A stretch of DNA of 64,000 nucleotides from Chitinophaga filiformis. GTDB taxonomy: Bacteria > Bacteroidota > Bacteroidia > Chitinophagales > Chitinophagaceae. A program made the position numbers and the translations under genes. Where the stretch lies: NCBI RefSeq assembly GCF_023100805.1, contig NZ_CP095855.1, positions 992,001 through 1,056,000 of the forward strand, written 5' to 3'. Under the pieces are notes generated by a model that saw only the letters and a list, made by a program, of their open reading frames with translations, was not told the origin of the DNA and searched no databases. Position 1 is the stretch's first letter, and each line of letters begins with the position of its first letter. This document shows, piece by piece, positions 1 to 64,000 of the stretch.

Positions 1-1
1 G

Positions 2-106
2 ATCACAGCACTGAACCGGGCTCTGAAAAACGCAGAGAATGCCTGGGAATCTGAAATGAAAGGAATTGCCGGTGGTATGCTGGGACCCTTAGGCGGATTG
101 TTTTAA
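2..106 (+). CDS. YbaB/EbfC-type nucleoid-associated protein, C-terminal fragment
   Basis: Open from the window edge to TAA at 104-106; only the last 34 residues are present. The tail reads as an amphipathic helix (ALNRALKNAENAWE) followed by a glycine/methionine-rich end (GGMLGPLGGLF). This is the pattern at the C-terminus of small YbaB/EbfC proteins, which bind DNA as dimers and are often encoded near dnaX/recR. The assignment rests on this short tail alone, so it is tentative. The gene begins upstream of the window. Confidence 0.5.
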   Translation: MTALNRALKNAENAWESEMKGIAGGMLGPLGGLF

Positions 107-158
107 ACAGCAATGCTGCTCCCTTGCAGCTGAATGACTTAAATTGCGTGGACTGTAT

Positions 159-234
159 GCCAACCTAGCTCAGCCGGTAGAGCAACAGTTTCGTAAATTG
201 TAGGTCATGGGTTCGAATCCCATGGTTGGCTCCA
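159..234 (+). tRNA. tRNA-Thr, anticodon CGT
   Basis: Complete cloverleaf with encoded CCA. The acceptor stem is GCCAACC (159-165) with GGTTGGC (224-230), the discriminator is T, then CCA at 232-234. The D arm reads TAGCTCAGCCGGTAGAGCA. The anticodon stem ACAGT/ATTGT encloses the loop TTCGTAA, giving anticodon CGT, which reads ACG (Thr). The T arm is ATGGG-TTCGAAT-CCCAT. G1-C72 and C2-G71 match known threonine identity elements. It is a single-gene unit followed at once by a terminator. Confidence 0.97.
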
Positions 235-248
235 TAGCAACATCATTG

Positions 249-285
249 AACCACTGGTAATATTTATTGCCAGTGGTTTTTTTTT
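249..285 (+). terminator. Intrinsic terminator after tRNA-Thr
   Basis: Perfect 9-bp stem AACCACTGG / CCAGTGGTT (249-257 and 270-278) with a 12-nt loop, running into nine T residues. It lies 14 nt after the tRNA. Confidence 0.9.
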
Positions 286-734
286 GCCCGGGAAGCGTCT
301 TCGCAGCGCATCTGCATACAACTTATAAAGTCTCAATGCCTGAGGCGCCGAAACTGATCTTTGGATCTAATGACAGCGAAAACTGGTAGAAATTCTAACC
401 TATACGAATCGGGGATAAGATAAATCGTATTTATTCCCAATCATTTATAAAACAAGTATTTTATATAATCCTTGTAAGGCCGCTGCTATACTGCTTTACC
501 GGAGATAACCCATATATAACCCATATATAAGCCATATATGACCCATATATAATCCATATTTCTAAAGATATGGGTTATATATGGGTTATATATGGCTAAA
601 GTCTGCTTCATAGATGGATAAGAACAGCGAATGGTTCCTGCAAAAAACAGTATTCCCCGCCGGAATGATGAAGATGACAGCTGATGCATTATTTTAATAC
701 TTGTTATTATCTTTATATGATAAAGCAATTTCCT
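286..734. other. Gene-free stretch between tRNA-Thr and the TPR lipoprotein
   Basis: About 450 bp with no credible gene. It contains the 11-bp repeat foldback at 507-596 and otherwise AT-rich sequence. The minus-strand reading frame across it only translates the repeat into a YIWVIYG-type low-complexity string. Confidence 0.7.
507..596. repeat. 11-bp tandem array folding back on an inverted copy of itself
   Basis: Five contiguous 11-mers of the form (a/g)a(c/g/t)CCATATAT start at 507, 518, 529, 540 and 551; the fifth ends in TTT. After about 6 nt, about three inverted units follow (568-576, 577-587, 588-596; ATATATGGGTT form). The halves can pair into a long AT-rich hairpin or cruciform. It lies about 140 bp upstream of the TPR lipoprotein start. 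No T-run follows, so it is not an ordinary terminator. Function unknown. Confidence 0.85.
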
Positions 735-1889
735 ATGCGCTATGTATTACTGCTGGCAGCCGGTATTTCCCTGTTTGCCTGCAATGCCCCAAACGCCCCG
801 GACGACCGATCAAAGAATGACCCACAACATCCGGGGAAGGGACAATTCACCGCTGTGATCAGCGAAGACCAGATATTCGATAAGCAACTGGTGCTGCATG
901 CTGTCTCCCTTACGGAGGGTAAGAGCAAGGTGTCTGATAAATATTTTCTGAAGGGAGTAGATGCATATAGAAATCAGAAGAACCCGGAAGAAGGGGTGAA
1001 ACTGTTTAAACAGTCTATCTTACAACAGCCGCAAGCGAGGGCTTATTTTGAGCTGGGTAATGCACTGGCAGACCTGAACAATCTGAAGGATGCGGCTTCT
1101 GCTTATCAGATAGCAGAGCTGTTGGACTACAAGCCTACTTCAAAGGTGTTGTATAACCTGGCCTGCGTGTATTCCAGGGCGGAAGTGGAAGAGTCTGCAC
1201 GTTATTATCTCATCTCTGCTATTGAATTTGGCTACAGCAATGCCAAAAACATTTTTGAGGACAAAGATCTCGCATATCTGAGAGACAATACTTCGGATTT
1301 TCAAGGGATGGTTACCGTAGCATTGAGCGGTGCTACTGATCCTGACAAACTGCAATGGAACCTGTTCTGGCATGAGTTCAAACCGGTTTCCTATCCCCTG
1401 GTATTGGATGAGAGGTATAGTAAAAAGCTTGGAGAAGACTACATTTCATACGAGTATGAACGTTTTGTGGCTGAAATGCGTGACAGTAAATTCTCCCGTG
1501 ACGTAGGAGTTGAATTTTATCATGTGGGGCTGGCGAAAGCAACTGATAGCATAAAGACAATAATTTATGCCACCAAGGATGTCATGATCAGTGAGAATAC
1601 CCCGGCGGAATACTATATCGTCAGCTTTGACCACGTTGGTAAGCTGATCGACAAATTACTGATAGGAGGGCACGAAAAACTGGCAGATCCTTTCCGCGTG
1701 GCCACATTAAGGGAGAATGGAGATATCGAGATAGGATTGTTTAACCAGGTGTATAAGAAGGACCCGGAAAAAGAGGGCTATGATGACAATGAGCTGGTGG
1801 ATGTGAAACTGCTGGAGAAACAATTATACAACATTACAGATGATGGCCATTTTGTGAGGAAGGACAATCTGTTGGGAATGAATCGTTAA
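735..1889 (+). CDS. TPR-repeat lipoprotein, function unknown
   Basis: 384 residues from ATG 735, chosen because it places a compact lipoprotein signal (MRYVLLLAAGISLFAC) at the N-terminus; an in-frame ATG at 717 is possible. After a polar linker, about residues 60-165 form helical TPR-like repeats (AYFELGNALADLNNLKDAASAYQ, shown in part; then VLYNLACVYS). The C-terminal half is mixed alpha/beta and I do not recognise it. It is probably a periplasm-facing or outer-membrane-anchored scaffold. Its last 56 bp overlap the convergent gene on the other strand. Real gene with high confidence, function unassigned. Confidence 0.85.
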   Translation: MRYVLLLAAGISLFACNAPNAPDDRSKNDPQHPGKGQFTAVISEDQIFDKQLVLHAVSLTEGKSKVSDKYFLKGVDAYRNQKNPEEGVKLFKQSILQQPQARAYFELGNALADLNNLKDAASAYQIAELLDYKPTSKVLYNLACVYSRAEVEESARYYLISAIEFGYSNAKNIFEDKDLAYLRDNTSDFQGMVTVALSGATDPDKLQWNLFWHEFKPVSYPLVLDERYSKKLGEDYISYEYERFVAEMRDSKFSRDVGVEFYHVGLAKATDSIKTIIYATKDVMISENTPAEYYIVSFDHVGKLIDKLLIGGHEKLADPFRVATLRENGDIEIGLFNQVYKKDPEKEGYDDNELVDVKLLEKQLYNITDDGHFVRKDNLLGMNR

Positions 1890-2523
1890 GATAAGCCAGT
1901 CCCCAACGTATAATAGCTTCCGCGATCAGCAGGTTCAATGTCCAGCTGAGCCAGGAGATCAGGATATAGGCTGGAATGGGATGGATGGGGAGATTGAAGG
2001 CGCCGATCAGGAATGCATACAGGCGTAGTGAAATGGCAGATAGGGTGAGTGCATAACTACGGATCATCATGCCGGTATGTAAACGCCACTTTCGTTGCAG
2101 GGCATAGCGCCAGCCGAGGAAAGTGGTGAGTAGCCACAGGGAAGCCAGCAGCACAAAACTGATACGGGCCGGCAATCCGCCATTGGCATAAAAGCCCATG
2201 ACCAAACCGGCCGGACCACTGAAGAACAAAATGACTATTGCATATATTTTCCCGGACCTGCGATGCAGGCCGGGAAATTTTTTTAGCAGATAATTGCTGA
2301 ATTGCAACAGCCCTGCTATAAGTACGATGATGCTGGTAAAAACATGTACATAGAAGCTGATCCGCCAGTGCCGGATGTGATATACCAGCTGTTTGGTCAT
2401 GAGAAAATCGACATACCTGTCAAAGGTAGTATAGGGAAGACTCAATAGTAACATCAACCAGGATGTGTACAGGATGATGGCCGCAAACAGGTAAAAGGCT
2501 ACACGTTTTGAGAGGGGCACCAT
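1834..2523 (-). CDS. DUF2306-type integral membrane protein
   Basis: 229 residues from ATG. About seven hydrophobic segments are visible. A run of His/Arg in the loops (YHIRHWRIS, HRRSGKIY, KWRLHTGMM) is typical of the DUF2306 membrane family, which has a cytochrome-b-like look but no proven activity. The gene is convergent with and overlaps the TPR lipoprotein by 56 bp. It is only 3 bp downstream of the lipoprotein gene on the same strand (2527 onward), so the two probably form an operon. Confidence 0.75.
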   Translation of the reverse strand: MVPLSKRVAFYLFAAIILYTSWLMLLLSLPYTTFDRYVDFLMTKQLVYHIRHWRISFYVHVFTSIIVLIAGLLQFSNYLLKKFPGLHRRSGKIYAIVILFFSGPAGLVMGFYANGGLPARISFVLLASLWLLTTFLGWRYALQRKWRLHTGMMIRSYALTLSAISLRLYAFLIGAFNLPIHPIPAYILISWLSWTLNLLIAEAIIRWGLAYLNDSFPTDCPSSQNGHHL

Positions 2524-2526
2524 AGA

Positions 2527-3318
2527 TCAGTACTCGCTTACATGGAAATTGAAAATATCTCCTTTGGCGCCGACAACGGCGTCTTCATAAGTCCCTTCAC
2601 CCGAGTTATATTCGAGCGCAAACGTAGTAGACCGTGGCTGATAAGCGGGATTGGGCTGCCAGTTCACCTGCACCACCGTATCCGATTGCCTTTCCCAGGT
2701 GCCTCTCAGCGTGTTCATTTGTTTAGAGAAGGTCGAATCATTTACCTTTTCATAAAAGTTCAACGTACAGCTGCCATCTCTGTCAAAAAAGATATCACAG
2801 TGGTCTCCTGACATAAAGCCAAGGTATTCGGCATCCTGTCTGATCCTGGTGAGGTTCAATTGCTTTTGGGTAAGGGATTTATCGTTAACCGGTTTCCAGG
2901 AGCCGGTTGCGTTGTTGAGCGATGTATCCATTACCAGGGAGAAAACGCCATCAAACTCATGATCGCCGGGTTCAGCAAGCTGGATATCCAGTTTGTTTCC
3001 TTTGTTGGTAATATTGCCGCTTATATTTCTTCTCAGGCCTTTGTGCGTATTGTAGCCAGCTATTTTGTTGCCGCTGCAGTAATTGATGGTGATATAAATG
3101 GGGCTACCGCCAAAGTCGCCTTTATAGGTACCCAGTATCCTTGCTTCCAGGGGAACCTCTATTACGCTTGCTTTAGCGGCGGTACTATCGGTTTTGGCGG
3201 TGGTGCTTGGGGCAGATGGCTGGCATGCACTAATAAAGCATGCACCAATGAATGCTGTAATAATGTATTTCACAGGGTATTTTTTTGTAAAGTAAACAAT
3301 AAATGCAGACTTATGCAT
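2527..3318 (-). CDS. Secreted lipoprotein, function unknown
   Basis: 264 residues from ATG 3318. A GTG at 3273 would give a tighter lipoprotein signal (VKYIITAFIGACFISAC), so the true start may be there. The mature part starts with a Ser/Thr/Ala-rich linker and is then mostly beta-strand, with repeats of the style GTYKGDFGGSPIYI and GTWERQSDTVVQVNW, suggesting a lipocalin-like or copper-resistance NlpE-like barrel. This is a fold guess only. It lies 3 bp upstream of the DUF2306 gene and is probably co-transcribed with it. Confidence 0.75.
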   Translation of the reverse strand: MHKSAFIVYFTKKYPVKYIITAFIGACFISACQPSAPSTTAKTDSTAAKASVIEVPLEARILGTYKGDFGGSPIYITINYCSGNKIAGYNTHKGLRRNISGNITNKGNKLDIQLAEPGDHEFDGVFSLVMDTSLNNATGSWKPVNDKSLTQKQLNLTRIRQDAEYLGFMSGDHCDIFFDRDGSCTLNFYEKVNDSTFSKQMNTLRGTWERQSDTVVQVNWQPNPAYQPRSTTFALEYNSGEGTYEDAVVGAKGDIFNFHVSEY

Positions 3319-3859
3319 TACCAGGAACGAGAAATTGTTCCAGCCGCACAAGTGTGATCTCCTGGTTGCCCCGGTAGAAGGGGGCTTCCGTTAGACTGTT
3401 ACCAGGGAAGCGTTTGATTGTTTGCCTGGGACGCATTCGATTGTTTGCTCAACCAGTTAATAAATTTAATCCCTGATAGCTTTCTGTAACGGATAATCGA
3501 AATCCCGCAGTAACCTGCATCTGTTATTCCCGTTCTGAAGCAACTTAATGAAAGAAGCAGGGTAGAAGTGAGTTGAGCTTTCAGCCGGCCTTTCAGGCTG
3601 CGGGCAGTTTCTGGTTTTTCACGCAGACGGGTATTTAGCAGGGTGGTTTCCCGCGGTTTTTTTTAACAGAACGCTCATTCACGAGAGGAATATTTCTATT
3701 GACCCGGCTATTTAAAACCACCGTTTCTTTTGTATATTTAATGAGTGATAATTCTGTAGAAAACATCATTTTTGCAGCCCCCGGATCGCCTGCATATCTG
3801 TTTCCGAGCATAGTAGCACAGTAATATTTACCCATTTGATAACAACCAAAATTTTACTC
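3319..3859. other. Intergenic region between divergent lipoprotein genes
   Basis: About 540 bp separating the minus-strand lipoprotein from the plus-strand collagen-like lipoprotein. It should carry both promoters. No clear TAnnTTTG element with a matching -33 was found, and no coding frame is supportable. Confidence 0.5.
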
Positions 3860-4444
3860 ATGAAACGAATGTCCTTCAACATTATTTCCTGCCTTTTGCT
3901 GGCTTTCGCATTATTTGCCGCATCGTGCGGTAAAGATGGAGACACTGGTCCTGCTGGCCCTGCCGGTCCCGCTGGTCCTGCCGGCCCTGCTGGTCCCGCT
4001 GGCCCTGCCGGTCCTGAGGGTACTGCCAATGTGATCTATTCAGACTGGCTGGACGTACAGTACAAGCCTGATACCGTTCATAACTCAGACGGCAGTATTG
4101 ATACTGTTGGCTATTTTTCACAGATAGATGTGGCAGGACTTACACTTGATATGCTGACTTCCGGCGAGATCAAGGTGTACCTGAATGGTTTCAGTGCTGC
4201 TGATCCAACCGTTATACCATTACCGTATTTTAACGTTTATACGGGATTAAGCATCAATCCGCTTTTCTATCTCAATACCATTGAGCTCTATTCCAATGGA
4301 GATATCAGTACTGTAACACAGAACAACGTCAAGTACCAGCAATACAGGTATATTCTCATACCCGGAGGCACACCGGCACGTAAAGCGCCGATAGACTGGA
4401 ACAATTATAAAGCGGTGCAGCAATACCTGGGCCTGAAGAATTAA
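3860..4444 (+). CDS. Lipoprotein with collagen-like Gly-Pro-Ala repeats
   Basis: 194 residues from ATG 3860, chosen over the upstream frame opening because it gives a lipoprotein signal ending LFAASC. Directly after the lipidated Cys come about eight Gly-X-Y triplets (GDTGPAGPAG...GPEG, about residues 27-52), which can form a short collagen triple helix. A C-terminal domain of about 140 residues, rich in beta-strand and with no recognised family, follows. The expected product is a trimeric stalk with a globular head on the cell surface or in the periplasm. The repeat DNA is GC-rich and locally repetitive, so its copy number may vary. Confidence 0.88.
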   Translation: MKRMSFNIISCLLLAFALFAASCGKDGDTGPAGPAGPAGPAGPAGPAGPAGPEGTANVIYSDWLDVQYKPDTVHNSDGSIDTVGYFSQIDVAGLTLDMLTSGEIKVYLNGFSAADPTVIPLPYFNVYTGLSINPLFYLNTIELYSNGDISTVTQNNVKYQQYRYILIPGGTPARKAPIDWNNYKAVQQYLGLKN

Positions 4445-4512
4445 GGGGTAGCCAGGATTGAATTTTTTTAGTAGCTGATCTTTCTAACGGAGATGGGCTA
4501 AACGATATATGT

Positions 4513-4568
4513 GGGATCAGGAATTGGATACGGCGGCAATGCCCATATTCAATTCCTGATCCCTTTTT
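4513..4568 (+). terminator. Hairpin terminator, member of a dispersed hairpin family
   Basis: Perfect 14-bp stem GGGATCAGGAATTG / CAATTCCTGATCCC (4513-4526, 4550-4563) followed by TTTTT on the plus strand. It serves the collagen-like gene and faces the 3' end of obg. The left arm plus the next 7 nt is nearly identical to the hairpin at 42741. Confidence 0.75.
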
Positions 4569-4570
4569 AG

Positions 4571-5575
4571 TTATTTCTCAGTATTGTTGTTCAGTGCCTG
4601 CCACAACATATCCTTCAGCTCGGACAAGCCTTGCTGGGTAACGGAAGAAATGAATACGTGCGGCACATTATCAGGCAGCTCTTTAGCAATGGCCTCTTTC
4701 AGCTCATCGTCCAGCATATCGCTTTTACTGATGGCCAGCAGGAACTGTTTATCCAGTAGTTCCGGGTTATATTGCTCCAGCTCATTCATCAGTACCTCAA
4801 AATCTTTTTTATGGTCCTGGCTGTCTGCCGGGATCAGGAACAGCAATACGGAGTTCCTTTCGATATGGCGCAGGAAACGGTGCCCCAGTCCCTTTCCTTC
4901 GTGTGCCCCTTCAATGATACCGGGAAGGTCTGCAATAGCAAATGAACGGTCGTTGCGGTAAGGCACCATACCCAGGTTAGGGGTGAGGGTAGTAAATGCG
5001 TAGTCTGCTATTTTAGGCTTGGCAGCTGTAATGGTGGAAAGCAGGGTAGACTTGCCGGCATTGGGGAAACCTACCAGTCCTACGTCTGCCAGTATCTTCA
5101 GCTCCAGCACTTTCCAGCCTTCAATGCTGGGCATACCCGGTTGTGCATAATCAGGCGCCTGGTTGGTGGCCGATTTGAAAAAGCTGTTGCCGCGCCCGCC
5201 CTGGCCGCCGGGAATCCAGATCACTTCTTCGCCATCATGCAGGATCTCTGCCTCCATATCGCCGGTCTCCTCATCAAATGCCTGGGTGCCGAGGGGGACT
5301 TCAATGATAATGTCTTCGCCGTTCTTACCGGTACTGTTATTGTCACGGCCATTACCGCCGTCCTCTGCCACCACATTCTTATACCAGCGCAGGTGCAGCA
5401 ATGTCCATAGCTGGGAATTCCCTTTCAGGATAATATGCCCGCCACGGCCACCGTCACCACCGTCGGGACCGGCTTCCGGGTTGTATTTGGTACGCATGAA
5501 GTGTGCACTACCTGCGCCTCCTTTACCTGATTTTGCGTAGATCCTTATGTAATCAACGAAGTTGCCTCTTTCCAA
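4571..5575 (-). CDS. obg: GTPase Obg/CgtA
   Basis: About 334 residues. The essential ribosome-associated GTPase acts in 50S assembly and stress control. The N-terminal Obg fold is glycine-rich ([32 protein letters not shown]). The G domain has G1 [10 protein letters not shown]3 DLPGIIEGA and an NKxD-like SKSD. Homologues begin close to NFVDY; the only start near it is TTG at 5573-5575 ([13 protein letters not shown]), whereas a TTG at 5644 would add an atypical 23-residue leader. The gene follows adk on the same strand. It ends at a short charged tail without the extra C-terminal domain of some Obg proteins. Confidence 0.95.
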
Positions 5576-5636
5576 AGTATTTGATTTATGCTTAATGTTA
5601 CACGCCCCCGTGTTGAAGGGAGGCGTGTAAATATAA

Positions 5637-5713
5637 AAACGCAAAGATCGTTAAGTTCGGGCATTTAAAGTACGCATAGCGCGCTAAAATGCTTACTTAC
5701 AATCTTTGCGTTT
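5637..5713 (-). promoter_or_regulatory. Inverted repeat in the adk-obg gap
   Basis: 12-bp perfect inverted repeat AAACGCAAAGAT (5637-5648) / ATCTTTGCGTTT (5702-5713) separated by 53 nt, which also contains the small palindrome TAGCGCGCTA. Each ATCTTTG arm resembles a Bacteroidota -7 box, so this may be a promoter or leader for obg, or a folded spacer of an adk-obg transcript. No T-run argues against a terminator. Confidence 0.45.
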
Positions 5714-5733
5714 AAAATATATGGAATAGCTTG

Positions 5734-6324
5734 TTATACTTTTTCCTCTATTACCAGGCTGTCTATCTCTTTGCTCAGGCGCTCAAAAATCTCCTCAACA
5801 GAGCCTTCGCCCTTGATCTTCTTGAACTTACCATATTTGGCATAGTGGTCAGCTACAGGAGCGGTCTTGTTGTGATATTCAACGATACGGGCCCTGATCA
5901 CATCTTCATTCGCATCGTCAGGACGACCGGAGGTAGCGCCTCTGCCCAGCAAACGGCTGATCAGTTCATGCTCGGGTACTTCCAGTGCCAGCACAACAGA
6001 GATGGAAGTTTTCTTCAGTGCCAGTAATTTATCCAGCGCCTCTGCCTGGGCAGTGGTACGGGGAAAGCCGTCGAAAATAAAACCTCTTGCATCCGGGTTG
6101 GCATCCAGTTTGGAGCTGATCATGCCGATCACCACCTCATCTGGCACCAGTATACCCTGGTCCATCACTTTTTTGGCTTCGAGGCCCAGTGGTGTTTTGG
6201 CTCCAATTTCACTGCGCAGCAAATCGCCGGTGGACAGGTGAATGAGCCCGAATTTATTAATCAGGTTAGCACTCTGAGTGCCCTTTCCGCTACCGGGAGG
6301 GCCAAATAAAATGATATTGACCAT
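5734..6324 (-). CDS. adk: Adenylate kinase
   Basis: 196 residues from ATG. It catalyses ATP + AMP = 2 ADP in the cytoplasm. The P-loop is GPPGSGKGT (residues 8-16), the AMP-binding region is HLSTGDLLR and FDGFPRT, and the LID arginines are in RLLGRGATSGRPDD. The LID is the short form without zinc cysteines, as in Bacteroidota enzymes. The length is normal for the short class. It is upstream of obg with a 158-nt spacer. A TATATTTG element lies 27 nt upstream of the start. Confidence 0.97.
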   Translation of the reverse strand: MVNIILFGPPGSGKGTQSANLINKFGLIHLSTGDLLRSEIGAKTPLGLEAKKVMDQGILVPDEVVIGMISSKLDANPDARGFIFDGFPRTTAQAEALDKLLALKKTSISVVLALEVPEHELISRLLGRGATSGRPDDANEDVIRARIVEYHNKTAPVADHYAKYGKFKKIKGEGSVEEIFERLSKEIDSLVIEEKV

Positions 6325-6695
6325 GTTTTAAAAAATGCTTTAGCAAGAATGCAAATATAGCAAACAATTGAATGTATTGGTAACTAAAATTGCAATTGCT
6401 TGAATAACGTAAAATATTTAAGAAATTTCCTAGATATGTTTTAATGATTTGCTGTAAATAATGGATTATTTTTAAGAAGTTCACTGTTGATGTGTAATGG
6501 TTAACGCATCGCTTTTACAGACATTATGTAAATAAATCATACCACAGGTTAACGTAAATATAAACATTTCTACTGCCGTATGATATCCACGATGAAGTTG
6601 TCAAGGAAAAAAAATTAGCTGTTTAAACATAAAAATGTTCGGATCCATGGTCGGAATGCTATGTACTATGGAGTAATAATTTGTAAGTTTAGTCG
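6325..6695. other. AT-rich intergenic region between divergent adk and the GH3 fusion gene
   Basis: 370 bp holding promoters for both flanking genes. Apart from the adk -7 element I see no gene, repeat or clear hairpin. Confidence 0.5.
6352..6359 (-). promoter_or_regulatory. Candidate -7 element for adk
   Basis: CAAATATA on the plus strand reads TATATTTG on the minus strand, a match to TAnnTTTG. The expected start site would give a leader of about 20-25 nt. No good -33 TTG is visible at the usual spacing. Confidence 0.5.
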
Positions 6696-9600
6696 ATGAT
6701 GATGAAGCAATTAATGATTTTAGGTCTCTCTTCGCTATGCATGATAGGAGGGGGTGTGCCCCGGAGAATGCCGGGAATGGAACCGGGGCCGGGAACACCA
6801 AAGCAGCAGGTGCTACATGAAGCAAAAAGTAACAAACCCCTGAAGGTAAGGCAGGATGATGATGCCACCCGCTGGGTGGACAGCGTCTTCGAGTCGCTGG
6901 ATGACGATGAGCGCATTGCTCAGCTCATCATGATCAGGGCGCACTCCAACCTCGGGCAGGACCACGTTAGAAAAGTTGTGCAAGACATCCGGGAAAACAA
7001 AGTAGGGGGGCTCATCTTTTTCCAGGGAGGCCCTGTAAGGCAGGCAAATCTTACCAATTACTACCAATCCATCTCGAAAACCCCGCTTATGATCGCCATA
7101 GATGGCGAATGGGGACTGGGTATGCGCCTGGACAGTGTAACGCCCCTGCCGCGCCAGCTGATGCTGGGCGCCATGCAGGACAGCGCCCTTGCCTACCGCT
7201 ACGGCCAGGTACTGGCTATGCAATGCCGGCGCCTGGGTATTCATGTGGATTATGCGCCCGATATGGACGTGAATAACAACCCCAACAATCCGGTGATCAA
7301 CGACCGTTCTTTCGGCCAGGATAAATTCCAGGTAGCCCGTATGGGTGTGCAGGTCATCAAAGGCATGCAGGAGCAGAATGTAATGGCGGTGGCCAAACAT
7401 TTTCCCGGGCATGGCGATACGGATGTAGATTCTCATCTCGATATGCCCGTGATCCGCAAGAGCAGGGCGCAGCTGGACTCGCTGGAGCTTTATCCATTCC
7501 GCAGGGCCATAGAGGCCGGCGTACAAAGTATCATGATGGCCCATCTCTATATTCCGGCGCTGGACAGTACGCCCAATACGCCGACTTCCATTTCGCATAA
7601 AGCCATTACCGATTTTCTGAAAGGAGAGCTTGGTTACAAAGGCATCGTCATCACTGATGCATTGGAAATGAAGGGTATTGCGAAGTTTTATACCGGCGGG
7701 GAAGAGGCTGCACAGTCACTGTTGGCCGGAAATGACATGATGATGCTGCCATCTACCGCCGCGGGAAGTGTGGATGCCATCAAACGGGCCATCAGAAGGG
7801 GTCAGATCTCGAAAGAGGAAGTATACCAGCGGGTGAAGAAGGTGTTGCTGGCCAAATATAAACTGGGACTGAATAAACCGCAGGTAATAGATGTTAACAA
7901 CCTGACAAGTGATCTGAACGCGGCGACGGATTCACTTACCAGGAGCATCGGCGAGCAAGCCATTACCCTGGTGAAGAATGATAATAACCTTATTCCGTTC
8001 ACCCAGCATACGCCCGGCACGGTAGCAGTTATTGCGGTGGGTGCGGATGTGAATAATGCGTTTCTGCAGACTATCAAAACTCTCCGGCCAGATGTGAATT
8101 CCTTTATTTTCACATCCCGCCAGTCGGAAACACAGGTACCGCAGGTAGTAGAGCGCCTGAAGCGGGATTACCAGGCGGTGATCATCAGCCTTCATAATTA
8201 TGCGCGTCGTCCGGCAAATAATTTCGGCATCAGTACGGCAGAGCGTCTGCTGATCCAGCAGCTGCAACAGGAAATGCCTTCGGCCACAGTTGTATTTGGC
8301 AATCCATATGCTATCCAGTATTTCTGCGATGCGCCTACCATTATTGCGGCTTATGAAGATGATGAAAATACTCAGCGCACAGCGGCTGCTATCTTATTTG
8401 GTCAGCAGCCGGCAAAGGGTAAACTGCCGGTAACGGTGTGTCCGAACTTCCCTTATGGCACGGGTATTATACAAACGCCGCCGCCCCCTGTGGTAAAAAC
8501 GGAATTACCGCATGTGAAGCCGGAGACAGTGGGTATGAGCAGCCAGGTATTGCAGAAGATAGATGTGCTGGCCAATGACATGATCGCCAAAGGCGCCGCA
8601 CCGGGTTGCCAGATACTGGCAATGAAAGATGGTAAGATCGTATACGATAAGACCTTCGGATATTTTGATTACAGCAAGCGCGAGCCTGTTACTGCCAGTG
8701 CCGTTTATGACCTGGCCTCAGTGACCAAGATATGCGCAACCACCCTCTCTGTGATGCGCCTCTATGATGAAGGAAAGCTGAGCCTCGATGCTACGTTGGG
8801 CGATTATCTGCCATGGGTGAGAGGATCGAATAAGGCGGGCCTGCGCATCCGCGATGTACTGCTGCACCAGGCGGGACTGGTGGCCTTCATTCCTTTCTTT
8901 AAGGAGGTGATAGATGCGAAAGGAATTCCGGATACAGCATTGTTCCATACGTATGCAGATTCTGTGTACTCCGTGCGGGTGGCAGAACATCTCTATATGA
9001 GAGGCGATTATGTGGATACCATGTACCGCCGCATCCTGGAGAGCCCGTTAAAACCGCAACAGGGATATGTGTACAGCGACAATGACTTCATCTTCCTCGG
9101 AGAAATTGTGGAACAGATAACAGGCAAGAAACTGAACCGCTATGTACGGGAAACATTCTATGAGCCGCTGGGCATGGAGAATACAGGCTTCCGTCCAAGG
9201 GAGCGCTTCCAGTTGTCGCAACTGGCGCCGACAGAGAATGAGCCAATCTTCCGCCGCCAGTGGATACGGGGAGATGTGCACGATCCCGGCGCGGCCATGT
9301 TTGGCGGTGTGGCGGGACATGCCGGACTGTTCTCCAATGCGGGCGATCTGGCCATTCTCATGCAGATGTTGCTGAATGGAGGTACATACGACGGGAAGCA
9401 ATATATCAAAGCTGAAACGCTGCAATTGTTCACCAGCTACAACAGTAATGTGAGCAGGCGGGGACTGGGATTTGATAAACCGGAAAAAGACAATGGCCGG
9501 CATGGAGAAGCGTATCCATGTAAAAGCGCCTCACCGCTTACCTTCGGTCATACCGGCTTTACAGGCACTTGCATATGGGTCGACCCGCAGTCGCAGCTGG

Positions 9601-9722
9601 TGTTTATCTTCCTGAGCAACCGCGTATGCCCTGCCGGCGGAGATAATAAAAAGCTCATAACACAGCACGTGCGTGAGAATATCATGGAAGTGCTGTATGA
9701 GGCGCTGGGAGGAAAGAAATAG
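6696..9722 (+). CDS. Fusion of GH3 beta-N-acetylglucosaminidase-like and class C beta-lactamase-like domains
   Basis: 1008 residues with an N-terminal hydrophobic segment suggesting export. Residues ~50-390 are a GH3 TIM barrel with the NagZ signature KHFPGHGDTD (~233), the downstream His of DVDSH, and the nucleophile Asp in ITDALEM (~320). Residues ~400-590 resemble the GH3 C-terminal alpha/beta domain. Residues ~610-1000 are a serine-hydrolase domain of the beta-lactamase/penicillin-binding type: SVTK (SxxK, ~674), YSDND (YxN-like, ~792) and HTGFTGT (KTG equivalent, ~951). Both active sites look intact. This architecture is known in Bacteroidota; a role in peptidoglycan turnover is inferred. 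A monocistronic terminator follows. Confidence 0.92.
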   Translation: MMMKQLMILGLSSLCMIGGGVPRRMPGMEPGPGTPKQQVLHEAKSNKPLKVRQDDDATRWVDSVFESLDDDERIAQLIMIRAHSNLGQDHVRKVVQDIRENKVGGLIFFQGGPVRQANLTNYYQSISKTPLMIAIDGEWGLGMRLDSVTPLPRQLMLGAMQDSALAYRYGQVLAMQCRRLGIHVDYAPDMDVNNNPNNPVINDRSFGQDKFQVARMGVQVIKGMQEQNVMAVAKHFPGHGDTDVDSHLDMPVIRKSRAQLDSLELYPFRRAIEAGVQSIMMAHLYIPALDSTPNTPTSISHKAITDFLKGELGYKGIVITDALEMKGIAKFYTGGEEAAQSLLAGNDMMMLPSTAAGSVDAIKRAIRRGQISKEEVYQRVKKVLLAKYKLGLNKPQVIDVNNLTSDLNAATDSLTRSIGEQAITLVKNDNNLIPFTQHTPGTVAVIAVGADVNNAFLQTIKTLRPDVNSFIFTSRQSETQVPQVVERLKRDYQAVIISLHNYARRPANNFGISTAERLLIQQLQQEMPSATVVFGNPYAIQYFCDAPTIIAAYEDDENTQRTAAAILFGQQPAKGKLPVTVCPNFPYGTGIIQTPPPPVVKTELPHVKPETVGMSSQVLQKIDVLANDMIAKGAAPGCQILAMKDGKIVYDKTFGYFDYSKREPVTASAVYDLASVTKICATTLSVMRLYDEGKLSLDATLGDYLPWVRGSNKAGLRIRDVLLHQAGLVAFIPFFKEVIDAKGIPDTALFHTYADSVYSVRVAEHLYMRGDYVDTMYRRILESPLKPQQGYVYSDNDFIFLGEIVEQITGKKLNRYVRETFYEPLGMENTGFRPRERFQLSQLAPTENEPIFRRQWIRGDVHDPGAAMFGGVAGHAGLFSNAGDLAILMQMLLNGGTYDGKQYIKAETLQLFTSYNSNVSRRGLGFDKPEKDNGRHGEAYPCKSASPLTFGHTGFTGTCIWVDPQSQLVFIFLSNRVCPAGGDNKKLITQHVRENIMEVLYEALGGKK

Positions 9723-9748
9723 GTATAGAAAACGGGATAAATAGGCAA

Positions 9749-9801
9749 TAGTGCCAGGTGAAGTATGCCTTTAAGGCCATTCATCTGGCACTATCTTTTT
9801 T
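9749..9801 (+). terminator. Terminator of the GH3 fusion gene
   Basis: Stem ATAGTGCCAG / CTGGCACTAT (9749-9758, 9785-9794), extended inward by TGAA/TTCA, then CTTTTTT. Confidence 0.85.
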
Positions 9802-9830
9802 ATGGATAGCAATATCTTTCGTACGGATGC

Positions 9831-10259
9831 TTATTGTACTGATACTGTTCTGTTGATGCTTGTTTCTGTCTTAATGTTCACGATCTTTTCCGCGAGCCTG
9901 TTCCTGCCTCTTCTGATCTCAAAAGTGTAAGCGCCGTCCTGCAGTTCCTGCATGTTGAACTTAGCTACGTACAGCATGGTAACAGGCAGTGATTCCTGGT
10001 GCAGTACATAGTTGTTGGCATCCTTGATGCTCAGTGTTACTCTTTCAACGCCGGGATTCTCAACAGTGATCTTAAACACAAGTGCCTCAGGGTCAATCTG
10101 CGCAACTTTCAGTTTGAAGGCTGTCACAGCAGCAGGGGTTTCATCATTGTTCGCTACCATGCTTACCCTGGTGTCGTTGTATGCATAGGTAGTCTCCTGG
10201 GCTTTCGAAAAAGATACGTTTACGAGGATTGCGGCTAATAAAAACGATATGCGTTTCAT
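9831..10259 (-). CDS. Small secreted beta-sandwich protein, function unknown
   Basis: 142 residues from ATG 10259, chosen because MKRISFLLAAILVNVSFSKA is a clear Sec signal peptide; the upstream reading frame is non-coding. The mature protein of ~120 residues reads as alternating beta-strands (VFKITVENPGVERVTLSIKD), like a single immunoglobulin-like or DUF3244-like domain. The C-terminus (SINRTVSVQ) resembles the end of the fold rather than a sorting tail. There is a 16-bp palindrome 40 nt upstream. Function unknown. Confidence 0.8.
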   Translation of the reverse strand: MKRISFLLAAILVNVSFSKAQETTYAYNDTRVSMVANNDETPAAVTAFKLKVAQIDPEALVFKITVENPGVERVTLSIKDANNYVLHQESLPVTMLYVAKFNMQELQDGAYTFEIRRGRNRLAEKIVNIKTETSINRTVSVQ

Positions 10260-10298
10260 ACAAAAATGTTTGTTTTTGTTTAGATGGTGTTGTCTGTT

Positions 10299-10314
10299 TG
10301 TATTAGCTAATACA
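10299..10314. promoter_or_regulatory. 16-bp perfect palindrome upstream of the secreted protein gene
   Basis: TGTATTAGCTAATACA is fully self-complementary. It lies in the leader or promoter region of the minus-strand gene starting at 10259, with an ATCTTTG box further upstream (about 10335-10341). The size and symmetry fit a dimeric repressor operator; the regulator is not identifiable. Confidence 0.4.
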
Positions 10315-10440
10315 TGGTTCCTTAAATCGCCGCAAAGATCGATGGGATACATTAACGGAAAGTTACGGGCAGGTTAACATACGATTATCAAACGGGCGGG
10401 AAGAGATGACGAATGTCATTCTTAATTGTTAATTGATACC

Positions 10441-10448
10441 TACCTTTG
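10441..10448 (+). promoter_or_regulatory. -7 element for heme A synthase
   Basis: TACCTTTG, an exact TAnnTTTG match ending 9 nt before ATG 10458. Transcription would begin only a few nt before, or at, the start codon. The -33 region is weak. Confidence 0.55.
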
Positions 10449-10457
10449 CTGGCGTTT

Positions 10458-11510
10458 ATGGAAAAATCGAGATTACAACAGCAGCGGCCGGTGGCAATCT
10501 GGCTATATATAGGGGTGGGAATGCTTATCGTCCAGGTTTTGCTGGGAGGGATCACCAGGCTGACCGGCTCCGGACTGTCCATTACCGAATGGAAGCCCAT
10601 CATGGGGGCATTGCCGCCTATGACGGAAGATGCCTGGCAGGCGGCCTTTGAGAAATATAAGCAGATTGCGCAGTACCAGTATATGAACCGGCATTTTACG
10701 CTGTCCGATTTTAAATCCATCTATTTCTGGGAATGGCTGCACCGTAACTGGGCCCGCTTCATCGGGGTGGTTTTTGCAATTCCCTTTATCTATTTCCTTA
10801 TTAAAAAGAAGCTCGATGCCTCTATGGTTAAGCCAATGATCATCCTGTTCCTGCTCGGAGGCTTACAGGGCGCTATCGGATGGATCATGGTGCAGAGCGG
10901 ACTGAATACGGAAGACCTGTATGTAAGCCACATCAGGCTGGCAGTACACTTCATTGCAGCATTGGTATTGCTGTGTTACACATTCTGGTTTGCATTGAAA
11001 CTGAGTACTGATAAAAAGGAGATCCTATCTATGCCTGGCCTGCGCAAACTGAACGGCTGGCTGCTGGCAGTACTCACCTTACAACTGATCTTCGGCGCTT
11101 TCATGGCAGGACTGCATGCTGCGCTTGTAGCGAATACCTGGCCCGATATCAATGGTATGTGGTGGCCAATGGGCATGTTCACACAGGGAAGCCTGCTGAC
11201 AGATATCACCCACAATGCGATCACGATACAGTTCATTCACCGCGGCCTGGCCTACCTCATTACTATCCTCGTGGTAATATGGTGGTGGAAAGCCTCTGAG
11301 GCGCCGGAAAACAGCCTGCTTCACCGCATCCGCTATGTGCCTTTACTGCTGGTATTACTGCAGGTAATGCTGGGAGTGCTCACCCTGCTGGGCAGCCAGG
11401 TAAGAATTCCACTACTGCAGGGTATACTGCACCAGGGCGTGGGGATGTTATTGTTACTCTCTCTTGTATGGACCTTATACCTCAGCAGAAATAAGGCAGC
11501 GAAAGTTTAG
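10458..11510 (+). CDS. ctaA: Heme A synthase (COX15/CtaA family)
   Basis: 350 residues from ATG 10458. This membrane enzyme oxidises the C8 methyl of heme O to the formyl of heme A for aa3-type cytochrome oxidases. Eight hydrophobic segments are arranged as two four-helix halves. Conserved family motifs are LGGITRLTGSGLS near residue 25, the heme-ligand histidines in EWLHRNWAR and HIRLAVH, and later FIHRGLAY and ILHQGVG. The length is that of the COX15 form. It stands alone, without ctaB or oxidase genes nearby. A -7 box sits next to the start. Confidence 0.95.
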   Translation: MEKSRLQQQRPVAIWLYIGVGMLIVQVLLGGITRLTGSGLSITEWKPIMGALPPMTEDAWQAAFEKYKQIAQYQYMNRHFTLSDFKSIYFWEWLHRNWARFIGVVFAIPFIYFLIKKKLDASMVKPMIILFLLGGLQGAIGWIMVQSGLNTEDLYVSHIRLAVHFIAALVLLCYTFWFALKLSTDKKEILSMPGLRKLNGWLLAVLTLQLIFGAFMAGLHAALVANTWPDINGMWWPMGMFTQGSLLTDITHNAITIQFIHRGLAYLITILVVIWWWKASEAPENSLLHRIRYVPLLLVLLQVMLGVLTLLGSQVRIPLLQGILHQGVGMLLLLSLVWTLYLSRNKAAKV

Positions 11511-11576
11511 AAGATCGAACATCCGGTCGGTAACATGTTAAACTTTTTCGTAAGTTTATTGTAATTAGCGTATCGG

Positions 11577-13832
11577 ATGAAAGTGAAATCTTTGTTGGTC
11601 AGGATCTTTTACTCGTTCCCTATACAACTGTTCTTGCTTCATTTCCGCAAGTACCAGGTGTTGCTGGTGTTCTGGGCTATACTTTTCAGCACTATAAATG
11701 GGGAATTTGCCAAGTTATTTGGTGGCGACGCTTTGTTTCTGGCGCCAGAGTACCTGGGCAATGTGAATTTTTACAGTACATCCATCCTGGGCCTGGCCAC
11801 CGGCTTGTTTGCCATGAGCTGGAACATCACGACTTTCATTCTTCACACCGGCCGTTTTAAATTTCTTGCAACCACATCCCAGCCTTTTTTTAAATACTGC
11901 CTGAACAACTCTATTTTTCCCATTGCCTTCATGCTGAACCTGCTTTTTCGCGGCTGGGAATACCAGCGCTACCAGCAATTGAGTTCAGTGCCGGAAATAT
12001 TGTTGCTGACGGAAGGGTTTATATGCGGATATCTCTTCATCGTCTTCTTCAGTTTCTTCTACTTTTTTAACGCAGACAAAAATATTGGCCGCAGGCTGGA
12101 AAGGAAATTTGGCAATCCCCGTAATTTCCTGCGCCTCGTATTGAAACCAACACAGGAGAAAGACGAAAATGCATTGCCTGTACATAATTATTTCAACTCT
12201 CCCTGGAAAATCCGCCGGGCCAGGAATGTAGACCACTACAACAAGCATTATCTGGATAGCATCCTGAAACAGCACCATTTTGCAGCGATGATCACCGTAG
12301 GGTGTGCGCTTATTTTCCTGGTGGTGCTGGCTTTCCTGATGGATTATCCGGTATTCAGAATTCCTGCGGGCGCAAGCGTAATGATCTTTTTCGCGTTCCT
12401 GATAGGCGTGGCAGGCGCCTATGCTTACCTGTTACAAAGCTGGGCAATTCCCATGGTGCTGGTGATGTTGTTCGGACTGAACTGGTTGGTAACGCATGAC
12501 CTGATTGATAACCGTAACAAGGCTTATGGACTTGATTATGGTGAAAGGAAGGCAAGGCCCGAATATAGTGTAACGGCGTTGCAGCAATTCTTTACATGGG
12601 AGCGGGCGGAGCAGGATAAGCAACAAACGCTGAAGATCCTGGAGAACTGGAAGGCGAAGTACAAAGGCCCCGGGAAACCTAAGATGGTAATTATCAATTT
12701 CAGTGGAGGCGGTTTACGGGCGGCCACCTGGAGCATGAATGTTTTGCAGCGGCTGGACCTTATGATGAAAGGACAACTGATGAACAATACATTCCTGATG
12801 ACGGGGGCTTCCGGTGGTATGATGGGCGCATCGTATTTCAGGGCCCTGTATATGGAGAAGCAGAAAGGACGCCCCGTTAATATACAGGATAGTGCTTATA
12901 CAGAACGCATTTCCCGCGACCTGCTGAACTGTGTGTTTACCTCCCTGGCGGTGAACGATTTTATCACACCGTTCCGTTCATTCAAAATAGGCGACAACCG
13001 TTATGCAAAAGACAGGGGCTTTGCTTTTGAACTGCAACTGAACAGTAACACCGGAAACGCACTGTCCGGCACTATCAACGATTACCGGGAACCGGAGCAG
13101 AAAGCGCAGATACCTATGTTGATCTGGAACGCTACGATCAACGCCGATGGGCGTCGCCTGATCATTTCCCCTCAACCGGTCAGCTACCTTTGTGCACCGG
13201 AGTATTCGCCCGAAATAAGAAACGTGCGGGATGTAGATGGCGTGGACTTCACACAGTACTTTGCCAGCCAGGGAGCGGCAGACCTGCGTATTACCAGTGC
13301 TATCAGGATGTGTGCTACATTCCCATATGTATTGCCTAATGTATTTTTGCCCAGCAGGCCTATTGTGGATGTAATGGATGCGGGTATCAGGGATAATTTC
13401 GGGCAGGAGTCGTCCATGCGTTTCCTGCATACATTCCGCAACTGGGTCAATGACAATACGGATGGTATTGTTTACATCCAGGTAAGAGATACCCGTAAGA
13501 ATGATATTAAGTCTATCAAACAGTCCATGAAGCTGAACGATATGATGTTTGACCCCTTATTCACCATGCAGGCACATTGGAGCGCTATGCAGGATTTTGT
13601 GCAGGATAACGAGCTGACTTACCTGGAGGGCTATTTCCCGGGAAAGTTCCACCGTGTCATCTTCCAGTATGTGCCCCAGAAAGAGGATAAAGCGGCGGCA
13701 TTAAGCTGGCACCTGACATCCCGTGAAAAGATCGACATTGCCGGTGCGCTGGACAATCCTACTAACCAGGCATCGTTCGACAGTGTAATGAATATTGTTG
13801 GCCGTCCCATGCTGACGGAGGGGACTCACTAA
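11577..13832 (+). CDS. Membrane-anchored patatin-like phospholipase
   Basis: 751 residues. The N-terminal ~330 residues carry several transmembrane helices. From ~370 there is a patatin domain: oxyanion motif SGGGLRA (~375), nucleophile elbow GASGG (~409) and the Asp of the Ser-Asp dyad in DAGIRDNFG (~601; DAG where DG[GA] is usual). A Ser/Asp acyl hydrolase acting on membrane lipids on the cytoplasmic side is inferred. The membrane-domain/patatin layout is unlike soluble patatins but occurs in Bacteroidota. Terminator hairpin at 13905. Confidence 0.85.
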   Translation: MKVKSLLVRIFYSFPIQLFLLHFRKYQVLLVFWAILFSTINGEFAKLFGGDALFLAPEYLGNVNFYSTSILGLATGLFAMSWNITTFILHTGRFKFLATTSQPFFKYCLNNSIFPIAFMLNLLFRGWEYQRYQQLSSVPEILLLTEGFICGYLFIVFFSFFYFFNADKNIGRRLERKFGNPRNFLRLVLKPTQEKDENALPVHNYFNSPWKIRRARNVDHYNKHYLDSILKQHHFAAMITVGCALIFLVVLAFLMDYPVFRIPAGASVMIFFAFLIGVAGAYAYLLQSWAIPMVLVMLFGLNWLVTHDLIDNRNKAYGLDYGERKARPEYSVTALQQFFTWERAEQDKQQTLKILENWKAKYKGPGKPKMVIINFSGGGLRAATWSMNVLQRLDLMMKGQLMNNTFLMTGASGGMMGASYFRALYMEKQKGRPVNIQDSAYTERISRDLLNCVFTSLAVNDFITPFRSFKIGDNRYAKDRGFAFELQLNSNTGNALSGTINDYREPEQKAQIPMLIWNATINADGRRLIISPQPVSYLCAPEYSPEIRNVRDVDGVDFTQYFASQGAADLRITSAIRMCATFPYVLPNVFLPSRPIVDVMDAGIRDNFGQESSMRFLHTFRNWVNDNTDGIVYIQVRDTRKNDIKSIKQSMKLNDMMFDPLFTMQAHWSAMQDFVQDNELTYLEGYFPGKFHRVIFQYVPQKEDKAAALSWHLTSREKIDIAGALDNPTNQASFDSVMNIVGRPMLTEGTH

Positions 13833-13904
13833 AAAAGGGGCAGTACCGGGCTGAACATAGATTAAAAAAAATGAAATCTGTCATCTGCGGGTCTAATTAT
13901 AGTG

Positions 13905-13936
13905 AGCCTGAAAACGATAAATCAGGCTGTTTTTTT
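13905..13936 (+). terminator. Terminator of the patatin gene
   Basis: Stem AGCCTGA / TCAGGCT (13905-13911, 13922-13928) with a 10-nt loop, then GTTTTTTT. Confidence 0.85.
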
Positions 13937-14055
13937 CGCGTAAAGCATTGTTCTATAGGGTATTATTCGTCAGGAGCTTAGATTTTTAATGAATCATTTG
14001 GAGAAATGATCACAATTATTTAAAAGCCTATCCCCACATTTTCCACATTTTATTG

Positions 14056-14063
14056 TAACTTTG
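14056..14063 (+). promoter_or_regulatory. -7 element for typA
   Basis: TAACTTTG matches TAnnTTTG and predicts a leader of about 50 nt before ATG 14118. No good -33 was seen. Confidence 0.5.
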
Positions 14064-14117
14064 CGCCTTCTTTGGCCCGACCTGTGTCAACCAGCCAGAA
14101 CAAATTGAACAAGATTT

Positions 14118-15926
14118 ATGAATATCCGTAACATAGCAATCATTGCGCACGTAGACCACGGTAAAACTACCCTGGTTGATAAAATCCTGCATCACACCAA
14201 TGTTTTCAGGGCAAACCAGGAAACAGGTGAGTTGATCATGGACAATAACGACCTGGAAAAGGAACGTGGTATCACCATCCTGAGTAAAAACGTTTCCGTT
14301 GAATACAATGGGGTGAAAATCAACGTGATCGATACTCCAGGCCACGCCGACTTCGGAGGAGAAGTGGAAAGGGTGTTGAAAATGGCAGACGGTGTGATCC
14401 TGCTGGTAGACGCCTTTGAAGGGCCGATGCCACAGACCCGTTTCGTACTGCAAAAAGCGCTGCAGCTGAACCTGAAGCCTATTGTGGTAATCAACAAAGT
14501 TGACAAGGCGAACTGCCGTCCTGACGAGGTGCATGATGCGGTATTCGAACTGTTCTTCAACCTGGATGCAACAGAAGAGCAGCTGAACTTCCCAACCTAT
14601 TATGGTTCCGGTAAGAATGGCTGGTTTAACGATTCATTGGCTCAATGTGAAGATATTACTCCGCTGCTGGATGGTATCCTGAAGCACGTACCGGAACCAA
14701 AGATCCCGGAAGGTAACCTGCAGCTGCAGATCACTTCCCTGGATTACTCTACCTTCCTGGGCCGTATTGCCGTAGGTCGTGTAGCGCGTGGTTCTATTAA
14801 AGAAGGTCAGCCTATCTCCCTGGTGCAGGCAGATGGTTCCATCAAAAAATCCCGCGTACGTGAACTGTACATCTTTGAAGCGCTGGGTAAAAAGAAAGTG
14901 ACTGAAGTTGAAGCTGGTGATATCTGTGCTGTTGTAGGTCTGGAAGATTTCAATATTGGTGACACTATCGCTGACTTCGATGCTCCTGAAGCATTGCCTG
15001 TAATCAGCGTGGACGAGCCAACCATGAATATGCTGTTCAGCATCAACAACTCTCCGTTCTTTGGTAAGGATGGTAAGTTCGTTACCTCCCGTCACCTGCG
15101 TGACCGTCTGGTAAAAGAAACTGAAAAGAACCTGGCACTGCGCGTAGTTGATACAGACAGCGCTGATAGCTTCCTGGTTTATGGCCGTGGTATCCTGCAC
15201 TTAGGTGTATTGATCGAAACTATGCGTCGTGAAGGATTTGAGTTGACCGTAGGTCAGCCTCAGGTAATCCTGAAAAATATAGATGGCAAAAAATGTGAAC
15301 CATACGAAACACTGGTAGTAGACGTTCCACAGGAATTTGCAAGTAAAGTGATCGACCTGGTAACCCGTCGTAAGGGTGAAATGCTGATCATGGAAACCAA
15401 GGGTGAAATGCAGCACCTGGAATTCGAAATTCCTTCCCGCGGTCTGATCGGTCTGCGTACGCAGATGCTGACCAACACTGCTGGTGAGGCTGTAATGGCA
15501 CACCGCTTCAACGATTATAAAGCATGGAAGGGTGCTATCCCTGGCCGTAACAACGGTGTGCTGATCGCTAAGGAAGCTGGTACAACAACCGCATACTCCC
15601 TGGATAAACTGCAGGACAGAGGTTTCTTCTTCGTAGATCCGGGAGAAGAAGTGTACAAAGGCATGATCATCGGTGAGAACAACAAACCTGGCGACCTGGT
15701 AGTGAACCCGAATGAAGGTAAGAAGCTGACCAACATGCGTGCAAGTGGTAGTGATGCTGCAACCAGCATTGCGCCTAAGACCCTGATGACACTGGAAGAG
15801 TGTATGGAGTACATCCAGCACGATGAGTGTATCGAGGTAACGCCAAACCACATCCGTATGCGTAAAGTATACCTGGATGAGGAAGACAGAAAGAGACTTT
15901 CTAAAGTAATGAAAGCAGACGCATAA
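14118..15926 (+). CDS. typA: Translational GTPase TypA/BipA
   Basis: 602 residues, the usual family length. It is a ribosome-binding GTPase of the EF-G/LepA class involved in ribosome assembly and stress or low-temperature growth. G1 AHVDHGKTT (residues 10-18), switch I region RGITI, G3 DTPGHADFGGE, G4 NKVD. EF-G-like domains and the BipA-specific C-terminal domain follow (EIPSRGLIGLR, then MRKVYLDEEDRKR near the end). Codon use is more biased than in the neighbours, fitting high expression. Monocistronic, with its own terminator. Confidence 0.98.
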   Translation: MNIRNIAIIAHVDHGKTTLVDKILHHTNVFRANQETGELIMDNNDLEKERGITILSKNVSVEYNGVKINVIDTPGHADFGGEVERVLKMADGVILLVDAFEGPMPQTRFVLQKALQLNLKPIVVINKVDKANCRPDEVHDAVFELFFNLDATEEQLNFPTYYGSGKNGWFNDSLAQCEDITPLLDGILKHVPEPKIPEGNLQLQITSLDYSTFLGRIAVGRVARGSIKEGQPISLVQADGSIKKSRVRELYIFEALGKKKVTEVEAGDICAVVGLEDFNIGDTIADFDAPEALPVISVDEPTMNMLFSINNSPFFGKDGKFVTSRHLRDRLVKETEKNLALRVVDTDSADSFLVYGRGILHLGVLIETMRREGFELTVGQPQVILKNIDGKKCEPYETLVVDVPQEFASKVIDLVTRRKGEMLIMETKGEMQHLEFEIPSRGLIGLRTQMLTNTAGEAVMAHRFNDYKAWKGAIPGRNNGVLIAKEAGTTTAYSLDKLQDRGFFFVDPGEEVYKGMIIGENNKPGDLVVNPNEGKKLTNMRASGSDAATSIAPKTLMTLEECMEYIQHDECIEVTPNHIRMRKVYLDEEDRKRLSKVMKADA

Positions 15927-15946
15927 GTATAAAGCGTTAAAGATAT

Positions 15947-15979
15947 AAGCCGCCTCGTGAATAACGGGGCGGCTTTTTT
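15947..15979 (+). terminator. Terminator of typA
   Basis: GC-rich stem AAGCCGCC.C / G.GGCGGCTT (15947 onward, 15967-15975) followed by a T-run. Confidence 0.9.
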
Positions 15980-16016
15980 GTTCTACAGCGCGCATGTTAG
16001 ATGCGCAGCCCCTTTG

Positions 16017-16024
16017 TATCTTTG
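16017..16024 (+). promoter_or_regulatory. -7 element adjacent to the alkB start
   Basis: TATCTTTG ends 5 nt before ATG 16030, so the predicted transcript start falls on or beside the start codon. Confidence 0.55.
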
Positions 16025-16029
16025 TAGTG

Positions 16030-16650
16030 ATGGAGCCGCAAATACCATTATTCAACGATCCCGCCGGTCAGCATATTACCCTGAAAGATGGTGAACTGGT
16101 TTACTATCCGCAGTTCTTTTCCCTGCAGGAGGCTACATCATATCTGCAGGTATTAACAGAAAGGATCCCGTGGCAGCAGGAGCGTATGAAGATGTATGGC
16201 AAAGAAGTGTTGTTTCCCCGTCTGATGGCATGGTATGGAGATGCCGGCAGCAATTATGCTTTTTCCGGTAATACCTATACGCCGCAGGCCTGGACAGAAG
16301 AGCTGTTACAGATAAAAGAGCGGATAGAGCCCGAAGCAGGCGTACGTTTTAACAGCGTATTGCTGAACCGTTACCGTAACGGGAAAGATTCCATGGGATG
16401 GCATGCGGATGATGAGCCGGAGCTGGGCCTGAACCCGGTTATTGCTTCCGTTAACCTTGGCGCTTCCCGTCGTTTTATGCTGCGCCATCCGCAGGCAGGG
16501 TTAAAATATGAGCTGGACCTGCAGCATGGTTCATTGCTGATCATGAAAGGCGCCCTGCAGCATCACTGGCAACACCAGGTGCCGAAAACAACCAAAGTAT
16601 CAGGAGAGCGAATTAATCTCACATTCAGGGTGATACAGAGAGTGCGATAG
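16030..16650 (+). CDS. alkB: AlkB-like 2-oxoglutarate/Fe(II) DNA or RNA dealkylase
   Basis: 206 residues from ATG 16030, picked over an upstream TTG because of the abutting -7 box. It oxidatively removes methyl groups from N1-methyladenine and N3-methylcytosine. Fe(II) ligands are HxD in WHADDE (~residue 123) and His in HHWQHQ (~178); the 2OG-binding arginine region is ERINLTFR. The substrate-lid motif SVLLNRYRNGKDSMGWH resembles the ALKBH2/3 group rather than E. coli AlkB. It is followed 22 nt later by the SIR2-like gene, probably in one transcript. Confidence 0.92.
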   Translation: MEPQIPLFNDPAGQHITLKDGELVYYPQFFSLQEATSYLQVLTERIPWQQERMKMYGKEVLFPRLMAWYGDAGSNYAFSGNTYTPQAWTEELLQIKERIEPEAGVRFNSVLLNRYRNGKDSMGWHADDEPELGLNPVIASVNLGASRRFMLRHPQAGLKYELDLQHGSLLIMKGALQHHWQHQVPKTTKVSGERINLTFRVIQRVR

Positions 16651-16672
16651 ATAACCTACGAAGACATTGATC

Positions 16673-17548
16673 ATGAAAAATCCCATCTTATTGGTTGGCA
16701 ATGATATCAATAACATGTCGAAAGGCCAGAGCTGGAAAGACCTGCTTAATGACATTGTTGCATTCTGCCTCCCGGACGGCTGTATACAGCTGGACGACAG
16801 GAAGCCGTTTCCCTTATTGTATGAAGAGATTTTCCTGACGGCCATTCGCCAGGAGCATATCCGGGAAGTGCAGCTGAAATCCTTTATTGCAGAAAAGACA
16901 CTGAAGATAGAACAGAACGATATTCATGCCGCCATCCGCGATCTGGCGCCGGCACACATTCTGACCACGAACTATGAATTTACGCTGGAAGGAGAAATTC
17001 CTTCGCAGAATGATGGATTGATCCTGGAAAGGATATTCAGCATATTCAGGAAATACAAAATCGGGAATACCAATTACTGGCATATACATGGCGATTGCCT
17101 GAACCCACTTAGCATCAATCTTGGATTTGAGCATTATGGCGGTCAGTTACAGCAAATGAGGAACTATGTTGTGTCTGGCACAACATATACCAGCGCGCAG
17201 GCGCCCCGGCAATCGCTGGTACAGCGCATCAGTCAGCATTTGCCGGTAAGGGAATATTCCTGGCTGGACCTTTTCTTCATGCAGGATATCCACATATTCG
17301 GGCTCTCGCTCGATTTTGTAGAAACGGACCTGTGGTGGCTGCTGACCTACAGGGCCAGGCAGAAATTCCAGAAGAATACTATTCCTGTGAAGAATGCCCT
17401 GTATTATTATATTCCGGCGGAATTTGCGCCGGGCGCCAAGTTCAAGCTGGAGATGCTGGTGGCCAATGATGTAAAGGTGATAGAAATTGCAGCCACAGAT
17501 AAACGGGCTTATTATGAAGAAGTATTGCGACGGATCAGGAAGTTGTGA
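16673..17548 (+). CDS. Compact SIR2-like (NAD-binding) protein
   Basis: 291 residues from ATG 16673. The order of motifs matches SIR2-like domains of the SIR2_2 type: an N-terminal nucleotide loop LVGNDINN...SW (residues ~7-22), TTNYE (~99), YWHIHGD with the candidate catalytic His (~137), and IFGLSLDFVETDLWWLL (~205-221). Such domains hydrolyse or bind NAD+ and occur in several antiphage effectors, but also in other roles. There is no fused sensor, helicase or TIR-type partner. Neighbours are alkB upstream and a META lipoprotein 60 bp downstream. A defensive or damage-linked NADase is only an inference. Confidence 0.8.
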   Translation: MKNPILLVGNDINNMSKGQSWKDLLNDIVAFCLPDGCIQLDDRKPFPLLYEEIFLTAIRQEHIREVQLKSFIAEKTLKIEQNDIHAAIRDLAPAHILTTNYEFTLEGEIPSQNDGLILERIFSIFRKYKIGNTNYWHIHGDCLNPLSINLGFEHYGGQLQQMRNYVVSGTTYTSAQAPRQSLVQRISQHLPVREYSWLDLFFMQDIHIFGLSLDFVETDLWWLLTYRARQKFQKNTIPVKNALYYYIPAEFAPGAKFKLEMLVANDVKVIEIAATDKRAYYEEVLRRIRKL

Positions 17549-17608
17549 ACTATATGGAGTGGTTTTTGTTCTTGAGCTGGTATCATCACACCCAAAAACC
17601 ACAAGATC

Positions 17609-18043
17609 ATGGTCAGATTAACAGCTATGCTCCTTGTACTGCTTGCCAATACCTGTAACCAGCAAAAGGCGGTGAAACAACAGATTGGCAGTATCCAGGA
17701 TAAAAGATGGAGCCTCGTCAACATGAACGGGACTATCCAGGAAAAATCACCGATATGGCTGGAGTTTGATACAGCTGCACATCGCTTCAGTGGTAACGGA
17801 GGCTGTAATAAAGTAGCCGGTGAATATCAGCTGGATGGCAACGAGATCACTTTCGGAAAAGTAATAAGCACACGTATGGCTTGTATTGATGCACAGGCCA
17901 ATGAAAGGGAAAGCGCTTTCCTGCGTATGCTTAGTGACAGGACTTACACGATTAAGTTTGAAGAGCGGCAATTGCAGTTCCGCGACAGCGGAAGGATTGC
18001 CATGTTGTTTGATGGATTTAAAAAAGCAGCAGTTACAAAATAA
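17609..18043 (+). CDS. META-domain (HslJ-like) lipoprotein
   Basis: 144 residues from ATG 17609, with a lipoprotein-type N-terminus ending in LLANTC. The rest is one META domain: WSLVNMNG, FSGNGGCNKVAGEY, ACIDAQANERESAFL and a closing strand. The family is linked to heat-shock and novobiocin resistance proteins; its molecular function is unclear. It is the third gene of a likely alkB / SIR2 / META unit ending at the terminator at 18060. Confidence 0.88.
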   Translation: MVRLTAMLLVLLANTCNQQKAVKQQIGSIQDKRWSLVNMNGTIQEKSPIWLEFDTAAHRFSGNGGCNKVAGEYQLDGNEITFGKVISTRMACIDAQANERESAFLRMLSDRTYTIKFEERQLQFRDSGRIAMLFDGFKKAAVTK

Positions 18044-18059
18044 TAATGCATAAAAGTAA

Positions 18060-18113
18060 ATGCGGCGCATACCGGAACGGGCGATTGCTTTTCCGTATAT
18101 GCGCCGCATTTTT
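18060..18113. terminator. Bidirectional terminator between convergent genes
   Basis: 12-bp stem ATGCGGCGCATA / TATGCGCCGCAT (18060-18071, 18098-18109), with a T-run on the plus strand. It serves the META gene and possibly the TIG gene opposite. Confidence 0.88.
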
Positions 18114-18116
18114 CTA

Positions 18117-18473
18117 TTATCTACCGGCCAGCATAACGATCTGATTGTCCACAAGAACAGTGTCAGATACTTCATTACCCACCTTTACGGTTACAGCTAT
18201 CTTAGCTGATTTCCGTGCGGGAATGCATACTACCAACTCGTTGTCAGATGCACTGATGATTGACGCTTCGACGTCATCTACTATTACTTTATTGTCAGTT
18301 GTAACATTGCTGAAACCTTTTCCTTTAATGGTCAATACTATCTCAGTAGTACCTGCGGGAAGAGTATCCTGTATACGCAAGGATGTCTTTTCAGCAGAAG
18401 GATTTACATGACAACTGTACAGACAGCACATCATCATGGCCGCTATGGCCACACTCATTTTCCTGTAAAGCAT
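18117..18473 (-). CDS. Small lipoprotein with one IPT/TIG domain
   Basis: 118 residues from ATG 18473. The signal ends in CCLYSC. The remaining ~95 residues match an IPT/TIG immunoglobulin-like repeat (IKGKGFSN, then VIVDDVEASIISASDNELVVCIP). Such domains in Bacteroidota are carbohydrate- or surface-associated modules; a single isolated domain suggests an accessory surface lipoprotein. A good promoter (TTG-N19-TATCTTTG) lies ~95 nt upstream. Confidence 0.85.
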   Translation of the reverse strand: MLYRKMSVAIAAMMMCCLYSCHVNPSAEKTSLRIQDTLPAGTTEIVLTIKGKGFSNVTTDNKVIVDDVEASIISASDNELVVCIPARKSAKIAVTVKVGNEVSDTVLVDNQIVMLAGR

Positions 18474-18567
18474 AAAATTATTCTTTTTGGGGTTCAGGGT
18501 TTAAAAAAACAGCGCCTGTAGTGTATGGAGCTAACCGCGACTGTTGGTATTTCAAATAAATCGGACG

Positions 18568-18598
18568 CAAAGATAAGGAGTACTCATGGAATAACAAT
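18568..18598 (-). promoter_or_regulatory. Promoter of the TIG lipoprotein gene
   Basis: On the minus strand, ATTG (18598-18595), a 19-nt spacer, then TATCTTTG (18575-18568). This fits the Bacteroidota housekeeping promoter and predicts a leader of about 90 nt. Confidence 0.7.
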
Positions 18599-18830
18599 GC
18601 GTATTAATACCTGAAAATAAAAATTGAGTATTGGTACTGAATGAAAAATTGAGCAGAAGCGTGTTGTAAAAGCCGTCCACCGTATTATGGCGAAGTAGCA
18701 CGAAGACCACTGATGTATAGATACAATGGCAGAATTGAGAACGGCAATCAATAAAAAAAGGGTAACTGAAAAGTAAAATCAGACATTGAGAATCGCCTGG
18801 ACGACTAGCTGTTCTATCAGGTGCTCAAAT
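18599..18830. other. Gene-free spacer
   Basis: About 230 bp between the TIG promoter and the DPP7 terminator. It holds no supportable gene. A 16-codon frame at 18726 is too short and lacks any recognisable match. Confidence 0.5.
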
Positions 18831-18872
18831 AAAAGAGGGTGTATCAGAAAGTATGATACACCCTCTTTTTTA
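18831..18872 (-). terminator. Terminator of the S46 peptidase gene
   Basis: Stem AAAAGAGGGTGTATCA / TGATACACCCTCTTTTT (18831-18846, 18854-18870), with T-rich sequence on both exits. It lies 14 bp past the stop codon at 18886. Confidence 0.9.
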
Positions 18873-18885
18873 CCTGGTGAATGTA

Positions 18886-21042
18886 TTATTTAATCAGCTT
18901 CAGCTCATTGATGATGTTGCTTGCGCCGCCCAGTTTATCAACGCACCATAGTACGTAGCGTATATCCACACAGATAGTGCGGTTGTATACGGCATCAAAC
19001 TGGATCTTGTGGCTCAGCGCCTCATAGTTACCGTCAAAGGCAAGACCTATCAGTTCTCCGTTTGCGTTCAGCACAGGAGATCCGGAATTGCCACCGGTGA
19101 TGTCGTTGGTAGTGATAAAGCAGGTAACGATATCATTTTTCCGGAGGTCTTTATACTGGCCAAAATCCTTTTTGTTGTACAGGGACACATAATTTTCCGG
19201 CAGGTCAAATTCGTAGTCGCCCGGTACATATTTTTCCATTACACCTTTCATGGTACATACGTAGTCGTATGCTACCGCATCGCGGGGGGCATATGGCTTT
19301 ACCTGGCCGTAGGTTACACGCATGGAGAAGTTGGCGTCAGGATACCAGTTTTTAGTGGGTTCCATTTCCATTCTTCCTTTCAGGTAAGCGCGGCCCAGGT
19401 CATTATTTTTGGTAACGAACTGATTGTATAGCGGCAGGTATTTGGTAGTGAAATTCTTGATGAATGCGCTGGAATAAGCAAATGCGGGGTCTGTTTGCAG
19501 GGTTACTGCATCGGGATTGGCAATGAAGGCTTTCCAGCGGGCATCGTTGAGGATCATTGAGCCTGACATAAGTGCAGCAGCCCAGAGGCGGTAAGTATTG
19601 TCATCTTCCAGGCTACCGAATTTCGCTTTGATAGCATCATAAAACCCGATGGGATGTTGTGCCAGGGGAATATCGGTATAGAACAGGTGACAGGTAGCAG
19701 CCAGTATTTTCTGGTCGCTCATTTTATCTTCCTCTTCCAGGAAGGCAGCACGCGCTTTATCTGCAGCCATGATGCTTTGTTTGATCATGTCGGCCGAAGT
19801 ACCGGATTGTACCAGTGCTTTTTCTACCGCCATCAGGCTGCCTGCAAAAGCGGCCAGCGGAGAACCCATAATGCCTTCATTGATATATATACGGTGTTTG
19901 GCGTAGGGAGTCCATGCCTTGTAGGATGCAGCATAGTCAGCGAAGATATTGGCGTATTCATCCTTACCCTGCGCCCATTTTTCAAAGGCGGCCTCCTGTT
20001 TCTGTTTTTCTTCCAGCACCTTGTACTTCACCAGCTGTTTAGTTTCTCCGTCGAAGAATTTCCAGTAGTTAGCGATGCCGGCATATGAGGAGGCCAGTTT
20101 CAGCTTGATAGCCGGATCTTTCTTCATCTGTTCGAACATGTATTTCAGGCGAACATTACGCAGGCCCACTATAGAAGGATTTTCCACAGTTATTTTCAGC
20201 TTTACGCCTTCAGAGCTTTCGTAGCGGTTGGTACCACCCGGATAACCGAATATCATGGCGTAATCGTTCTCCTTAATGCCTTTAATGGATACCGGCAGGA
20301 AGTGTTTGGGCTTCAAAGGCACGTTGGCGGCAGCGTATTCAGCGGGTTTACCGTCCTTATCCGCATATACACGGAAGATGGAGAAGTCGCCGGTATGACG
20401 TGGCCATTCCCAGTTATCAGTATCGCCGCCGAACTTGCCAATGCTTTCCGGCGGAGCGCCCACCAGGCGGATATCCTTATAACGTTCATAGACAAAGAGC
20501 AGGTACTGGTTGCCTTTGAACATCGGTAATACTTTTGCTTCGTAATTAGTGCCGTTGATGGCCTGGCTTACGATGTCGGCAACGGTTTTCTGCTGTTGCT
20601 GCTGCCTGTCCTGACCACTCAGGCCTTTCAGGGCATCCTGTACCTGTTTGGTCACATCGTCCACCCTTACCAGGAACTGTACGGACAGTCCTTTAGCTGG
20701 GATCTCCTGCTGTTTGTCGAGCGCATAAAAACCGTTTTTAAGATAGTTGTGCTCTACTGAGCTGGCAGTAGCAATGGCATCATAGCCACAGTGGTGGTTG
20801 GTAAAGATCAACCCCTGGTTACTCACTATTTCTCCTGTACAGCCACCGCCGAAAATGATAATGGCGTCTTTCAGAGACGCTTTGTTAATACTGTACAATT
20901 GTTCTTTCGTCAGCTTAAGACCTTTCTTCACCATATCATTGTACACTTGCTGTCCCAATAAATAGGGCAGCCACATTCCTTCATCTGCTTTGGCGAATTG
21001 TGCCGCCAGCAGTAACAGAAGGATCAGGAGATTTTTCTTCAT
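18886..21042 (-). CDS. S46-family dipeptidyl peptidase, DPP7-like
   Basis: 718 residues with a signal peptide (MKKNLLILLLLLAAQFAKA). It is a periplasmic serine exopeptidase that releases dipeptides from peptide N-termini. The catalytic His is in TNHHCGYDA (~83-84), the Asp in the DNWEWPRHTGDF region, and Ser in GGNSGSP (~651). The residue 18 positions after the Ser is Gly (FDGN). From work on Porphyromonas enzymes, Gly here goes with broad hydrophobic P1 preference (DPP7) and Arg with Asp/Glu preference (DPP11), so DPP7 type is predicted. Single gene with its own terminator; TAGGTTTG at 21078-21071 is a candidate -7 box. Confidence 0.94.
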   Translation of the reverse strand: MKKNLLILLLLLAAQFAKADEGMWLPYLLGQQVYNDMVKKGLKLTKEQLYSINKASLKDAIIIFGGGCTGEIVSNQGLIFTNHHCGYDAIATASSVEHNYLKNGFYALDKQQEIPAKGLSVQFLVRVDDVTKQVQDALKGLSGQDRQQQQQKTVADIVSQAINGTNYEAKVLPMFKGNQYLLFVYERYKDIRLVGAPPESIGKFGGDTDNWEWPRHTGDFSIFRVYADKDGKPAEYAAANVPLKPKHFLPVSIKGIKENDYAMIFGYPGGTNRYESSEGVKLKITVENPSIVGLRNVRLKYMFEQMKKDPAIKLKLASSYAGIANYWKFFDGETKQLVKYKVLEEKQKQEAAFEKWAQGKDEYANIFADYAASYKAWTPYAKHRIYINEGIMGSPLAAFAGSLMAVEKALVQSGTSADMIKQSIMAADKARAAFLEEEDKMSDQKILAATCHLFYTDIPLAQHPIGFYDAIKAKFGSLEDDNTYRLWAAALMSGSMILNDARWKAFIANPDAVTLQTDPAFAYSSAFIKNFTTKYLPLYNQFVTKNNDLGRAYLKGRMEMEPTKNWYPDANFSMRVTYGQVKPYAPRDAVAYDYVCTMKGVMEKYVPGDYEFDLPENYVSLYNKKDFGQYKDLRKNDIVTCFITTNDITGGNSGSPVLNANGELIGLAFDGNYEALSHKIQFDAVYNRTICVDIRYVLWCVDKLGGASNIINELKLIK

Positions 21043-21070
21043 AATTGTTATCAGTTTTAAAAAGCAGGCT

Positions 21071-21078
21071 CAAACCTA
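21071..21078 (-). promoter_or_regulatory. Candidate -7 element for the S46 peptidase gene
   Basis: CAAACCTA on plus reads TAGGTTTG on minus, a TAnnTTTG match ~29 nt before the start. No -33 match at the usual spacing. Confidence 0.4.
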
Positions 21079-21212
21079 GGTATTTTTTTAATAAGCGCCA
21101 TACTGTCTGTGGTAAACGGCGAATGGCGTCCCGGGCCAAAACTGGAATGGCATTTGTAAAAAGGTGGTGATTGGCGGGTTGAAGCGCACAAAATCACTTT
21201 AAAAGCCTACTT

Positions 21213-21644
21213 ATGAAAAGAATACTGCTGCTGTTGACAGCACTGGCTTTCCTGGCATGCCGGGAAACCACCCGGACACAAGAGAAGAAGGAAGAGCTGA
21301 AGGAAGGTGTGGAAAAAATTGGACAGGATGTCAGGGAAACGGCGGAAAAGGCCGGGGAATATATGGAAGCTCAGCGCGATAGTTTACGGAACGGGCTTGA
21401 AGAGCGTAAACGTGAAATAGACGCGAAAATGGAAGCACTGAAGAAAGATGGCTCCGAAAAAAGTAAAAAGACCCAGGTCAAACTGGCGAAACTGAGAGAT
21501 CAGATAGACAGCAAACTTACCGAGTTAAAAAACGGCAGTGCTGCTGCCTGGGACAGTACCCGGGATGATATTGATACCCTGATGAAAAAAACGGACAAGG
21601 AGTGGAAGGAATTTAAAGCGGATTTTAAGGAATTATTCCGGTAG
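21213..21644 (+). CDS. Coiled-coil lipoprotein, function unknown
   Basis: 143 residues from ATG 21213, with lipoprotein signal MKRILLLLTALAFLAC. The mature part is almost entirely Lys/Glu-rich helix with heptad-like spacing (KEELKEGVEKIG, REIDAKMEALKK, AKLRDQIDSKL), like apolipoprotein/YtxH-style envelope coiled coils. It probably spans or spaces the envelope. It is followed 52 bp later by rnhB. No specific function can be given. Confidence 0.85.
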   Translation: MKRILLLLTALAFLACRETTRTQEKKEELKEGVEKIGQDVRETAEKAGEYMEAQRDSLRNGLEERKREIDAKMEALKKDGSEKSKKTQVKLAKLRDQIDSKLTELKNGSAAAWDSTRDDIDTLMKKTDKEWKEFKADFKELFR

Positions 21645-21696
21645 GGATAAGAAACGAAATTCGCTACCTTTACCGCAATAATCATACTAAAAAGCC

Positions 21697-22362
21697 TTGT
21701 TACGTTCTTATCACCAAAAAGATATCGCTTTTGAAGCCGGCTGTGACGAAGCCGGAAGAGGATGCCTGGCCGGTCCTGTGTTTGCGGCAGCGGTTATATT
21801 GCCGCCCAGATTCAGGAATAAGTTGCTGAATGATTCCAAGCAGCTGAAAGCGGCGGAGCGTGAGAAATTGCGTACTGTAGTGGAAAGAGAAGCGATTGCC
21901 TATGCGGTGGCCAGTGTGGATAATGTGGAGATTGACAGGATCAACATTCTCCAGGCCTCTTTCAGGGCCATGCATCTGGCGCTGGAACAACTGAAGCAGC
22001 AACCGGGTTATATATTGGTTGACGGGAATCGTTTTGTACCTTATGGAAATATTCCTCATGCCTGTATCATAAAAGGCGACGGCATATATGCCTCCATAGC
22101 AGCGGCCTCCATACTGGCGAAAACCTACAGGGATGAATACATGCAGCAATTGCATGAACAGTACCCGCATTTTGGATGGCTGGAGAATAAAGGATATCCT
22201 ACACAACAACATCGGGATGCTATCCGTGAACATGGCGATACGCCATTTCACAGGAAATCATTTAGATTGTTGCCCGACGAACAACTGGAATTGGATTTTG
22301 ATACTCCCGTACAGGAATATACGGTGGTAAAAGTGGTTTCACCTGGTGATATAGAAGATTAG
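21697..22362 (+). CDS. rnhB: Ribonuclease HII
   Basis: 221 residues. It cleaves RNA in RNA-DNA hybrids and starts removal of misincorporated ribonucleotides. Catalytic acidic residues: Asp-Glu in AGCDEAGRGCLAGP (residues ~15-20), Asp in YILVDGNR (~109) and Asp/Glu in AKTYRDEYM (~147). It starts with TTG at 21697 (MLRSYHQ), matching the N-terminal length of homologues, with a TACCTTTA box just upstream. It is 44 bp upstream of rpoN. Confidence 0.95.
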   Translation: MLRSYHQKDIAFEAGCDEAGRGCLAGPVFAAAVILPPRFRNKLLNDSKQLKAAEREKLRTVVEREAIAYAVASVDNVEIDRINILQASFRAMHLALEQLKQQPGYILVDGNRFVPYGNIPHACIIKGDGIYASIAAASILAKTYRDEYMQQLHEQYPHFGWLENKGYPTQQHRDAIREHGDTPFHRKSFRLLPDEQLELDFDTPVQEYTVVKVVSPGDIED

Positions 22363-22378
22363 AAAAACTATTGTTTAT

Positions 22379-22386
22379 TAATTTTG
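22379..22386 (+). promoter_or_regulatory. Candidate -7 element for rpoN
   Basis: TAATTTTG in the rnhB-rpoN gap, 20 nt before ATG 22407. It suggests rpoN has its own promoter besides read-through. Confidence 0.5.
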
Positions 22387-22406
22387 CCCTTGGATAGGAT
22401 TAGACT

Positions 22407-23903
22407 ATGTTAAAGCAGACACAACAGCAGAAGCTATTACAGAAATTGTCGCCTCAGCAGATTCAGCTGATGAAACTGCTGCAGGTTCCTACGGCTGTTC
22501 TTGAAGAACGAATCAAGGAAGAGCTGGAGGAAAACCCTGCCCTGGAATACGGGGAAGAGGCGCATGAAGACGAATTTAAAGACCCCCAGGAAGAATTTAA
22601 CAGTACGGATGCGGAAGATGGGGACGATGAGTTTGAACCCGATGGCAGCGAGAACGAATACGATAACATTGATATATCTGAGTATGTTAGTGAGGGGGAT
22701 GATGATATAGCAGACTATAAACTCAGGGATGATAACTATCCTGATCAGGATGAGAATAAAACGATCCCGGTAAGGGTGGAAACATCTTTTCATGAGCATC
22801 TTCTGAGCCAGCTGGGAATGCTGGAACTGGACGACAGGCAGAACAGCATTGCAGAACAGATCATCGGTAGTATTGACGATGACGGTTATCTGCGCCGGGA
22901 GGTGAGTGCGATCGTAGACGACCTTTCGTTTTCCCAGAATGTCGCGACAGATGAGGATGAGATCAGGGATCTTATCCGCAAGATCCAGGACTTCGACCCG
23001 CCGGGGGTGGCTGCCACTGACCTGAAGGAATGCCTGTTGCTGCAGTTAAAGCGTAAGCCGCAGGACGATCCGGGGGTGGTAGGTGCTTATCTGATCCTGG
23101 AGAATTACTTTGACGAATTTACCAAGAAGCACTACGAGAAGATCCAGAAGGGCCTGAATATGAGTGATGATGCCCTGAAAGAGGCCATCGGGCAGATCAT
23201 CAGGCTCACACCGAAACCGGGAGGTAACTTCGCTACACTGAATAAGGCAGAAAGTTATGTGGTGCCTGATTTCTTTATCCTGAACAACAATGGTAAGCTG
23301 GAGCTGACGCTGAACTCCAAGAATGCGCCCGACCTCCGCATCTCGGAAGGATACAGGGACATGCTGAAAGAATATGACCGGGGTGACAAGAAAGATAAGC
23401 GTCAGAAAGAAGCAGTCTTGTTCATTAAACAGAAGATTGACGCAGCCAAATGGTTTATTGACGCAATCAAGCAAAGGCAGCATACCCTGCTGTCAACAAT
23501 GGAATCCATCATGGCATACCAGCGGGAGTTCTTCCTGACAGGAGATGAGACGACCATGCGCCCGATGATCCTGAAAGACATTGCGGATATTACCCAGCTG
23601 GATATTTCTACCGTCAGCCGTGTGGCCAACAGTAAATATGTACAGACAGAGTTTGGTACTTTCAAGCTGAAATTTTTCTTCAGTGAATCACTTTCTACAG
23701 ATAGCGGGGAGGAAGTATCCACCCGTGAGGTGAAAAAGATATTGTCTGACCTGATAGAAGGGGAAAATAAACGTAAACCGCTAAGTGACGAAAACCTGAC
23801 CAAGATGCTGCAGGACAAAGGGTATAATATTGCCCGCCGTACAGTGGCCAAATACCGTGAGCAGCTGAATATTCCTGTAGCCAGGCTGAGGAAGGAACTT
23901 TAA
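22407..23903 (+). CDS. rpoN: RNA polymerase sigma-54 factor
   Basis: 498 residues. Region I is Gln/Leu-rich (QQQKLLQKLSPQQIQLMKLLQ) and contacts core polymerase and enhancer-binding activators. It is followed by an unusually acidic region II (residues ~45-115, many Asp/Glu) and the core-binding domain. The C-terminal helix-turn-helix and RpoN box (ARRTVAKYRE, ~476-485) read the -24 element. Complete, with no missing part. PAP2 gene 43 bp downstream is likely co-transcribed. Confidence 0.98.
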   Translation: MLKQTQQQKLLQKLSPQQIQLMKLLQVPTAVLEERIKEELEENPALEYGEEAHEDEFKDPQEEFNSTDAEDGDDEFEPDGSENEYDNIDISEYVSEGDDDIADYKLRDDNYPDQDENKTIPVRVETSFHEHLLSQLGMLELDDRQNSIAEQIIGSIDDDGYLRREVSAIVDDLSFSQNVATDEDEIRDLIRKIQDFDPPGVAATDLKECLLLQLKRKPQDDPGVVGAYLILENYFDEFTKKHYEKIQKGLNMSDDALKEAIGQIIRLTPKPGGNFATLNKAESYVVPDFFILNNNGKLELTLNSKNAPDLRISEGYRDMLKEYDRGDKKDKRQKEAVLFIKQKIDAAKWFIDAIKQRQHTLLSTMESIMAYQREFFLTGDETTMRPMILKDIADITQLDISTVSRVANSKYVQTEFGTFKLKFFFSESLSTDSGEEVSTREVKKILSDLIEGENKRKPLSDENLTKMLQDKGYNIARRTVAKYREQLNIPVARLRKEL

Positions 23904-23946
23904 TGACCTGGCGGCCGTCCTGCCTTAAAAGGGGCGGAAATTGTGA

Positions 23947-24639
23947 ATGGAACAAGTAATCATACCCACAACGGATAATTCCCGGCAGGAGAAGCCGGTA
24001 TTTTCACCTGTATTGCAGAAGGTAGCTGAAGTGATCTCTTACCTGTCGCATCCTCTATTTCTGCCTTTACTGGTAACGGTACTGTTGGTCAATGCCATGC
24101 CTGCATATTTTGTGGTGTTCAAACAGGATAGTATCCGGTATGCTTTCGATCTGCTGTACATCAGGGTAGCATTCACTACATTGTTCCTGCCGCTGTTTGT
24201 GGTGGCGCTTTGTAAAGCACTGGGTTTTGTAACGTCTTTCCAGCTGCGGTCACAGAAGGACCGTATCATTCCTTATATAGCCTGCACTATATTTTACTTC
24301 TGGACCTATTTCGCCTTTAAGCGTCAGGGCGTAGCGCCTCCTTTTTTCAATGCATTCTTCCTGGGTGTTTTCATTGCCATCGTGATCGGTATGGTGGCCA
24401 ATACCTACGTGAAGATCAGTATGCATACGATAGGATGGGGAGGCGTGATCGGATTCCTGCTGATGCTGATGACCGGGTTGAATATGAATATCAGCCTTGC
24501 GCTGATGATCGCTTTCCTGATCTCGGGAATTGTGGCTACAGCCCGGCTTATACTGGGGGCACATACCCCTGCGGAAATCTATACCGGTTTTATACTGGGT
24601 ATCCTCTCACAGCTGATAGCATATGGCATAGCGGGGTAA
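23947..24639 (+). CDS. PAP2-related integral membrane protein
   Basis: 230 residues with about six transmembrane helices. The end resembles PAP2 phosphatase motifs: SMHTIG in place of the SGH motif and ARLILGAHTPAEIYTGF in place of SRxxxxxHxxxD. The final Asp and the SGH glycine are not conserved, and no KxxxxxxRP motif is evident. It may be a non-canonical lipid phosphatase or a non-catalytic relative. It follows rpoN at 43 bp. Confidence 0.75.
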   Translation: MEQVIIPTTDNSRQEKPVFSPVLQKVAEVISYLSHPLFLPLLVTVLLVNAMPAYFVVFKQDSIRYAFDLLYIRVAFTTLFLPLFVVALCKALGFVTSFQLRSQKDRIIPYIACTIFYFWTYFAFKRQGVAPPFFNAFFLGVFIAIVIGMVANTYVKISMHTIGWGGVIGFLLMLMTGLNMNISLALMIAFLISGIVATARLILGAHTPAEIYTGFILGILSQLIAYGIAG

Positions 24640-24856
24640 AAACAGTTTTAAAAAACTTTTTTTGACTACGCACATCCAGTGCGTAAAGCCTGCTCATCTT
24701 TGTAGTGTTATTTGAACATTGACATATGCTTCTGTTGTGCGTTAGCCCTTTAAACTTATAATAACAGCATAACAATAAATGTGAAAGGTTGATTCTGTTT
24801 ACTACAACATTTAGTATTTATGGCCAAAATGCTAAAAATTTTAGGATAATAGAAAA

Positions 24857-24888
24857 TTAGATCATAACTTAGCACACCATTAAATTTG
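24857..24888 (+). promoter_or_regulatory. Candidate promoter of recA
   Basis: TTAG (24857-24860), 20-nt spacer, then TAAATTTG (24881-24888), 18 nt before ATG 24907. The -33 has 3 of 4 matches to TTTG. No SOS operator is recognised. Confidence 0.5.
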
Positions 24889-24906
24889 TAAAAAACACTT
24901 ACTAAT

Positions 24907-25917
24907 ATGTCTACAGCCAATACTGACAAACTCAAGGCGCTGCGCCTTACAATGGACAAGATCGAGAAGGATTTCGGTAAGGGATCCGTGATGATGATGG
25001 GGGAGAAAGGCACAGAGCCGATGGAGGTGATATCAACAGGCTCTCTGGGTCTGGATATCGCGCTCGGTATCGGAGGTTTCCCCAAAGGCAGGATCATTGA
25101 GATATATGGACCAGAGTCTTCCGGTAAGACAACGGTAGCTATTCATACAATTGCAGAAGCCCAGAAAAAGGGTGGTATCTGCGCTATCATAGATGCGGAG
25201 CATGCGTTTGACAGCTCTTATGCCCAGAGACTGGGTGTAGATGTGGACGCACTGCTGATCTCTCAGCCTGATCATGGTGAGCAGGCCCTGGAAATTGCAG
25301 ACCGTCTGATCCTCTCCGGAGCCGTAGACGTGGTTGTGATCGACTCCGTTGCAGCACTGGTACCAAAAGGTGAGCTGGAAGGAGAGATGGGTGAGAGCAA
25401 AATGGGTTTACAGGCACGTTTGATGTCTCAGGCACTGCGTAAACTGACCGCTACAATTTCGAAAACAAATTGCTGCTGCATATTTATTAACCAGCTGCGT
25501 GAAAAGATAGGAGTGATGTTTGGTAATCCGGAAACTACAACCGGTGGTAACGCGCTCAAATTCTACGCTTCTGTGCGTTTGGACATTCGTCGTATGACCC
25601 AGATCAAAGATGGTGATGAAGCTGTGGGTAACCGCGTAAAAGTAAAAGTAGTAAAGAACAAAGTTGCACCTCCCTTCCGCCAGGCTGAATTCGATATCAT
25701 CTTTGGACAAGGTATTTCCAAGATGGGTGAAATTATCGATATGGGTGTTGAATACGGCGTCATCCAGAAAAGCGGCAGCTGGTTCAGTTATGAAACCAAC
25801 AAGCTGGGCCAGGGCCGCGATGCCGTAAAGCAATTGCTGCTTGATAACCCTGAAGTGGCAGCAGAAATTGAAGGCAAGATCAAGGCGAAGCTGGCAGAGC
25901 AACAAGCGCAGGCTTAA
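24907..25917 (+). CDS. recA: Recombinase RecA
   Basis: 336 residues, of normal length. It is the DNA strand-exchange and SOS coprotease ATPase. Walker A is GPESSGKTT (~66-74). The Walker B region is [14 protein letters not shown]1 is [21 protein letters not shown] and L2 is [35 protein letters not shown] (partly quoted: [19 protein letters not shown]). Short C-terminal tail AEQQAQA. Monocistronic by position. A long structured region follows before the next terminator. Confidence 0.99.
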
Positions 25918-25929
25918 TAAAGATTACTG

Positions 25930-26002
25930 TTTCAAAGGCACCGGATGAATGAGTAGCGATGCGTTAATGGTATCGCCTGGTGAAGTGTTGTCGCCTTTGA
26001 AA
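25930..26002 (+). ncRNA. Nested hairpin directly after recA (candidate 3'UTR element)
   Basis: A 10-bp perfect outer stem TTTCAAAGGC / GCCTTTGAAA (25930-25939, 25993-26002) encloses an inner stem GCGAT / ATCGC (25956-25960, 25972-25976). No T-run follows, so it does not look like a terminator. It begins 13 nt after the recA stop. Confidence 0.4.
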
Positions 26003-26161
26003 GCATGGCTTAGTGAGTAATGTTGTTGAGATAGACGTAAGCATGAAGATCAGGAATGCTGCGATATTGAACGCTGAAGATTTAATAGTGGTATTACTGA
26101 GTATACGAAAGCTTATGAGCAGCGGTTTGAGGGGCATAGACTTAAGTGGGTTGACACTATG

Positions 26162-26281
26162 GTGTTAAACACTAACCGGTAGTGCCGTTTTCAACAAGTG
26201 AGGCTTGACATGCAAAAGCTTAACGGTATACTACAATGTTAAACATTAAAGAGCAGTAGCGCTTTCAACAAGCACTGGCTT
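26162..26281 (+). repeat. Two imperfect ~75-nt direct repeats in the recA downstream region
   Basis: Copy 1 (26162-26206) and copy 2 (26236-26281) share gTGTTAAACAyTAA, AGTrsCG, TTTCAACAAG and GGCTT in the same order, at a period of ~74 nt; similarity extends upstream (CTTAA). The 480-nt gap is non-coding in all frames that I can read. Confidence 0.5.
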
Positions 26282-26362
26282 TGATAAGCATTAGCACTGC
26301 AGCCTTAAAAAAGAGTTGTTTTAGTTTTAGATATAAGCATTGGGTTAGTTAGTATTAACGTA

Positions 26363-26398
26363 AATCCCTGCCTTCTCCTGGGCGGGGATTATTTTTTT
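26363..26398 (+). terminator. Terminator closing the recA downstream region
   Basis: Stem AATCCCTGCC / GGCGGGGATT (26363-26372, 26381-26390), then ATTTTTTT on the plus strand. It is ~445 nt after the recA stop and overlaps the stop codon of the convergent glycosylase gene. Confidence 0.85.
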
Positions 26399-27017
26399 AG
26401 GCCGTTGGCTTCATATCCTTCCAGGCCCACAAATAACGACAGGCATATGTTCTGTAAGGCGACCATTTACCGGAGATCTTCAGCAGTTTTTCCCTGAAAG
26501 CTTTCTTATCTGTATTATCCAGTTTATAGATCTTAATCATCGCCTGCTGTAATCCCCAGTCGTCAATGGCAAAAACATCTTCCCTCCCCAGGTAGAACAT
26601 GAGCAGCATCTCTACCGTCCATCTGCCTACACCCTTGATCTGCGTGAGATATTTGATCACCTCTTCATCCGTCATTTTTTCCAGCTTCTTGTCTGTCAGC
26701 TGTTCTTCCACCGCAAACCGCGCCACATTGTGTACATAACTCACCTTCGCGTTCGACAGGCCAATAGCCCTTAAGGTAGGTGTTGGCGTATCCATGATCT
26801 GCCGGGGAGTAGGTTCCTTGCCATCATATAAGGCCAGGAAGCGTGCATAAATAACAGTGGCTACTTTCACGCTTAACTGCTGGCTCATAATTGACGCTAT
26901 CAGCCGCAAGGCAATATTCTTGCGCTTTGTGAGCGCGGGAAGAGGGGTACTCATTATCACCGCGAGCTTTTTGTCTTTACGCAGATGCACCAGGTGTTCT
27001 TCAGTGGATTGTTTCAT
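26397..27017 (-). CDS. DNA-3-methyladenine glycosylase II-like (HhH-GPD)
   Basis: 206 residues. It excises alkylated bases to start base-excision repair. The helix-hairpin-helix is IKGVGRWTVEMLLMF (~131-145), and the catalytic Asp follows in FAIDDWGLQ (~158). It lacks the N-terminal domain of E. coli AlkA and the FeS cysteines of Nth/MutY, so it belongs to the short AlkA/MagIII-like group. It is convergent with recA and is a third alkylation- or DNA-repair-related gene in this half of the window. Confidence 0.92.
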   Translation of the reverse strand: MKQSTEEHLVHLRKDKKLAVIMSTPLPALTKRKNIALRLIASIMSQQLSVKVATVIYARFLALYDGKEPTPRQIMDTPTPTLRAIGLSNAKVSYVHNVARFAVEEQLTDKKLEKMTDEEVIKYLTQIKGVGRWTVEMLLMFYLGREDVFAIDDWGLQQAMIKIYKLDNTDKKAFREKLLKISGKWSPYRTYACRYLWAWKDMKPTA

Positions 27018-27051
27018 GGATCACGATTAAAGAAATGAAACACTACGTGAT

Positions 27052-27108
27052 AAAAAAGGAATGCTCCTGATGAAGCAAGGTATAAAATTTTGCATCACCA
27101 GGAGCATT
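27052..27108 (-). terminator. Terminator of the M28 peptidase gene
   Basis: Stem AATGCTCCTG / CAGGAGCATT (27060-27069, 27099-27108) with inner pairing TGCAAAA/TTTTGCA-like. On the minus strand it exits into CCTTTTTTA. Confidence 0.85.
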
Positions 27109-27134
27109 ACTGAAAGCGCAAAGTTCCGAACTAT

Positions 27135-28127
27135 TTAGTACTCGAAAGGTTGCTTATAGATAACTTCAAGAATAGTTTGTCCTACTACCTGTAAAGTACG
27201 TTTATCAATCACCGTCATATTATCATTGGTGGTATGCCAGTGCGGTACAAAGTTACCGTTTGGCTGCAGTGCAATGATATCAAAGGTCGGAATGTTGGCG
27301 ATGGTATTAACATAGACGTGATCGTCAGTGATGCCGGCGCCGATATTCTCATAACGGAAGTAATCGGAATATCCCAGGCGGTTGGCTACGTCCCAGAACA
27401 TCTTCATCGGACCGTATGCATACTGCTGAGAACCGGCCTCCATATAGAATTGTGATGCGCGGCCGCCCACCATATCCAGCAGGATACCATAGTTGGCCTT
27501 ATAACCTCTTACGTGCGGATTTCTGGCCCAGTATTGTGTACCTAAACAAAAGCTGTTCTCTTCCTCACTCACGCCGTAATCCTCCACATCTGTCAGCAGG
27601 ATGTCGATACCTGCCTGCGGTTTCTGAGCATGCAGCTGGCGGGCTGTTTCCAGCAGTACGCCTACGCCGCTGGCGCCATCGTCTGCACCATCCAGTTGTT
27701 TTGTTTTATCGAAAGCGTCCTGGTCAGCATGCGGACGGGTGTCCCAGTGGGAAAGCAGCAGGATACGTTGCGTAGCGGCAGGATTGAAACTAGCAATGAT
27801 ATTGATGCAAGGCAGCGATACTTTCTTTGGACCGATCACCGTGGTATGCTGTACATAAACAGTATCTGCCAATGGTTTCAGTTGCTGGATCAGCCAGTCT
27901 GCACATTTTTTCTGCGCCGGCGTATTCGGAATACGGGGTCCGAAGCTTACCTGTTTGGCAGTATATGCATATGCGCTGTCTACTTCAAACACAGGTACTT
28001 TCACATTGGAAGCAGGCGTCTGCTGAGCATTATTATTAGCGTCTTCCTGTTGATTGGTTTTTGCCGGTTGCTGACAGGCGAGCGTGAATAATGCGAGGCC
28101 TGCAGCAATACTGAGTATTTTATACAT
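27135..28127 (-). CDS. M28-family zinc peptidase / glutaminyl-cyclase-like lipoprotein
   Basis: 330 residues from ATG 28127, chosen because it gives lipoprotein signal MYKILSIAAGLALFTLAC; ATG 28151 would add 8 residues. Zinc-ligand motifs: His-Asp in LLSHWDTRPHAD, Asp in DGADDGASGVG, Glu in TDVEDYG, and His in VPHWHTTND near the C-terminus. The overall pattern is closest to bacterial glutaminyl-peptide cyclotransferases, which form N-terminal pyroglutamate, though M28 aminopeptidase is possible. It is 31 bp downstream of cysS. Confidence 0.88.
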   Translation of the reverse strand: MYKILSIAAGLALFTLACQQPAKTNQQEDANNNAQQTPASNVKVPVFEVDSAYAYTAKQVSFGPRIPNTPAQKKCADWLIQQLKPLADTVYVQHTTVIGPKKVSLPCINIIASFNPAATQRILLLSHWDTRPHADQDAFDKTKQLDGADDGASGVGVLLETARQLHAQKPQAGIDILLTDVEDYGVSEEENSFCLGTQYWARNPHVRGYKANYGILLDMVGGRASQFYMEAGSQQYAYGPMKMFWDVANRLGYSDYFRYENIGAGITDDHVYVNTIANIPTFDIIALQPNGNFVPHWHTTNDNMTVIDKRTLQVVGQTILEVIYKQPFEY

Positions 28128-28158
28128 ATTAACAAGTGGCTGTTTGGTCATAACGGCT

Positions 28159-29661
28159 TTACTGTATGGAGTAGGTCATACTACCATCTTTTTCATCTTT
28201 CAGTTGTATACCTACAGCTAACAGCTGATTACGGATCTTGTCGGAGGCGGCATAGTCCTTACGGCCCTTCGCCTCTTTGCGCATTTCAATAAGCAGTTGT
28301 ATTACGCCATCCAGCTTACTGTTGTCAGTGTTTAACGTTTCCGGTTGCAGGCCCAGTATTTCGATGAGGAACGTGCTCCAGGTTTTCTGTAATAACAGGA
28401 AGGTGTCTTCGCTCAACTCATGCATTTTTACCTGTCCGCCTTTGATGGAATTGATCACAGGGGCCAGTTCAAATAAGTTGGCCAGTACTTTGGCCGTATT
28501 GAAGTCATCGTTGAGGAACTCATGGCATTCCTGGGACCAGTCGCGCACTTGTTTGTCCAGTTCTTCATTTACCGGCTGGCCGTTTGCCGGGGTATATGTG
28601 AGTTTCTGTAGTACTTCATAAGCAGACCATAAGCGATGTAATCCCTTCTCTGCCGCCTGCAGTGCTTCATTGGAAAAATCGAGCGTGCTGCGGTAATGTG
28701 TTTGTAATACGAAGAAGCGGATGGTCATCGGGCTATAACCTCTTTCCAGCAAATGATGGTTGCCGGTAAAGAGTTCCGTCAGCTTAATGGTATTGTTATA
28801 AGCCTTACCCATTTTACGGCCGTTAATGGTGATCATGTTATTATGCATCCAGTAACGGGCCATCAGTTCGCCATGGGCGATCTCACTTTGTGCAATTTCG
28901 CACTCATGGTGGGGGAATTGCAGGTCCATCCCTCCGCCGTGAATATCGAACTGTTTACCAAGATATTTGGCACTCATGGCAGAACATTCAATATGCCATC
29001 CCGGGAAGCCTTCGCCCCAGGGGCTTGGCCAGCGCATGATATGTTCAGGCGGGGCCTTTTTCCAGAGGGCAAAGTCCACATTATTTATCTTTTCATCCTG
29101 GTTTTCCAGTTCACGGTTGGATGTTTCCAGCATGTCTTCCAGTACACGTCCGCTCAGGATGCCGTACTCATGGCCTTCAGCATATTTCTTTACGTCAAAA
29201 TAGACAGAGCCATTCCTTTCATAGGCATAACCCTTTTCCATGATCGTTTTGATCATTTCTATCTGCTCGATAATATGACCGGTGGCAGTGGGCTCTATGC
29301 TTGGTTCCAGGCAGTTGAAACGGTGAAATGCCCAGTGGAACAGGTTGGTGTATTTCTGCACCAGTTCCATAGGCTCCATCTTTTCAAGCTGGGCGCGTTT
29401 GGCGATCTTATCTTCAGCCTCGCGGCCTTCTTCTTCAAAGTGACCGGCGTCTGTAATGTTCCTTACATAACGTACTTTATAACCGAGGAACTGAAGGTAC
29501 CGGTATACAACGTCAAATGTAATATATGGGCGGGCATGGCCCAGATGTGATTCTCCGGATACGGTAGGACCACACACATACATACCAACATGTCCGGGAT
29601 AGAGAGATGCGAATACTTCCTTTTGCCGATTTAGCGAATTGTATATTTTAAGCTCAGACAT
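28159..29661 (-). CDS. cysS: Cysteinyl-tRNA synthetase
   Basis: 500 residues. It charges tRNA-Cys. The class I HIGH motif appears as SHLGHARPY (~37), and zinc ligands are C30 in YVCGPTV, Cys in [10 protein letters not shown], and HHECE. The KMSKS loop reads KMGKAYNN, so the second Ser is Ala; the essential first Lys is kept. The catalytic domain is complete, with DALR-type and C-terminal regions ([13 protein letters not shown]). It starts the cysS-M28 unit; TATCTTTG lies ~50 nt upstream. Confidence 0.97.
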
Positions 29662-29711
29662 ATCAGATATTTTCAGATCGTGTAAGCTACGCTAGCTTTT
29701 GCGTAGGATTG

Positions 29712-29719
29712 CAAAGATA
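29712..29719 (-). promoter_or_regulatory. -7 element for cysS
   Basis: CAAAGATA on plus reads TATCTTTG on minus, predicting a leader of ~45 nt. No clear -33. Confidence 0.5.
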
Positions 29720-29740
29720 ATTATTGTTTCGTGAGTGGCA

Positions 29741-30856
29741 TTACCGCGCAGGACTAAGATTCGCGATCACGGGATAATGGTCGGAAAGGCCTGACTTGAT
29801 CATTCTGAAAGAATTGATCCTGAATGATTTATCAGCAAATATATAGTCTATTCTCAGGGTAGGGGCCAGGCCGGCATAGGTCCGGCCGATACCGCTGCCT
29901 TTTCTCAGGAAGGCATCCTGTAAGGGCCCCCGGATAGTGAAATAGGTGTAAGACGCCGGCGTATCATTGAAGTCCCCGCACACAATAACCGGGTAGGGGC
30001 TTGTCTTGATAAATGCAGCCACAATATCGGCCTGTCTGCTGCGGCCAACATAGGCATCACGCATTTTCTGAACAATATTGCGGGTAGCCACCAGGCCGGT
30101 ATCTTCCTGCTTTTTGATCTTTTCTATGGAGCGGTAATCTCTTTCATTGAAGCGGTAGGAGGCGAGGTGCATGTTGATAATGCGGAAAGTATCACTTTCC
30201 CGTACAATATCTGCATAGATCAGGCTTTCACTGAGAGGCCCCTTTGACAGTTTAACCTTGTCTGATTTTATGATGGGATAGCGGGAATAGATGATGGAGC
30301 CCCAGTGCTGCATACCATCCCGGTTGAAATCACTGGAAAAGAAACGGTAAGGTAGTTTCATTTCCCGGGAAATGTCTTCCCGGTTATTGAAGTCGTTCTT
30401 CTTTTCAGACGTATAAAAATCCTGTATACAGAGAAGATCCAGTTCCTGCTTCTTGATAAGGGCAAACATTGCTTCCCGGTTGTATTTGCTGTCCTTTTCA
30501 CGGTATAATCCAAACTGGGCCACATTATAGCTCATGATAGTCAGGCTGCCGGATGGACTGGAGAATTGCTTTCCTGCGGTGGGATAATTGAACGCAATAA
30601 AAGCGGAGATAGACTTCCATCCGATCAGTATCGGCAACATCGGTAAAAGGCAGTATTTAAAATCGAAAAGCAGCCAGCAGATAAAGAAGAGTATCAGGAT
30701 GAGTAACAACAGCGGAAAAAGCAGGGTGATAAAACTGATAGGCCACCATTGCTCTGGTGATACATAGGGAGCCAGGCAGGCCACCAAAAAAAGGAGCACG
30801 ACAATGGTGTTAACCGTTAAAAAGAAACCTTTTGTGAATAGCCTCAGAAATCTCAA
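29741..30856 (-). CDS. Membrane-anchored endonuclease/exonuclease/phosphatase (EEP) family protein
   Basis: 371 residues. Two or three transmembrane helices occupy residues ~10-95. They are followed by an EEP domain: MSYNVAQFG (~108), CIQDFY (metal-binding Glu replaced by Gln-Asp), INMHLASY, CGDFNDTP and a final GLSDHYPV (SDHxP) with the catalytic His. It could hydrolyse nucleic acids or phospholipids; the family does not fix this. Start is TTG at 30856, since a stop codon (TAG) lies six bases upstream in frame. Separated from the rhomboids by a terminator. Confidence 0.87.
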   Translation of the reverse strand: MRFLRLFTKGFFLTVNTIVVLLFLVACLAPYVSPEQWWPISFITLLFPLLLLILILFFICWLLFDFKYCLLPMLPILIGWKSISAFIAFNYPTAGKQFSSPSGSLTIMSYNVAQFGLYREKDSKYNREAMFALIKKQELDLLCIQDFYTSEKKNDFNNREDISREMKLPYRFFSSDFNRDGMQHWGSIIYSRYPIIKSDKVKLSKGPLSESLIYADIVRESDTFRIINMHLASYRFNERDYRSIEKIKKQEDTGLVATRNIVQKMRDAYVGRSRQADIVAAFIKTSPYPVIVCGDFNDTPASYTYFTIRGPLQDAFLRKGSGIGRTYAGLAPTLRIDYIFADKSFRINSFRMIKSGLSDHYPVIANLSPAR

Positions 30857-31080
30857 CTCCTATCGCATTTTTGCTTAAAGATAGGAGAAATGATGAATTC
30901 ATGCATTATAATGATAAGCCTGCCATAAGCGGAAAATGCTGAAACCCCTTCCAGGCATTACCTGAATACGCATTGAAACTTACAACAGATAATGTTGGGA
31001 TGTAGTTATTCATAGCGCAGGCGCCAAAAGCAAACGTCCTCACTCATGTCTTAGTGAGGGTATTAAAGAGCAAAAAAAGG

Positions 31081-31134
31081 GTAAAAGAAAAGCCCTCCGG
31101 ATGAACTGCGCTTCGCAGCATACCGGAGGGCTTT
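31081..31134 (-). terminator. Terminator of the rlmD-rhomboid operon
   Basis: 12-bp stem AAAGCCCTCCGG / CCGGAGGGCTTT (31089-31100, 31123-31134) topped by a second hairpin CTGCG/CGCAG. On the minus strand it exits into TTCTTTTAC. Confidence 0.9.
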
Positions 31135-31155
31135 GAATATTGAAATGTTGCTATG

Positions 31156-31908
31156 TTATTTCACAACATGCAGATGCGTTTTCGGGTGGAAAAGGTGTGT
31201 GATCTTGTGTAAAGTCCTGTTAAAGCCGGCGCCAAGATCATTGCCTTTTTTCCACTGCTGCATATAAAGCAATCCGGTTAAACCACCGCCGATCAGTGCC
31301 GGTACCATGGTCAGGTCATGACTATTTACAACATGTGTCCCGATGTTCACAAGCAGGAAGATAAGGGTAATGATCCAGAAGGGGATCGGGAGGTTTGGCA
31401 ACAATCTGTATCCGGGCGCCACGATGGTAGCGCCTACTGCCAGGGCCATGATGCAGGCGGAAGCCCCTGTTGTACTGGCAAATGACTGCAGCTCCCGGAA
31501 AGACGGAATGAACTGCATCCCCAGCAGATAAAATACAGCGCCTACGATCCCACTCAGGAGATACAGCGGAAGGATATGCTGACGACCAGCATGATTTTGC
31601 AGCATGGTGCCGAAGCAGGCCAGCCAGATCATGTTGCTGACAATCATCCAGAAACTGTTATGCACGAACATCGACGTGATCAATGACCAGGGATTGTGCA
31701 GTACGGTGCTAAAGCTGGCAGACAGCGTCAGGTGCGACAATACATCGTCGTAATAACGGGCCAGCGGATTGCCTTCCATGCGGTAAATGACTTCTGTGAA
31801 AAACAGCAGGACGAATACCGTGATATTTATCAGCAGCAGCTGGATCACCATATTCTTTTCTTCTCCCAGGGATAGGGGAGTGGTATTCCTTTCCTCAACG
31901 TGCATCAT
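31156..31908 (-). CDS. Rhomboid-like membrane protein, probably catalytically inactive
   Basis: 250 residues (ATG at 31908 or 31905), six or so transmembrane helices. The rhomboid layout is recognisable: a WSLITSMFVHNSFWMIVSN L1/TM2 region, and the serine loop GASACIM (intact rhomboids: GxSGxxxG). In the last helix ALIGGGLTGLLY stands where AHLGGxLxGxLY carries the catalytic His, so His is replaced by Leu. Loss of His together with the GASA motif predicts a pseudoprotease that may bind clients or its neighbour. It is 18 bp downstream of an intact rhomboid in the same operon. Confidence 0.85.
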   Translation of the reverse strand: MMHVEERNTTPLSLGEEKNMVIQLLLINITVFVLLFFTEVIYRMEGNPLARYYDDVLSHLTLSASFSTVLHNPWSLITSMFVHNSFWMIVSNMIWLACFGTMLQNHAGRQHILPLYLLSGIVGAVFYLLGMQFIPSFRELQSFASTTGASACIMALAVGATIVAPGYRLLPNLPIPFWIITLIFLLVNIGTHVVNSHDLTMVPALIGGGLTGLLYMQQWKKGNDLGAGFNRTLHKITHLFHPKTHLHVVK

Positions 31909-31926
31909 GTCACAAGATCTTTTATG

Positions 31927-32757
31927 TTAATAAAAATGCCGGCGGTTATGCCTGTTCCATATCCTGAGGAGGATATAGCTAAAGAGCACACCACCAAGGT
32001 GGGCAAAGTGGGCCACATTGTCTCCGGCTGAATTCTGAATACCGGAATACAGTTCCAGGAGGATGAGGATCCCTACAAAGTATTTTGCCTTTAAAGGGAA
32101 CAGGAAGTAAAGGTAAATGAGATTATTCGGAAACAGGTAACCAAATGCGAACAGCAGTCCGAATACCGCACCGGAAGCGCCAAGGGTAGCACTATCAGGA
32201 TAGTCCTGGGCGAACTGGCTGATGAACGTTTTGGTATCGTTAATAACACCTGGATCGTTCGGGAACTGGTAGAATATAGTCTTTATGCCTTCGACCCGGA
32301 ATCTGCCTGCGTCGAGGTCATAGCGGCTGTCCAGCAGCCTGAAATTGGCGATGGAAGGATCGCTTAGGAATGCCTTGGCATCGTGGGCCAGCCTCACGTT
32401 TTCGTAGGTCAGCACACCCATGTGGCAAAGCGCCGCTCCCAGGCCGCAGACCATGTAAAAGATCAGGAAGCGTTTTGGCCCCCAGATGTTTTCCAGGGTG
32501 GCGCCAAACATCCAGAGGGTAAACATGTTCATGAACAGGTGCCCCAGGGTGGCGTGCATGAAGAGGTGGGTAATGAACTGGTGAGGCCTGAAGAGATCGG
32601 ACCCCCAGTAGTGCAACGCGAAAATATCGTCAATCTTATTATTCCCGATGCTGCTCCCCAGTGTGTTCTGCGCAAGGAACACCAAACCATTGATGATCAG
32701 TAGGTTTTTGATCACCGTAGGGAGTATTTCAAATCTGCCGGGCCTGAACTCGCTCAT
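31927..32757 (-). CDS. Rhomboid-family intramembrane serine protease
   Basis: 276 residues, six to seven transmembrane helices. The catalytic Ser is in GASGAVFGLL (~196-205), His in AHFAHLGGVLF near the C-terminus, and the L1 WR-equivalent region is ITHLFMHATLGHLFMNMFTLW (HxxxN). It should cleave membrane-protein substrates within or near their transmembrane helices. A ~60-residue insertion between TM3 and TM4 (about residues 130-190) is longer than in GlpG. It lies between rlmD (13 bp) and the degenerate rhomboid (18 bp). Confidence 0.93.
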   Translation of the reverse strand: MSEFRPGRFEILPTVIKNLLIINGLVFLAQNTLGSSIGNNKIDDIFALHYWGSDLFRPHQFITHLFMHATLGHLFMNMFTLWMFGATLENIWGPKRFLIFYMVCGLGAALCHMGVLTYENVRLAHDAKAFLSDPSIANFRLLDSRYDLDAGRFRVEGIKTIFYQFPNDPGVINDTKTFISQFAQDYPDSATLGASGAVFGLLFAFGYLFPNNLIYLYFLFPLKAKYFVGILILLELYSGIQNSAGDNVAHFAHLGGVLFSYILLRIWNRHNRRHFY

Positions 32758-32770
32758 TTCTCCTTATTCT

Positions 32771-34183
32771 TTAATGATTAATTCTTTTCTCAAGTAACAC
32801 TACGTTTTCGATATGGTGAGTATGTGGGAACATATCCACCGGTTGTATCCTTTTGACACTGTACATAGCGTCCAGTAACGCCAGGTCCCTGGCCTGTGTA
32901 GCAGGGTTACAACTTACATATACTATGCGGGGAGCAGCAATTTCGAGTAGCTTGTTCACCAGTTTCTCGTGCATACCGGCCCTCGGAGGGTCAGTGATCA
33001 CTACATCCGGTTGCCCGTGTTGGGCAAAGAAAGCGTCATTGCAAATATCCACTACATCTCCGGCAAAGAATTGTGCATTGTTCACGTTGTTGCGGGCGGC
33101 ATTTTCAACGGCGTCGTCAATGGCCTCTTTTATCAACTCTATACCGACCACCTTGCCGGCCTGCCGGGACACAAAAATACCAATACTGCCTGTACCACAA
33201 TAGAGATCGTAAACAATTTCTGTTCCTGTTAATCCGGCGAACTCTCTCGTTACCTGATACAAGGCTTCTCCCTGATAAGTATTGGTCTGGAAAAAGGATT
33301 TAGGACCTATTTTAAAAGTAAAATCCTCCAGTTTCTCTTCCACATAGCCCTTTCCGAAGTATACCTTTGGCTCCAGGTCGAAAATAGTATCGTTCAGCTT
33401 GGGATTGATCGTGTACAACACCGACGTAATGCCGGGAACAGTTGCCAGCAGATGATCCAGCAGGGCCTCCCTGTCCTTTTTGTTCTCGTGATGGATCACG
33501 AGATTGACCATTACTTCACCGGTGGTACAGATCCTGATCACCAGGTTACGGAGCCATCCCTCCTTGGCCCGGATGTCGTAAAAGGACAGCTGGTTGGCCA
33601 GTGCATACGCCCGGATGGTGTTCCGGATCGCATTGACCGGTTCTGCCTGCAGGTAGCAGGTGTTAATGTCCAGCACCTTGTCGAATAGCTTCGGTACATG
33701 GAAGCCCAGGGCATTTCGTTGTGGAATGCTGCCGTCTTCATTCAGTTCCTCTGCCGGGAGGTATGCTTTATTGCTGAAAGTAAATTCAAGTTTATTGCGG
33801 TAATGGGTGGTATGCCTGGACCCCAGAATGGGTTGCATGGGGGGCAGTTCCAGTTTACCGATGCGCTGGAGGTTGTCGGCCACCTGCTGCTGTTTGTATT
33901 CGAGCTGCAGGGAATAAGGCAGCATCTGCCATTTGCAGCCGCCGCAGTTGCCAAAATGTTCACAGAAAGGATCAACACGGTTAGATGCCTGGGAATGGAA
34001 ACGGATGGCCTTACCTTCTGCCCAGTCTTTTTTGTTCTTACCGAGACGGACGTCCACCACATCGCCAGGTACAACGCCGCCTTCAATGAATATCACTTTG
34101 CCATCTATCCTGGCCAATGCTTTCCCTTCTGCCGCATAAGCGCTTACAGGGACTTTTTCAAGAATAACATTTTTTTTCCTCAC
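32771..34183 (-). CDS. rlmD: 23S rRNA (uracil-C5)-methyltransferase RlmD/RumA family
   Basis: 470 residues. An N-terminal TRAM domain is followed by the [4Fe-4S] cysteines CEHFGNCGGC (with a further Cys in NTCYLQ). The SAM-binding methyltransferase core has YDLYCGTGSIGIF, ITDPPRAGM and catalytic Cys in YVSCNPAT. It methylates uridine at C5 in rRNA, most likely U1939, though RlmCD-type specificity cannot be excluded. The start is GTG at 34183 with TACCTTTG only 5 nt upstream, implying an almost leaderless mRNA. It is the first gene of the rlmD-rhomboid-rhomboid operon. Confidence 0.93.
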   Translation of the reverse strand: MRKKNVILEKVPVSAYAAEGKALARIDGKVIFIEGGVVPGDVVDVRLGKNKKDWAEGKAIRFHSQASNRVDPFCEHFGNCGGCKWQMLPYSLQLEYKQQQVADNLQRIGKLELPPMQPILGSRHTTHYRNKLEFTFSNKAYLPAEELNEDGSIPQRNALGFHVPKLFDKVLDINTCYLQAEPVNAIRNTIRAYALANQLSFYDIRAKEGWLRNLVIRICTTGEVMVNLVIHHENKKDREALLDHLLATVPGITSVLYTINPKLNDTIFDLEPKVYFGKGYVEEKLEDFTFKIGPKSFFQTNTYQGEALYQVTREFAGLTGTEIVYDLYCGTGSIGIFVSRQAGKVVGIELIKEAIDDAVENAARNNVNNAQFFAGDVVDICNDAFFAQHGQPDVVITDPPRAGMHEKLVNKLLEIAAPRIVYVSCNPATQARDLALLDAMYSVKRIQPVDMFPHTHHIENVVLLEKRINH

Positions 34184-34188
34184 GGGTG

Positions 34189-34196
34189 CAAAGGTA
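34189..34196 (-). promoter_or_regulatory. -7 element adjacent to the rlmD start
   Basis: CAAAGGTA on plus reads TACCTTTG on minus. It ends 5 nt before the GTG start. Confidence 0.6.
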
Positions 34197-34265
34197 GGAT
34201 TTTAGCTGATCACTGATTTTGTGAAATTGCCTTTTCCTTGCTACTTTTACACTAACCGATATCCT

Positions 34266-35672
34266 ATGCGTAAACTTATGATATTACTCGCCTGCATTTT
34301 CTGCCACTGGCAGTTACAGGCGCAGGGCTACCAGCTTACTTTCCAGTTAAAACAGTATACCGGCGGACAACTATGCCTGGCTCATTATATGGGGAAAAGC
34401 TTTTACATGGCCGATTCCGCCCAGATCAATGCGCAGGGTGTTGCGGTTATGAAGAACAAGGAAGCATTGCCAGGAGGTATCTACATCGTTTTGCTTCCCG
34501 GCAGGCAACGCTATTTTGAGATGCTGCTCGATAACAAGGACCAGCAATTCTCTGTTAGCATAGACACCACAGACCTGATCAATAAGACCGTTTTTAAAAC
34601 GTCCAAAGAGAACGAGATCTTCCAGTCATATAATAAGTTCCTGTCAAAGGAAATAGCGCCACAGGACCGGCAGCTCAATGCCATGCTGGCCAAACATACG
34701 GCGGCAGACAGTGCTGCGGCGAAATCCCTGCAACAGGAACTGGGCAAAAAACTTCAGGACTTCCGTAACCATATTGTGGCGGAACACCCGAAAAGCCTGC
34801 TCACCAGCATCTTCAGGGCCATGAAAGATCCTGAAGTGCCACCTACCCCTCCCGGCGAAGATTCTACTTTTGGTTACCGCTATTACAAGGCGCATTACTG
34901 GGATAGCGTAAACCTGACAGACGGCAGGCTGGTAAGAACCGATATTATCGAGAAGAAACTGAACAGGTACTTCACACAGCTGGTGGCAATGGACCCCGAT
35001 TCCATTATCGCCGAAGCAGACAATATTGTTGCGAAGACCAGAAAAGATAAAGAGATGTTCAAGTTCGTAGTATGGTGGCTGACCTATACCTACGAGACTT
35101 CCAAGTACATGGGTATGGATGCCGTATTCGTGCATATGGTGGAAAAATACTACGTATCGGGTGAGGCTTACTGGCTGAAGGATGATCAATTGAACAAGAT
35201 CATCTCCAGGGCTTATTCCATGGCGCCTAACCTCATCGGGCAACAAGCCCCGCCACTGGAAGTAAAAGATTCTTCATTGAAACCCGTATCCCTCTATACC
35301 ACAAAAGCAAAATATACGATCCTCGTTTTCTGGGACCCTACCTGTGGCCACTGCAAGATAGAAGTACCCAGACTGGACTCCGCCTTTAACGCCAGCTGGA
35401 AGAACAAAGGAGTAGCCCTCATCGGCTTTAAAACGGAAGGCACCAAAGACGAATGGCAGTCTTTCATCAAAGAACATAAGCTCAATGGATGGATCCATGC
35501 ATGGGACCCGGACGCCCAGAGCAATTACCGCCGTTTGTACGATGTATACAGCACTCCTGTGGTGTATTTGCTGGACGAAAAAAAGAAGATCCTGGCCAAA
35601 AGACTGGGCGTTGAACAGCTCAGCGATTTCCTTGAAAAAATGGACACAAAGGATGGCACAGTCCGCAAATAA
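34266..35672 (+). CDS. Secreted thioredoxin-fold protein (TlpA/ResA-like) with DUF4369/DUF5106-type front half
   Basis: 468 residues from ATG 34266, which begins a signal peptide (MRKLMILLACIFCHWQLQAQ). The first ~100 residues are a beta-rich DUF4369-like domain, and the middle is mostly helical. From ~330 there is a thioredoxin domain with redox motif CGHC in WDPTCGHCKIE (~357) and cis-Pro in YSTPVVYLLD. It probably reduces or isomerises disulfides in the periplasm. Divergent from rlmD, with starts ~80 bp apart, so the promoters share this gap. Confidence 0.88.
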   Translation: MRKLMILLACIFCHWQLQAQGYQLTFQLKQYTGGQLCLAHYMGKSFYMADSAQINAQGVAVMKNKEALPGGIYIVLLPGRQRYFEMLLDNKDQQFSVSIDTTDLINKTVFKTSKENEIFQSYNKFLSKEIAPQDRQLNAMLAKHTAADSAAAKSLQQELGKKLQDFRNHIVAEHPKSLLTSIFRAMKDPEVPPTPPGEDSTFGYRYYKAHYWDSVNLTDGRLVRTDIIEKKLNRYFTQLVAMDPDSIIAEADNIVAKTRKDKEMFKFVVWWLTYTYETSKYMGMDAVFVHMVEKYYVSGEAYWLKDDQLNKIISRAYSMAPNLIGQQAPPLEVKDSSLKPVSLYTTKAKYTILVFWDPTCGHCKIEVPRLDSAFNASWKNKGVALIGFKTEGTKDEWQSFIKEHKLNGWIHAWDPDAQSNYRRLYDVYSTPVVYLLDEKKKILAKRLGVEQLSDFLEKMDTKDGTVRK

Positions 35673-35721
35673 TCAGATATAATAATTATTTCCCATTGTA
35701 ATTCACTTGTTTGCAGTCAGA

Positions 35722-35729
35722 TAAGTTTG
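35722..35729 (+). promoter_or_regulatory. Candidate -7 element for the first barrel gene
   Basis: TAAGTTTG, a TAnnTTTG match ~60 nt before ATG 35790; TTTG motifs upstream are not at ideal spacing. Confidence 0.35.
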
Positions 35730-35789
35730 CTGTGGGTGCCTTTGGCATAGTCTTTGGAATTTCGATGTTGTAATCAAATTGTTAAGATT

Positions 35790-36485
35790 ATGAAAAAGAT
35801 TATCCTTTCGTTTGCGGCCCTTGCGATTTCTTTCGGAGCAATGTCTCAGGTGCGGGTAGGTGTGAAAGGCGGTTGGAACCTTTCTACCATTTCTGTGAGT
35901 AACGACGGTTCAGTGGATAAAGACCGTTCATTATCAGGTTACCATATTGGTCTTATTACCGACATTCCCCTGGTACCGAAGGTACTTTCCTTCCAGCCCG
36001 GAGTGTTTTATACCACCAAAGGTGCGAAGTTGACATCTGGAGACAAAGACAACAGCGCCACTGTTCCTTACAGGAAATATACCACCCGGCCCCAGTACAT
36101 TGAGATTCCTTTAAACTTTATTGGTAAGATACCTGTCGGTGCAAATACCAGGCTATTTGCCGGTGTCGGTCCTTACATGGCATTTGGTGTAGCAGGTAAG
36201 AATAAGGTATCAACTACACTTGCCGGTGTAACTACCAGTACAGAGTCTAACATTAAATGGGATGACGATACCCCTTTCAACGAGGGAGATCCTGACCAGG
36301 GATTGAACAAGTACAAAAGGTTTGACTGGGGTGGTAACGTGCAGGTAGGTGCCGAATTCAAGAATTTCCTGGTTTCTGCACAGTATGGACACGGCTTTGG
36401 TAAGATTAACTCCGGTGGAGATGATAGCAGGAATGACAAGAACAAAAACAGAGTGTTTAGTGTGTCTTTAGGTTATCTGTTCTAA
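35790..36485 (+). CDS. Outer-membrane beta-barrel protein (PorT/OmpA-like), paralogue 1
   Basis: 231 residues from ATG 35790, with Sec signal MKKIILSFAALAISFGAMSQ. The mature protein is a single eight-strand-type barrel of the outer-membrane 'porin family' group (RVGVKGGWNLS, FQPGVFYTTKGAKL, AGVGPYMAFGVAGKNK, GFGKINSGGDD, and an aromatic-terminated last strand VFSVSLGYLF recognised by BamA). First of three tandem paralogues. Function unknown beyond the outer-membrane location. Confidence 0.9.
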   Translation: MKKIILSFAALAISFGAMSQVRVGVKGGWNLSTISVSNDGSVDKDRSLSGYHIGLITDIPLVPKVLSFQPGVFYTTKGAKLTSGDKDNSATVPYRKYTTRPQYIEIPLNFIGKIPVGANTRLFAGVGPYMAFGVAGKNKVSTTLAGVTTSTESNIKWDDDTPFNEGDPDQGLNKYKRFDWGGNVQVGAEFKNFLVSAQYGHGFGKINSGGDDSRNDKNKNRVFSVSLGYLF

Positions 36486-36623
36486 AATCGTATTACAGCA
36501 ATTCAGTTACTTTTTAACCGGACGTAACAGGCAACGTCTCCTATAACAAACAACAATAGCTAAGAAATTGGTATAGCATCCTTTAACGCCTGCAGGATGC
36601 TATACCAAAAATTAAAACACCAT

Positions 36624-37241
36624 ATGAAAAAGGTATTATTATCCGTTGCCGCGCTGATGATTGCAGGCATTACTTTTGGCCAGACAAAATTCGGTATTGT
36701 GGCAGGACCTAATTTCTCAAGTGCAACCGTTAAAAACGCAGCAGGTCATAAAGAGACCGGCGACCTGGTAGTTGGTTTAAGGGCTGGTGTAACAGCCGAT
36801 TTACCGCTGGCAGATGAATTTTACATTGGTACAGGCTTACTGTACGCAGGTAAAGGCAACAAGGCCAACGACAACCTGAAAACAACACTGTCTTACCTGC
36901 AACTTCCCATCAACTTCCTGTTCAAACCAGAAGTAGGCGCCGGTTGGCTGAACCTCGGTGCTGGTCCTTACCTCGCTTACGGTCTGGGTGGTAAACACAA
37001 AGGTACCGTTGGTAACGTAACTGCAGAGTGGAAAGCTTTCGATGATGAATCAACAATTATCGGTGGAAAGCTGAAACGTTTTGATGCCGGTGTAGGTATC
37101 GTAGCTGGTTATGAAATGAAGGCCGGTTTATACCTCGGTATCAATGCCGACCTGGGCCTGGTGAATGTATATGATAATACTGACAACGATCGTAGCTGGA
37201 GGAACACATCTTTCGGTGTTTCTGTAGGTTATAAATTCTAA
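36624..37241 (+). CDS. Outer-membrane beta-barrel protein, paralogue 2
   Basis: 205 residues from ATG 36624, with signal MKKVLLSVAALMIAGITFGQ. It shares the barrel layout and the motif LGAGPYLAYGLGGKHK with its neighbours, and ends in FGVSVGYKF. It is shorter in the loops than paralogue 1. It is 138 bp after paralogue 1, with its own downstream terminator, so separate or partial co-transcription are both possible. Confidence 0.9.
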   Translation: MKKVLLSVAALMIAGITFGQTKFGIVAGPNFSSATVKNAAGHKETGDLVVGLRAGVTADLPLADEFYIGTGLLYAGKGNKANDNLKTTLSYLQLPINFLFKPEVGAGWLNLGAGPYLAYGLGGKHKGTVGNVTAEWKAFDDESTIIGGKLKRFDAGVGIVAGYEMKAGLYLGINADLGLVNVYDNTDNDRSWRNTSFGVSVGYKF

Positions 37242-37262
37242 GGCAAGCAATATTAAATAAAG

Positions 37263-37297
37263 AGTCCTTCCTGTCGCTGACAGGGGGACTTTTTTAT
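37263..37297 (+). terminator. Terminator after barrel paralogue 2
   Basis: Stem AGTCC..CCTGTC / GACAGG.GGACT (37263-37275, 37279-37290) followed by TTTTTT. Confidence 0.85.
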
Positions 37298-37471
37298 TTT
37301 TTCTAAAATCTCCCCCTTTCGTTGCGAACGCTCAATATTGCCTACAATTTGTGAGTATTTAGATTATTTTTATGCCCGTATTTATGACGGGGATGATCCC
37401 GTGTTATGAACCCTGGAAGACCCTATTAAAGAGGACAATACCGCACAACATTACAACACAACGTAAAACGC

Positions 37472-38173
37472 ATGAGTAAATTTTTTACACTCTTCCTTTT
37501 AACGCTGTTAATTTCCCTAATGCCCCTTCATGCCCAGGTAAGTCTTGGATTAAGGGGTGGCTATACCTTGTCTGCCACACAGATAAAAAACAGCCAGGGT
37601 TATAAAAGTAACAGCCTTGGTACCAGTAGCCAGCTTACCAATTTCCATGCAGACCTGATGATTAACGTACCGGTCTACAAAAGACTCTATTTTCAGCCCC
37701 TGGTAAGATACATTACCAAAGGCGCCTACCTTCGTCCACTGCCTTCCAAACAGGGCGTATTCGTGGAATCGGCCAACCAGCTTAAGCTGCATTACCTGGA
37801 AGTGCCATTGAACATGGTGCTCAAGTTCCCGGTTTCGCTGGGTAAGATCGTGGTAGGTGGCGGCCCCTATGTAGCCTATGGACTAAACGGCACCTATGAC
37901 CTGGACCTGATGTACAATGGATCAGTTGTCAGTACCGATTCCCATTCTATCGAATTTAACTACAAAGACAGGGGCATTGCTCCGGGCGCACAGCTCAGCA
38001 GGTTTGATGCCGGCGCAAACCTGGCGTTCGGAATAGAATTTAACAACCTGATGGTAGTAGGCGCCAATTTGAGCCGGGGAATGTTCAACCTTGACCGTAC
38101 CTCTTCTGCAAAGATCACCAACAGCTATTTTTCCCTGAGCCTGGGTGTGCTGCTGGACAGGGAGGATTACTAA
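37472..38173 (+). CDS. Outer-membrane beta-barrel protein, paralogue 3
   Basis: 233 residues with signal MSKFFTLFLLTLLISLMPLHAQ. Same barrel family (VSLGLRGGYTLS, VGGGPYVAYGLNGTYD, ANLSRGMFNLD). Unlike the other two it does not end on an aromatic residue next to the last strand: SLGVLLDREDY adds a short polar tail. It is separated from paralogue 2 by a terminator, so it has its own promoter in the 230-bp gap. Confidence 0.9.
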   Translation: MSKFFTLFLLTLLISLMPLHAQVSLGLRGGYTLSATQIKNSQGYKSNSLGTSSQLTNFHADLMINVPVYKRLYFQPLVRYITKGAYLRPLPSKQGVFVESANQLKLHYLEVPLNMVLKFPVSLGKIVVGGGPYVAYGLNGTYDLDLMYNGSVVSTDSHSIEFNYKDRGIAPGAQLSRFDAGANLAFGIEFNNLMVVGANLSRGMFNLDRTSSAKITNSYFSLSLGVLLDREDY

Positions 38174-38197
38174 AGGAAAGAAGTATTTAAACTATTG

Positions 38198-38235
38198 AAG
38201 GGAGTTCCTGAAAAGGGGCTCCCTTAATTTTTTTT
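38198..38235 (+). terminator. Terminator after barrel paralogue 3
   Basis: Stem AAGGGAG / CTCCCTT (38198-38204, 38219-38225), then AATTTTTTTT. Confidence 0.8.
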
Positions 38236-38392
38236 GGGTAATAGGGGTAAGTTCAAGCGTAGCCGTCTTAGGAATTGATAATTCATTGTAATTATCAGCA
38301 ACAAAAAGACAAAAAGTGTGACAGTTATTCGGACATGCTGCTACGTTTCCACGTAATGGCATTTTTATTAAGAAAAACGGTTACCATTCTAT

Positions 38393-38427
38393 CATAAAAA
38401 AGCGGTCCGCCCAAGGCGGACCGCTTT
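38393..38427 (-). terminator. Terminator of metF
   Basis: Perfect 13-bp stem AAAGCGGTCCGCC / GGCGGACCGCTTT around a 3-nt loop (38399-38411, 38415-38427), with a T-run on the minus strand (AAAAA at 38396-38400 on plus). Confidence 0.93.
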
Positions 38428-38457
38428 ACTTTATAAACTGCGGATAGATTAAGAGTA

Positions 38458-39411
38458 TTATACCACTGCTTCAACTGCCTTCCGGATCACATTGGGTTTA
38501 CCCAGGGTGTAGTAGTGCAGTACGGGCACGCCAAAGGCCTTGAGTTCTTTTGACTGCTGGATCAGCCACTCGGTGCCTACAGCCTCCACTTCCTTATCCG
38601 TTTTACATTTCAGTATCTCATTGGCAAGATCGGCCGGAATGTCTACATGAAAGGTACGTGGCAGGACAGTCAGCTGTTTACGGGTAGTGATGGGTTTTAA
38701 CCCTGGAATGATCGGTACGGTAATACCCGCCTCGCGGCATTTAGTAACGAAATCAAAGAATTTCTGGTTATCAAAGAACATCTGGGTCACGATATAGTCG
38801 GCGCCATTTTCTACCTTTTTCTTGAGGTAGCTCATGTCTGTCTGCATGTTTGGCGCTTCAAAGTGTTTCTCCGGATAACCCGCCACGCCTATACAAAAGT
38901 TTGTTTTCACGCCACCTTGCAGGTCTTCTTCCAGGTAGATGCCATTGTTCATGTGTACCACCTGTTGTAGCAGTTCGTCTGCATAACGGTGACCATGTGG
39001 TTCAGGTTCAAAGAATGTCTCATTCTTAGGCGCATCACCACGTAATACCAGCACATTATCCACGCCCAGGAAATTGAGGTCGATCAATGCGTTTTCTGTT
39101 TCTTCCCTGCTGAAGCCTCCGCAGATGAGGTGTGGAACTGCATCCACGTCATAGTGGTTCATCAAGGCAGCGCAGATGGCCACTGTACCGGGCCGTTTAC
39201 GGATCTCCACCTTTTCAAAGGTGCCGTCAGCCCTTTTCTTAAACATATGCTCACTTCTGTGGTAAGTAACGTTAATGAAAGCCGGCTTGAATTCCATCAG
39301 GGGATCAAGATGTTCATATATAGAATCGATACTCTTACCTTTAAGGGGAGGTAAGATCTCAAAAGAGATCAGCGTATCTTTTGCCTGCGCAATATGTTCT
39401 GTTACTTTCAT
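38458..39411 (-). CDS. metF: 5,10-methylenetetrahydrofolate reductase
   Basis: 317 residues. This FAD TIM-barrel enzyme makes 5-methyl-THF, the methyl donor for methionine synthase, whose gene metH is also in this window. Signatures: FEILPPLKG with the catalytic Glu (~18), NVTYHRSE, CGGFSREE, LRGDAP, FCIGVAGYPEKH, DYIVTQMFFDN and IIPGLKPI. The length is normal for the bacterial single-domain form. Monocistronic with a strong terminator. A TATTTTTG element lies at 39454-39447 (minus), ~35 nt upstream. Confidence 0.97.
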   Translation of the reverse strand: MKVTEHIAQAKDTLISFEILPPLKGKSIDSIYEHLDPLMEFKPAFINVTYHRSEHMFKKRADGTFEKVEIRKRPGTVAICAALMNHYDVDAVPHLICGGFSREETENALIDLNFLGVDNVLVLRGDAPKNETFFEPEPHGHRYADELLQQVVHMNNGIYLEEDLQGGVKTNFCIGVAGYPEKHFEAPNMQTDMSYLKKKVENGADYIVTQMFFDNQKFFDFVTKCREAGITVPIIPGLKPITTRKQLTVLPRTFHVDIPADLANEILKCKTDKEVEAVGTEWLIQQSKELKAFGVPVLHYYTLGKPNVIRKAVEAVV

Positions 39412-39581
39412 AGTAGAAATAAAAGTGAGCTTAAGTTAATGCCGGGCAAAAATAATACATCCATTAGAATTATCATCTGATTTTTCGCGGAATGGCCGAA
39501 TATTTTAATACATTGTACTCCATTCATAGATAAAAAATGTAGCGATCTTGCACAAATTGAGGGACTGACGACAGTTAGACG

Positions 39582-39610
39582 TTGAAAGCTAAATGAAAAG
39601 TGTATTTTTG
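39582..39610 (+). promoter_or_regulatory. Promoter of the lptB-fabG operon
   Basis: TTG (39582-39584), 18-nt spacer, then TATTTTTG (39603-39610). A second -7-like box TAAGTTTG (39612-39619) ends 5 nt before ATG 39625. Confidence 0.6.
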
Positions 39611-39624
39611 CTAAGTTTGAACAT

Positions 39625-40389
39625 ATGGCATTAAAAATACATACAGATCAACTGGTAAAGCGTTACGGTCACAGAACTGTAGCCAACCACGTATCTGTTG
39701 AAGTGACACAAGGAGAGATAGTTGGGTTGCTTGGTCCTAACGGAGCAGGTAAAACAACCACATTCTATATGGTAGTGGGGCTGATCAAGCCCGACGAGGG
39801 ACAGGTGTACCTGGATGATGTGAATATTACAAAACTGCCAATGTACAAAAGGGCGAAAATGGGAATTGGTTATCTGCCCCAGGAAGCTTCGGTGTTCCGT
39901 AAGCTGAGTGTGGAAGATAATATTTCCGCCGTATTGGAAATGACGAAGCTGAGGAAAGCAGAGCAGAAAGAAAAGCTGGAAAGCCTGCTGGAAGAATTCC
40001 GTCTTACCCATGTACGCAAAAGCCCCGGAGATGTATTGAGTGGAGGTGAACGCCGGCGTACGGAAATAGCGCGCGCGCTTGCGGTAGATCCTAAGTTCAT
40101 CCTGCTGGACGAGCCTTTTGCCGGTATTGACCCGATCGCTGTCGAAGACATCCAGTCAATCGTTGCCCGCCTTAAATACAAAAATATAGGGATCCTCATA
40201 ACAGACCATAACGTGCAGGAAACGCTCTCTATTACCGACAGGGCATACCTCCTTTTTGAAGGAAAGATACTTAAAGCCGGTACTGCAGAAGAGTTAGCCG
40301 AAGACGAACAGGTAAGAAAAGTGTATCTTGGCCAGAATTTCATTTTACGTCGTAAAAATTACCTGGACGAAGCAGCTAAACAACAATAA
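39625..40389 (+). CDS. lptB: LPS export ABC transporter ATP-binding protein
   Basis: 254 residues. It is the cytoplasmic ATPase of the LptB2FGC complex that extracts lipopolysaccharide from the inner membrane. Walker [10 protein letters not shown] (~38), Q-loop [15 protein letters not shown] (LptB-typical), signature LSGGERRR, Walker [15 protein letters not shown]-loop ITDHNV. First gene of a tight three-gene operon (24 bp to the next). A tail rich in Lys/Glu extends ~10 residues past the usual end. Confidence 0.97.
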
Positions 40390-40412
40390 ACTACTACGCT
40401 CCTGATCCTATT

Positions 40413-41945
40413 ATGAGAATATTAAGTCCTGCAATATCACAATTGGCGCGTTTGCGTATGGGGCGCATAGAATATTTTATGCAATACCCCCTGCAGGTGC
40501 AGCAGCAGGTGTTCCAAAACCTTATCAGCGCCGCTCAGTATACAGAGTTCGGCAAGCAATATGGCTTTTCACAGATATATAAGATAGAAGAGTTCAAGCA
40601 AAGGGTTCCTATTCATAATTATGATACCCTCAAGCCTTACATCCAGCGATTGATGGAGGGACAGCAGAACATCTTATGGAATACACCGATTAAATGGTTT
40701 GCCAAATCAAGCGGTACCACTGCCGATAAGAGCAAGTTCATACCCGTCTCTGTAGAGAGCCTGGATGATTGCCATTACCGCGCCGGCCGTGACGTATTAT
40801 CACTGTACTATAATAATTTCCCTGACTCCCGCCTGCTGACCGGTAAATCGCTGGTAATAGGTGGTAGCCACCAGGTGAACAAACTGGACGCAGAAAGTGA
40901 TTCTTACTTCGGCGACCTGAGCGCCGTGATGCTACAGAACATGCCATTCTATGGCAACATGATCCGTACACCCGACCTTTCCATTGCCCTGATGGACGAA
41001 TGGGAGGAGAAGATAGAGCGCATGGCCAACGCCGTGATACATGAGAATGTAACCTCCATTGCCGGTGTACCTACCTGGACGCTGGTACTCATCAAACGTA
41101 TATTTGAGATCACCGGGAAAGATAACCTGGCCGATGTATGGCCTAACCTGGAATTGTATATGCATGGTGGCGTAAGCTTTACGCCGTACCGGGAGCAGTT
41201 CAAAAAACTGATCCGTAAGCCGGACATGTATTACCAGGAAACCTATAATGCTTCTGAAGGCTTCTTTGCCGCACAGGACGTAATAGGAGAGGAAGGCCTG
41301 CTCCTGTTCCTCAACCATGGCATCTTCTACGAATTCATGCCAATGGAAGAATATGGCAAATCATCTCCGCAAACCGTGCAGCTGCAGGACGTGGAAATGG
41401 GTAAGAACTATGCCCTGATTATCAGTACCAACGGTGGGTTATGGCGTTACCTGGTAGGCGATACCGTACAGTTCACTTCTCTTGCGCCTTACCGTGTAAG
41501 GGTAAGCGGACGTACCAAGTCATTCATCAACGCTTTTGGAGAAGAGCTGATCGTTGAGAACTCGGATATGGCCATTGCGAAGGCATGTGAGGTGACTGGC
41601 GCTGTGATGAACGACTATACCGCGGCCCCTATCTATTTTAGCGATAGCGAAGCAGGTGGCCATGAATGGCTGCTGGACTTTGACGTGATGCCCGGCAATC
41701 TTGAACAGTTCATTGATGTGCTGGATAATACCCTTAAGTCTATCAACTCCGACTATGAGGCCAAACGCCATAAAGATATGGCGCTGCGCCGCCCGGTGGT
41801 ACATGTCCTGCCCAAGGGCACCTTTACCGACTGGCTGAAGAGCAAAGGCAAACTGGGTGGTCAGCATAAAGTACCGCGCCTCAATAACGAGCGGCAGCAT
41901 GTGGAAGAAATTCTTAAATTCGCCGGCATCACTGGCAAAATCTAA
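40413..41945 (+). CDS. GH3 auxin-responsive-family (acyl-adenylate/amide synthetase-like) protein
   Basis: 510 residues. It belongs to the GH3 group of the ANL adenylating superfamily, known in plants as acyl-acid amido synthetases and widespread, but uncharacterised, in Bacteroidota. The ATP-binding loop is KSSGTTADKSKF (~93-104), followed by YNASEGFFAAQD and the LVGDTVQFTS region. Lying between lptB and fabG suggests a role in lipid or envelope metabolism; this is inference from context. Not to be confused with glycoside hydrolase family 3. Confidence 0.92.
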   Translation: MRILSPAISQLARLRMGRIEYFMQYPLQVQQQVFQNLISAAQYTEFGKQYGFSQIYKIEEFKQRVPIHNYDTLKPYIQRLMEGQQNILWNTPIKWFAKSSGTTADKSKFIPVSVESLDDCHYRAGRDVLSLYYNNFPDSRLLTGKSLVIGGSHQVNKLDAESDSYFGDLSAVMLQNMPFYGNMIRTPDLSIALMDEWEEKIERMANAVIHENVTSIAGVPTWTLVLIKRIFEITGKDNLADVWPNLELYMHGGVSFTPYREQFKKLIRKPDMYYQETYNASEGFFAAQDVIGEEGLLLFLNHGIFYEFMPMEEYGKSSPQTVQLQDVEMGKNYALIISTNGGLWRYLVGDTVQFTSLAPYRVRVSGRTKSFINAFGEELIVENSDMAIAKACEVTGAVMNDYTAAPIYFSDSEAGGHEWLLDFDVMPGNLEQFIDVLDNTLKSINSDYEAKRHKDMALRRPVVHVLPKGTFTDWLKSKGKLGGQHKVPRLNNERQHVEEILKFAGITGKI

Positions 41946-41975
41946 ATTTAATCATCTAACAACTATTACGTCTAT

Positions 41976-42725
41976 ATGAAATTACTGGAGAACAAAGTAG
42001 CTATTGTAACAGGTGCCAGCAGAGGTATAGGGGAAGCCATCGCGATCAAATTTGCAGAACAGGGAGCAAACGTTGCATTCACATATCTTAGTTCCGACGA
42101 AAAGGCCAAAGCACTGGAACAAAAGCTACAGGCAATGGGTGTAAAGGCAAAAGCCTATAAATCCAATGCAGGCAGTTTCGAAGAGAGCGAGGCGCTGATC
42201 AATGATGTACTGAAAGAATTTGGCGCTATAGATATCTGCGTGAACAATGCCGGTATTTCCAAAGATAACCTGTTGCTGCGTATGAGCCCTGAACAGTGGG
42301 ACGAGGTAATTGACGTGAACCTGAAGAGTGTTTATAACATGACCAAACATGTGATCCGCCCAATGATGAAGGCAAAGAGCGGTTCCATTATCAATATGAG
42401 CTCCATTATCGGTATGAAGGGTAACGCGGGGCAGAGCAGCTATGCCGCTTCCAAAGCAGGTATTATCGGCTTCACCAAATCTATCGCAGCTGAACTGGGT
42501 AGCCGCAACATCCGTTGCAATGCTGTAGCTCCTGGTTTCGTTGAGACTGACATGACGCACTACCTGAAAGATGGTGATGGCGCCAAGAACTACCTGGCAC
42601 AGATTCCGCTGGGCCGCTTTGGCAGCACTGAAGATATCGCTAACGTATGTCTGTTCCTGGCTTCCAATATGGGAGCATATGTAACCGGCCAGGTGATCAG
42701 CGCCTGCGGTGGACTGAATATGTAG
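41976..42725 (+). CDS. fabG: 3-oxoacyl-[acyl-carrier-protein] reductase
   Basis: 249 residues. NADPH-dependent ketoreductase of fatty-acid elongation (SDR family). Cofactor motif TGASRGIG (~12-19), NNAG (~89), catalytic Ser in NMSSIIG (~142), YxxxK in SSYAASK (~155-159), and the C-terminal ISACGGLNM where typical FabG reads VDGGMxM. Closes the lptB operon, 30 bp after the GH3-family gene, followed by a hairpin. Confidence 0.92.
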   Translation: MKLLENKVAIVTGASRGIGEAIAIKFAEQGANVAFTYLSSDEKAKALEQKLQAMGVKAKAYKSNAGSFEESEALINDVLKEFGAIDICVNNAGISKDNLLLRMSPEQWDEVIDVNLKSVYNMTKHVIRPMMKAKSGSIINMSSIIGMKGNAGQSSYAASKAGIIGFTKSIAAELGSRNIRCNAVAPGFVETDMTHYLKDGDGAKNYLAQIPLGRFGSTEDIANVCLFLASNMGAYVTGQVISACGGLNM

Positions 42726-42740
42726 TATAATATAATATTG

Positions 42741-42798
42741 ATCAGGGATCAGGAATTGGATACGGGCGTCTGCGCTTATTCAAGCCCTGATCCCTGAT
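42741..42798. terminator. Hairpin after fabG, member of the dispersed hairpin family
   Basis: 13-bp perfect stem ATCAGGGATCAGG / CCTGATCCCTGAT (42741-42753, 42786-42798), continued after two mismatches by TTG/CAA. The left arm and following bases are identical over 21 nt to the hairpin at 4513. The weak T-run suggests a modest terminator between convergent genes. Confidence 0.65.
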
Positions 42799-42801
42799 TG
42801 T

Positions 42802-43692
42802 TTAATATCGTTTTCCGGGGATCTCCACCCTGAATGTTTCCATACACTTCCTGTCCTGCAATGTCACAAATACGGTTTTACCGTCTTTGCCGCCAAAAGT
42901 GAGATTGCTGCATTGCTTACCCTTCAGCGGGATTTCCCGTATTTCCTTACCATCGGGCGCCAGTACCACGATTGCACCTTTTCCCCAACGGGCTACATAG
43001 AGGTTGCCTGCTTTGTCGCATTTCATACCATCAAAGCCATAATCAGGGAATTCAGCGAACAGTTTTTTATTGCTGATATTACCATCTTTATCAACATCGA
43101 ACTTCCAGATCTTACGCTGCACGCTTTCATTTACGTACAGGGTCTTTTCGTCAGGGCTCAGTTCAATACCATTGGCGGTTCCCATGTTACCGTCCAGGAG
43201 CACGGCCTTACCGCCTTTATCGATACGCCAGATCTGCCCTTTGCTGTTTTTCCAGTCGGGGTCTGATGCGAAGAGCACATCTTTTTTACTGATGCAAAGG
43301 TCATTGGGCTGGAACATCTTGTCTGAATGCACATAAACGCTCACCTTTTTCGTCTTCATGTCCACTTCCAGCACATTGTGCCCCTTGAAGTCCGGCAGGT
43401 ACATATTGCCCTTGCTGTTGAACTGGATGCTGTTTGCAATGCTGCTATCCGGCAATGTCACAAACACTTCCCCGCTGCCGTCTTTTGTGCTGATCTTCCC
43501 GATGGTGCCGTCCCGCAGATAGTTCACCACATAGAGATTGCCTGCTTTATCGAAATTGGGCCCCTCAATGTTGACCGAGAACATATTCTCTTTCGTAAGA
43601 TCCTGCGCCTGGTACAATGCAGTGGATTTGTGCTGTGCCATGACTGCGCAACCGGTCGTTAAGGCCAGTAATAAACAGATATGCTGCTTCAT
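42802..43692 (-). CDS. SMP-30/gluconolactonase-like beta-propeller protein, secreted
   Basis: 296 residues with a signal peptide ending AVMAQ. Six repeats of the propeller are readable from blades such as NFDKAGNLYVVNYL, QFNSKGNMYLPDF, NGIELSPDEKTLYVNES and KCDKAGNLYVARW. The Glu/Asn/Asp metal-site residues of SMP-30 lactonases (IEGPNFD, GTANGIELS, GFDGMKCD) are present. A periplasmic sugar lactonase is likely, though the exact substrate is unknown. Single gene. Confidence 0.88.
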   Translation of the reverse strand: MKQHICLLLALTTGCAVMAQHKSTALYQAQDLTKENMFSVNIEGPNFDKAGNLYVVNYLRDGTIGKISTKDGSGEVFVTLPDSSIANSIQFNSKGNMYLPDFKGHNVLEVDMKTKKVSVYVHSDKMFQPNDLCISKKDVLFASDPDWKNSKGQIWRIDKGGKAVLLDGNMGTANGIELSPDEKTLYVNESVQRKIWKFDVDKDGNISNKKLFAEFPDYGFDGMKCDKAGNLYVARWGKGAIVVLAPDGKEIREIPLKGKQCSNLTFGGKDGKTVFVTLQDRKCMETFRVEIPGKRY

Positions 43693-43898
43693 GATAAAAA
43701 AAATTGCGTTGAGTTATCAAGTTAAGAAAAGATAGGAAAGTTAAACCCTTAATAAGACAAAATTGACCGTTGTTACGTGCTGAGCAGCTAAAATATGGCA
43801 AATAACTACCGTTCAAAAATTTGGTTATCAAACTATTAATATATCAAAGAAGTACTTATATATTTGTGATGTTATTAGTCCTGTGTAAACGTCCTATT

Positions 43899-45368
43899 AT
43901 GTTTAGAGTTATACCTATTGTTTGCCTGTTGGGGTTGATCCTTCACTCATCATGTAACAACAGCTCTCAACCCGCTGCCGTTAAACAGAATAAGAGTATC
44001 AATATTGCACCTATTGTGCCGGATAGCGTGATGAAGTATTATGACTTCGTCAACGGGCTGACGCAGTTGAAGTTACCTTATCCGAATGCCTATGAGCTGA
44101 AGGAGATAAAGGATTATGCGCATTATCTTGGCGCCGATACCTTTCAGCGGGTAAAGGCCGGGCGCTTTGCTGAGGTCAATGGGTTTACGCCGGTCATCTT
44201 TGCCTGTGACATAAACGATCATGAGAAGAGAACTTACCTCGTGGTATATAACGACAACGGTGTGGAAAAGTCGCGTTTACAGGTAGCAGCCAATGTAAGC
44301 AGGGAGCCAGGTGAGGAAGAAGAAACAGTTGTAGCAGTAAAAGATACCACATCCACAGAATTTACCAATCAGTGGTTCTATATAGGCCTGGATTCGCTGA
44401 TCGAAGTCAGGGCACGTCATTCCACCTATGTACAGGGCAGCCAGAAAGTGAATACCTCGCTTCGCTTTTACAAGATAGGCCGCAAGGGAACGATAAAGGA
44501 AGTGCCGAAAGAGAAAGAGTCCTTTGAGAAATATGCCAGCCGTTTTCCTGAACATAAATTACCCGCCACGCTGGATACCGTGAGTACAAAAGAACTGAAA
44601 CCCGTTTCCAGGCTTACCCCTTATTACGATTTTAAGGAGGAGAGCCCCGATCCGATATATGCATTGGGCCGGCTGGATATAGGGGGAAGGGCAACGGCTT
44701 TGTTGTATGCCAGAGATACTATTTACCTGGATGAGGGATTAACTTATCCGGAGGTAAAGCTGATCACTTATAAGAAAGGTAAAGAAGTGGACAGGATAGT
44801 TGTGTACGGAGGCAGATTAGGGGAGCATTCAGAGACCATTTACAGAAAGTGTATGGTAGATAAAGACGCCAGCATCAACCTGCAGGAGGAAGACAGGAGG
44901 GAACTGGATAGTACTTTCCGCTTCAAGACGGTATACAATATGCAGTATGAAGTACTACCCAGCGGCAAGATCATCGGCCGGCAGGCCACATCTATTGTAC
45001 ATAGTTCAAAACTGTACAACGAAAAGGCGCTTATTAAATATTTCAAGGGCAAACGGGGAAATCATCACTATGCCTCTTTGTTTCATATCCGGGCCAAGGA
45101 CAATATCCTGGTAGGCCTGCATGAGTTTAACAAGGGAGGGGAGAACTTCCTGGAGTTCTTAACTGTTAATAAAGATAATAAGATCATAGACCGGTACACG
45201 GTATACAATAATCTGAAGAAACAGAAGCTGGCAAATGTAAAGGCGAAACAGATGGAGAACAGGGAAGATGATTACAATGAGAGGAGGGGAAGGCTTACCT
45301 GCGATGCAATTATTAAATTGACAGGCAAAGAACTGCACATTACACCAGGGGGGAAATTTGTGAAATAG
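43899..45368 (+). CDS. Lipoprotein of unknown function
   Basis: 489 residues from ATG 43899, which gives lipoprotein signal MFRVIPIVCLLGLILHSSC; the upstream frame extension is non-typical. The mature protein is charged and mostly beta (paired stretches such as RRTYLVVYNDNGVEKSR-like and KDNKIIDRYTVYNNL), without a motif I recognise. The Tyr/Asp/Lys-rich strands suggest a repeated beta module. It ends 22 bp before the 37-kDa nucleoid protein gene and is probably co-transcribed. Confidence 0.8.
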   Translation: MFRVIPIVCLLGLILHSSCNNSSQPAAVKQNKSINIAPIVPDSVMKYYDFVNGLTQLKLPYPNAYELKEIKDYAHYLGADTFQRVKAGRFAEVNGFTPVIFACDINDHEKRTYLVVYNDNGVEKSRLQVAANVSREPGEEEETVVAVKDTTSTEFTNQWFYIGLDSLIEVRARHSTYVQGSQKVNTSLRFYKIGRKGTIKEVPKEKESFEKYASRFPEHKLPATLDTVSTKELKPVSRLTPYYDFKEESPDPIYALGRLDIGGRATALLYARDTIYLDEGLTYPEVKLITYKKGKEVDRIVVYGGRLGEHSETIYRKCMVDKDASINLQEEDRRELDSTFRFKTVYNMQYEVLPSGKIIGRQATSIVHSSKLYNEKALIKYFKGKRGNHHYASLFHIRAKDNILVGLHEFNKGGENFLEFLTVNKDNKIIDRYTVYNNLKKQKLANVKAKQMENREDDYNERRGRLTCDAIIKLTGKELHITPGGKFVK

Positions 45369-45390
45369 TTTTCACTATTTTCGCCGGGCC

Positions 45391-46443
45391 ATGATACATG
45401 TTTCAGACTTTAAAGACCTCGAACACCTTTCAATACATAAGGTAGGAAATGCCTCACAGGAAGAACCGCTGATTTGCTCGCAGGCCCCGCTGGAACTGCA
45501 GGACGAGACGATCAGCCAGTTGTTGTTAACGTATTTTATACAGCCGTTCACCAACAGCGCAGAGTACTTCCGTTTTTATCATGAGGCTGATTTACAATTA
45601 AATGAGATTTTTCAATACTGCCGCCGTATATTTGAAAACAGGGACAATTTTCACGAGCAATCAGTGAATATTGCCAAGCATCTATACAAGCATTCCACTC
45701 ATCCAAAGATCAAGGGTGGAGAGTTATACATTGCTTACTTTAGTAAATGTCAGGTGGATGGAGAAGACGTTGAGGCGATAGGCATTTTTAAATCTGAGAA
45801 CAGGGATACTTATCTCAAGGTATTTCTGGCCAATGACAACTATGAGGTGAACTATGAAGATGGGATCAATATCAATAAACTTGATAAAGGTTGCCTGGTA
45901 TTCAACACCGAAGAAGAAAATGGGTACAAAGTCAGCATAATAGACAGCATCAGCAAACAAAATGAAGCAGTTTACTGGAAAGATGCGTTCCTGCAGGTAC
46001 AACGCCGGGAGGACAGTTATCACCAGACAGAGCTTGCAGTGAACATGTGTAAGAAGTTTATTCACGATAAACTGCCCGGCGAATACGAGATAAGCCGTGT
46101 AGACCAGGTGGACCTTCTTAATAAATCAGCAACTTATTTCAAAGAGAAAGAGCAGTTTCAGCTGGATGATTTTGCACAGGAAGTGTTGGGCCATCCCGAT
46201 GCCATAGCGTCATTCAAGGAATATAAAGAGCAGTTTCAGCAGGAGTTTCAGCAAGAGTTCCCCGATGAGTTTGATATTTCATCTCCTGCGGTCAAGAAAC
46301 AGCAAAAGGTTTTTAAGAGTGTACTGAAGTTGGACAAAAACTTTCACATCTATATACATGGTAACAGGGAAATGATTGAGCGTGGATTTGATGAGTCTAC
46401 CAATTTGTATTACTATAAGCTATTGTTTGAGAACGAAACTTGA
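45391..46443 (+). CDS. 37-kDa nucleoid-associated protein (NdpA/YejK family)
   Basis: 350 residues. It matches the nucleoid-associated NA37 family in length and pattern: N-terminal IHKVGN, central SVNIAKHLY, GGELYIAYFSKCQVDGE, FKSENRDTYLKV, NKLDKGCLVFN, and C-terminal NKSATYFKEKEQFQLDDFAQEV (quoted in part) and YYYKLLFEN. It binds DNA in the cytoplasm; in E. coli its role is poorly defined. TATTTTCG lies 7 nt upstream of the ATG, similar to other start-abutting -7 boxes here. Confidence 0.88.
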   Translation: MIHVSDFKDLEHLSIHKVGNASQEEPLICSQAPLELQDETISQLLLTYFIQPFTNSAEYFRFYHEADLQLNEIFQYCRRIFENRDNFHEQSVNIAKHLYKHSTHPKIKGGELYIAYFSKCQVDGEDVEAIGIFKSENRDTYLKVFLANDNYEVNYEDGININKLDKGCLVFNTEEENGYKVSIIDSISKQNEAVYWKDAFLQVQRREDSYHQTELAVNMCKKFIHDKLPGEYEISRVDQVDLLNKSATYFKEKEQFQLDDFAQEVLGHPDAIASFKEYKEQFQQEFQQEFPDEFDISSPAVKKQQKVFKSVLKLDKNFHIYIHGNREMIERGFDESTNLYYYKLLFENET

Positions 46444-46481
46444 TCTATCTTTTTTTCATAAGCAAAAACCAATTATTAAAC

Positions 46482-46509
46482 AAAGGCTGTTCTTCCGGGC
46501 GGCCTTTTA
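46482..46509 (+). terminator. Terminator of the nucleoid protein gene
   Basis: Stem AAAGGCTGTTC / GGGCGGCCTTT with G-T wobbles (46482-46492, 46497-46507), exiting into TTTT. Confidence 0.7.
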
Positions 46510-46651
46510 GTATATCGGATCCGGGAACGTTCCCAGCAGTTAGTATCAGATACTGATGGTAAAAGAGATAAGTGTAGCTGCCGCTGTGGCTACAAATGCT
46601 TTATTTGTTGCTAAGGTCCCGCAGAAATCATTCCAGTTAAAGCAGTAAAAT

Positions 46652-46682
46652 AAAAAAAGCGCATCAATAACATGATGCGCTT
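46652..46682 (-). terminator. Terminator of the PSP1 gene
   Basis: Stem AAGCGCATCA / TGATGCGCTT (46657-46666, 46673-46682), with seven A on plus (T-run on minus). Confidence 0.9.
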
Positions 46683-46706
46683 CTCAATGGTATTAAAAAC
46701 GATTGT

Positions 46707-48167
46707 TTATTTCTGTTTTTCGCGGGGCTTCGGTGGCTTGTTATGTCCTCCGCCTCCCTGTTGTTTAGGATTGTTAGGATTATTCTTGTCCTGCTGCGGT
46801 TTAGGCCCATTAGGCTGATTACGCTGATCCTGCTTCTGCTTGGGAGCATGTTGCTGCGGGCGTTGTTCCTGTTTAGGCTTTTGTTGCTGCTGCTGTGGAC
46901 GGTTATCCTGTTGTTTCTGCGGGCGGTTTTCCTGCTGCTGCTTTTGTTGCTGTGCAGGACGGTGCTGGTTTTCGCCTTTACCTTCCTGTTTTTTGTTGCC
47001 CGGCTGCTGTGGTTGTTCCTGCTTCTGTTTATGCTTTTGTTTTTCCTTGTCTTTGTGTTTACGTTTCTGAGAAGCTTTTTCAAGCGAACGTAAACTGATC
47101 TGTCCTACAACATCTGCGAAGCCAAGGTCAGTTTCTTTTGGTTTTATTGTCACCACTTCCACAGGTTTCAGGTCTTCCGGCCTGATATTCTGTTTATTCA
47201 GCTGGCGTATCTCTTTCACGCGGGCAATAGTAAGCGGATATTGCTTGTTACTGTCGCCATAAGAGTACCACATCAGGTTTTTGAAAATATCTCTCTTCTG
47301 AAGGGTAGCCACGCCGTTTGCGGTTTCAATACTGTCAGCATCTTCAGGGAATTCCTTCAATGCATCGAGGTAAGTATCCAGTTCATAATTCAGGCAGCAC
47401 TTCAGACGGCCACATTGACCGGAAAGTTTAGCCTGGTTAATAGACAGGTTCTGATAACGGGCAGCGGTGGTATTAACGCTTTTGAAGTCGGTGAGCCAGG
47501 TAGCGCAACAAAGTTCTCTTCCGCAACTACCGATACCGCCTACTTTTCCGGCTTCCTGGCGGGCGCCTATCTGGCGCATTTCCACCTTTACGCGGAATTC
47601 ACCGGCGTAGAGTTTGATCAGTTCGCGGAAATCCACCCTATCGTCTGCGGTGTAGAAGAAAGTGGCTTTACGGCCATCAGCCTGGATCTCCACTTCTGCG
47701 AGCTTCATTTCCAGACCAATACTGCGGGCAATGGCCCTGGCTCTGATGAGGGCGTCCTTTTCGCGGGCTTTGTTATCGTTCATCCGCGCAAGGTCTTCAT
47801 TTGTAGCGCGGCGAAGGACCTTCTTTACTTCAGGGGTATCTTCGATACGCTTTTTCTTCATCTGTAATTTAACCAGTTCGCCTGTAAGGCTGATCTGTCC
47901 GATGTCGAAACCACTGACGCCTTCTACAGTTACCATTTCTCCTTTATCGAGTAACTGTTTGGTGGTGTTACGGAAAAAATCCTTTCTGCTACCGTTGTTA
48001 AAACTTACTTCTATTATATCAAATGGTGCTAAGCTGTCACTTAAGGGAATATTGGCCAGCCAGTCAAATACATTCAGCCTGTTACAGCCTCCACTACTGC
48101 ATCCTCCATTGCTTTTGCATCCTGACGGCTTCCCCTCTGCACCTGTACCACATCCGGCACAAGCCAT
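46707..48167 (-). CDS. PSP1-domain protein (RicT/YaaT-like) with Gln-rich tail
   Basis: 486 residues. The N-terminus is Cys-rich (CAGCGTG, CKSNGGCSSGGC). The core (~45-320) is a PSP1 domain with family cysteines GSCGRELCC and GQCGRLKCC; in Bacillus RicT these help hold [4Fe-4S] clusters in a complex that promotes RNA maturation by RNase Y. The final ~110 residues are a low-complexity Gln/Lys/Asn/Pro/Arg tail (for example KQQQENRPQKQQ), absent from Bacillus YaaT. It is downstream of holB, the same neighbourhood as holB-yaaT in Firmicutes. Confidence 0.92.
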   Translation of the reverse strand: MACAGCGTGAEGKPSGCKSNGGCSSGGCNRLNVFDWLANIPLSDSLAPFDIIEVSFNNGSRKDFFRNTTKQLLDKGEMVTVEGVSGFDIGQISLTGELVKLQMKKKRIEDTPEVKKVLRRATNEDLARMNDNKAREKDALIRARAIARSIGLEMKLAEVEIQADGRKATFFYTADDRVDFRELIKLYAGEFRVKVEMRQIGARQEAGKVGGIGSCGRELCCATWLTDFKSVNTTAARYQNLSINQAKLSGQCGRLKCCLNYELDTYLDALKEFPEDADSIETANGVATLQKRDIFKNLMWYSYGDSNKQYPLTIARVKEIRQLNKQNIRPEDLKPVEVVTIKPKETDLGFADVVGQISLRSLEKASQKRKHKDKEKQKHKQKQEQPQQPGNKKQEGKGENQHRPAQQQKQQQENRPQKQQDNRPQQQQQKPKQEQRPQQHAPKQKQDQRNQPNGPKPQQDKNNPNNPKQQGGGGHNKPPKPREKQK

Positions 48168-48293
48168 ATTAATCGATTTAAATTATTAAATGAAATACAT
48201 CCGGGCATTGGACCGGACGCTTAATATATATAATTCCTCCTTATTACATAAGGGCCGGAATTAACAAAGATAACGGAAAATGCCCTTAATATG

Positions 48294-49433
48294 TCATATT
48301 GCCGGAATCGGCCTCTTTTTAAAGATATACTGCAACTTCACGGAAAGCGCATGAAACAGCAGTTTGGCGTTCGCGTTGCGTTCTATATAATAGCAGGCAT
48401 TGTCCAGTTCCTGCATGATCTGTTCCATTTGCTGAAGATCTGCCAGCTTTTGCAGTTTCGCCGCAAAGTCCGTTTCCTCATCTGAAAAGGCCAGCTGGCT
48501 TCTGTCTATATACTTCAGTCGCAGGGTATGCTCCATGAGGTTGATGAAATAACGCAGGAACTGTTTCTGGTTCTCGCGTCCCATTTTGGTACTGGCGATG
48601 CCTTCTATCCATCCCTGAAGCGCCACCCGGTTGCCGGTGAAAATATAGTTGAGCCAGTTGCGCAGCAGTTCATGATAGTCGTCGTCTGAATGCTGGAGCA
48701 TATACAAGGCCTCCCGGTAATTGCCGGCCGCGATGGTGGCCGCCTGTCGTGCCTTGGCGGCTGGTATCTGTGCCCGCTTGATCAGCGCATCTATCATTAC
48801 CTCTTTCGGCAGCGGATTCACTTTGATCAGATGTGTGCGGGAGAGGATAGTGGCCAGGATCTGTTCCTGGTTTTCTGCCACCAGCAGAAAAATGGTATTG
48901 TCTGGTGGTTCCTCTATCAGCTTCAGCAGCCTGTTTCCCTCGTTGCCAAGGTATTCAGGCATCCACATCAAAAGTATCTTATAGGTACTCTCAAAGCTTT
49001 TCAGGCTCAGCTTGCGGATGATATCCTGGCATTCTGTAGCGGTAATATTACCCTGTTTGTTCTCTGCCCCGATAAACTGTAACCAGTCATATGCATTGCC
49101 ATAAGGCTGGGCGTCGACGAATTCCCGCCATTCGGCCGCATAATCAGCGCTTACCGGTTTATCGCCCGGCTTGCGGGGAATGACCGGGTAAGAGAAATGT
49201 ATATCAGGATGTATGTACTTACCTGCTTTCAGACAGGAGGCACATTTGCCACAAGCCCCGTCCGGCTGTTTATCTTCGCAGACCAGATATTGCGCAAACG
49301 CAAGCGCTATCGGAAGCCCTCCGGCCCCTTCAGGCGCCAGTATGATATTGGCGTGACTAAGCCGGTGCTGTTCCGTAGACTTTATTAATTGTTGTCGTAT
49401 ATCTTCCTGACCTATGACATTCGAAAAAAGCAT
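48294..49433 (-). CDS. holB: DNA polymerase III, delta-prime subunit
   Basis: 379 residues. Clamp-loader subunit with an AAA+ fold. The P-loop position reads APEGAGGLP and lacks the Lys, as expected for the non-ATPase delta-prime. A zinc module is CGKCASCLKAG (~62-72). LLKLIEEPP and ILSRTHLIK (sensor 1 / SRC-like) follow. Longer than E. coli delta-prime, with a helical C-terminal collar domain. It lies 9 bp downstream of the glutathione peroxidase gene and 126 bp upstream of PSP1. Confidence 0.92.
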   Translation of the reverse strand: MLFSNVIGQEDIRQQLIKSTEQHRLSHANIILAPEGAGGLPIALAFAQYLVCEDKQPDGACGKCASCLKAGKYIHPDIHFSYPVIPRKPGDKPVSADYAAEWREFVDAQPYGNAYDWLQFIGAENKQGNITATECQDIIRKLSLKSFESTYKILLMWMPEYLGNEGNRLLKLIEEPPDNTIFLLVAENQEQILATILSRTHLIKVNPLPKEVMIDALIKRAQIPAAKARQAATIAAGNYREALYMLQHSDDDYHELLRNWLNYIFTGNRVALQGWIEGIASTKMGRENQKQFLRYFINLMEHTLRLKYIDRSQLAFSDEETDFAAKLQKLADLQQMEQIMQELDNACYYIERNANAKLLFHALSVKLQYIFKKRPIPAI

Positions 49434-49442
49434 GGACGCAAA

Positions 49443-49973
49443 TTAGTATTTCTTTTCTATCGCGGCCGTTACTTCAGGTGAAAGCGGTTGGGTTTTAGGT
49501 GAGAACACGGCTACCAGGTTACCCTTTTCATCCAGCAGGTATTTCTGGAAATTCCATTGTACTTCTGATGGTTCGAGGTGTTTGGCTTTACTTTCATCCA
49601 GCAGCCATTTATAGATAGGGTGGATGTCACTGCCTTTTACAGAGATCTTGGCAGCCATCGGGAAGGTAACTGCATATTTCTTGGTACAGAATTCATGGAT
49701 CTCAGCATTGGAACCAGGTTCCTGTGAGCCGAAGTTGTTAGCAGGGAAACCAATGATCACCAGGTTCTTTTCGTATTTCTTGTACAGTTTCTCCAGGTCA
49801 GCGTACTGAGGAGTGTTTCCACACATAGAGGCGGTGTTTACGATCAGGATCTTCTTGCCCTTATAATCTGCAAAATTGATTTTGCCGCCATCAACGCCGT
49901 CTACTTTAAAGTCATATATAGCTCCGCCTTTCATAAACAATAGTATTGAAATCAACAGTGTCTTCAGTGTCAT
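49443..49973 (-). CDS. Glutathione peroxidase-like thiol peroxidase
   Basis: 176 residues from ATG 49973, giving a short hydrophobic leader (MTLKTLLISILLF), so probably exported; the upstream frame is AT-rich filler. Catalytic tetrad: Cys in NTASMCGNTPQY (Cys, not Sec), Gln in GSQEPGS, and Trp-Asn in VQWNFQKYL. FPANNFG is the family signature. In bacteria of this kind the reductant is usually thioredoxin. It sits between comF and holB. Confidence 0.92.
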   Translation of the reverse strand: MTLKTLLISILLFMKGGAIYDFKVDGVDGGKINFADYKGKKILIVNTASMCGNTPQYADLEKLYKKYEKNLVIIGFPANNFGSQEPGSNAEIHEFCTKKYAVTFPMAAKISVKGSDIHPIYKWLLDESKAKHLEPSEVQWNFQKYLLDEKGNLVAVFSPKTQPLSPEVTAAIEKKY

Positions 49974-50073
49974 ATAATTAGGATTGTAGAGTGATTTTAA
50001 AAAAAAGTGAGCAAATAAAATTAAGTAAAATATTGTATATAAGGTGTTAATGATAAGCGGAGGCCATGCTATT

Positions 50074-50763
50074 TTAATGGTGAGCAAAGGCCAGCGTGTA
50101 AATGCTTACCGCTGCACCGGCGCCCAGTAACAGGCTGCTGCATGCTTCAAGGGTGGCGCCGGTAGTGAGTACATCATCGATGAGCAGGACATGCTGATCC
50201 TTTAACTGGTCGGTTTGCCTGATGGAAAAGACATTGGAAACATTTTGCCAGCGGAGCAGACGGCCCTTATTGGTCTGCGACGGAGAATAGTTGTTTCTGA
50301 AAAGTATTTCCTCCATGACCGGTTTTCCTGTTATTGCAGCCACACCGTTTGCCAGGAGCATGGCCTGGTTATATCCTCTCTGCTGTAGTTTGGTGGGATG
50401 TATGGGAACGGGAATGATACTGTTTATTTCGTATAGCCAACCGCTTTGCAGGAGGATGTTGCCCATCTGCTGGCCCAGATGGGTGGCAATATCTTCCCGC
50501 CGATCGTATTTGAACTGGTAAATAAGCTGTTGTAATAAAGACGACTTCCGGTAATAATAAGCTGACATGGCATGCCTGATATTAACCCTTCCCCAGAAGA
50601 TCTTTTCTACCGGGTTGCCGGGCAGGTGCTGATAGCCGGTAAGCGGCAGCCGGCGCAGGCAGCGGATGCAAAGGACCTTTTCAGTACGGGTAAGATCTGT
50701 GCCACATCCGTCACAGGTATGCGGATAGAACAGGTCCAGCAGCGAGGATAACAGGTTTTTCAT
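50074..50763 (-). CDS. comF: ComF-family amidophosphoribosyltransferase-like protein
   Basis: 229 residues. N-terminal zinc-binding cysteines CDGCG and CIRC (~17-35), a PRTase core IPVPIHPTKLQQRGYNQA, and PRPP loop VLLIDDVLTTGATLEA (~191-206). The family is linked to natural DNA uptake (ComFC), although many members have other unknown roles. It is 56 bp downstream of radA, whose product acts in competence and recombination branch migration, giving mild support to a DNA-processing context. Confidence 0.92.
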   Translation of the reverse strand: MKNLLSSLLDLFYPHTCDGCGTDLTRTEKVLCIRCLRRLPLTGYQHLPGNPVEKIFWGRVNIRHAMSAYYYRKSSLLQQLIYQFKYDRREDIATHLGQQMGNILLQSGWLYEINSIIPVPIHPTKLQQRGYNQAMLLANGVAAITGKPVMEEILFRNNYSPSQTNKGRLLRWQNVSNVFSIRQTDQLKDQHVLLIDDVLTTGATLEACSSLLLGAGAAVSIYTLAFAHH

Positions 50764-50819
50764 TTTTCAGGTATGGGTAGTTCGTTGCTGAAAATAATGA
50801 AAACCTGAAAACCGGAAAA

Positions 50820-52190
50820 TTAAAAGAGGCTTCTGTATACTTCATCGACCCTGCCTACAGGTACCACTTCAATATTGAACTTGCTGAAATCTGTGCCCTT
50901 CTTATTGTAGCGGCTGATGAAGATCTTTTCGAATCCCAGTTTTTCTGCTTCTGCAATACGTTGTTCTATACGGTTCACAGCGCGTATCTCTCCACTGAGA
51001 CCTACCTCTCCTGCAAAACATATCTTGCTGCTGATGGCGGCGTCTTCGTAGGAAGATAAGAGCGCGCACAATACTGCGAGGTCAATAGAAGGATCTTCTA
51101 CACGAATACCGCCGGCAATGTTCAGGAAGACATCTTTTACACCGAAATGAAATCCGCCGCGTTTTTCCAGTACGGCCAGCAGCAGTTGCAGCCTGCGCAG
51201 ATCGAAACCGGTGACGGTACGTTGAGGAGTGCCATATACAGACTGTGTTACCAGCGCCTGTACTTCCACCAGCATAGGGCGCATGCCTTCCATAGTAGCG
51301 GCAATAGCCACACCGCTCAGCTGGTCTTCCCTTTGTGATATCAGGATCTCCGACGGGTTGGTGACCTGTCTTAATCCGGCGCCGGTCATTTCATAAATGC
51401 CCAGTTCCGCTGTTGATCCGAAACGGTTCTTGATAGTGCGGAGTATGCGGTAAGCATAGTGTTGATCGCCTTCGAACTGCAGCACGGTGTCTACCATATG
51501 CTCCAGTATCTTAGGGCCTGCAATAGCGCCATCTTTGGTGATATGGCCGATGAGGAACACAGGAGTATGGCTCTCCTTGGCAAAACGTTGCATTTCGGCG
51601 GTCGTTTCCCTGATCTGGGATACACTACCGGGAGCCGATTCGATAAAAGGCGATTGTAAAGTTTGAATCGAGTCAACTATAACGAGTTGCGGACGTAGTT
51701 TCTTTATTTCCTGGAAGATGGTTTGTGTAGATGTTTCTGTGAGCAGATAGAACAGATCATTTTTTACCTGTAATCTGTCCGCTCTCATTTTTATCTGCTG
51801 TGCACTTTCCTCACCACTGATGTAGAGGGTAGTGATGTCTTTGAGTTGCAATGCGTTCTGCAGGAACAAGGTGCTTTTGCCTATACCGGGTTCGCCTCCT
51901 ACAAGTACTAAGGAGCCGGGTACTATACCGCCGCCCAATACACGGTTCAGTTCTGCATCGGGCGTGAGCAGGCGGTCTTCTTCTATGCCGCTCACTTCGG
52001 AAAGGTTCACGATGTTATCTGATCTGCCGTTTTCTTTTTCAGGTTGCCAGCTGGTATTACGTAAAGGGATATCCTTTTGTACTTTTTCTTCAACGAATGT
52101 ATTCCATTGCCCACAACTTGGACATTTACCGGTCCATTTAGCTGATTCGTATCCACAATTCTGACAGAAGAACGCAGTTTTAATTTTCAT
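50820..52190 (-). CDS. radA: DNA repair protein RadA/Sms
   Basis: 456 residues. It is a RecA-like DnaB-type helicase for branch migration. Zinc finger CQNCGYESAKWTGKCPSC (~9-26), Walker A GGEPGIGKST (~98), RadA motif KNRFGS (~262) and a C-terminal Lon-protease-like domain without the catalytic dyad (ending near VGLSGEIRAV). Of normal length. Starts a minus-strand run radA-comF-gpx-holB-PSP1. Confidence 0.98.
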   Translation of the reverse strand: MKIKTAFFCQNCGYESAKWTGKCPSCGQWNTFVEEKVQKDIPLRNTSWQPEKENGRSDNIVNLSEVSGIEEDRLLTPDAELNRVLGGGIVPGSLVLVGGEPGIGKSTLFLQNALQLKDITTLYISGEESAQQIKMRADRLQVKNDLFYLLTETSTQTIFQEIKKLRPQLVIVDSIQTLQSPFIESAPGSVSQIRETTAEMQRFAKESHTPVFLIGHITKDGAIAGPKILEHMVDTVLQFEGDQHYAYRILRTIKNRFGSTAELGIYEMTGAGLRQVTNPSEILISQREDQLSGVAIAATMEGMRPMLVEVQALVTQSVYGTPQRTVTGFDLRRLQLLLAVLEKRGGFHFGVKDVFLNIAGGIRVEDPSIDLAVLCALLSSYEDAAISSKICFAGEVGLSGEIRAVNRIEQRIAEAEKLGFEKIFISRYNKKGTDFSKFNIEVVPVGRVDEVYRSLF

Positions 52191-52327
52191 GCGGCAAATT
52201 TAAAACGTAAATCATCGGCTACGTAAAAAAGAAAAAATAAACGATGATGTGATGATGAAAAAAATGAAAGAAAAGTGAGTTGAAGGCATTCAGTTTTTCA
52301 TGAAAAAGGGGCAGGAAAAAATCGGGC

Positions 52328-52367
52328 AAAAAAGAAAAGAGCCAACAGAAATTTCTGCTGACTCTTT
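52328..52367 (-). terminator. Orphan terminator facing no annotated gene
   Basis: Stem of AAAGAG.CA.CAGAAA type (52336-52351 with 52352-52367, two mismatches). The plus strand carries an A-rich left flank (52328-52338), so the minus strand exits into CTTTTCTTTTTT. A minus transcript ending here would have to begin in the gene-free stretch 52368-52820. Confidence 0.55.
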
Positions 52368-52783
52368 CTACTTACTAACCCATTAAATTCACGTCTAAAT
52401 TACTAAATGGCTACAGAATAAAAAAGTTTATTTAATTGATGTGAATAACTTTTGATGACTTTTCATAATGTGACAGATCTGCCACCATAGCACGTTTCAG
52501 CGGTTGAAGGCATTCAATTATACTTTCATTGGAAGAGCGTAAAAGGTTGATAAATAGGAATGATGCCGCCATAAATTATATATGAAATCGGCGTCATAAA
52601 AGCATAAAATATATCTGTCATAACGTCCGGATTGACATTTCAAAATTTTACGAAACGCCATATTGGCAGTGTTAAATTTCCTAATTGGCAGGAAAAAATG
52701 AAGGAGACCGGACCAATTCTTAAGGAAATCCTAAATCCCCTCCGGAGGGATGATTTGGACGGTAATTTGATCATGGTTACGAG

Positions 52784-52791
52784 TAATTTTG
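52784..52791 (+). promoter_or_regulatory. -7 element for the zinc metallopeptidase gene
   Basis: TAATTTTG, 29 nt before ATG 52821. TTTG motifs at 52754 and 52766 are off the ideal spacing. Confidence 0.5.
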
Positions 52792-52820
52792 TATCGAACT
52801 AAAACCTCATTTTAAATAGT

Positions 52821-53510
52821 ATGACACCTGGCATTATGTTTATGTCGCTGATCTTTATCGGGGTCAGCATGTTGATAAGCTGGAGATTGAAAAGCAAAAT
52901 CAGGGAATACAGCGCTATACCGACCTCTTCGGGGCTAACCGGTAAGCAGATTGCTGAAAAGATGTTGAAAGACAATGGGATATATGACGTGCAGGTGATT
53001 TCCGTTGATGGCTTTTTATCTGACCACTACGATCCGGCAAATAAAACGGTAAATCTCAGTCCGGATGTATATTCCGGGGCAAATGTATCGGCTGCAGCGG
53101 TGGCGGCGCACGAGTGCGGGCATGCGGTGCAGCACCAGCGGGCTTATCCCTGGCTGAACCTGCGTTCCAAACTCGTACCGGCGGTACAGTTCAGTTCCGG
53201 CCTGGTACAATGGGTATTGCTGGGCGGTATTTTGCTGATAAATGTCTTCCCGGCACTGTTGCTGGGTGGTATTATCCTTTTCGGGGTGACCACGATTTTT
53301 GCCCTGATAACCCTGCCTGTGGAGTTTGATGCTTCCAGGAGGGCCCTGGCCTGGCTGGACAATACCTCGCTGATGCGCAGGGAAGAGCATGACAAGGCGA
53401 AGGACGCCCTCTGGTGGGCGGCAATGACCTATGTGGTGGCAGCGATCGCATCTATAGTTACGCTGTTGCAGTATATCATGATCTATGCAGGCGCCAGGAA
53501 CAGGGACTAA
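52821..53510 (+). CDS. Membrane zinc metallopeptidase, YugP-like (neutral zinc metallopeptidase family 2)
   Basis: 229 residues. The order is an N-terminal transmembrane helix, a short domain with LSPDVYSGANVSA, the zinc motif AHECGHAVQH (HExxH, ~93-102), then three more hydrophobic segments. The downstream FDASRRALAWL supplies the probable third ligand region (EFDASRRA). The substrate is unknown; membrane quality control is a guess. Single gene with a terminator at 53540. Confidence 0.9.
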   Translation: MTPGIMFMSLIFIGVSMLISWRLKSKIREYSAIPTSSGLTGKQIAEKMLKDNGIYDVQVISVDGFLSDHYDPANKTVNLSPDVYSGANVSAAAVAAHECGHAVQHQRAYPWLNLRSKLVPAVQFSSGLVQWVLLGGILLINVFPALLLGGIILFGVTTIFALITLPVEFDASRRALAWLDNTSLMRREEHDKAKDALWWAAMTYVVAAIASIVTLLQYIMIYAGARNRD

Positions 53511-53539
53511 TTTTATTATCATCTGTTAATCAATATGCT

Positions 53540-53573
53540 AGAGGTCGGGAAAATGCTTCCCGGCCTCTTTTTA
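53540..53573 (+). terminator. Terminator of the zinc peptidase gene
   Basis: Stem AGAGGTCGGGAA / TTCCCGGCCTCT (one G-T pair; 53540-53551, 53558-53569), then TTTTT. Confidence 0.9.
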
Positions 53574-53635
53574 TGATCGCGGGAACGCACAATGGAACGT
53601 GCACGGAAACCTTATGCTTTCTTTGAGGTATAGTG

Positions 53636-53725
53636 GAGGTTCGCTCAGGGTAGCCTCATCCTCCCTTAATCTTCCGTTCCGGAACGGAAGATTAAGGGAG
53701 GATGAGGCTACCCTGAGCGAACCTC
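53636..53725. repeat. 90-bp perfect palindrome with no spacer
   Basis: The arms 53636-53680 and 53681-53725 are exact reverse complements over 45 bp and meet at TTCC|GGAA with no loop. Beyond them GTATAGTG (53628-53635) pairs with TACTATAC (53737-53744) across an 11-nt insertion present only on the right. No T-run at either end. Confidence 0.95.
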
Positions 53726-53822
53726 GGGCGAATCTCTACTATACATATCAGATACAATGTATCGGTTAAGCTGGCTTCCAGGACTTATGCATCGGCTTCG
53801 ATATGACTGTAGTGCGACTATA

Positions 53823-53895
53823 GTACCAATGGCCTGAACTTACGTTTATCTTACGTCTTGAACGTAAGATGAACGTAAGTTCAGGCCATTGGTAC
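53823..53895. repeat. 73-bp long foldback (34-bp arms, 5-nt loop)
   Basis: The left arm starts GTACCAATGGCCTGAACTT and the right arm ends AAGTTCAGGCCATTGGTAC. The arms pair over 34 positions with one G-T wobble and a CTTGA loop (53857-53861). Sequence TTACGT recurs inside each arm. No T-run. Confidence 0.92.
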
Positions 53896-54234
53896 ACCGT
53901 TGGTACCGGGTACATACCGTAGCGATACCCTGCCGGAGAGCCTGTACCAGGCCAGCCCGTGGGGTTGGTAAAAATGAGGTCAGGTAGAATGCAGTACAGT
54001 GCTGCAAACCCTGATATGATTTGAAAGGAGTTGCCTGTTTTATCAGGTATTCTGTAGTATTATGAAATAGATGTATGTATTAGAGGTTGATCAGTAGTTA
54101 AAAAATACTCTCCAGGAATTATTCACTGGTGCTGTTAATAATTCTGTGTCAAAATTATTATTGAAAATCAACACATTGCAAAGGTGTCTTCCAAAAAACT
54201 TCCTCAAAAGTATGGTTTTATGAATTAAGAGGAT

Positions 54235-54242
54235 TAGTTTTG
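54235..54242 (+). promoter_or_regulatory. -7 element of the rplM-rpsI operon
   Basis: TAGTTTTG, predicting a leader of ~50 nt before ATG 54302. Position of the -33 is unclear (TTTT/TTTA at ~54215). Confidence 0.55.
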
Positions 54243-54301
54243 CACTCCCATTTTGTTTGGGATAGTTATATCAGAACGTAAAAACTTTATTATATACTAT
54301 A

Positions 54302-54745
54302 ATGAACACTTTAAGCTTCAAGACTAAATCGGCCAATGACGCTACTGTAACGCGTGAATGGCACATCGTAGACGCTACCAACCTGACATTGGGTAGGATG
54401 AGCGCTAAGATTGCGGCAATCTTAAGAGGTAAGAACAAGCCTTACTATACACCTCACACTGACTGTGGTGATTTCATTATTGTTATCAATGCTGAGAAAG
54501 TTCAGTTTACCGGTAATAAATGGAATGACAAGGAATATCTGACTTTCTCTGGTTATCCAGGTGGTCAGAAAGCAGAAGTTGCTAAAGACCTGGTTCGTCG
54601 CAGACCGGAACTGATCATAGAAAGAGCTGTAAAAGGTATGCTGCCTAAGAACCGTCTGGGACGTGCCATGTACAAAAAACTGTTTGTATATGCAGGCGCT
54701 GAGCATCCACACGCTGCGCAGAAACCGAAAACATTAACTTTCTAA
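54302..54745 (+). CDS. rplM: 50S ribosomal protein L13
   Basis: 147 residues, of normal length. Family signature [22 protein letters not shown], then [12 protein letters not shown] and [21 protein letters not shown]. An early-assembly 50S protein. It is followed 14 bp later by rpsI, the usual bacterial pair. Strong codon bias fits high expression. Confidence 0.98.
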
Positions 54746-54759
54746 TTTTTCTCTGATAC

Positions 54760-55149
54760 ATGGAAAAGCAAAAAAATACTATTGGTCGTCGTAAGGAAGC
54801 CGTAGCCCGTGTGTACATCAGCAAGGGTACTGGTAACGTTGTTGTGAACGACAAAGACTATAAAGAATACTTCCCGCTGGTATACCTGCAGAACCAGGTA
54901 GAACTGCCGCTGAAGACAATCGACGCTACAGATAAATTTGATATAAAGGTAAATGCTGCCGGTGGTGGTATCAAGGGTCAGGCAGAAGCTATTAAGCTGG
55001 GTATTGCACGTGCACTTTGCGAAGTGAACATCGAATACCGTCCGGCGCTGAAAGCAGCAGGTCTGCTGAAACGTGATCCGAGAGGCGTTGAACGTAAGAA
55101 ACCAGGTAAAGCTAAAGCTAGAAGAAGCTTCCAGTTCTCTAAACGCTAA
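54760..55149 (+). CDS. rpsI: 30S ribosomal protein S9
   Basis: 129 residues. GRRKEAVARVYISKGTG at the N-terminus, GGGIKGQAEAIKLGIARAL, and the conserved C-terminal tail ending SFQFSKR, whose last Arg reaches the P-site tRNA. Pairs with rplM. Confidence 0.98.
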   Translation: MEKQKNTIGRRKEAVARVYISKGTGNVVVNDKDYKEYFPLVYLQNQVELPLKTIDATDKFDIKVNAAGGGIKGQAEAIKLGIARALCEVNIEYRPALKAAGLLKRDPRGVERKKPGKAKARRSFQFSKR

Positions 55150-55223
55150 TAGTGATGAATGCGTGGAGCTATATGCGATGCGCAGATTATTAACATTGAC
55201 CTTTTATAACAGAGCATAATAAC

Positions 55224-56252
55224 ATGGAAAATAATACCTCATTACAGCAGCAGTTACTGGAGGCGGGTGTACACTTCGGTCACCTGAAGAAAAAATGGAA
55301 CCCGAAGATGCTGCCTTACATCTTCGCAGAAAAGAAAGGTATTCACATCATAGATCTGAATAAAACCGTTGAAGGTTTACAGGATGCAGCTGCAGCCCTG
55401 AAATCTATCGCTAAGAGCGGTAAAAAGATCATGTTCGTAGCCACTAAGAAACAGGCTAAAGAAATCGTAGCTGAAGCTGCAAAACGCGTTAACATGCCTT
55501 TCGTTACTGAAAGGTGGTTAGGTGGTATGCTGACCAACTTCGCTACTATCCGTAAGAGCGTTAAGAAGATGCAGAGCATCGAAAAGATGCTGGCTGATGG
55601 TACCCTGGATAGCATCACCAAGAAAGAGCGTCTGACCTTAACCCGCGATAAGGAGAAAATGGAGAAAGTACTGGGCGGTATCGCTCAGCTGGCACGTGTT
55701 CCTGCAGCGCTGTTCCTGGTTGACATCAGCCACGAGCACATTGCACTGGCAGAAGCCCGTCGTCTGGGTATCTCTACCTTCGGTATGGTAGATACCAACT
55801 CCGATCCTACTAAAGTAGACTTCGCAGTTCCTGCAAATGATGACGCGACTAAATCTATCGCAATCATCACTAACTATATCGCTGCTGCAATCGCAGAAGG
55901 TCTGGCAGAAAGAGCTAATGAGAAAACTGACGATGTAGTTGAAGAAGAAGAAGCTGACAACCAGGCGCTGAAATTCGAACTGGAAGGCGGCGACGATCGT
56001 GGTGAAAGAGGCCGTAAACCTGGTGGTCGCGGTCCTGGTGGTCCTGGTGGCGCCGGTGGACGTGGTCCTGGTGGTGGTAACCGCGGTGGCGGTGGTGGCA
56101 ACCGTCCTGGTGGCGGTGGTGGTAACCGTCCTGGTGGCGGTGGAGGCAATCGCCCAGGTGGCGGTGGTGGTAACCGTCCAGGCGGCGGTGGCGGCGGACA
56201 GCGTCGTCCTGCTGGTTCCGGTGGTCCTCGCCCAGGCGGTGGCGGAAGATAA
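55224..56252 (+). CDS. rpsB: 30S ribosomal protein S2 with a Gly/Arg/Pro/Asn-rich tail
   Basis: 342 residues, ~90-110 more than typical S2. Residues 1-~232 are a full S2 domain ([50 protein letters not shown]). An acidic linker ([12 protein letters not shown], ~236-248) leads to a tail from ~255 of RGG-like sequence, with four NRPGGGGG units (~293-324), ending RPGGGGR. S2 sits near the mRNA exit/anti-SD platform of the 30S subunit, so a tail could contact mRNA or rRNA; this is inference. The stop is immediately after the tail, so there is no frameshift. tsf follows at 131 bp. Confidence 0.97.
56098..56195 (+). repeat. 24-nt tandem repeats encoding NRPGGGGG in rpsB
   Basis: About four copies of an approximate 24-nt unit (AACCGTCCTGGTGGCGGTGG and 4 more nt) with third-position variation. 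In-frame slippage would change the S2 tail by 8 residues at a time. Confidence 0.75.
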
Positions 56253-56383
56253 TCTCCCGTATACAGACAACAATCATAAAGCAATTGCGAATCGTGGACA
56301 TAGACTCTTTGTTCCATGATTCGCAATTCAGCTAATAGTTGATAAAGGATAAATATTAATCTATATTAAACTCATTATAAGTT

Positions 56384-57211
56384 ATGGCAGCAACAATTAC
56401 AGCCGCTGATGTTAACAAACTGCGTCAGCAAACTGGTGCAGGTATGATGGATTGCAGAAAAGCATTGGTAGAAAGTGATGGTGATTTCGAAAAAGCAGTA
56501 GATTATCTGCGTAAAAAAGGACAGAAAGTAGCAGCCCTGCGTTCTGACCGCGAAACCAAAGAAGGTGTTATCATTGCTAAAACTGCTGCAGACGGCAAAT
56601 CCGGTGTAGTAGTAGCACTGGGTTGTGAAACTGACTTCGTTGCTAAAAACGAAGAATTCGTGAAATTCGCTCAGTCTATCGTTGACCTGGCACTGAGCAC
56701 AGGCGCTAACACCCTGGAAGAACTGGGTGCAGCTACCCTGGACGGCGCTACCGTAAATGATAAAGTGAACGATCAGGTAGCTAAGATCGGTGAAAAAATC
56801 ACCCTGGCTAAATTTGAAAAGATCTCTGCAGCGTCTGTAACCGCTTACATCCACGGTAACTACCGCATGGGTGTACTGGTTGGTTTCTCTGCTCCTGTTT
56901 CTGAAGAAGTAGGTAAAGATATCGCTATGCAGATCGCAGCTATGAACCCGATCGCAGTAGACGCTGATGGCGTTTCTCCTGAACTGGTTGCCCGCGAAAA
57001 AGCTATCGCTATCGAGCAGATCGCTGCTGAAGGTAAAACCGGCGATATGGCTGAAAAGATCGCTATCGGTAAAGTGAACAAATTCTTCAAAGAAAATACC
57101 CTGTTACCTCAGGCATTCGTTAAAGACAACAACAAATCTGTTGGCGATTACCTGAAATCTGTTAGCGCAGATCTGAAAGTAACCGGATTTACAAGAATCG
57201 CTTTAGGGTAA
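56384..57211 (+). CDS. tsf: Translation elongation factor Ts
   Basis: 275 residues. It recycles EF-Tu by nucleotide exchange. N-terminal UBA-like domain VNKLRQQTGAGMMDCRKAL, TDFVAKNEEF core signature (CETDFVA), and C-terminal dimerisation region. rpsB-tsf is the near-universal bacterial pair. The terminator follows 14 bp after the stop. Confidence 0.98.
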   Translation: MAATITAADVNKLRQQTGAGMMDCRKALVESDGDFEKAVDYLRKKGQKVAALRSDRETKEGVIIAKTAADGKSGVVVALGCETDFVAKNEEFVKFAQSIVDLALSTGANTLEELGAATLDGATVNDKVNDQVAKIGEKITLAKFEKISAASVTAYIHGNYRMGVLVGFSAPVSEEVGKDIAMQIAAMNPIAVDADGVSPELVAREKAIAIEQIAAEGKTGDMAEKIAIGKVNKFFKENTLLPQAFVKDNNKSVGDYLKSVSADLKVTGFTRIALG

Positions 57212-57225
57212 TTTTATTACCTGTT

Positions 57226-57258
57226 TAAAAGGAGAGAATCAAATTCTCTCCTTTTTTT
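57226..57258 (+). terminator. Terminator of the rplM-tsf operon
   Basis: Perfect stem AAAAGGAGAGAAT / ATTCTCTCCTTTT around CAA (57226-57238, 57242-57254), with an eight-T tail. Confidence 0.95.
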
Positions 57259-57406
57259 TGTGCTTTATATCGAGAATGCAATGGGCCGGACACTGTCTAT
57301 ACTTCCCCTTTCGCAACACCAGAAGTAAGGTGTTCCGCATTTTTTTATATATTCGGGCCCTGTAAACCATTTACTAAACACATTTTCATATCATTTTTCT
57401 ATAGTC

Positions 57407-58120
57407 ATGTTGCCAAAGTATAAGCGTATTTTACTCAAATTGAGCGGTGAATCCCTGATGGGAGAAGGTAATTATGGTATCGATCACAGAGTGATCACGC
57501 AGTATGCGTACGATATTAAAGCTGTGACCGACCTTGGAGTACAGGTAGCCGTGGTAATTGGAGGTGGTAACATTTATCGTGGTATGAATGAAGCAGAAAC
57601 CGGCATAGAAAGGGCCCAGGGAGATTATATGGGTATGCTGGCAACGGTGATCAACGGTATGGCCATGCAAAGCGGCCTGGAGAAAGTAGGGCTATATACC
57701 CGTCTTCAGTCTGCCATTAAAATGGAGCAGATCGCTGAACCATACATCCGTCGCCGTGCTATCCGTCACCTCGAAAAAGGCCGTGTAGTGATATTTGGCG
57801 CGGGTACCGGTAACCCTTACTTCACCACAGATACGGCCGCTTCCCTGCGTGCTATAGAAATACAGGCAGATGTGATCCTGAAAGGAACCCGTGTCGATGG
57901 TATCTACACTGCCGATCCGGAGAAAGATCCAACTGCTACCCGTTTCGAATCTATCACCTTCTCTGAAGTGTACCAGAAATCACTCAACGTGATGGACATG
58001 ACCGCATTCACCCTCTGCCAGGAGAATAAACTGCCTATTATCGTATTTGACATGAATAAGGGTGGTAACCTGCTGCAGGTAATAATGGGCAAGAATGTAG
58101 GTACGCTTGTGAAGGGTTAA
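57407..58120 (+). CDS. pyrH: UMP kinase
   Basis: 237 residues. It phosphorylates UMP to UDP (amino-acid-kinase fold, unlike eukaryotic enzymes). Signatures: [52 protein letters not shown]. The position after tsf is common, but here a terminator and ~150 bp separate them, so it has its own promoter. Confidence 0.98.
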
Positions 58121-58143
58121 TCTGATTGCTGTATTACTGATAT

Positions 58144-58208
58144 CAGGGACCAGGAATTAAGAACAACATTGTCCGTTGTTCTTAATTCCTGGTCCCTGTT
58201 TTTATTTC
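58144..58208 (+). terminator. 24-bp perfect-stem terminator after pyrH
   Basis: Arms 58144-58167 and 58175-58198 are exact complements over 24 bp (CAGGGACCAGGAATTAAGAA...), with loop ATTGTCC and exit TTTTTATTT. It is convergent with the 3' end of the DUF3298 gene. The core CAGGAATTAAGA links it to the hairpins at 4513, 42741 and 60066. Confidence 0.88.
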
Positions 58209-59287
58209 AACAGGGACCTGATGTTCTTATAAGGCACGAACAGGGTTACCTGGCCTAATGCATATGGCCCTATCTCGTAAGGTGTATAACTGAAGCCGAT
58301 ACCTTTGTCCGTTACCAGGAAATTATCATTGGGAACGATCTCTTTGGTGAGCAGCATCGTTTCCAGTTTCTCCCCATCCGCCAGTTTATAGATGCCCCGG
58401 AAGGATTTCTCCAGTTCGGGTATCAGCTCCGTTTTATAGTCTGGTTTCAGGATGTCTTCCGGCTTCAGGACCTTCTTTTTCTCCAGATCCAGTACCTGGT
58501 AATGTGCCCCATAATTGCCGTGTGCACCACCGGTGAATTCATAACTGAAATATTCCAGTACCAGCAGTGGGTATTGGTTCCAGACTATTTTAATATCGGC
58601 ATCAGCAGCCCAGTTGGCTGTCGCAGGAATGCCCTCCGTGGTATCCAGGTCTTTTTCATTGACCTTGTAGGTGATCAGGAAAGAGTCAATATCCCGGCGT
58701 ATATATTTGTTCGCGTCATTGGCAGGTTTGCCATCTGTGATGCAATTGCGTATAAAAGCGGCCGTAGTCTCGTCAACACCCGCGGCAGGCCATACAATGC
58801 TGTTGGTTGCCTGGCCGGTTGGCGTATTTGGATTGCCGGGGAAAAGATCTACCGAGTCGGCAGCATACAGCACATCGAGCGGAATGGTGTTTTCCTGGCT
58901 TGGTTTGAGCTCAAAAGGATAGGAGGTACCCTTACCCCTCCATTTGCCTGTAAAGTTACCAAGACTGTCCAGTTTGCCCGAAAACAGCCTTTCCTCGTTG
59001 CGGTCAGTGTTCTCATACAGGATCACCTTATCGCCTTCCGGACTACCCCATATCATAATAGGTTCACCAACCTTATCATAAGTATAATATCCGCGGAAGA
59101 TCCAGATACCTGATTTAACAAGGTCCATGGTCACAGCTTCCGTTCCGATGGTGCCTTTCAGGTGGAGATAATAGAAAGCAGTTTTGGTAGGATCAGGGAC
59201 TTTTGAAGTCTGCGTCTGCTGCTTTGTTTTCTTGCCGCAGGAGACGAGCACACAACAGGTAATAGCTAATAATAATATGGTTCTCAT
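58202..59287 (-). CDS. DUF3298-type lipoprotein
   Basis: 361 residues from ATG, lipoprotein signal MRTILLLAITCCVLVSC. The N-terminal ~120 residues are beta-rich (IFRGYYTYDKVG). The C-terminal part matches the DUF3298/RsiV-like domain (YEFTGGAHGNYGAHYQVLD, then YEIGPYALGQVTLFVPY). In other bacteria this domain binds ligands such as lysozyme in RsiV; the ligand here is unknown. Surface or periplasmic. The stop overlaps the convergent pyrH hairpin region. Confidence 0.88.
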   Translation of the reverse strand: MRTILLLAITCCVLVSCGKKTKQQTQTSKVPDPTKTAFYYLHLKGTIGTEAVTMDLVKSGIWIFRGYYTYDKVGEPIMIWGSPEGDKVILYENTDRNEERLFSGKLDSLGNFTGKWRGKGTSYPFELKPSQENTIPLDVLYAADSVDLFPGNPNTPTGQATNSIVWPAAGVDETTAAFIRNCITDGKPANDANKYIRRDIDSFLITYKVNEKDLDTTEGIPATANWAADADIKIVWNQYPLLVLEYFSYEFTGGAHGNYGAHYQVLDLEKKKVLKPEDILKPDYKTELIPELEKSFRGIYKLADGEKLETMLLTKEIVPNDNFLVTDKGIGFSYTPYEIGPYALGQVTLFVPYKNIRSLLK

Positions 59288-59366
59288 GCGCTAAAATTAC
59301 TAAATAAACTGACCACTGTCATATATCAATCTGCCCTCGTGACCGGTTACATGCTATGTTTATAAG

Positions 59367-59374
59367 TATCTTTG
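59367..59374 (+). promoter_or_regulatory. -7 element for pdxH
   Basis: TATCTTTG, 20 nt before ATG 59395. -33 weak. Confidence 0.55.
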
Positions 59375-59394
59375 CCATAGTTAAAATCAGGACC

Positions 59395-60039
59395 ATGTTG
59401 AACAAAGAAGTAGCAGATCTGCGTAAAGATTACCGCCTGGCTTCCCTCGATGAGGGGGATGTGGCAAAGGATCCCATAGAACAATTTGAACGTTGGTGGA
59501 ACGATGCAACCAACGGGCAACTGAACGAGCCCAATGCCATGACACTGGCCACCAGTACCCCTGACGGGCATCCTTCCGCACGTATTGTGTTGTTAAAGAG
59601 TTTTGATGCGGATGGTTTTGTGTTCTTCACAAACTACGAAAGCCGTAAGGGCGCAGAGATGGCGGCTAACCCCAACGTATCATTGTTGTTCTTCTGGCAG
59701 GAACTGGAAAGACAGGTACGTATAGACGGAACTGTTAGCAAAGTAGGCGCTGACGTGAGTGACGAGTATTACAACAGCAGGCCTCCCGGCAGTCGTATAG
59801 GCGCTATTGCTTCTCCACAGAGCCGGGTGATACCGCACCGTAGTTTCCTGGAAGACCAGGTGAGAATGGTTGCTGAAAAATATGTGTTGCAGGATCCGGT
59901 ACGTCCGGCATACTGGGGCGGTTATGTAGTAAAACCTTTGAAAATGGAATTCTGGCAGGGACGCAGCAGCCGTTTGCACGACAGGATATTATACAGCCAG
60001 GAAGGTAATGAGTGGAAGATAGAGCGCCTGGCGCCCTGA
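59395..60039 (+). CDS. pdxH: Pyridoxamine 5'-phosphate oxidase
   Basis: 214 residues from ATG 59395; the upstream extension of the frame lies across the promoter. FMN enzyme that makes pyridoxal 5'-phosphate. Motifs: LRKDYRLASLDEGDV, ATSTPDGHPSARIVLLKSFD, FFTNYESRKG, SRPPGSRIGAIASPQS and C-terminal WQGRSSRLHDRI with the PLP-binding Arg/His. Monocistronic. Confidence 0.97.
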   Translation: MLNKEVADLRKDYRLASLDEGDVAKDPIEQFERWWNDATNGQLNEPNAMTLATSTPDGHPSARIVLLKSFDADGFVFFTNYESRKGAEMAANPNVSLLFFWQELERQVRIDGTVSKVGADVSDEYYNSRPPGSRIGAIASPQSRVIPHRSFLEDQVRMVAEKYVLQDPVRPAYWGGYVVKPLKMEFWQGRSSRLHDRILYSQEGNEWKIERLAP

Positions 60040-60065
60040 CAGGCGTAGTTGGTATTATAAAGTCA

Positions 60066-60111
60066 GGAATTAGGAATTAGCGTTTCGGACGAATTCTTAA
60101 TTCCTAATTCC
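60066..60111. terminator. Hairpin between pdxH and bTHX
   Basis: 14-bp stem GGAATTAGGAATTA / TAATTCCTAATTCC (60066-60079, 60098-60111) with an 18-nt loop. Fits a convergent terminator, though no long T-run is present. Related by the GGAATTA core to the other dispersed hairpins. Confidence 0.6.
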
Positions 60112-60119
60112 CAGTTGCA

Positions 60120-60236
60120 TTAAGCCTTTTTTTCAGCTTTAGCAGCAGCAGCTTTCTTTGGTTTAGCAGGTCTTGACTTGCCGAAAGAACCGTTAGAAAT
60201 CTTACCTTTTTTGGTTTTGATATCACCTCTACCCAT
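60120..60236 (-). CDS. 30S ribosomal protein bTHX (38 aa)
   Basis: 38 residues, starting ATG at 60236 and ending TAA at 60120. The sequence begins MGRGDIKTKKGKISNGSFGK, the fingerprint of the Thermus/Bacteroidota ribosomal protein THX (MGKGDxKTxxGK...G.xGKxRP), with a Lys/Ala-rich tail (AAAAKAEKKA). It sits in a cavity of the 30S head and stabilises rRNA. Easy to miss because of its size. It lies between convergent pdxH and the HU gene. Confidence 0.9.
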   Translation of the reverse strand: MGRGDIKTKKGKISNGSFGKSRPAKPKKAAAAKAEKKA

Positions 60237-60332
60237 TGTAAACAGTTTGATGTTTATTATTGATGTTTGTTAATCTGAGGATGTAACTCCCGCTAATCAG
60301 GCGCAAATTACGGAATAGCGGCTGTTAAATGC

Positions 60333-60368
60333 AAAAAAAAAGCAAGAAACAGTAGTGTTCCTTGCTTG
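60333..60368 (-). terminator. Terminator of the HU gene
   Basis: On the minus strand CAAGCAAGGAACA pairs with TGTTTCTTGCTT (around loop CTAC), then nine T (A-run at 60333-60341 on plus). Confidence 0.85.
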
Positions 60369-60387
60369 AATAAGTTAAGCTAACCGA

Positions 60388-60657
60388 TTAAAGCTTGTCG
60401 GACAGAGCCTTACCAGCTTTGAATTTAGCAACTTTCTTAGCTTTGATCTTGATGATCTGGCCAGTCTGTGGGTTTCTACCGTTACGAGCAGCACGTTTAG
60501 AAACAGAGAAAGTACCGAAACCTACTAAGGTTACTTTACCACCTTTTTTCAGGGTATCAGCAACAGCTTTAGTGAAAGAATCCAGTGCTTCGTTAGCTTG
60601 GGTTTTAGTGATAGCGGCATCTTTTGCCAGCTTGTCGATTAATTCGGCTTTGTTCAT
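60388..60657 (-). CDS. HU-family DNA-binding protein
   Basis: 89 residues, the exact HU length. MNKAELIDKLA start, GFGTFSVSKRAARNGRNPQTG with the DNA-bending arm (RNPQTGQ), and ending FKAGKALSDKL. A nucleoid histone-like dimer. Driven by the best promoter match in the window (60700-60730) with a 35-nt leader. Confidence 0.97.
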   Translation of the reverse strand: MNKAELIDKLAKDAAITKTQANEALDSFTKAVADTLKKGGKVTLVGFGTFSVSKRAARNGRNPQTGQIIKIKAKKVAKFKAGKALSDKL

Positions 60658-60699
60658 AGCTAGTAAGATTTAACTAGTGAATAAAATGTTTGATGTGAG

Positions 60700-60730
60700 C
60701 AAATATAGCGCGTTTTATCAGATTACCAAA
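60700..60730 (-). promoter_or_regulatory. Promoter of the HU gene
   Basis: On the minus strand TTTG (60730-60727), exactly 19 nt, then TATATTTG (60707-60700). Full consensus for the Bacteroidota primary sigma factor. Confidence 0.85.
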
Positions 60731-60964
60731 TTTTTTGAATCTTTTTTCATCAAAAAATCATCGGCTGAAAACGCCTACAGGTAACGGTTACAGCAGATTA
60801 ACATGTGACACGTCAGCGATGGGGTAAACCCCTTGCTTTGATGAAATCCGCTATGACAGGCCATTTGCTGCACTATTTGATATAAACGCGTATGTGTTCC
60901 AAGTATTGTACCAAAGTCTAAACCCCGTATGATCAGTGGATTTCCTGTGGATAAGTTTAACATC
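60731..60964. other. Gene-free spacer upstream of the HU promoter
   Basis: About 230 bp. A 65-codon minus frame here (60775-60972) runs into the DUF4286 stop region and has no protein-like features. Nothing else seen. Confidence 0.5.
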
Positions 60965-61267
60965 TTATACAACCTGCATTACTGTATTAAAGGCCACAAA
61001 CTGGTTCCCAAACAGGTCATACGAGGCTTTCCGCAGGCCGGGTGCATGCTCTTCCAGGAAGGTCTGATAATTCTCCAGTGTGTCTGTAAAGTACTGGGCT
61101 GAGTAGGTGGGACCATCCTGGTCATCCTGCTCAAGCAGCCTGCAGATGCGGTAATCGTGGAAAAGTCCCGTAGCCATAATAGCTGGAATATGCTCTTCTT
61201 TCATCCATTGCAACCATCTTTCGTTGATGAAGTGTGTTACCTTGGTTGTGACATTGTATATTATCAT
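60965..61267 (-). CDS. DUF4286 family protein
   Basis: 100 residues. It begins MIIYNVTTKV and has W.WM and FLEEHAPGLRKASYDLFGNQFVAFNTVM, matching DUF4286, a small ferredoxin-like-fold family (Dabb-like) of unknown function common in Bacteroidota. It is 15 bp downstream of xth and probably co-transcribed. Confidence 0.88.
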   Translation of the reverse strand: MIIYNVTTKVTHFINERWLQWMKEEHIPAIMATGLFHDYRICRLLEQDDQDGPTYSAQYFTDTLENYQTFLEEHAPGLRKASYDLFGNQFVAFNTVMQVV

Positions 61268-61282
61268 GTGTTGAAAACGGGT

Positions 61283-62047
61283 TTAAGATCCCAATTGCAG
61301 GTATACGGGACAATGGTCTGAATGCTTCACCTCCTGCCAGATCCGGGCATCTTTCAGTCTTTCCTGCAGGGGAGCGGTCACATTGATATAATCGATACGC
61401 CAGCCCTTGTTATTGGCCCTGGCATTGGACCGTACGCTCCACCAGCTATACTGATGCGGTTCCGGATGATAATGACGGAAGGTATCCACAAACCCGTTGC
61501 TGAACAGTTTATCCAGCCAGGCCCGCTCTTCCGGCAAAAAGCCTGACGATTTCTTATTGCCTACCGGGTCGTGGATGTCTATCGGCTTATGGCATATATT
61601 ATAGTCGCCGCATACCACGAGGTTAGGCCTTGTGCTTTTCAGCTGGTCCAGGTAGCCGTAAAATTCGTCCAGCCACTGGTATTTATAGGTCTGTCTTTCG
61701 TCTCCACTGGTACCGGAAGGGATGTAGGTATTAACAAGCGTGATATCGCCAAAATCGAGCCTTATAACACGTCCTTCCGCATCGCTCTGCATGAAGCCGT
61801 TGCCATATTGTACATGGTCGGGGCTGATCTTTGTGAGTACGGCTACTCCGCTATACCCTTTTTTTTCTGCAGGGTACCAGTAGTGCTCGTAACCCAGTTC
61901 CTCAAATTGGCGGTAATCCACATTGTCTTTGTGGGCTTTGATCTCCTGCAGGCATACGATATCTGCCGGATCGGTTTTCAGCCACTCAGTGAAACCTTTG
62001 TTCATGGCGGAACGCAGTCCGTTCACATTATAGGATACAATTCTCAT
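61283..62047 (-). CDS. xth: Exodeoxyribonuclease III (AP endonuclease)
   Basis: 254 residues from ATG 62047 (MRIVSYNVNG); upstream starts would add a non-conserved leader. Cleaves at abasic sites and removes 3'-blocking groups. EEP-fold catalytic residues: Asn7 (NVNGLR), Glu in CLQEIKAH, Asp-Asn in CGDYNICH, and C-terminal HSDHCPVYL. Fits with the AlkA-like glycosylase elsewhere in the window, in the base-excision pathway. 100 bp downstream of metH with a terminator between. Confidence 0.96.
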   Translation of the reverse strand: MRIVSYNVNGLRSAMNKGFTEWLKTDPADIVCLQEIKAHKDNVDYRQFEELGYEHYWYPAEKKGYSGVAVLTKISPDHVQYGNGFMQSDAEGRVIRLDFGDITLVNTYIPSGTSGDERQTYKYQWLDEFYGYLDQLKSTRPNLVVCGDYNICHKPIDIHDPVGNKKSSGFLPEERAWLDKLFSNGFVDTFRHYHPEPHQYSWWSVRSNARANNKGWRIDYINVTAPLQERLKDARIWQEVKHSDHCPVYLQLGS

Positions 62048-62098
62048 GGTGTGGTAGCTCATTCGTCCACGGTCTATGGACAATATTGGTGTTAATTA

Positions 62099-62133
62099 TA
62101 AAAAAACGGTAGTCCATGTTGGATGGACTACCG
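62099..62133 (-). terminator. Terminator of metH
   Basis: Perfect 11-bp stem CGGTAGTCCAT / ATGGACTACCG (62107-62117, 62123-62133) around GTTGG, with a T-run on minus (A-run 62100-62106 on plus). Confidence 0.93.
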
Positions 62134-62146
62134 CTATACAGATGCA

Positions 62147-64000
62147 TTACATGTCATATTCAAGTACGGGGCGCAGCCACTTCTCGGCTTCCTCAATGGT
62201 CCATCCCTTTCGGGCAGCATAGTCTTCCACCTGGTCTTTCTCTATCTTGCCAAGGCCGAAATATTTGGCCTCAGGGTGTGCAAAATACCAGCCACTAACG
62301 CTGGACGCCGGGTACATGGCGAGCGATTCGGTAAGGATGATACCGGTATTGGCAGTAGCATCCAGCATATCAAACAGCTTGTATTTCTCGGTATGTTCAG
62401 GACATGCCGGATAACCCGGTGCGGGTCGGATGCCGGAGTATTCCTCGCGGATCAGTGCATCATTGTCAAGACGTTCATCTGTTGCATACCCCCAGAATTC
62501 CTGTCTTACACGTTTGTGCATCAGCTCTGCGAAGGCTTCTACCAGCCTGTCAGCAAGGGCTTTCAGCATAATACTGCTGTAATCGTCGTGGTCTGCCTTG
62601 AACTTTTCCAGCCATTTTTCTATATCGCCGCCTGTTGTAACGGCAAACGCGCCCATATAGTCCTGGATGCCTGCTTCTGCCGGGGCAATGAAATCGGCCA
62701 GGGAGAGGTTCGGCTGACCGGGAGCCTTTTTGATCTGCTGGCGGAGACATTCCAGGTGAACCGTGCCGGCGCCGGGTTGGGGCGACAATACAGAGATGGT
62801 ATCATCCGCGCTCCTGTTGGCAGGGAACAGGCCTATCACGCCATTGGCAGTAAGCCACTTTTCCTCTACGATACGTTTCAGCATAGCTTTCGCATCTTCG
62901 AACAGGCGGGAGGCTTCCTTGCCTACGATTTCATCCGTAAGGATCTGCGGGAATTTACCATGCAGTTCCCAGGAGATGAAGAAGGGCTGCCAGTCAATGT
63001 ATTCAGCTATTTCAGCCAGGTCATAGTTCTGGAAAACATGTACGCCAGGTTTTTTAGGTACAACTGGCTTGTAGTTGCTCCAGTCATTGATGGCCTTGTG
63101 CTGACGGGCTTCTGCAATGGGCAGATATTGTTTTACCGGTTTCTTGTTCCGGAAATTTTCGTTCAGTTTCTGGTACTCGAGCTTCACATCGTCCAGGAAA
63201 GACTTCTTCAGCGCTTTGTTCAGCAGGCTTCCGGTAACTGTTACGCTACGGGAGGCATCGAGTACGTGTATTACCCCGTGTTCGTATTCAGGGGCTATTT
63301 TTACGGCTGTATGCGTACGGGAAGTGGTAGCGCCTCCAATGATCAGGGGCACTTCAAAATGCTGGCGTTTCATTTCCCTGGCTACGTTTACCATCTCGTC
63401 CAGGCTGGGGGTGATCAGGCCACTGAGACCAATAATGTCCACCTGCTCCTGGCGGGCGGTCTGTAATATCTTCTCTGCCGGTACCATTACGCCCATGTCA
63501 ATAATGTCATAACCGTTACAGCCCAGCACTACGCCTACGATATTCTTCCCGATATCATGCACATCGCCTTTTACTGTAGCGAGCAGGATCTTTCCGGCGG
63601 ATTTTACCACACCGCCATTCAGTTCTACCAGTTTTTGCTTTTCAGCCTCTATATAGGGCGTGAGCACGGCCACGGATTTCTTCATCACACGGGCGCTTTT
63701 CACCACCTGTGGGAGGAACATCTTACCGCTGCCAAACAGGTCGCCCACGATGTTCATACCGGCCATGAGAGGGCCTTCAATAACATCCAGCGGACGTGGG
63801 TATTGCTGGCGTGCCTCTTCTGTATCGGCCTCGATATAATCTGTAATACCATTTACCAGCGCATGGCTCAGGCGTTCTTCCACGGTGCCCTGGCGCCAGG
63901 TTTCGTCTTTTTCGATCACTTTACCCTTGCTCTTCACCGTTTCGGCAAAGGCGATGAGGCGTTCGGTGGCGTCTTCCCGGCGGTTGAGAATAGCATCGTC
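62147..64000 (-). CDS. metH: Cobalamin-dependent methionine synthase, C-terminal part
   Basis: 617 residues up to the window edge; the frame stays open to base 64000, so the 5' end lies outside. Present in order: the B12 cap helices ([19 protein letters not shown] at the edge), the cobalamin domain with base-off ligand motif GDVHDIGKN (~residues 150-160 of this part) and the [17 protein letters not shown] loops, then the AdoMet activation domain with [15 protein letters not shown] and [13 protein letters not shown] near the end. It uses methyl-THF from MetF (38458-39411). The Hcy- and folate-binding domains are not visible here. Confidence 0.97.

Follow-up and report, generated by a model that had tools for sequence, protein, structure and literature searches.

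The perfect 90-bp palindrome found upstream of rplM in Chitinophaga filiformis belongs to a lineage-specific family of palindromes, dispersed through intergenic DNA and composed of mirrored 11-bp units, in which the two arms of a copy change together. We consider it reasonably probable that it is a resident copy of this Chitinophaga-specific family whose arms are homogenised by template switching, and that the family is most likely selfish. The palindrome lies in a 64,000-nucleotide stretch (hereafter the window) of a host genome of 8.26 Mb assembled as a single contig (G000).

The initial annotation of the window described a perfect and spacerless palindrome, with symmetry resuming past an 11-nt one-sided stretch and neither T-run nor coding content, and this description is borne out at the window copy. 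The two arms (53636-53680 and 53681-53725) show 100% complementarity and abut directly (0-nt spacer), for a chance expectation of ~4^-45 per position for exact 45-bp arms, and the strand folds as DNA at -58.7 kcal/mol (z -16). With its outer unit, the arm reads GAGGTATAGTG GAGGTTCGCTC AGGGTAGCCTC ATCCTCCCTTA ATCTTCCGTTC C and is followed by its mirror (Table 1). The one-sided stretch is an extra repeat unit rather than a random insertion, because GGGCGAATCTC repeats the preceding unit GAGCGAACCTC in tandem, with some divergence; beyond it, TACTATAC stands opposite GTATAGTG. No T-run, ORF or nearby transposase gene was found at this palindrome, which occupies an intergenic region bounded by the terminator of a zinc metallopeptidase gene (52821-53510, PF04298) on one side and by rplM (54302) on the other. 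A second palindrome of a different type (B) lies 97 bp away; it had been overlooked, as had the division into 11-bp units and the copies elsewhere in the genome. Matches to Rfam families at gathering score in the window were to tRNA only. The window also carries another dispersed hairpin family, with the foot ATCAGGGAYCAGGAATT and no 11-bp units (58120-58222, 42741-42798 and 4513-4563).

Table 1. Palindromes, repeat units and terminator in the window (positions are those of the window)
Feature	Position	Strand	Sequence or remark
Third palindrome built of 11-bp units, near tRNA-Thr	530..597	.	(CCCATATATAA)n
Intrinsic terminator of the zinc metallopeptidase gene	53540..53568	+	upstream of both palindromes
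Outer left 11-bp unit, without mirror	53625..53635	+	GAGGTATAGTG
Type A palindrome, two exact 45-bp arms	53636..53725	.	GAGGTTCGCTC AGGGTAGCCTC ATCCTCCCTTA ATCTTCCGTTC C and mirror; ~16 type A copies genome-wide
Extra right-hand 11-bp unit, the former "one-sided insertion"	53726..53736	+	GGGCGAATCTC; GAGCGAATCTC in the orthologue of C. filiformis ZLX-1
Outer 11-bp unit of type B, overlapping the arm start	53816..53826	+	GACTATAGTAC; from the B alignment
Type B palindrome, 34-bp arms (1 mismatch)	53823..53895	.	5-nt loop cttga; units ACTTACGTTTA/TCTTACGT

The search for further foldbacks with arms of at least 30 bp, which the initial annotation had proposed, revealed a dispersed family in the host genome and in its congeners. 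Searching the host genome with the window stretch gave ~16 places of type A and ~30 related to type B or to a further type, C. In ~0.98 Mb of the same genome, sampled blind to palindromes, all those with arms of at least 30 bp belong to the 11-bp-unit class, and the remaining hairpins are mostly A/T-flanked terminators with shorter arms. Over 100 arms of at least 30 bp, the mean self-match by autocorrelation is 0.63 at lag 11 and at most 0.31 at any other lag, although these arms are not independent, since most were retrieved by similarity to A or B. The period is common to very different sequences, including A, B, C, ATACAAGGTTT, CCCATATATAA and the types present in G007 and G013. Arms in the family are ~35-60 bp long and nearly perfect. 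By crude ORF calls, 85 of 86 copies are intergenic, and their neighbour genes are in tandem (47), convergent (23) or divergent (16), so there is no terminator-like preference. A role as intrinsic terminator was rejected: the window copy has no T-run, there is no convergent bias, divergent genes flank 16 of the 86 copies, and the real terminator is separate (Table 1).

Copies of type A differ from one another, yet nearly all of these differences are repeated in the opposite arm. Counting pairs outside the search seed, only 4 of 504 are mismatched among 24 type A copies, against 95 +/- 8 when right arms are shuffled among copies, and 58 of 858 among 39 T-core copies, against 355 +/- 23. The mirrored alleles include 41 transversions (12 in type A, 29 in T-core) and 29 transitions, and one copy (L035) has the same 1-bp deletion in both arms. 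One-sided changes are retained in some copies of G007 and of type C, which counts against arm copying. The one-sided mismatches (11 G.T, 13 A.C and 34 other) show no wobble excess, which fits copying of DNA and does not fit RNA wobble intermediates. A selection on RNA acting through wobble pairs was rejected for this reason, and the role in dsRNA formation and RNase III cleavage that had been suggested earlier is a conceivable one, with no support from wobble pairs. As the arms change together, something in the cell re-copies, or re-selects, one arm to match the other.

The same holds at orthologous sites. Alignment of the rplM intervals, as advised in the initial annotation, showed that C. 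filiformis ZLX-1 (G028) has an orthologous palindrome, which differs from the window copy at five positions over 44-bp arms (two of them within the 33-pair count), all five mirrored. Both copies retain the same unmirrored outer units, with TATAGT on the left and TTCGC on the right; since these are common and the inner arms have changed in mirror, the orthologous copies evolved in place. Across five loci of the close pair formed by Chitinophaga sp. S165 (G010) and the MAG CABHOY, 17 differences are mirrored and 2 one-sided. Moreover, in a handful of cases the spacer is inverted with the arms intact: same-oriented A-B units of ZLX-1 carry the loop in both orientations (TTTTGA and TTCAAA), and the mbl copy of G026 has its loop inverted.

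These observations dispose of the possibility of an assembly artefact or of chance, to which we attach a negligible probability. Chimeric reads can yield perfect spacerless palindromes, but ~16 copies of type A lie in one closed contig, another genome, assembled independently, has at the orthologous site a palindrome with mirrored substitutions, and 15 genomes contain 9-45 copies of one subtype each, for zero matches to a reversed control pattern.

Upstream of rplM, type A is present in the host and in ZLX-1, palindromes of other types in S165 and G007, and none in G026. Of the five genomes whose rplM is most similar, four thus have the site filled, and the recent origin contemplated in the initial annotation is not supported. 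Upstream of gltB, 11-bp-unit palindromes of differing types occur in all six closest genomes and in none of 24 others. At mbl, a core is common to S165, the CABHOY MAG, ZLX-1 and G026, and the outer arms are species-specific. The latter two loci were chosen because copies had already been seen there in more than one genome, so they do not give an unbiased rate of sharing. Downstream of mbl, G018 (L275:2907-2987) and G019 (L276:2910-2982) have GCAAAG-rich palindromes with 36-40-bp arms, whose unit is unlike the 11-bp class.

The main rival to arm copying is natural selection for pairing, from which mirrored changes are also expected. The arms would then stay paired because a protein binds the hairpin, be it ssDNA, cruciform or RNA, or its 11-bp-phased repeats, and thereby serves the host, for example through a nucleoid or segregation landmark or in RNA processing. 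That palindromes keep their loci across species at rplM, gltB and mbl while their sequence changes speaks for such a function, as do their all-or-none distribution among genomes and the fact that nearly all arms of at least 30 bp have a period of 11 bp, about that of one turn of the helix. The strict unit is indeed a hint of a helical-phase constraint, and it is not predicted by template switching alone. However, the copies show no preference for orientation or gene class, have no conserved neighbour gene beyond orthology and no wobble excess, and are absent from some orthologous sites (rplM in G026, mbl in the host), and we therefore regard selection as a fairly unlikely explanation.

The palindromes may alternatively represent a non-autonomous, REPIN-like element with two hairpins (A-spacer-B) that a putative transposase would mobilise in trans, in which case perfect arms would mainly mark recent copies and shared loci would be insertion hot spots. 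Consistently with this, the A-B pair recurs in ZLX-1 with its short spacer and flanks conserved, the types found at one locus vary between species, and several sites occupied in one species are vacant in another, such as that of type B in the window, which is missing from the orthologous site in ZLX-1. This reading is nevertheless unlikely: the recurring neighbours of the palindromes are orthologues only, and neither an autonomous copy nor a conserved partner gene was found near them, the only Y1 transposase has different REPs of its own, and the unmirrored outer units common to orthologues with mirror-changed inner arms point to evolution in place. Of the options that the initial annotation had listed, the data favour two, ongoing template-switch correction, through the mirrored changes and loop inversions, and a mobile palindrome in the sense of a multi-copy dispersed family. 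Its readings are thus partly supported: an artefact is excluded, a recent origin finds no support, and removal by SbcCD (see below) is contrary to what is observed.

Its remark that no transposase lies nearby holds for the window copy and not for the rest of the genome, where an IS3-type element targets the family. This element is 1493 bp long and present in nine full copies (L040-L048), 98-100% identical. All nine lie inside an arm of an 11-bp-unit palindrome, ~44 bp (four units) from the centre wherever the palindrome is measurable, and in every case it is the orfA end that points to the hairpin. It generates a 3-bp duplication (ATC or TAT), and its OrfB has an rve domain (E 4e-19), while OrfA has no Pfam match. 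An rve/DDE OrfB, a duplication of 3-4 bp and the location of every copy in a palindrome are the features of an IS3-family element that targets palindromes, and this element shows all three. The palindromes were considered as possible ends of the element, since A and B flank it at several places, but once the IS and one target copy are taken out, several of these loci read as longer palindromes, with arms of 45-51 bp in L040, L041 and L042; the IS is therefore the guest and the palindrome its target. An IS-derived MITE was likewise rejected, as the ends of the IS (TGTCAGGTCCTGAAATAGG) bear no relation to the palindromes, inside which the IS lies. A different IS3-type element (OrfB of ~289 aa) lies between C and B palindromes at another locus (L024, G000:C1:3864500-3870500).

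Concerning distribution, we used TACGT repeated at 11 bp and mirrored as a pattern for one subtype, with the reversed pattern as control. This subtype is present in 15 of 79 Chitinophaga genomes and absent from the other 64, and the control had no match in any of the 79. In a collection of 84,980 species, a stricter core pattern matched only Chitinophaga and one MAG named Flavihumibacter (CABHOY01, loci e.g. L191 and L211). Presence in another genus was rejected, for the flanks in this MAG are ~93% identical to those of Chitinophaga sp. S165, and to judge from these sequences it is probably a misnamed Chitinophaga. A phage or plasmid source was also dismissed, as viral contigs and plasmids gave no matches. 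In open-access papers, we found nothing relevant on an 11-bp palindrome family in Bacteroidetes or Chitinophaga.

According to the initial annotation, such palindromes are normally removed by SbcCD. The opposite is observed here, albeit confounded by phylogeny: the host genome encodes SbcD adjoining a probable SbcC (a 1284-codon frame with a Walker A-like start), and the family occurs in SbcCD-bearing genomes. SbcD is patchy in Chitinophaga, and is above cut-off in all eight palindrome-bearing genomes tested (G000, G007, G010, G013, G026, G028, G048, G057) and in none of nine palindrome-free ones (G001-G006, G014, G018, G019), with a sub-threshold match in G003. The two presences thus agree in 17 of 17 genomes (8 both, 9 neither), although this match may reflect a single event, because five of the bearers form one clade in a three-protein tree and the G013/G014 split has a support of only 0.48. 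SbcCD+, recombination-proficient E. coli tolerates a 246-bp interrupted palindrome, and a 460-bp perfect palindrome is lethal upon SbcCD expression (PMC4245961); there is thus no necessity for palindromes of 70-120 bp to be purged. Given the agreement in 17 genomes, one might envisage a transposase-free repeat system tied to SbcCD, where the nuclease cleaves the replication hairpin and the break is mended on the template of the other arm or of another copy, so that the palindrome is both restored and spread. We hold this to be quite improbable; if true, the nuclease thought to purge palindromes would be what maintains them.

Template switching is, for us, the most plausible cause of the mirrored arms, its reported signature being arm homogenisation together with spacer inversion (PMC8604942). 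As a replication fork passes, one strand would fold at the palindrome and the polymerase would copy one arm from the other, so that most mutations would end up in both arms or in neither, with an occasional flip of the loop. The outer arms are alike among the copies of one species and unlike between species, which suggests exchange between copies or re-insertion. Ectopic exchange, perhaps begun when SbcCD cleaves the hairpin and recombination repairs the break, could have this effect, and the differing palindrome types of six species at gltB require that copying of arms in place be complemented by ectopic replacement or re-insertion. The element would most likely serve no host function, persisting as a selfish repeat that preserves its structure.

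In bacteria, instability is what one expects of long perfect palindromes, yet each genome here has tens that outlast speciation, with arms co-changing at the same sites. Arm homogenisation in bacteria can thus be studied from a natural comparative record, the action of SbcCD on palindromes of ~90-120 bp can be tested directly, and the IS3-type element comes with a clean target-site system.

Several known systems share some of these features. Like REP, REPIN and BIME sequences, the palindromes are dispersed, intergenic, hairpin-forming, multi-copy, sometimes arranged as two hairpins, and targeted by an IS (PMC1525189; PMC3116915). REPs are short palindromes of 20-40 bp with a GTAG/GGAG or CGTC foot tag (PMC3733652), whereas the arms here are ~35-60 bp and nearly perfect, consist of mirrored 11-bp units and have no such tag; nor do the palindromes have a cognate RAYT. 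The single RAYT (Y1_Tnp) gene of the host lies beside a classic GTAG REP array (GTTTGTAGCCCGGGGTGGTAACCCCGGG) with long tandem units (L060, G000:C1:8254402-8254746 with flanks), and a RAYT origin was rejected because its flanks hold these REPs only and none of the palindromes. IS1397 and ISKpn1 resemble the Chitinophaga element as IS3-family members (here with rve and a 3-bp duplication) inserting in a dispersed palindrome (PMC1525189); the latter differs in sitting in the arm, ~44 bp from the centre, with its orfA end always hairpin-ward. Mitochondria of Nematomorpha likewise contain many long perfect palindromes per genome, but these are in coding genes of animal mitochondria, and the abstract reports no family of 11-bp units (PMC6649704). 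A further parallel is given by inverted repeats homogenised by template switching, in which arms are likewise homogenised and spacers inverted (PMC8604942); known cases are mostly of short arms or single loci, whereas in Chitinophaga a whole family with 35-60-bp arms is concerned, in several species.
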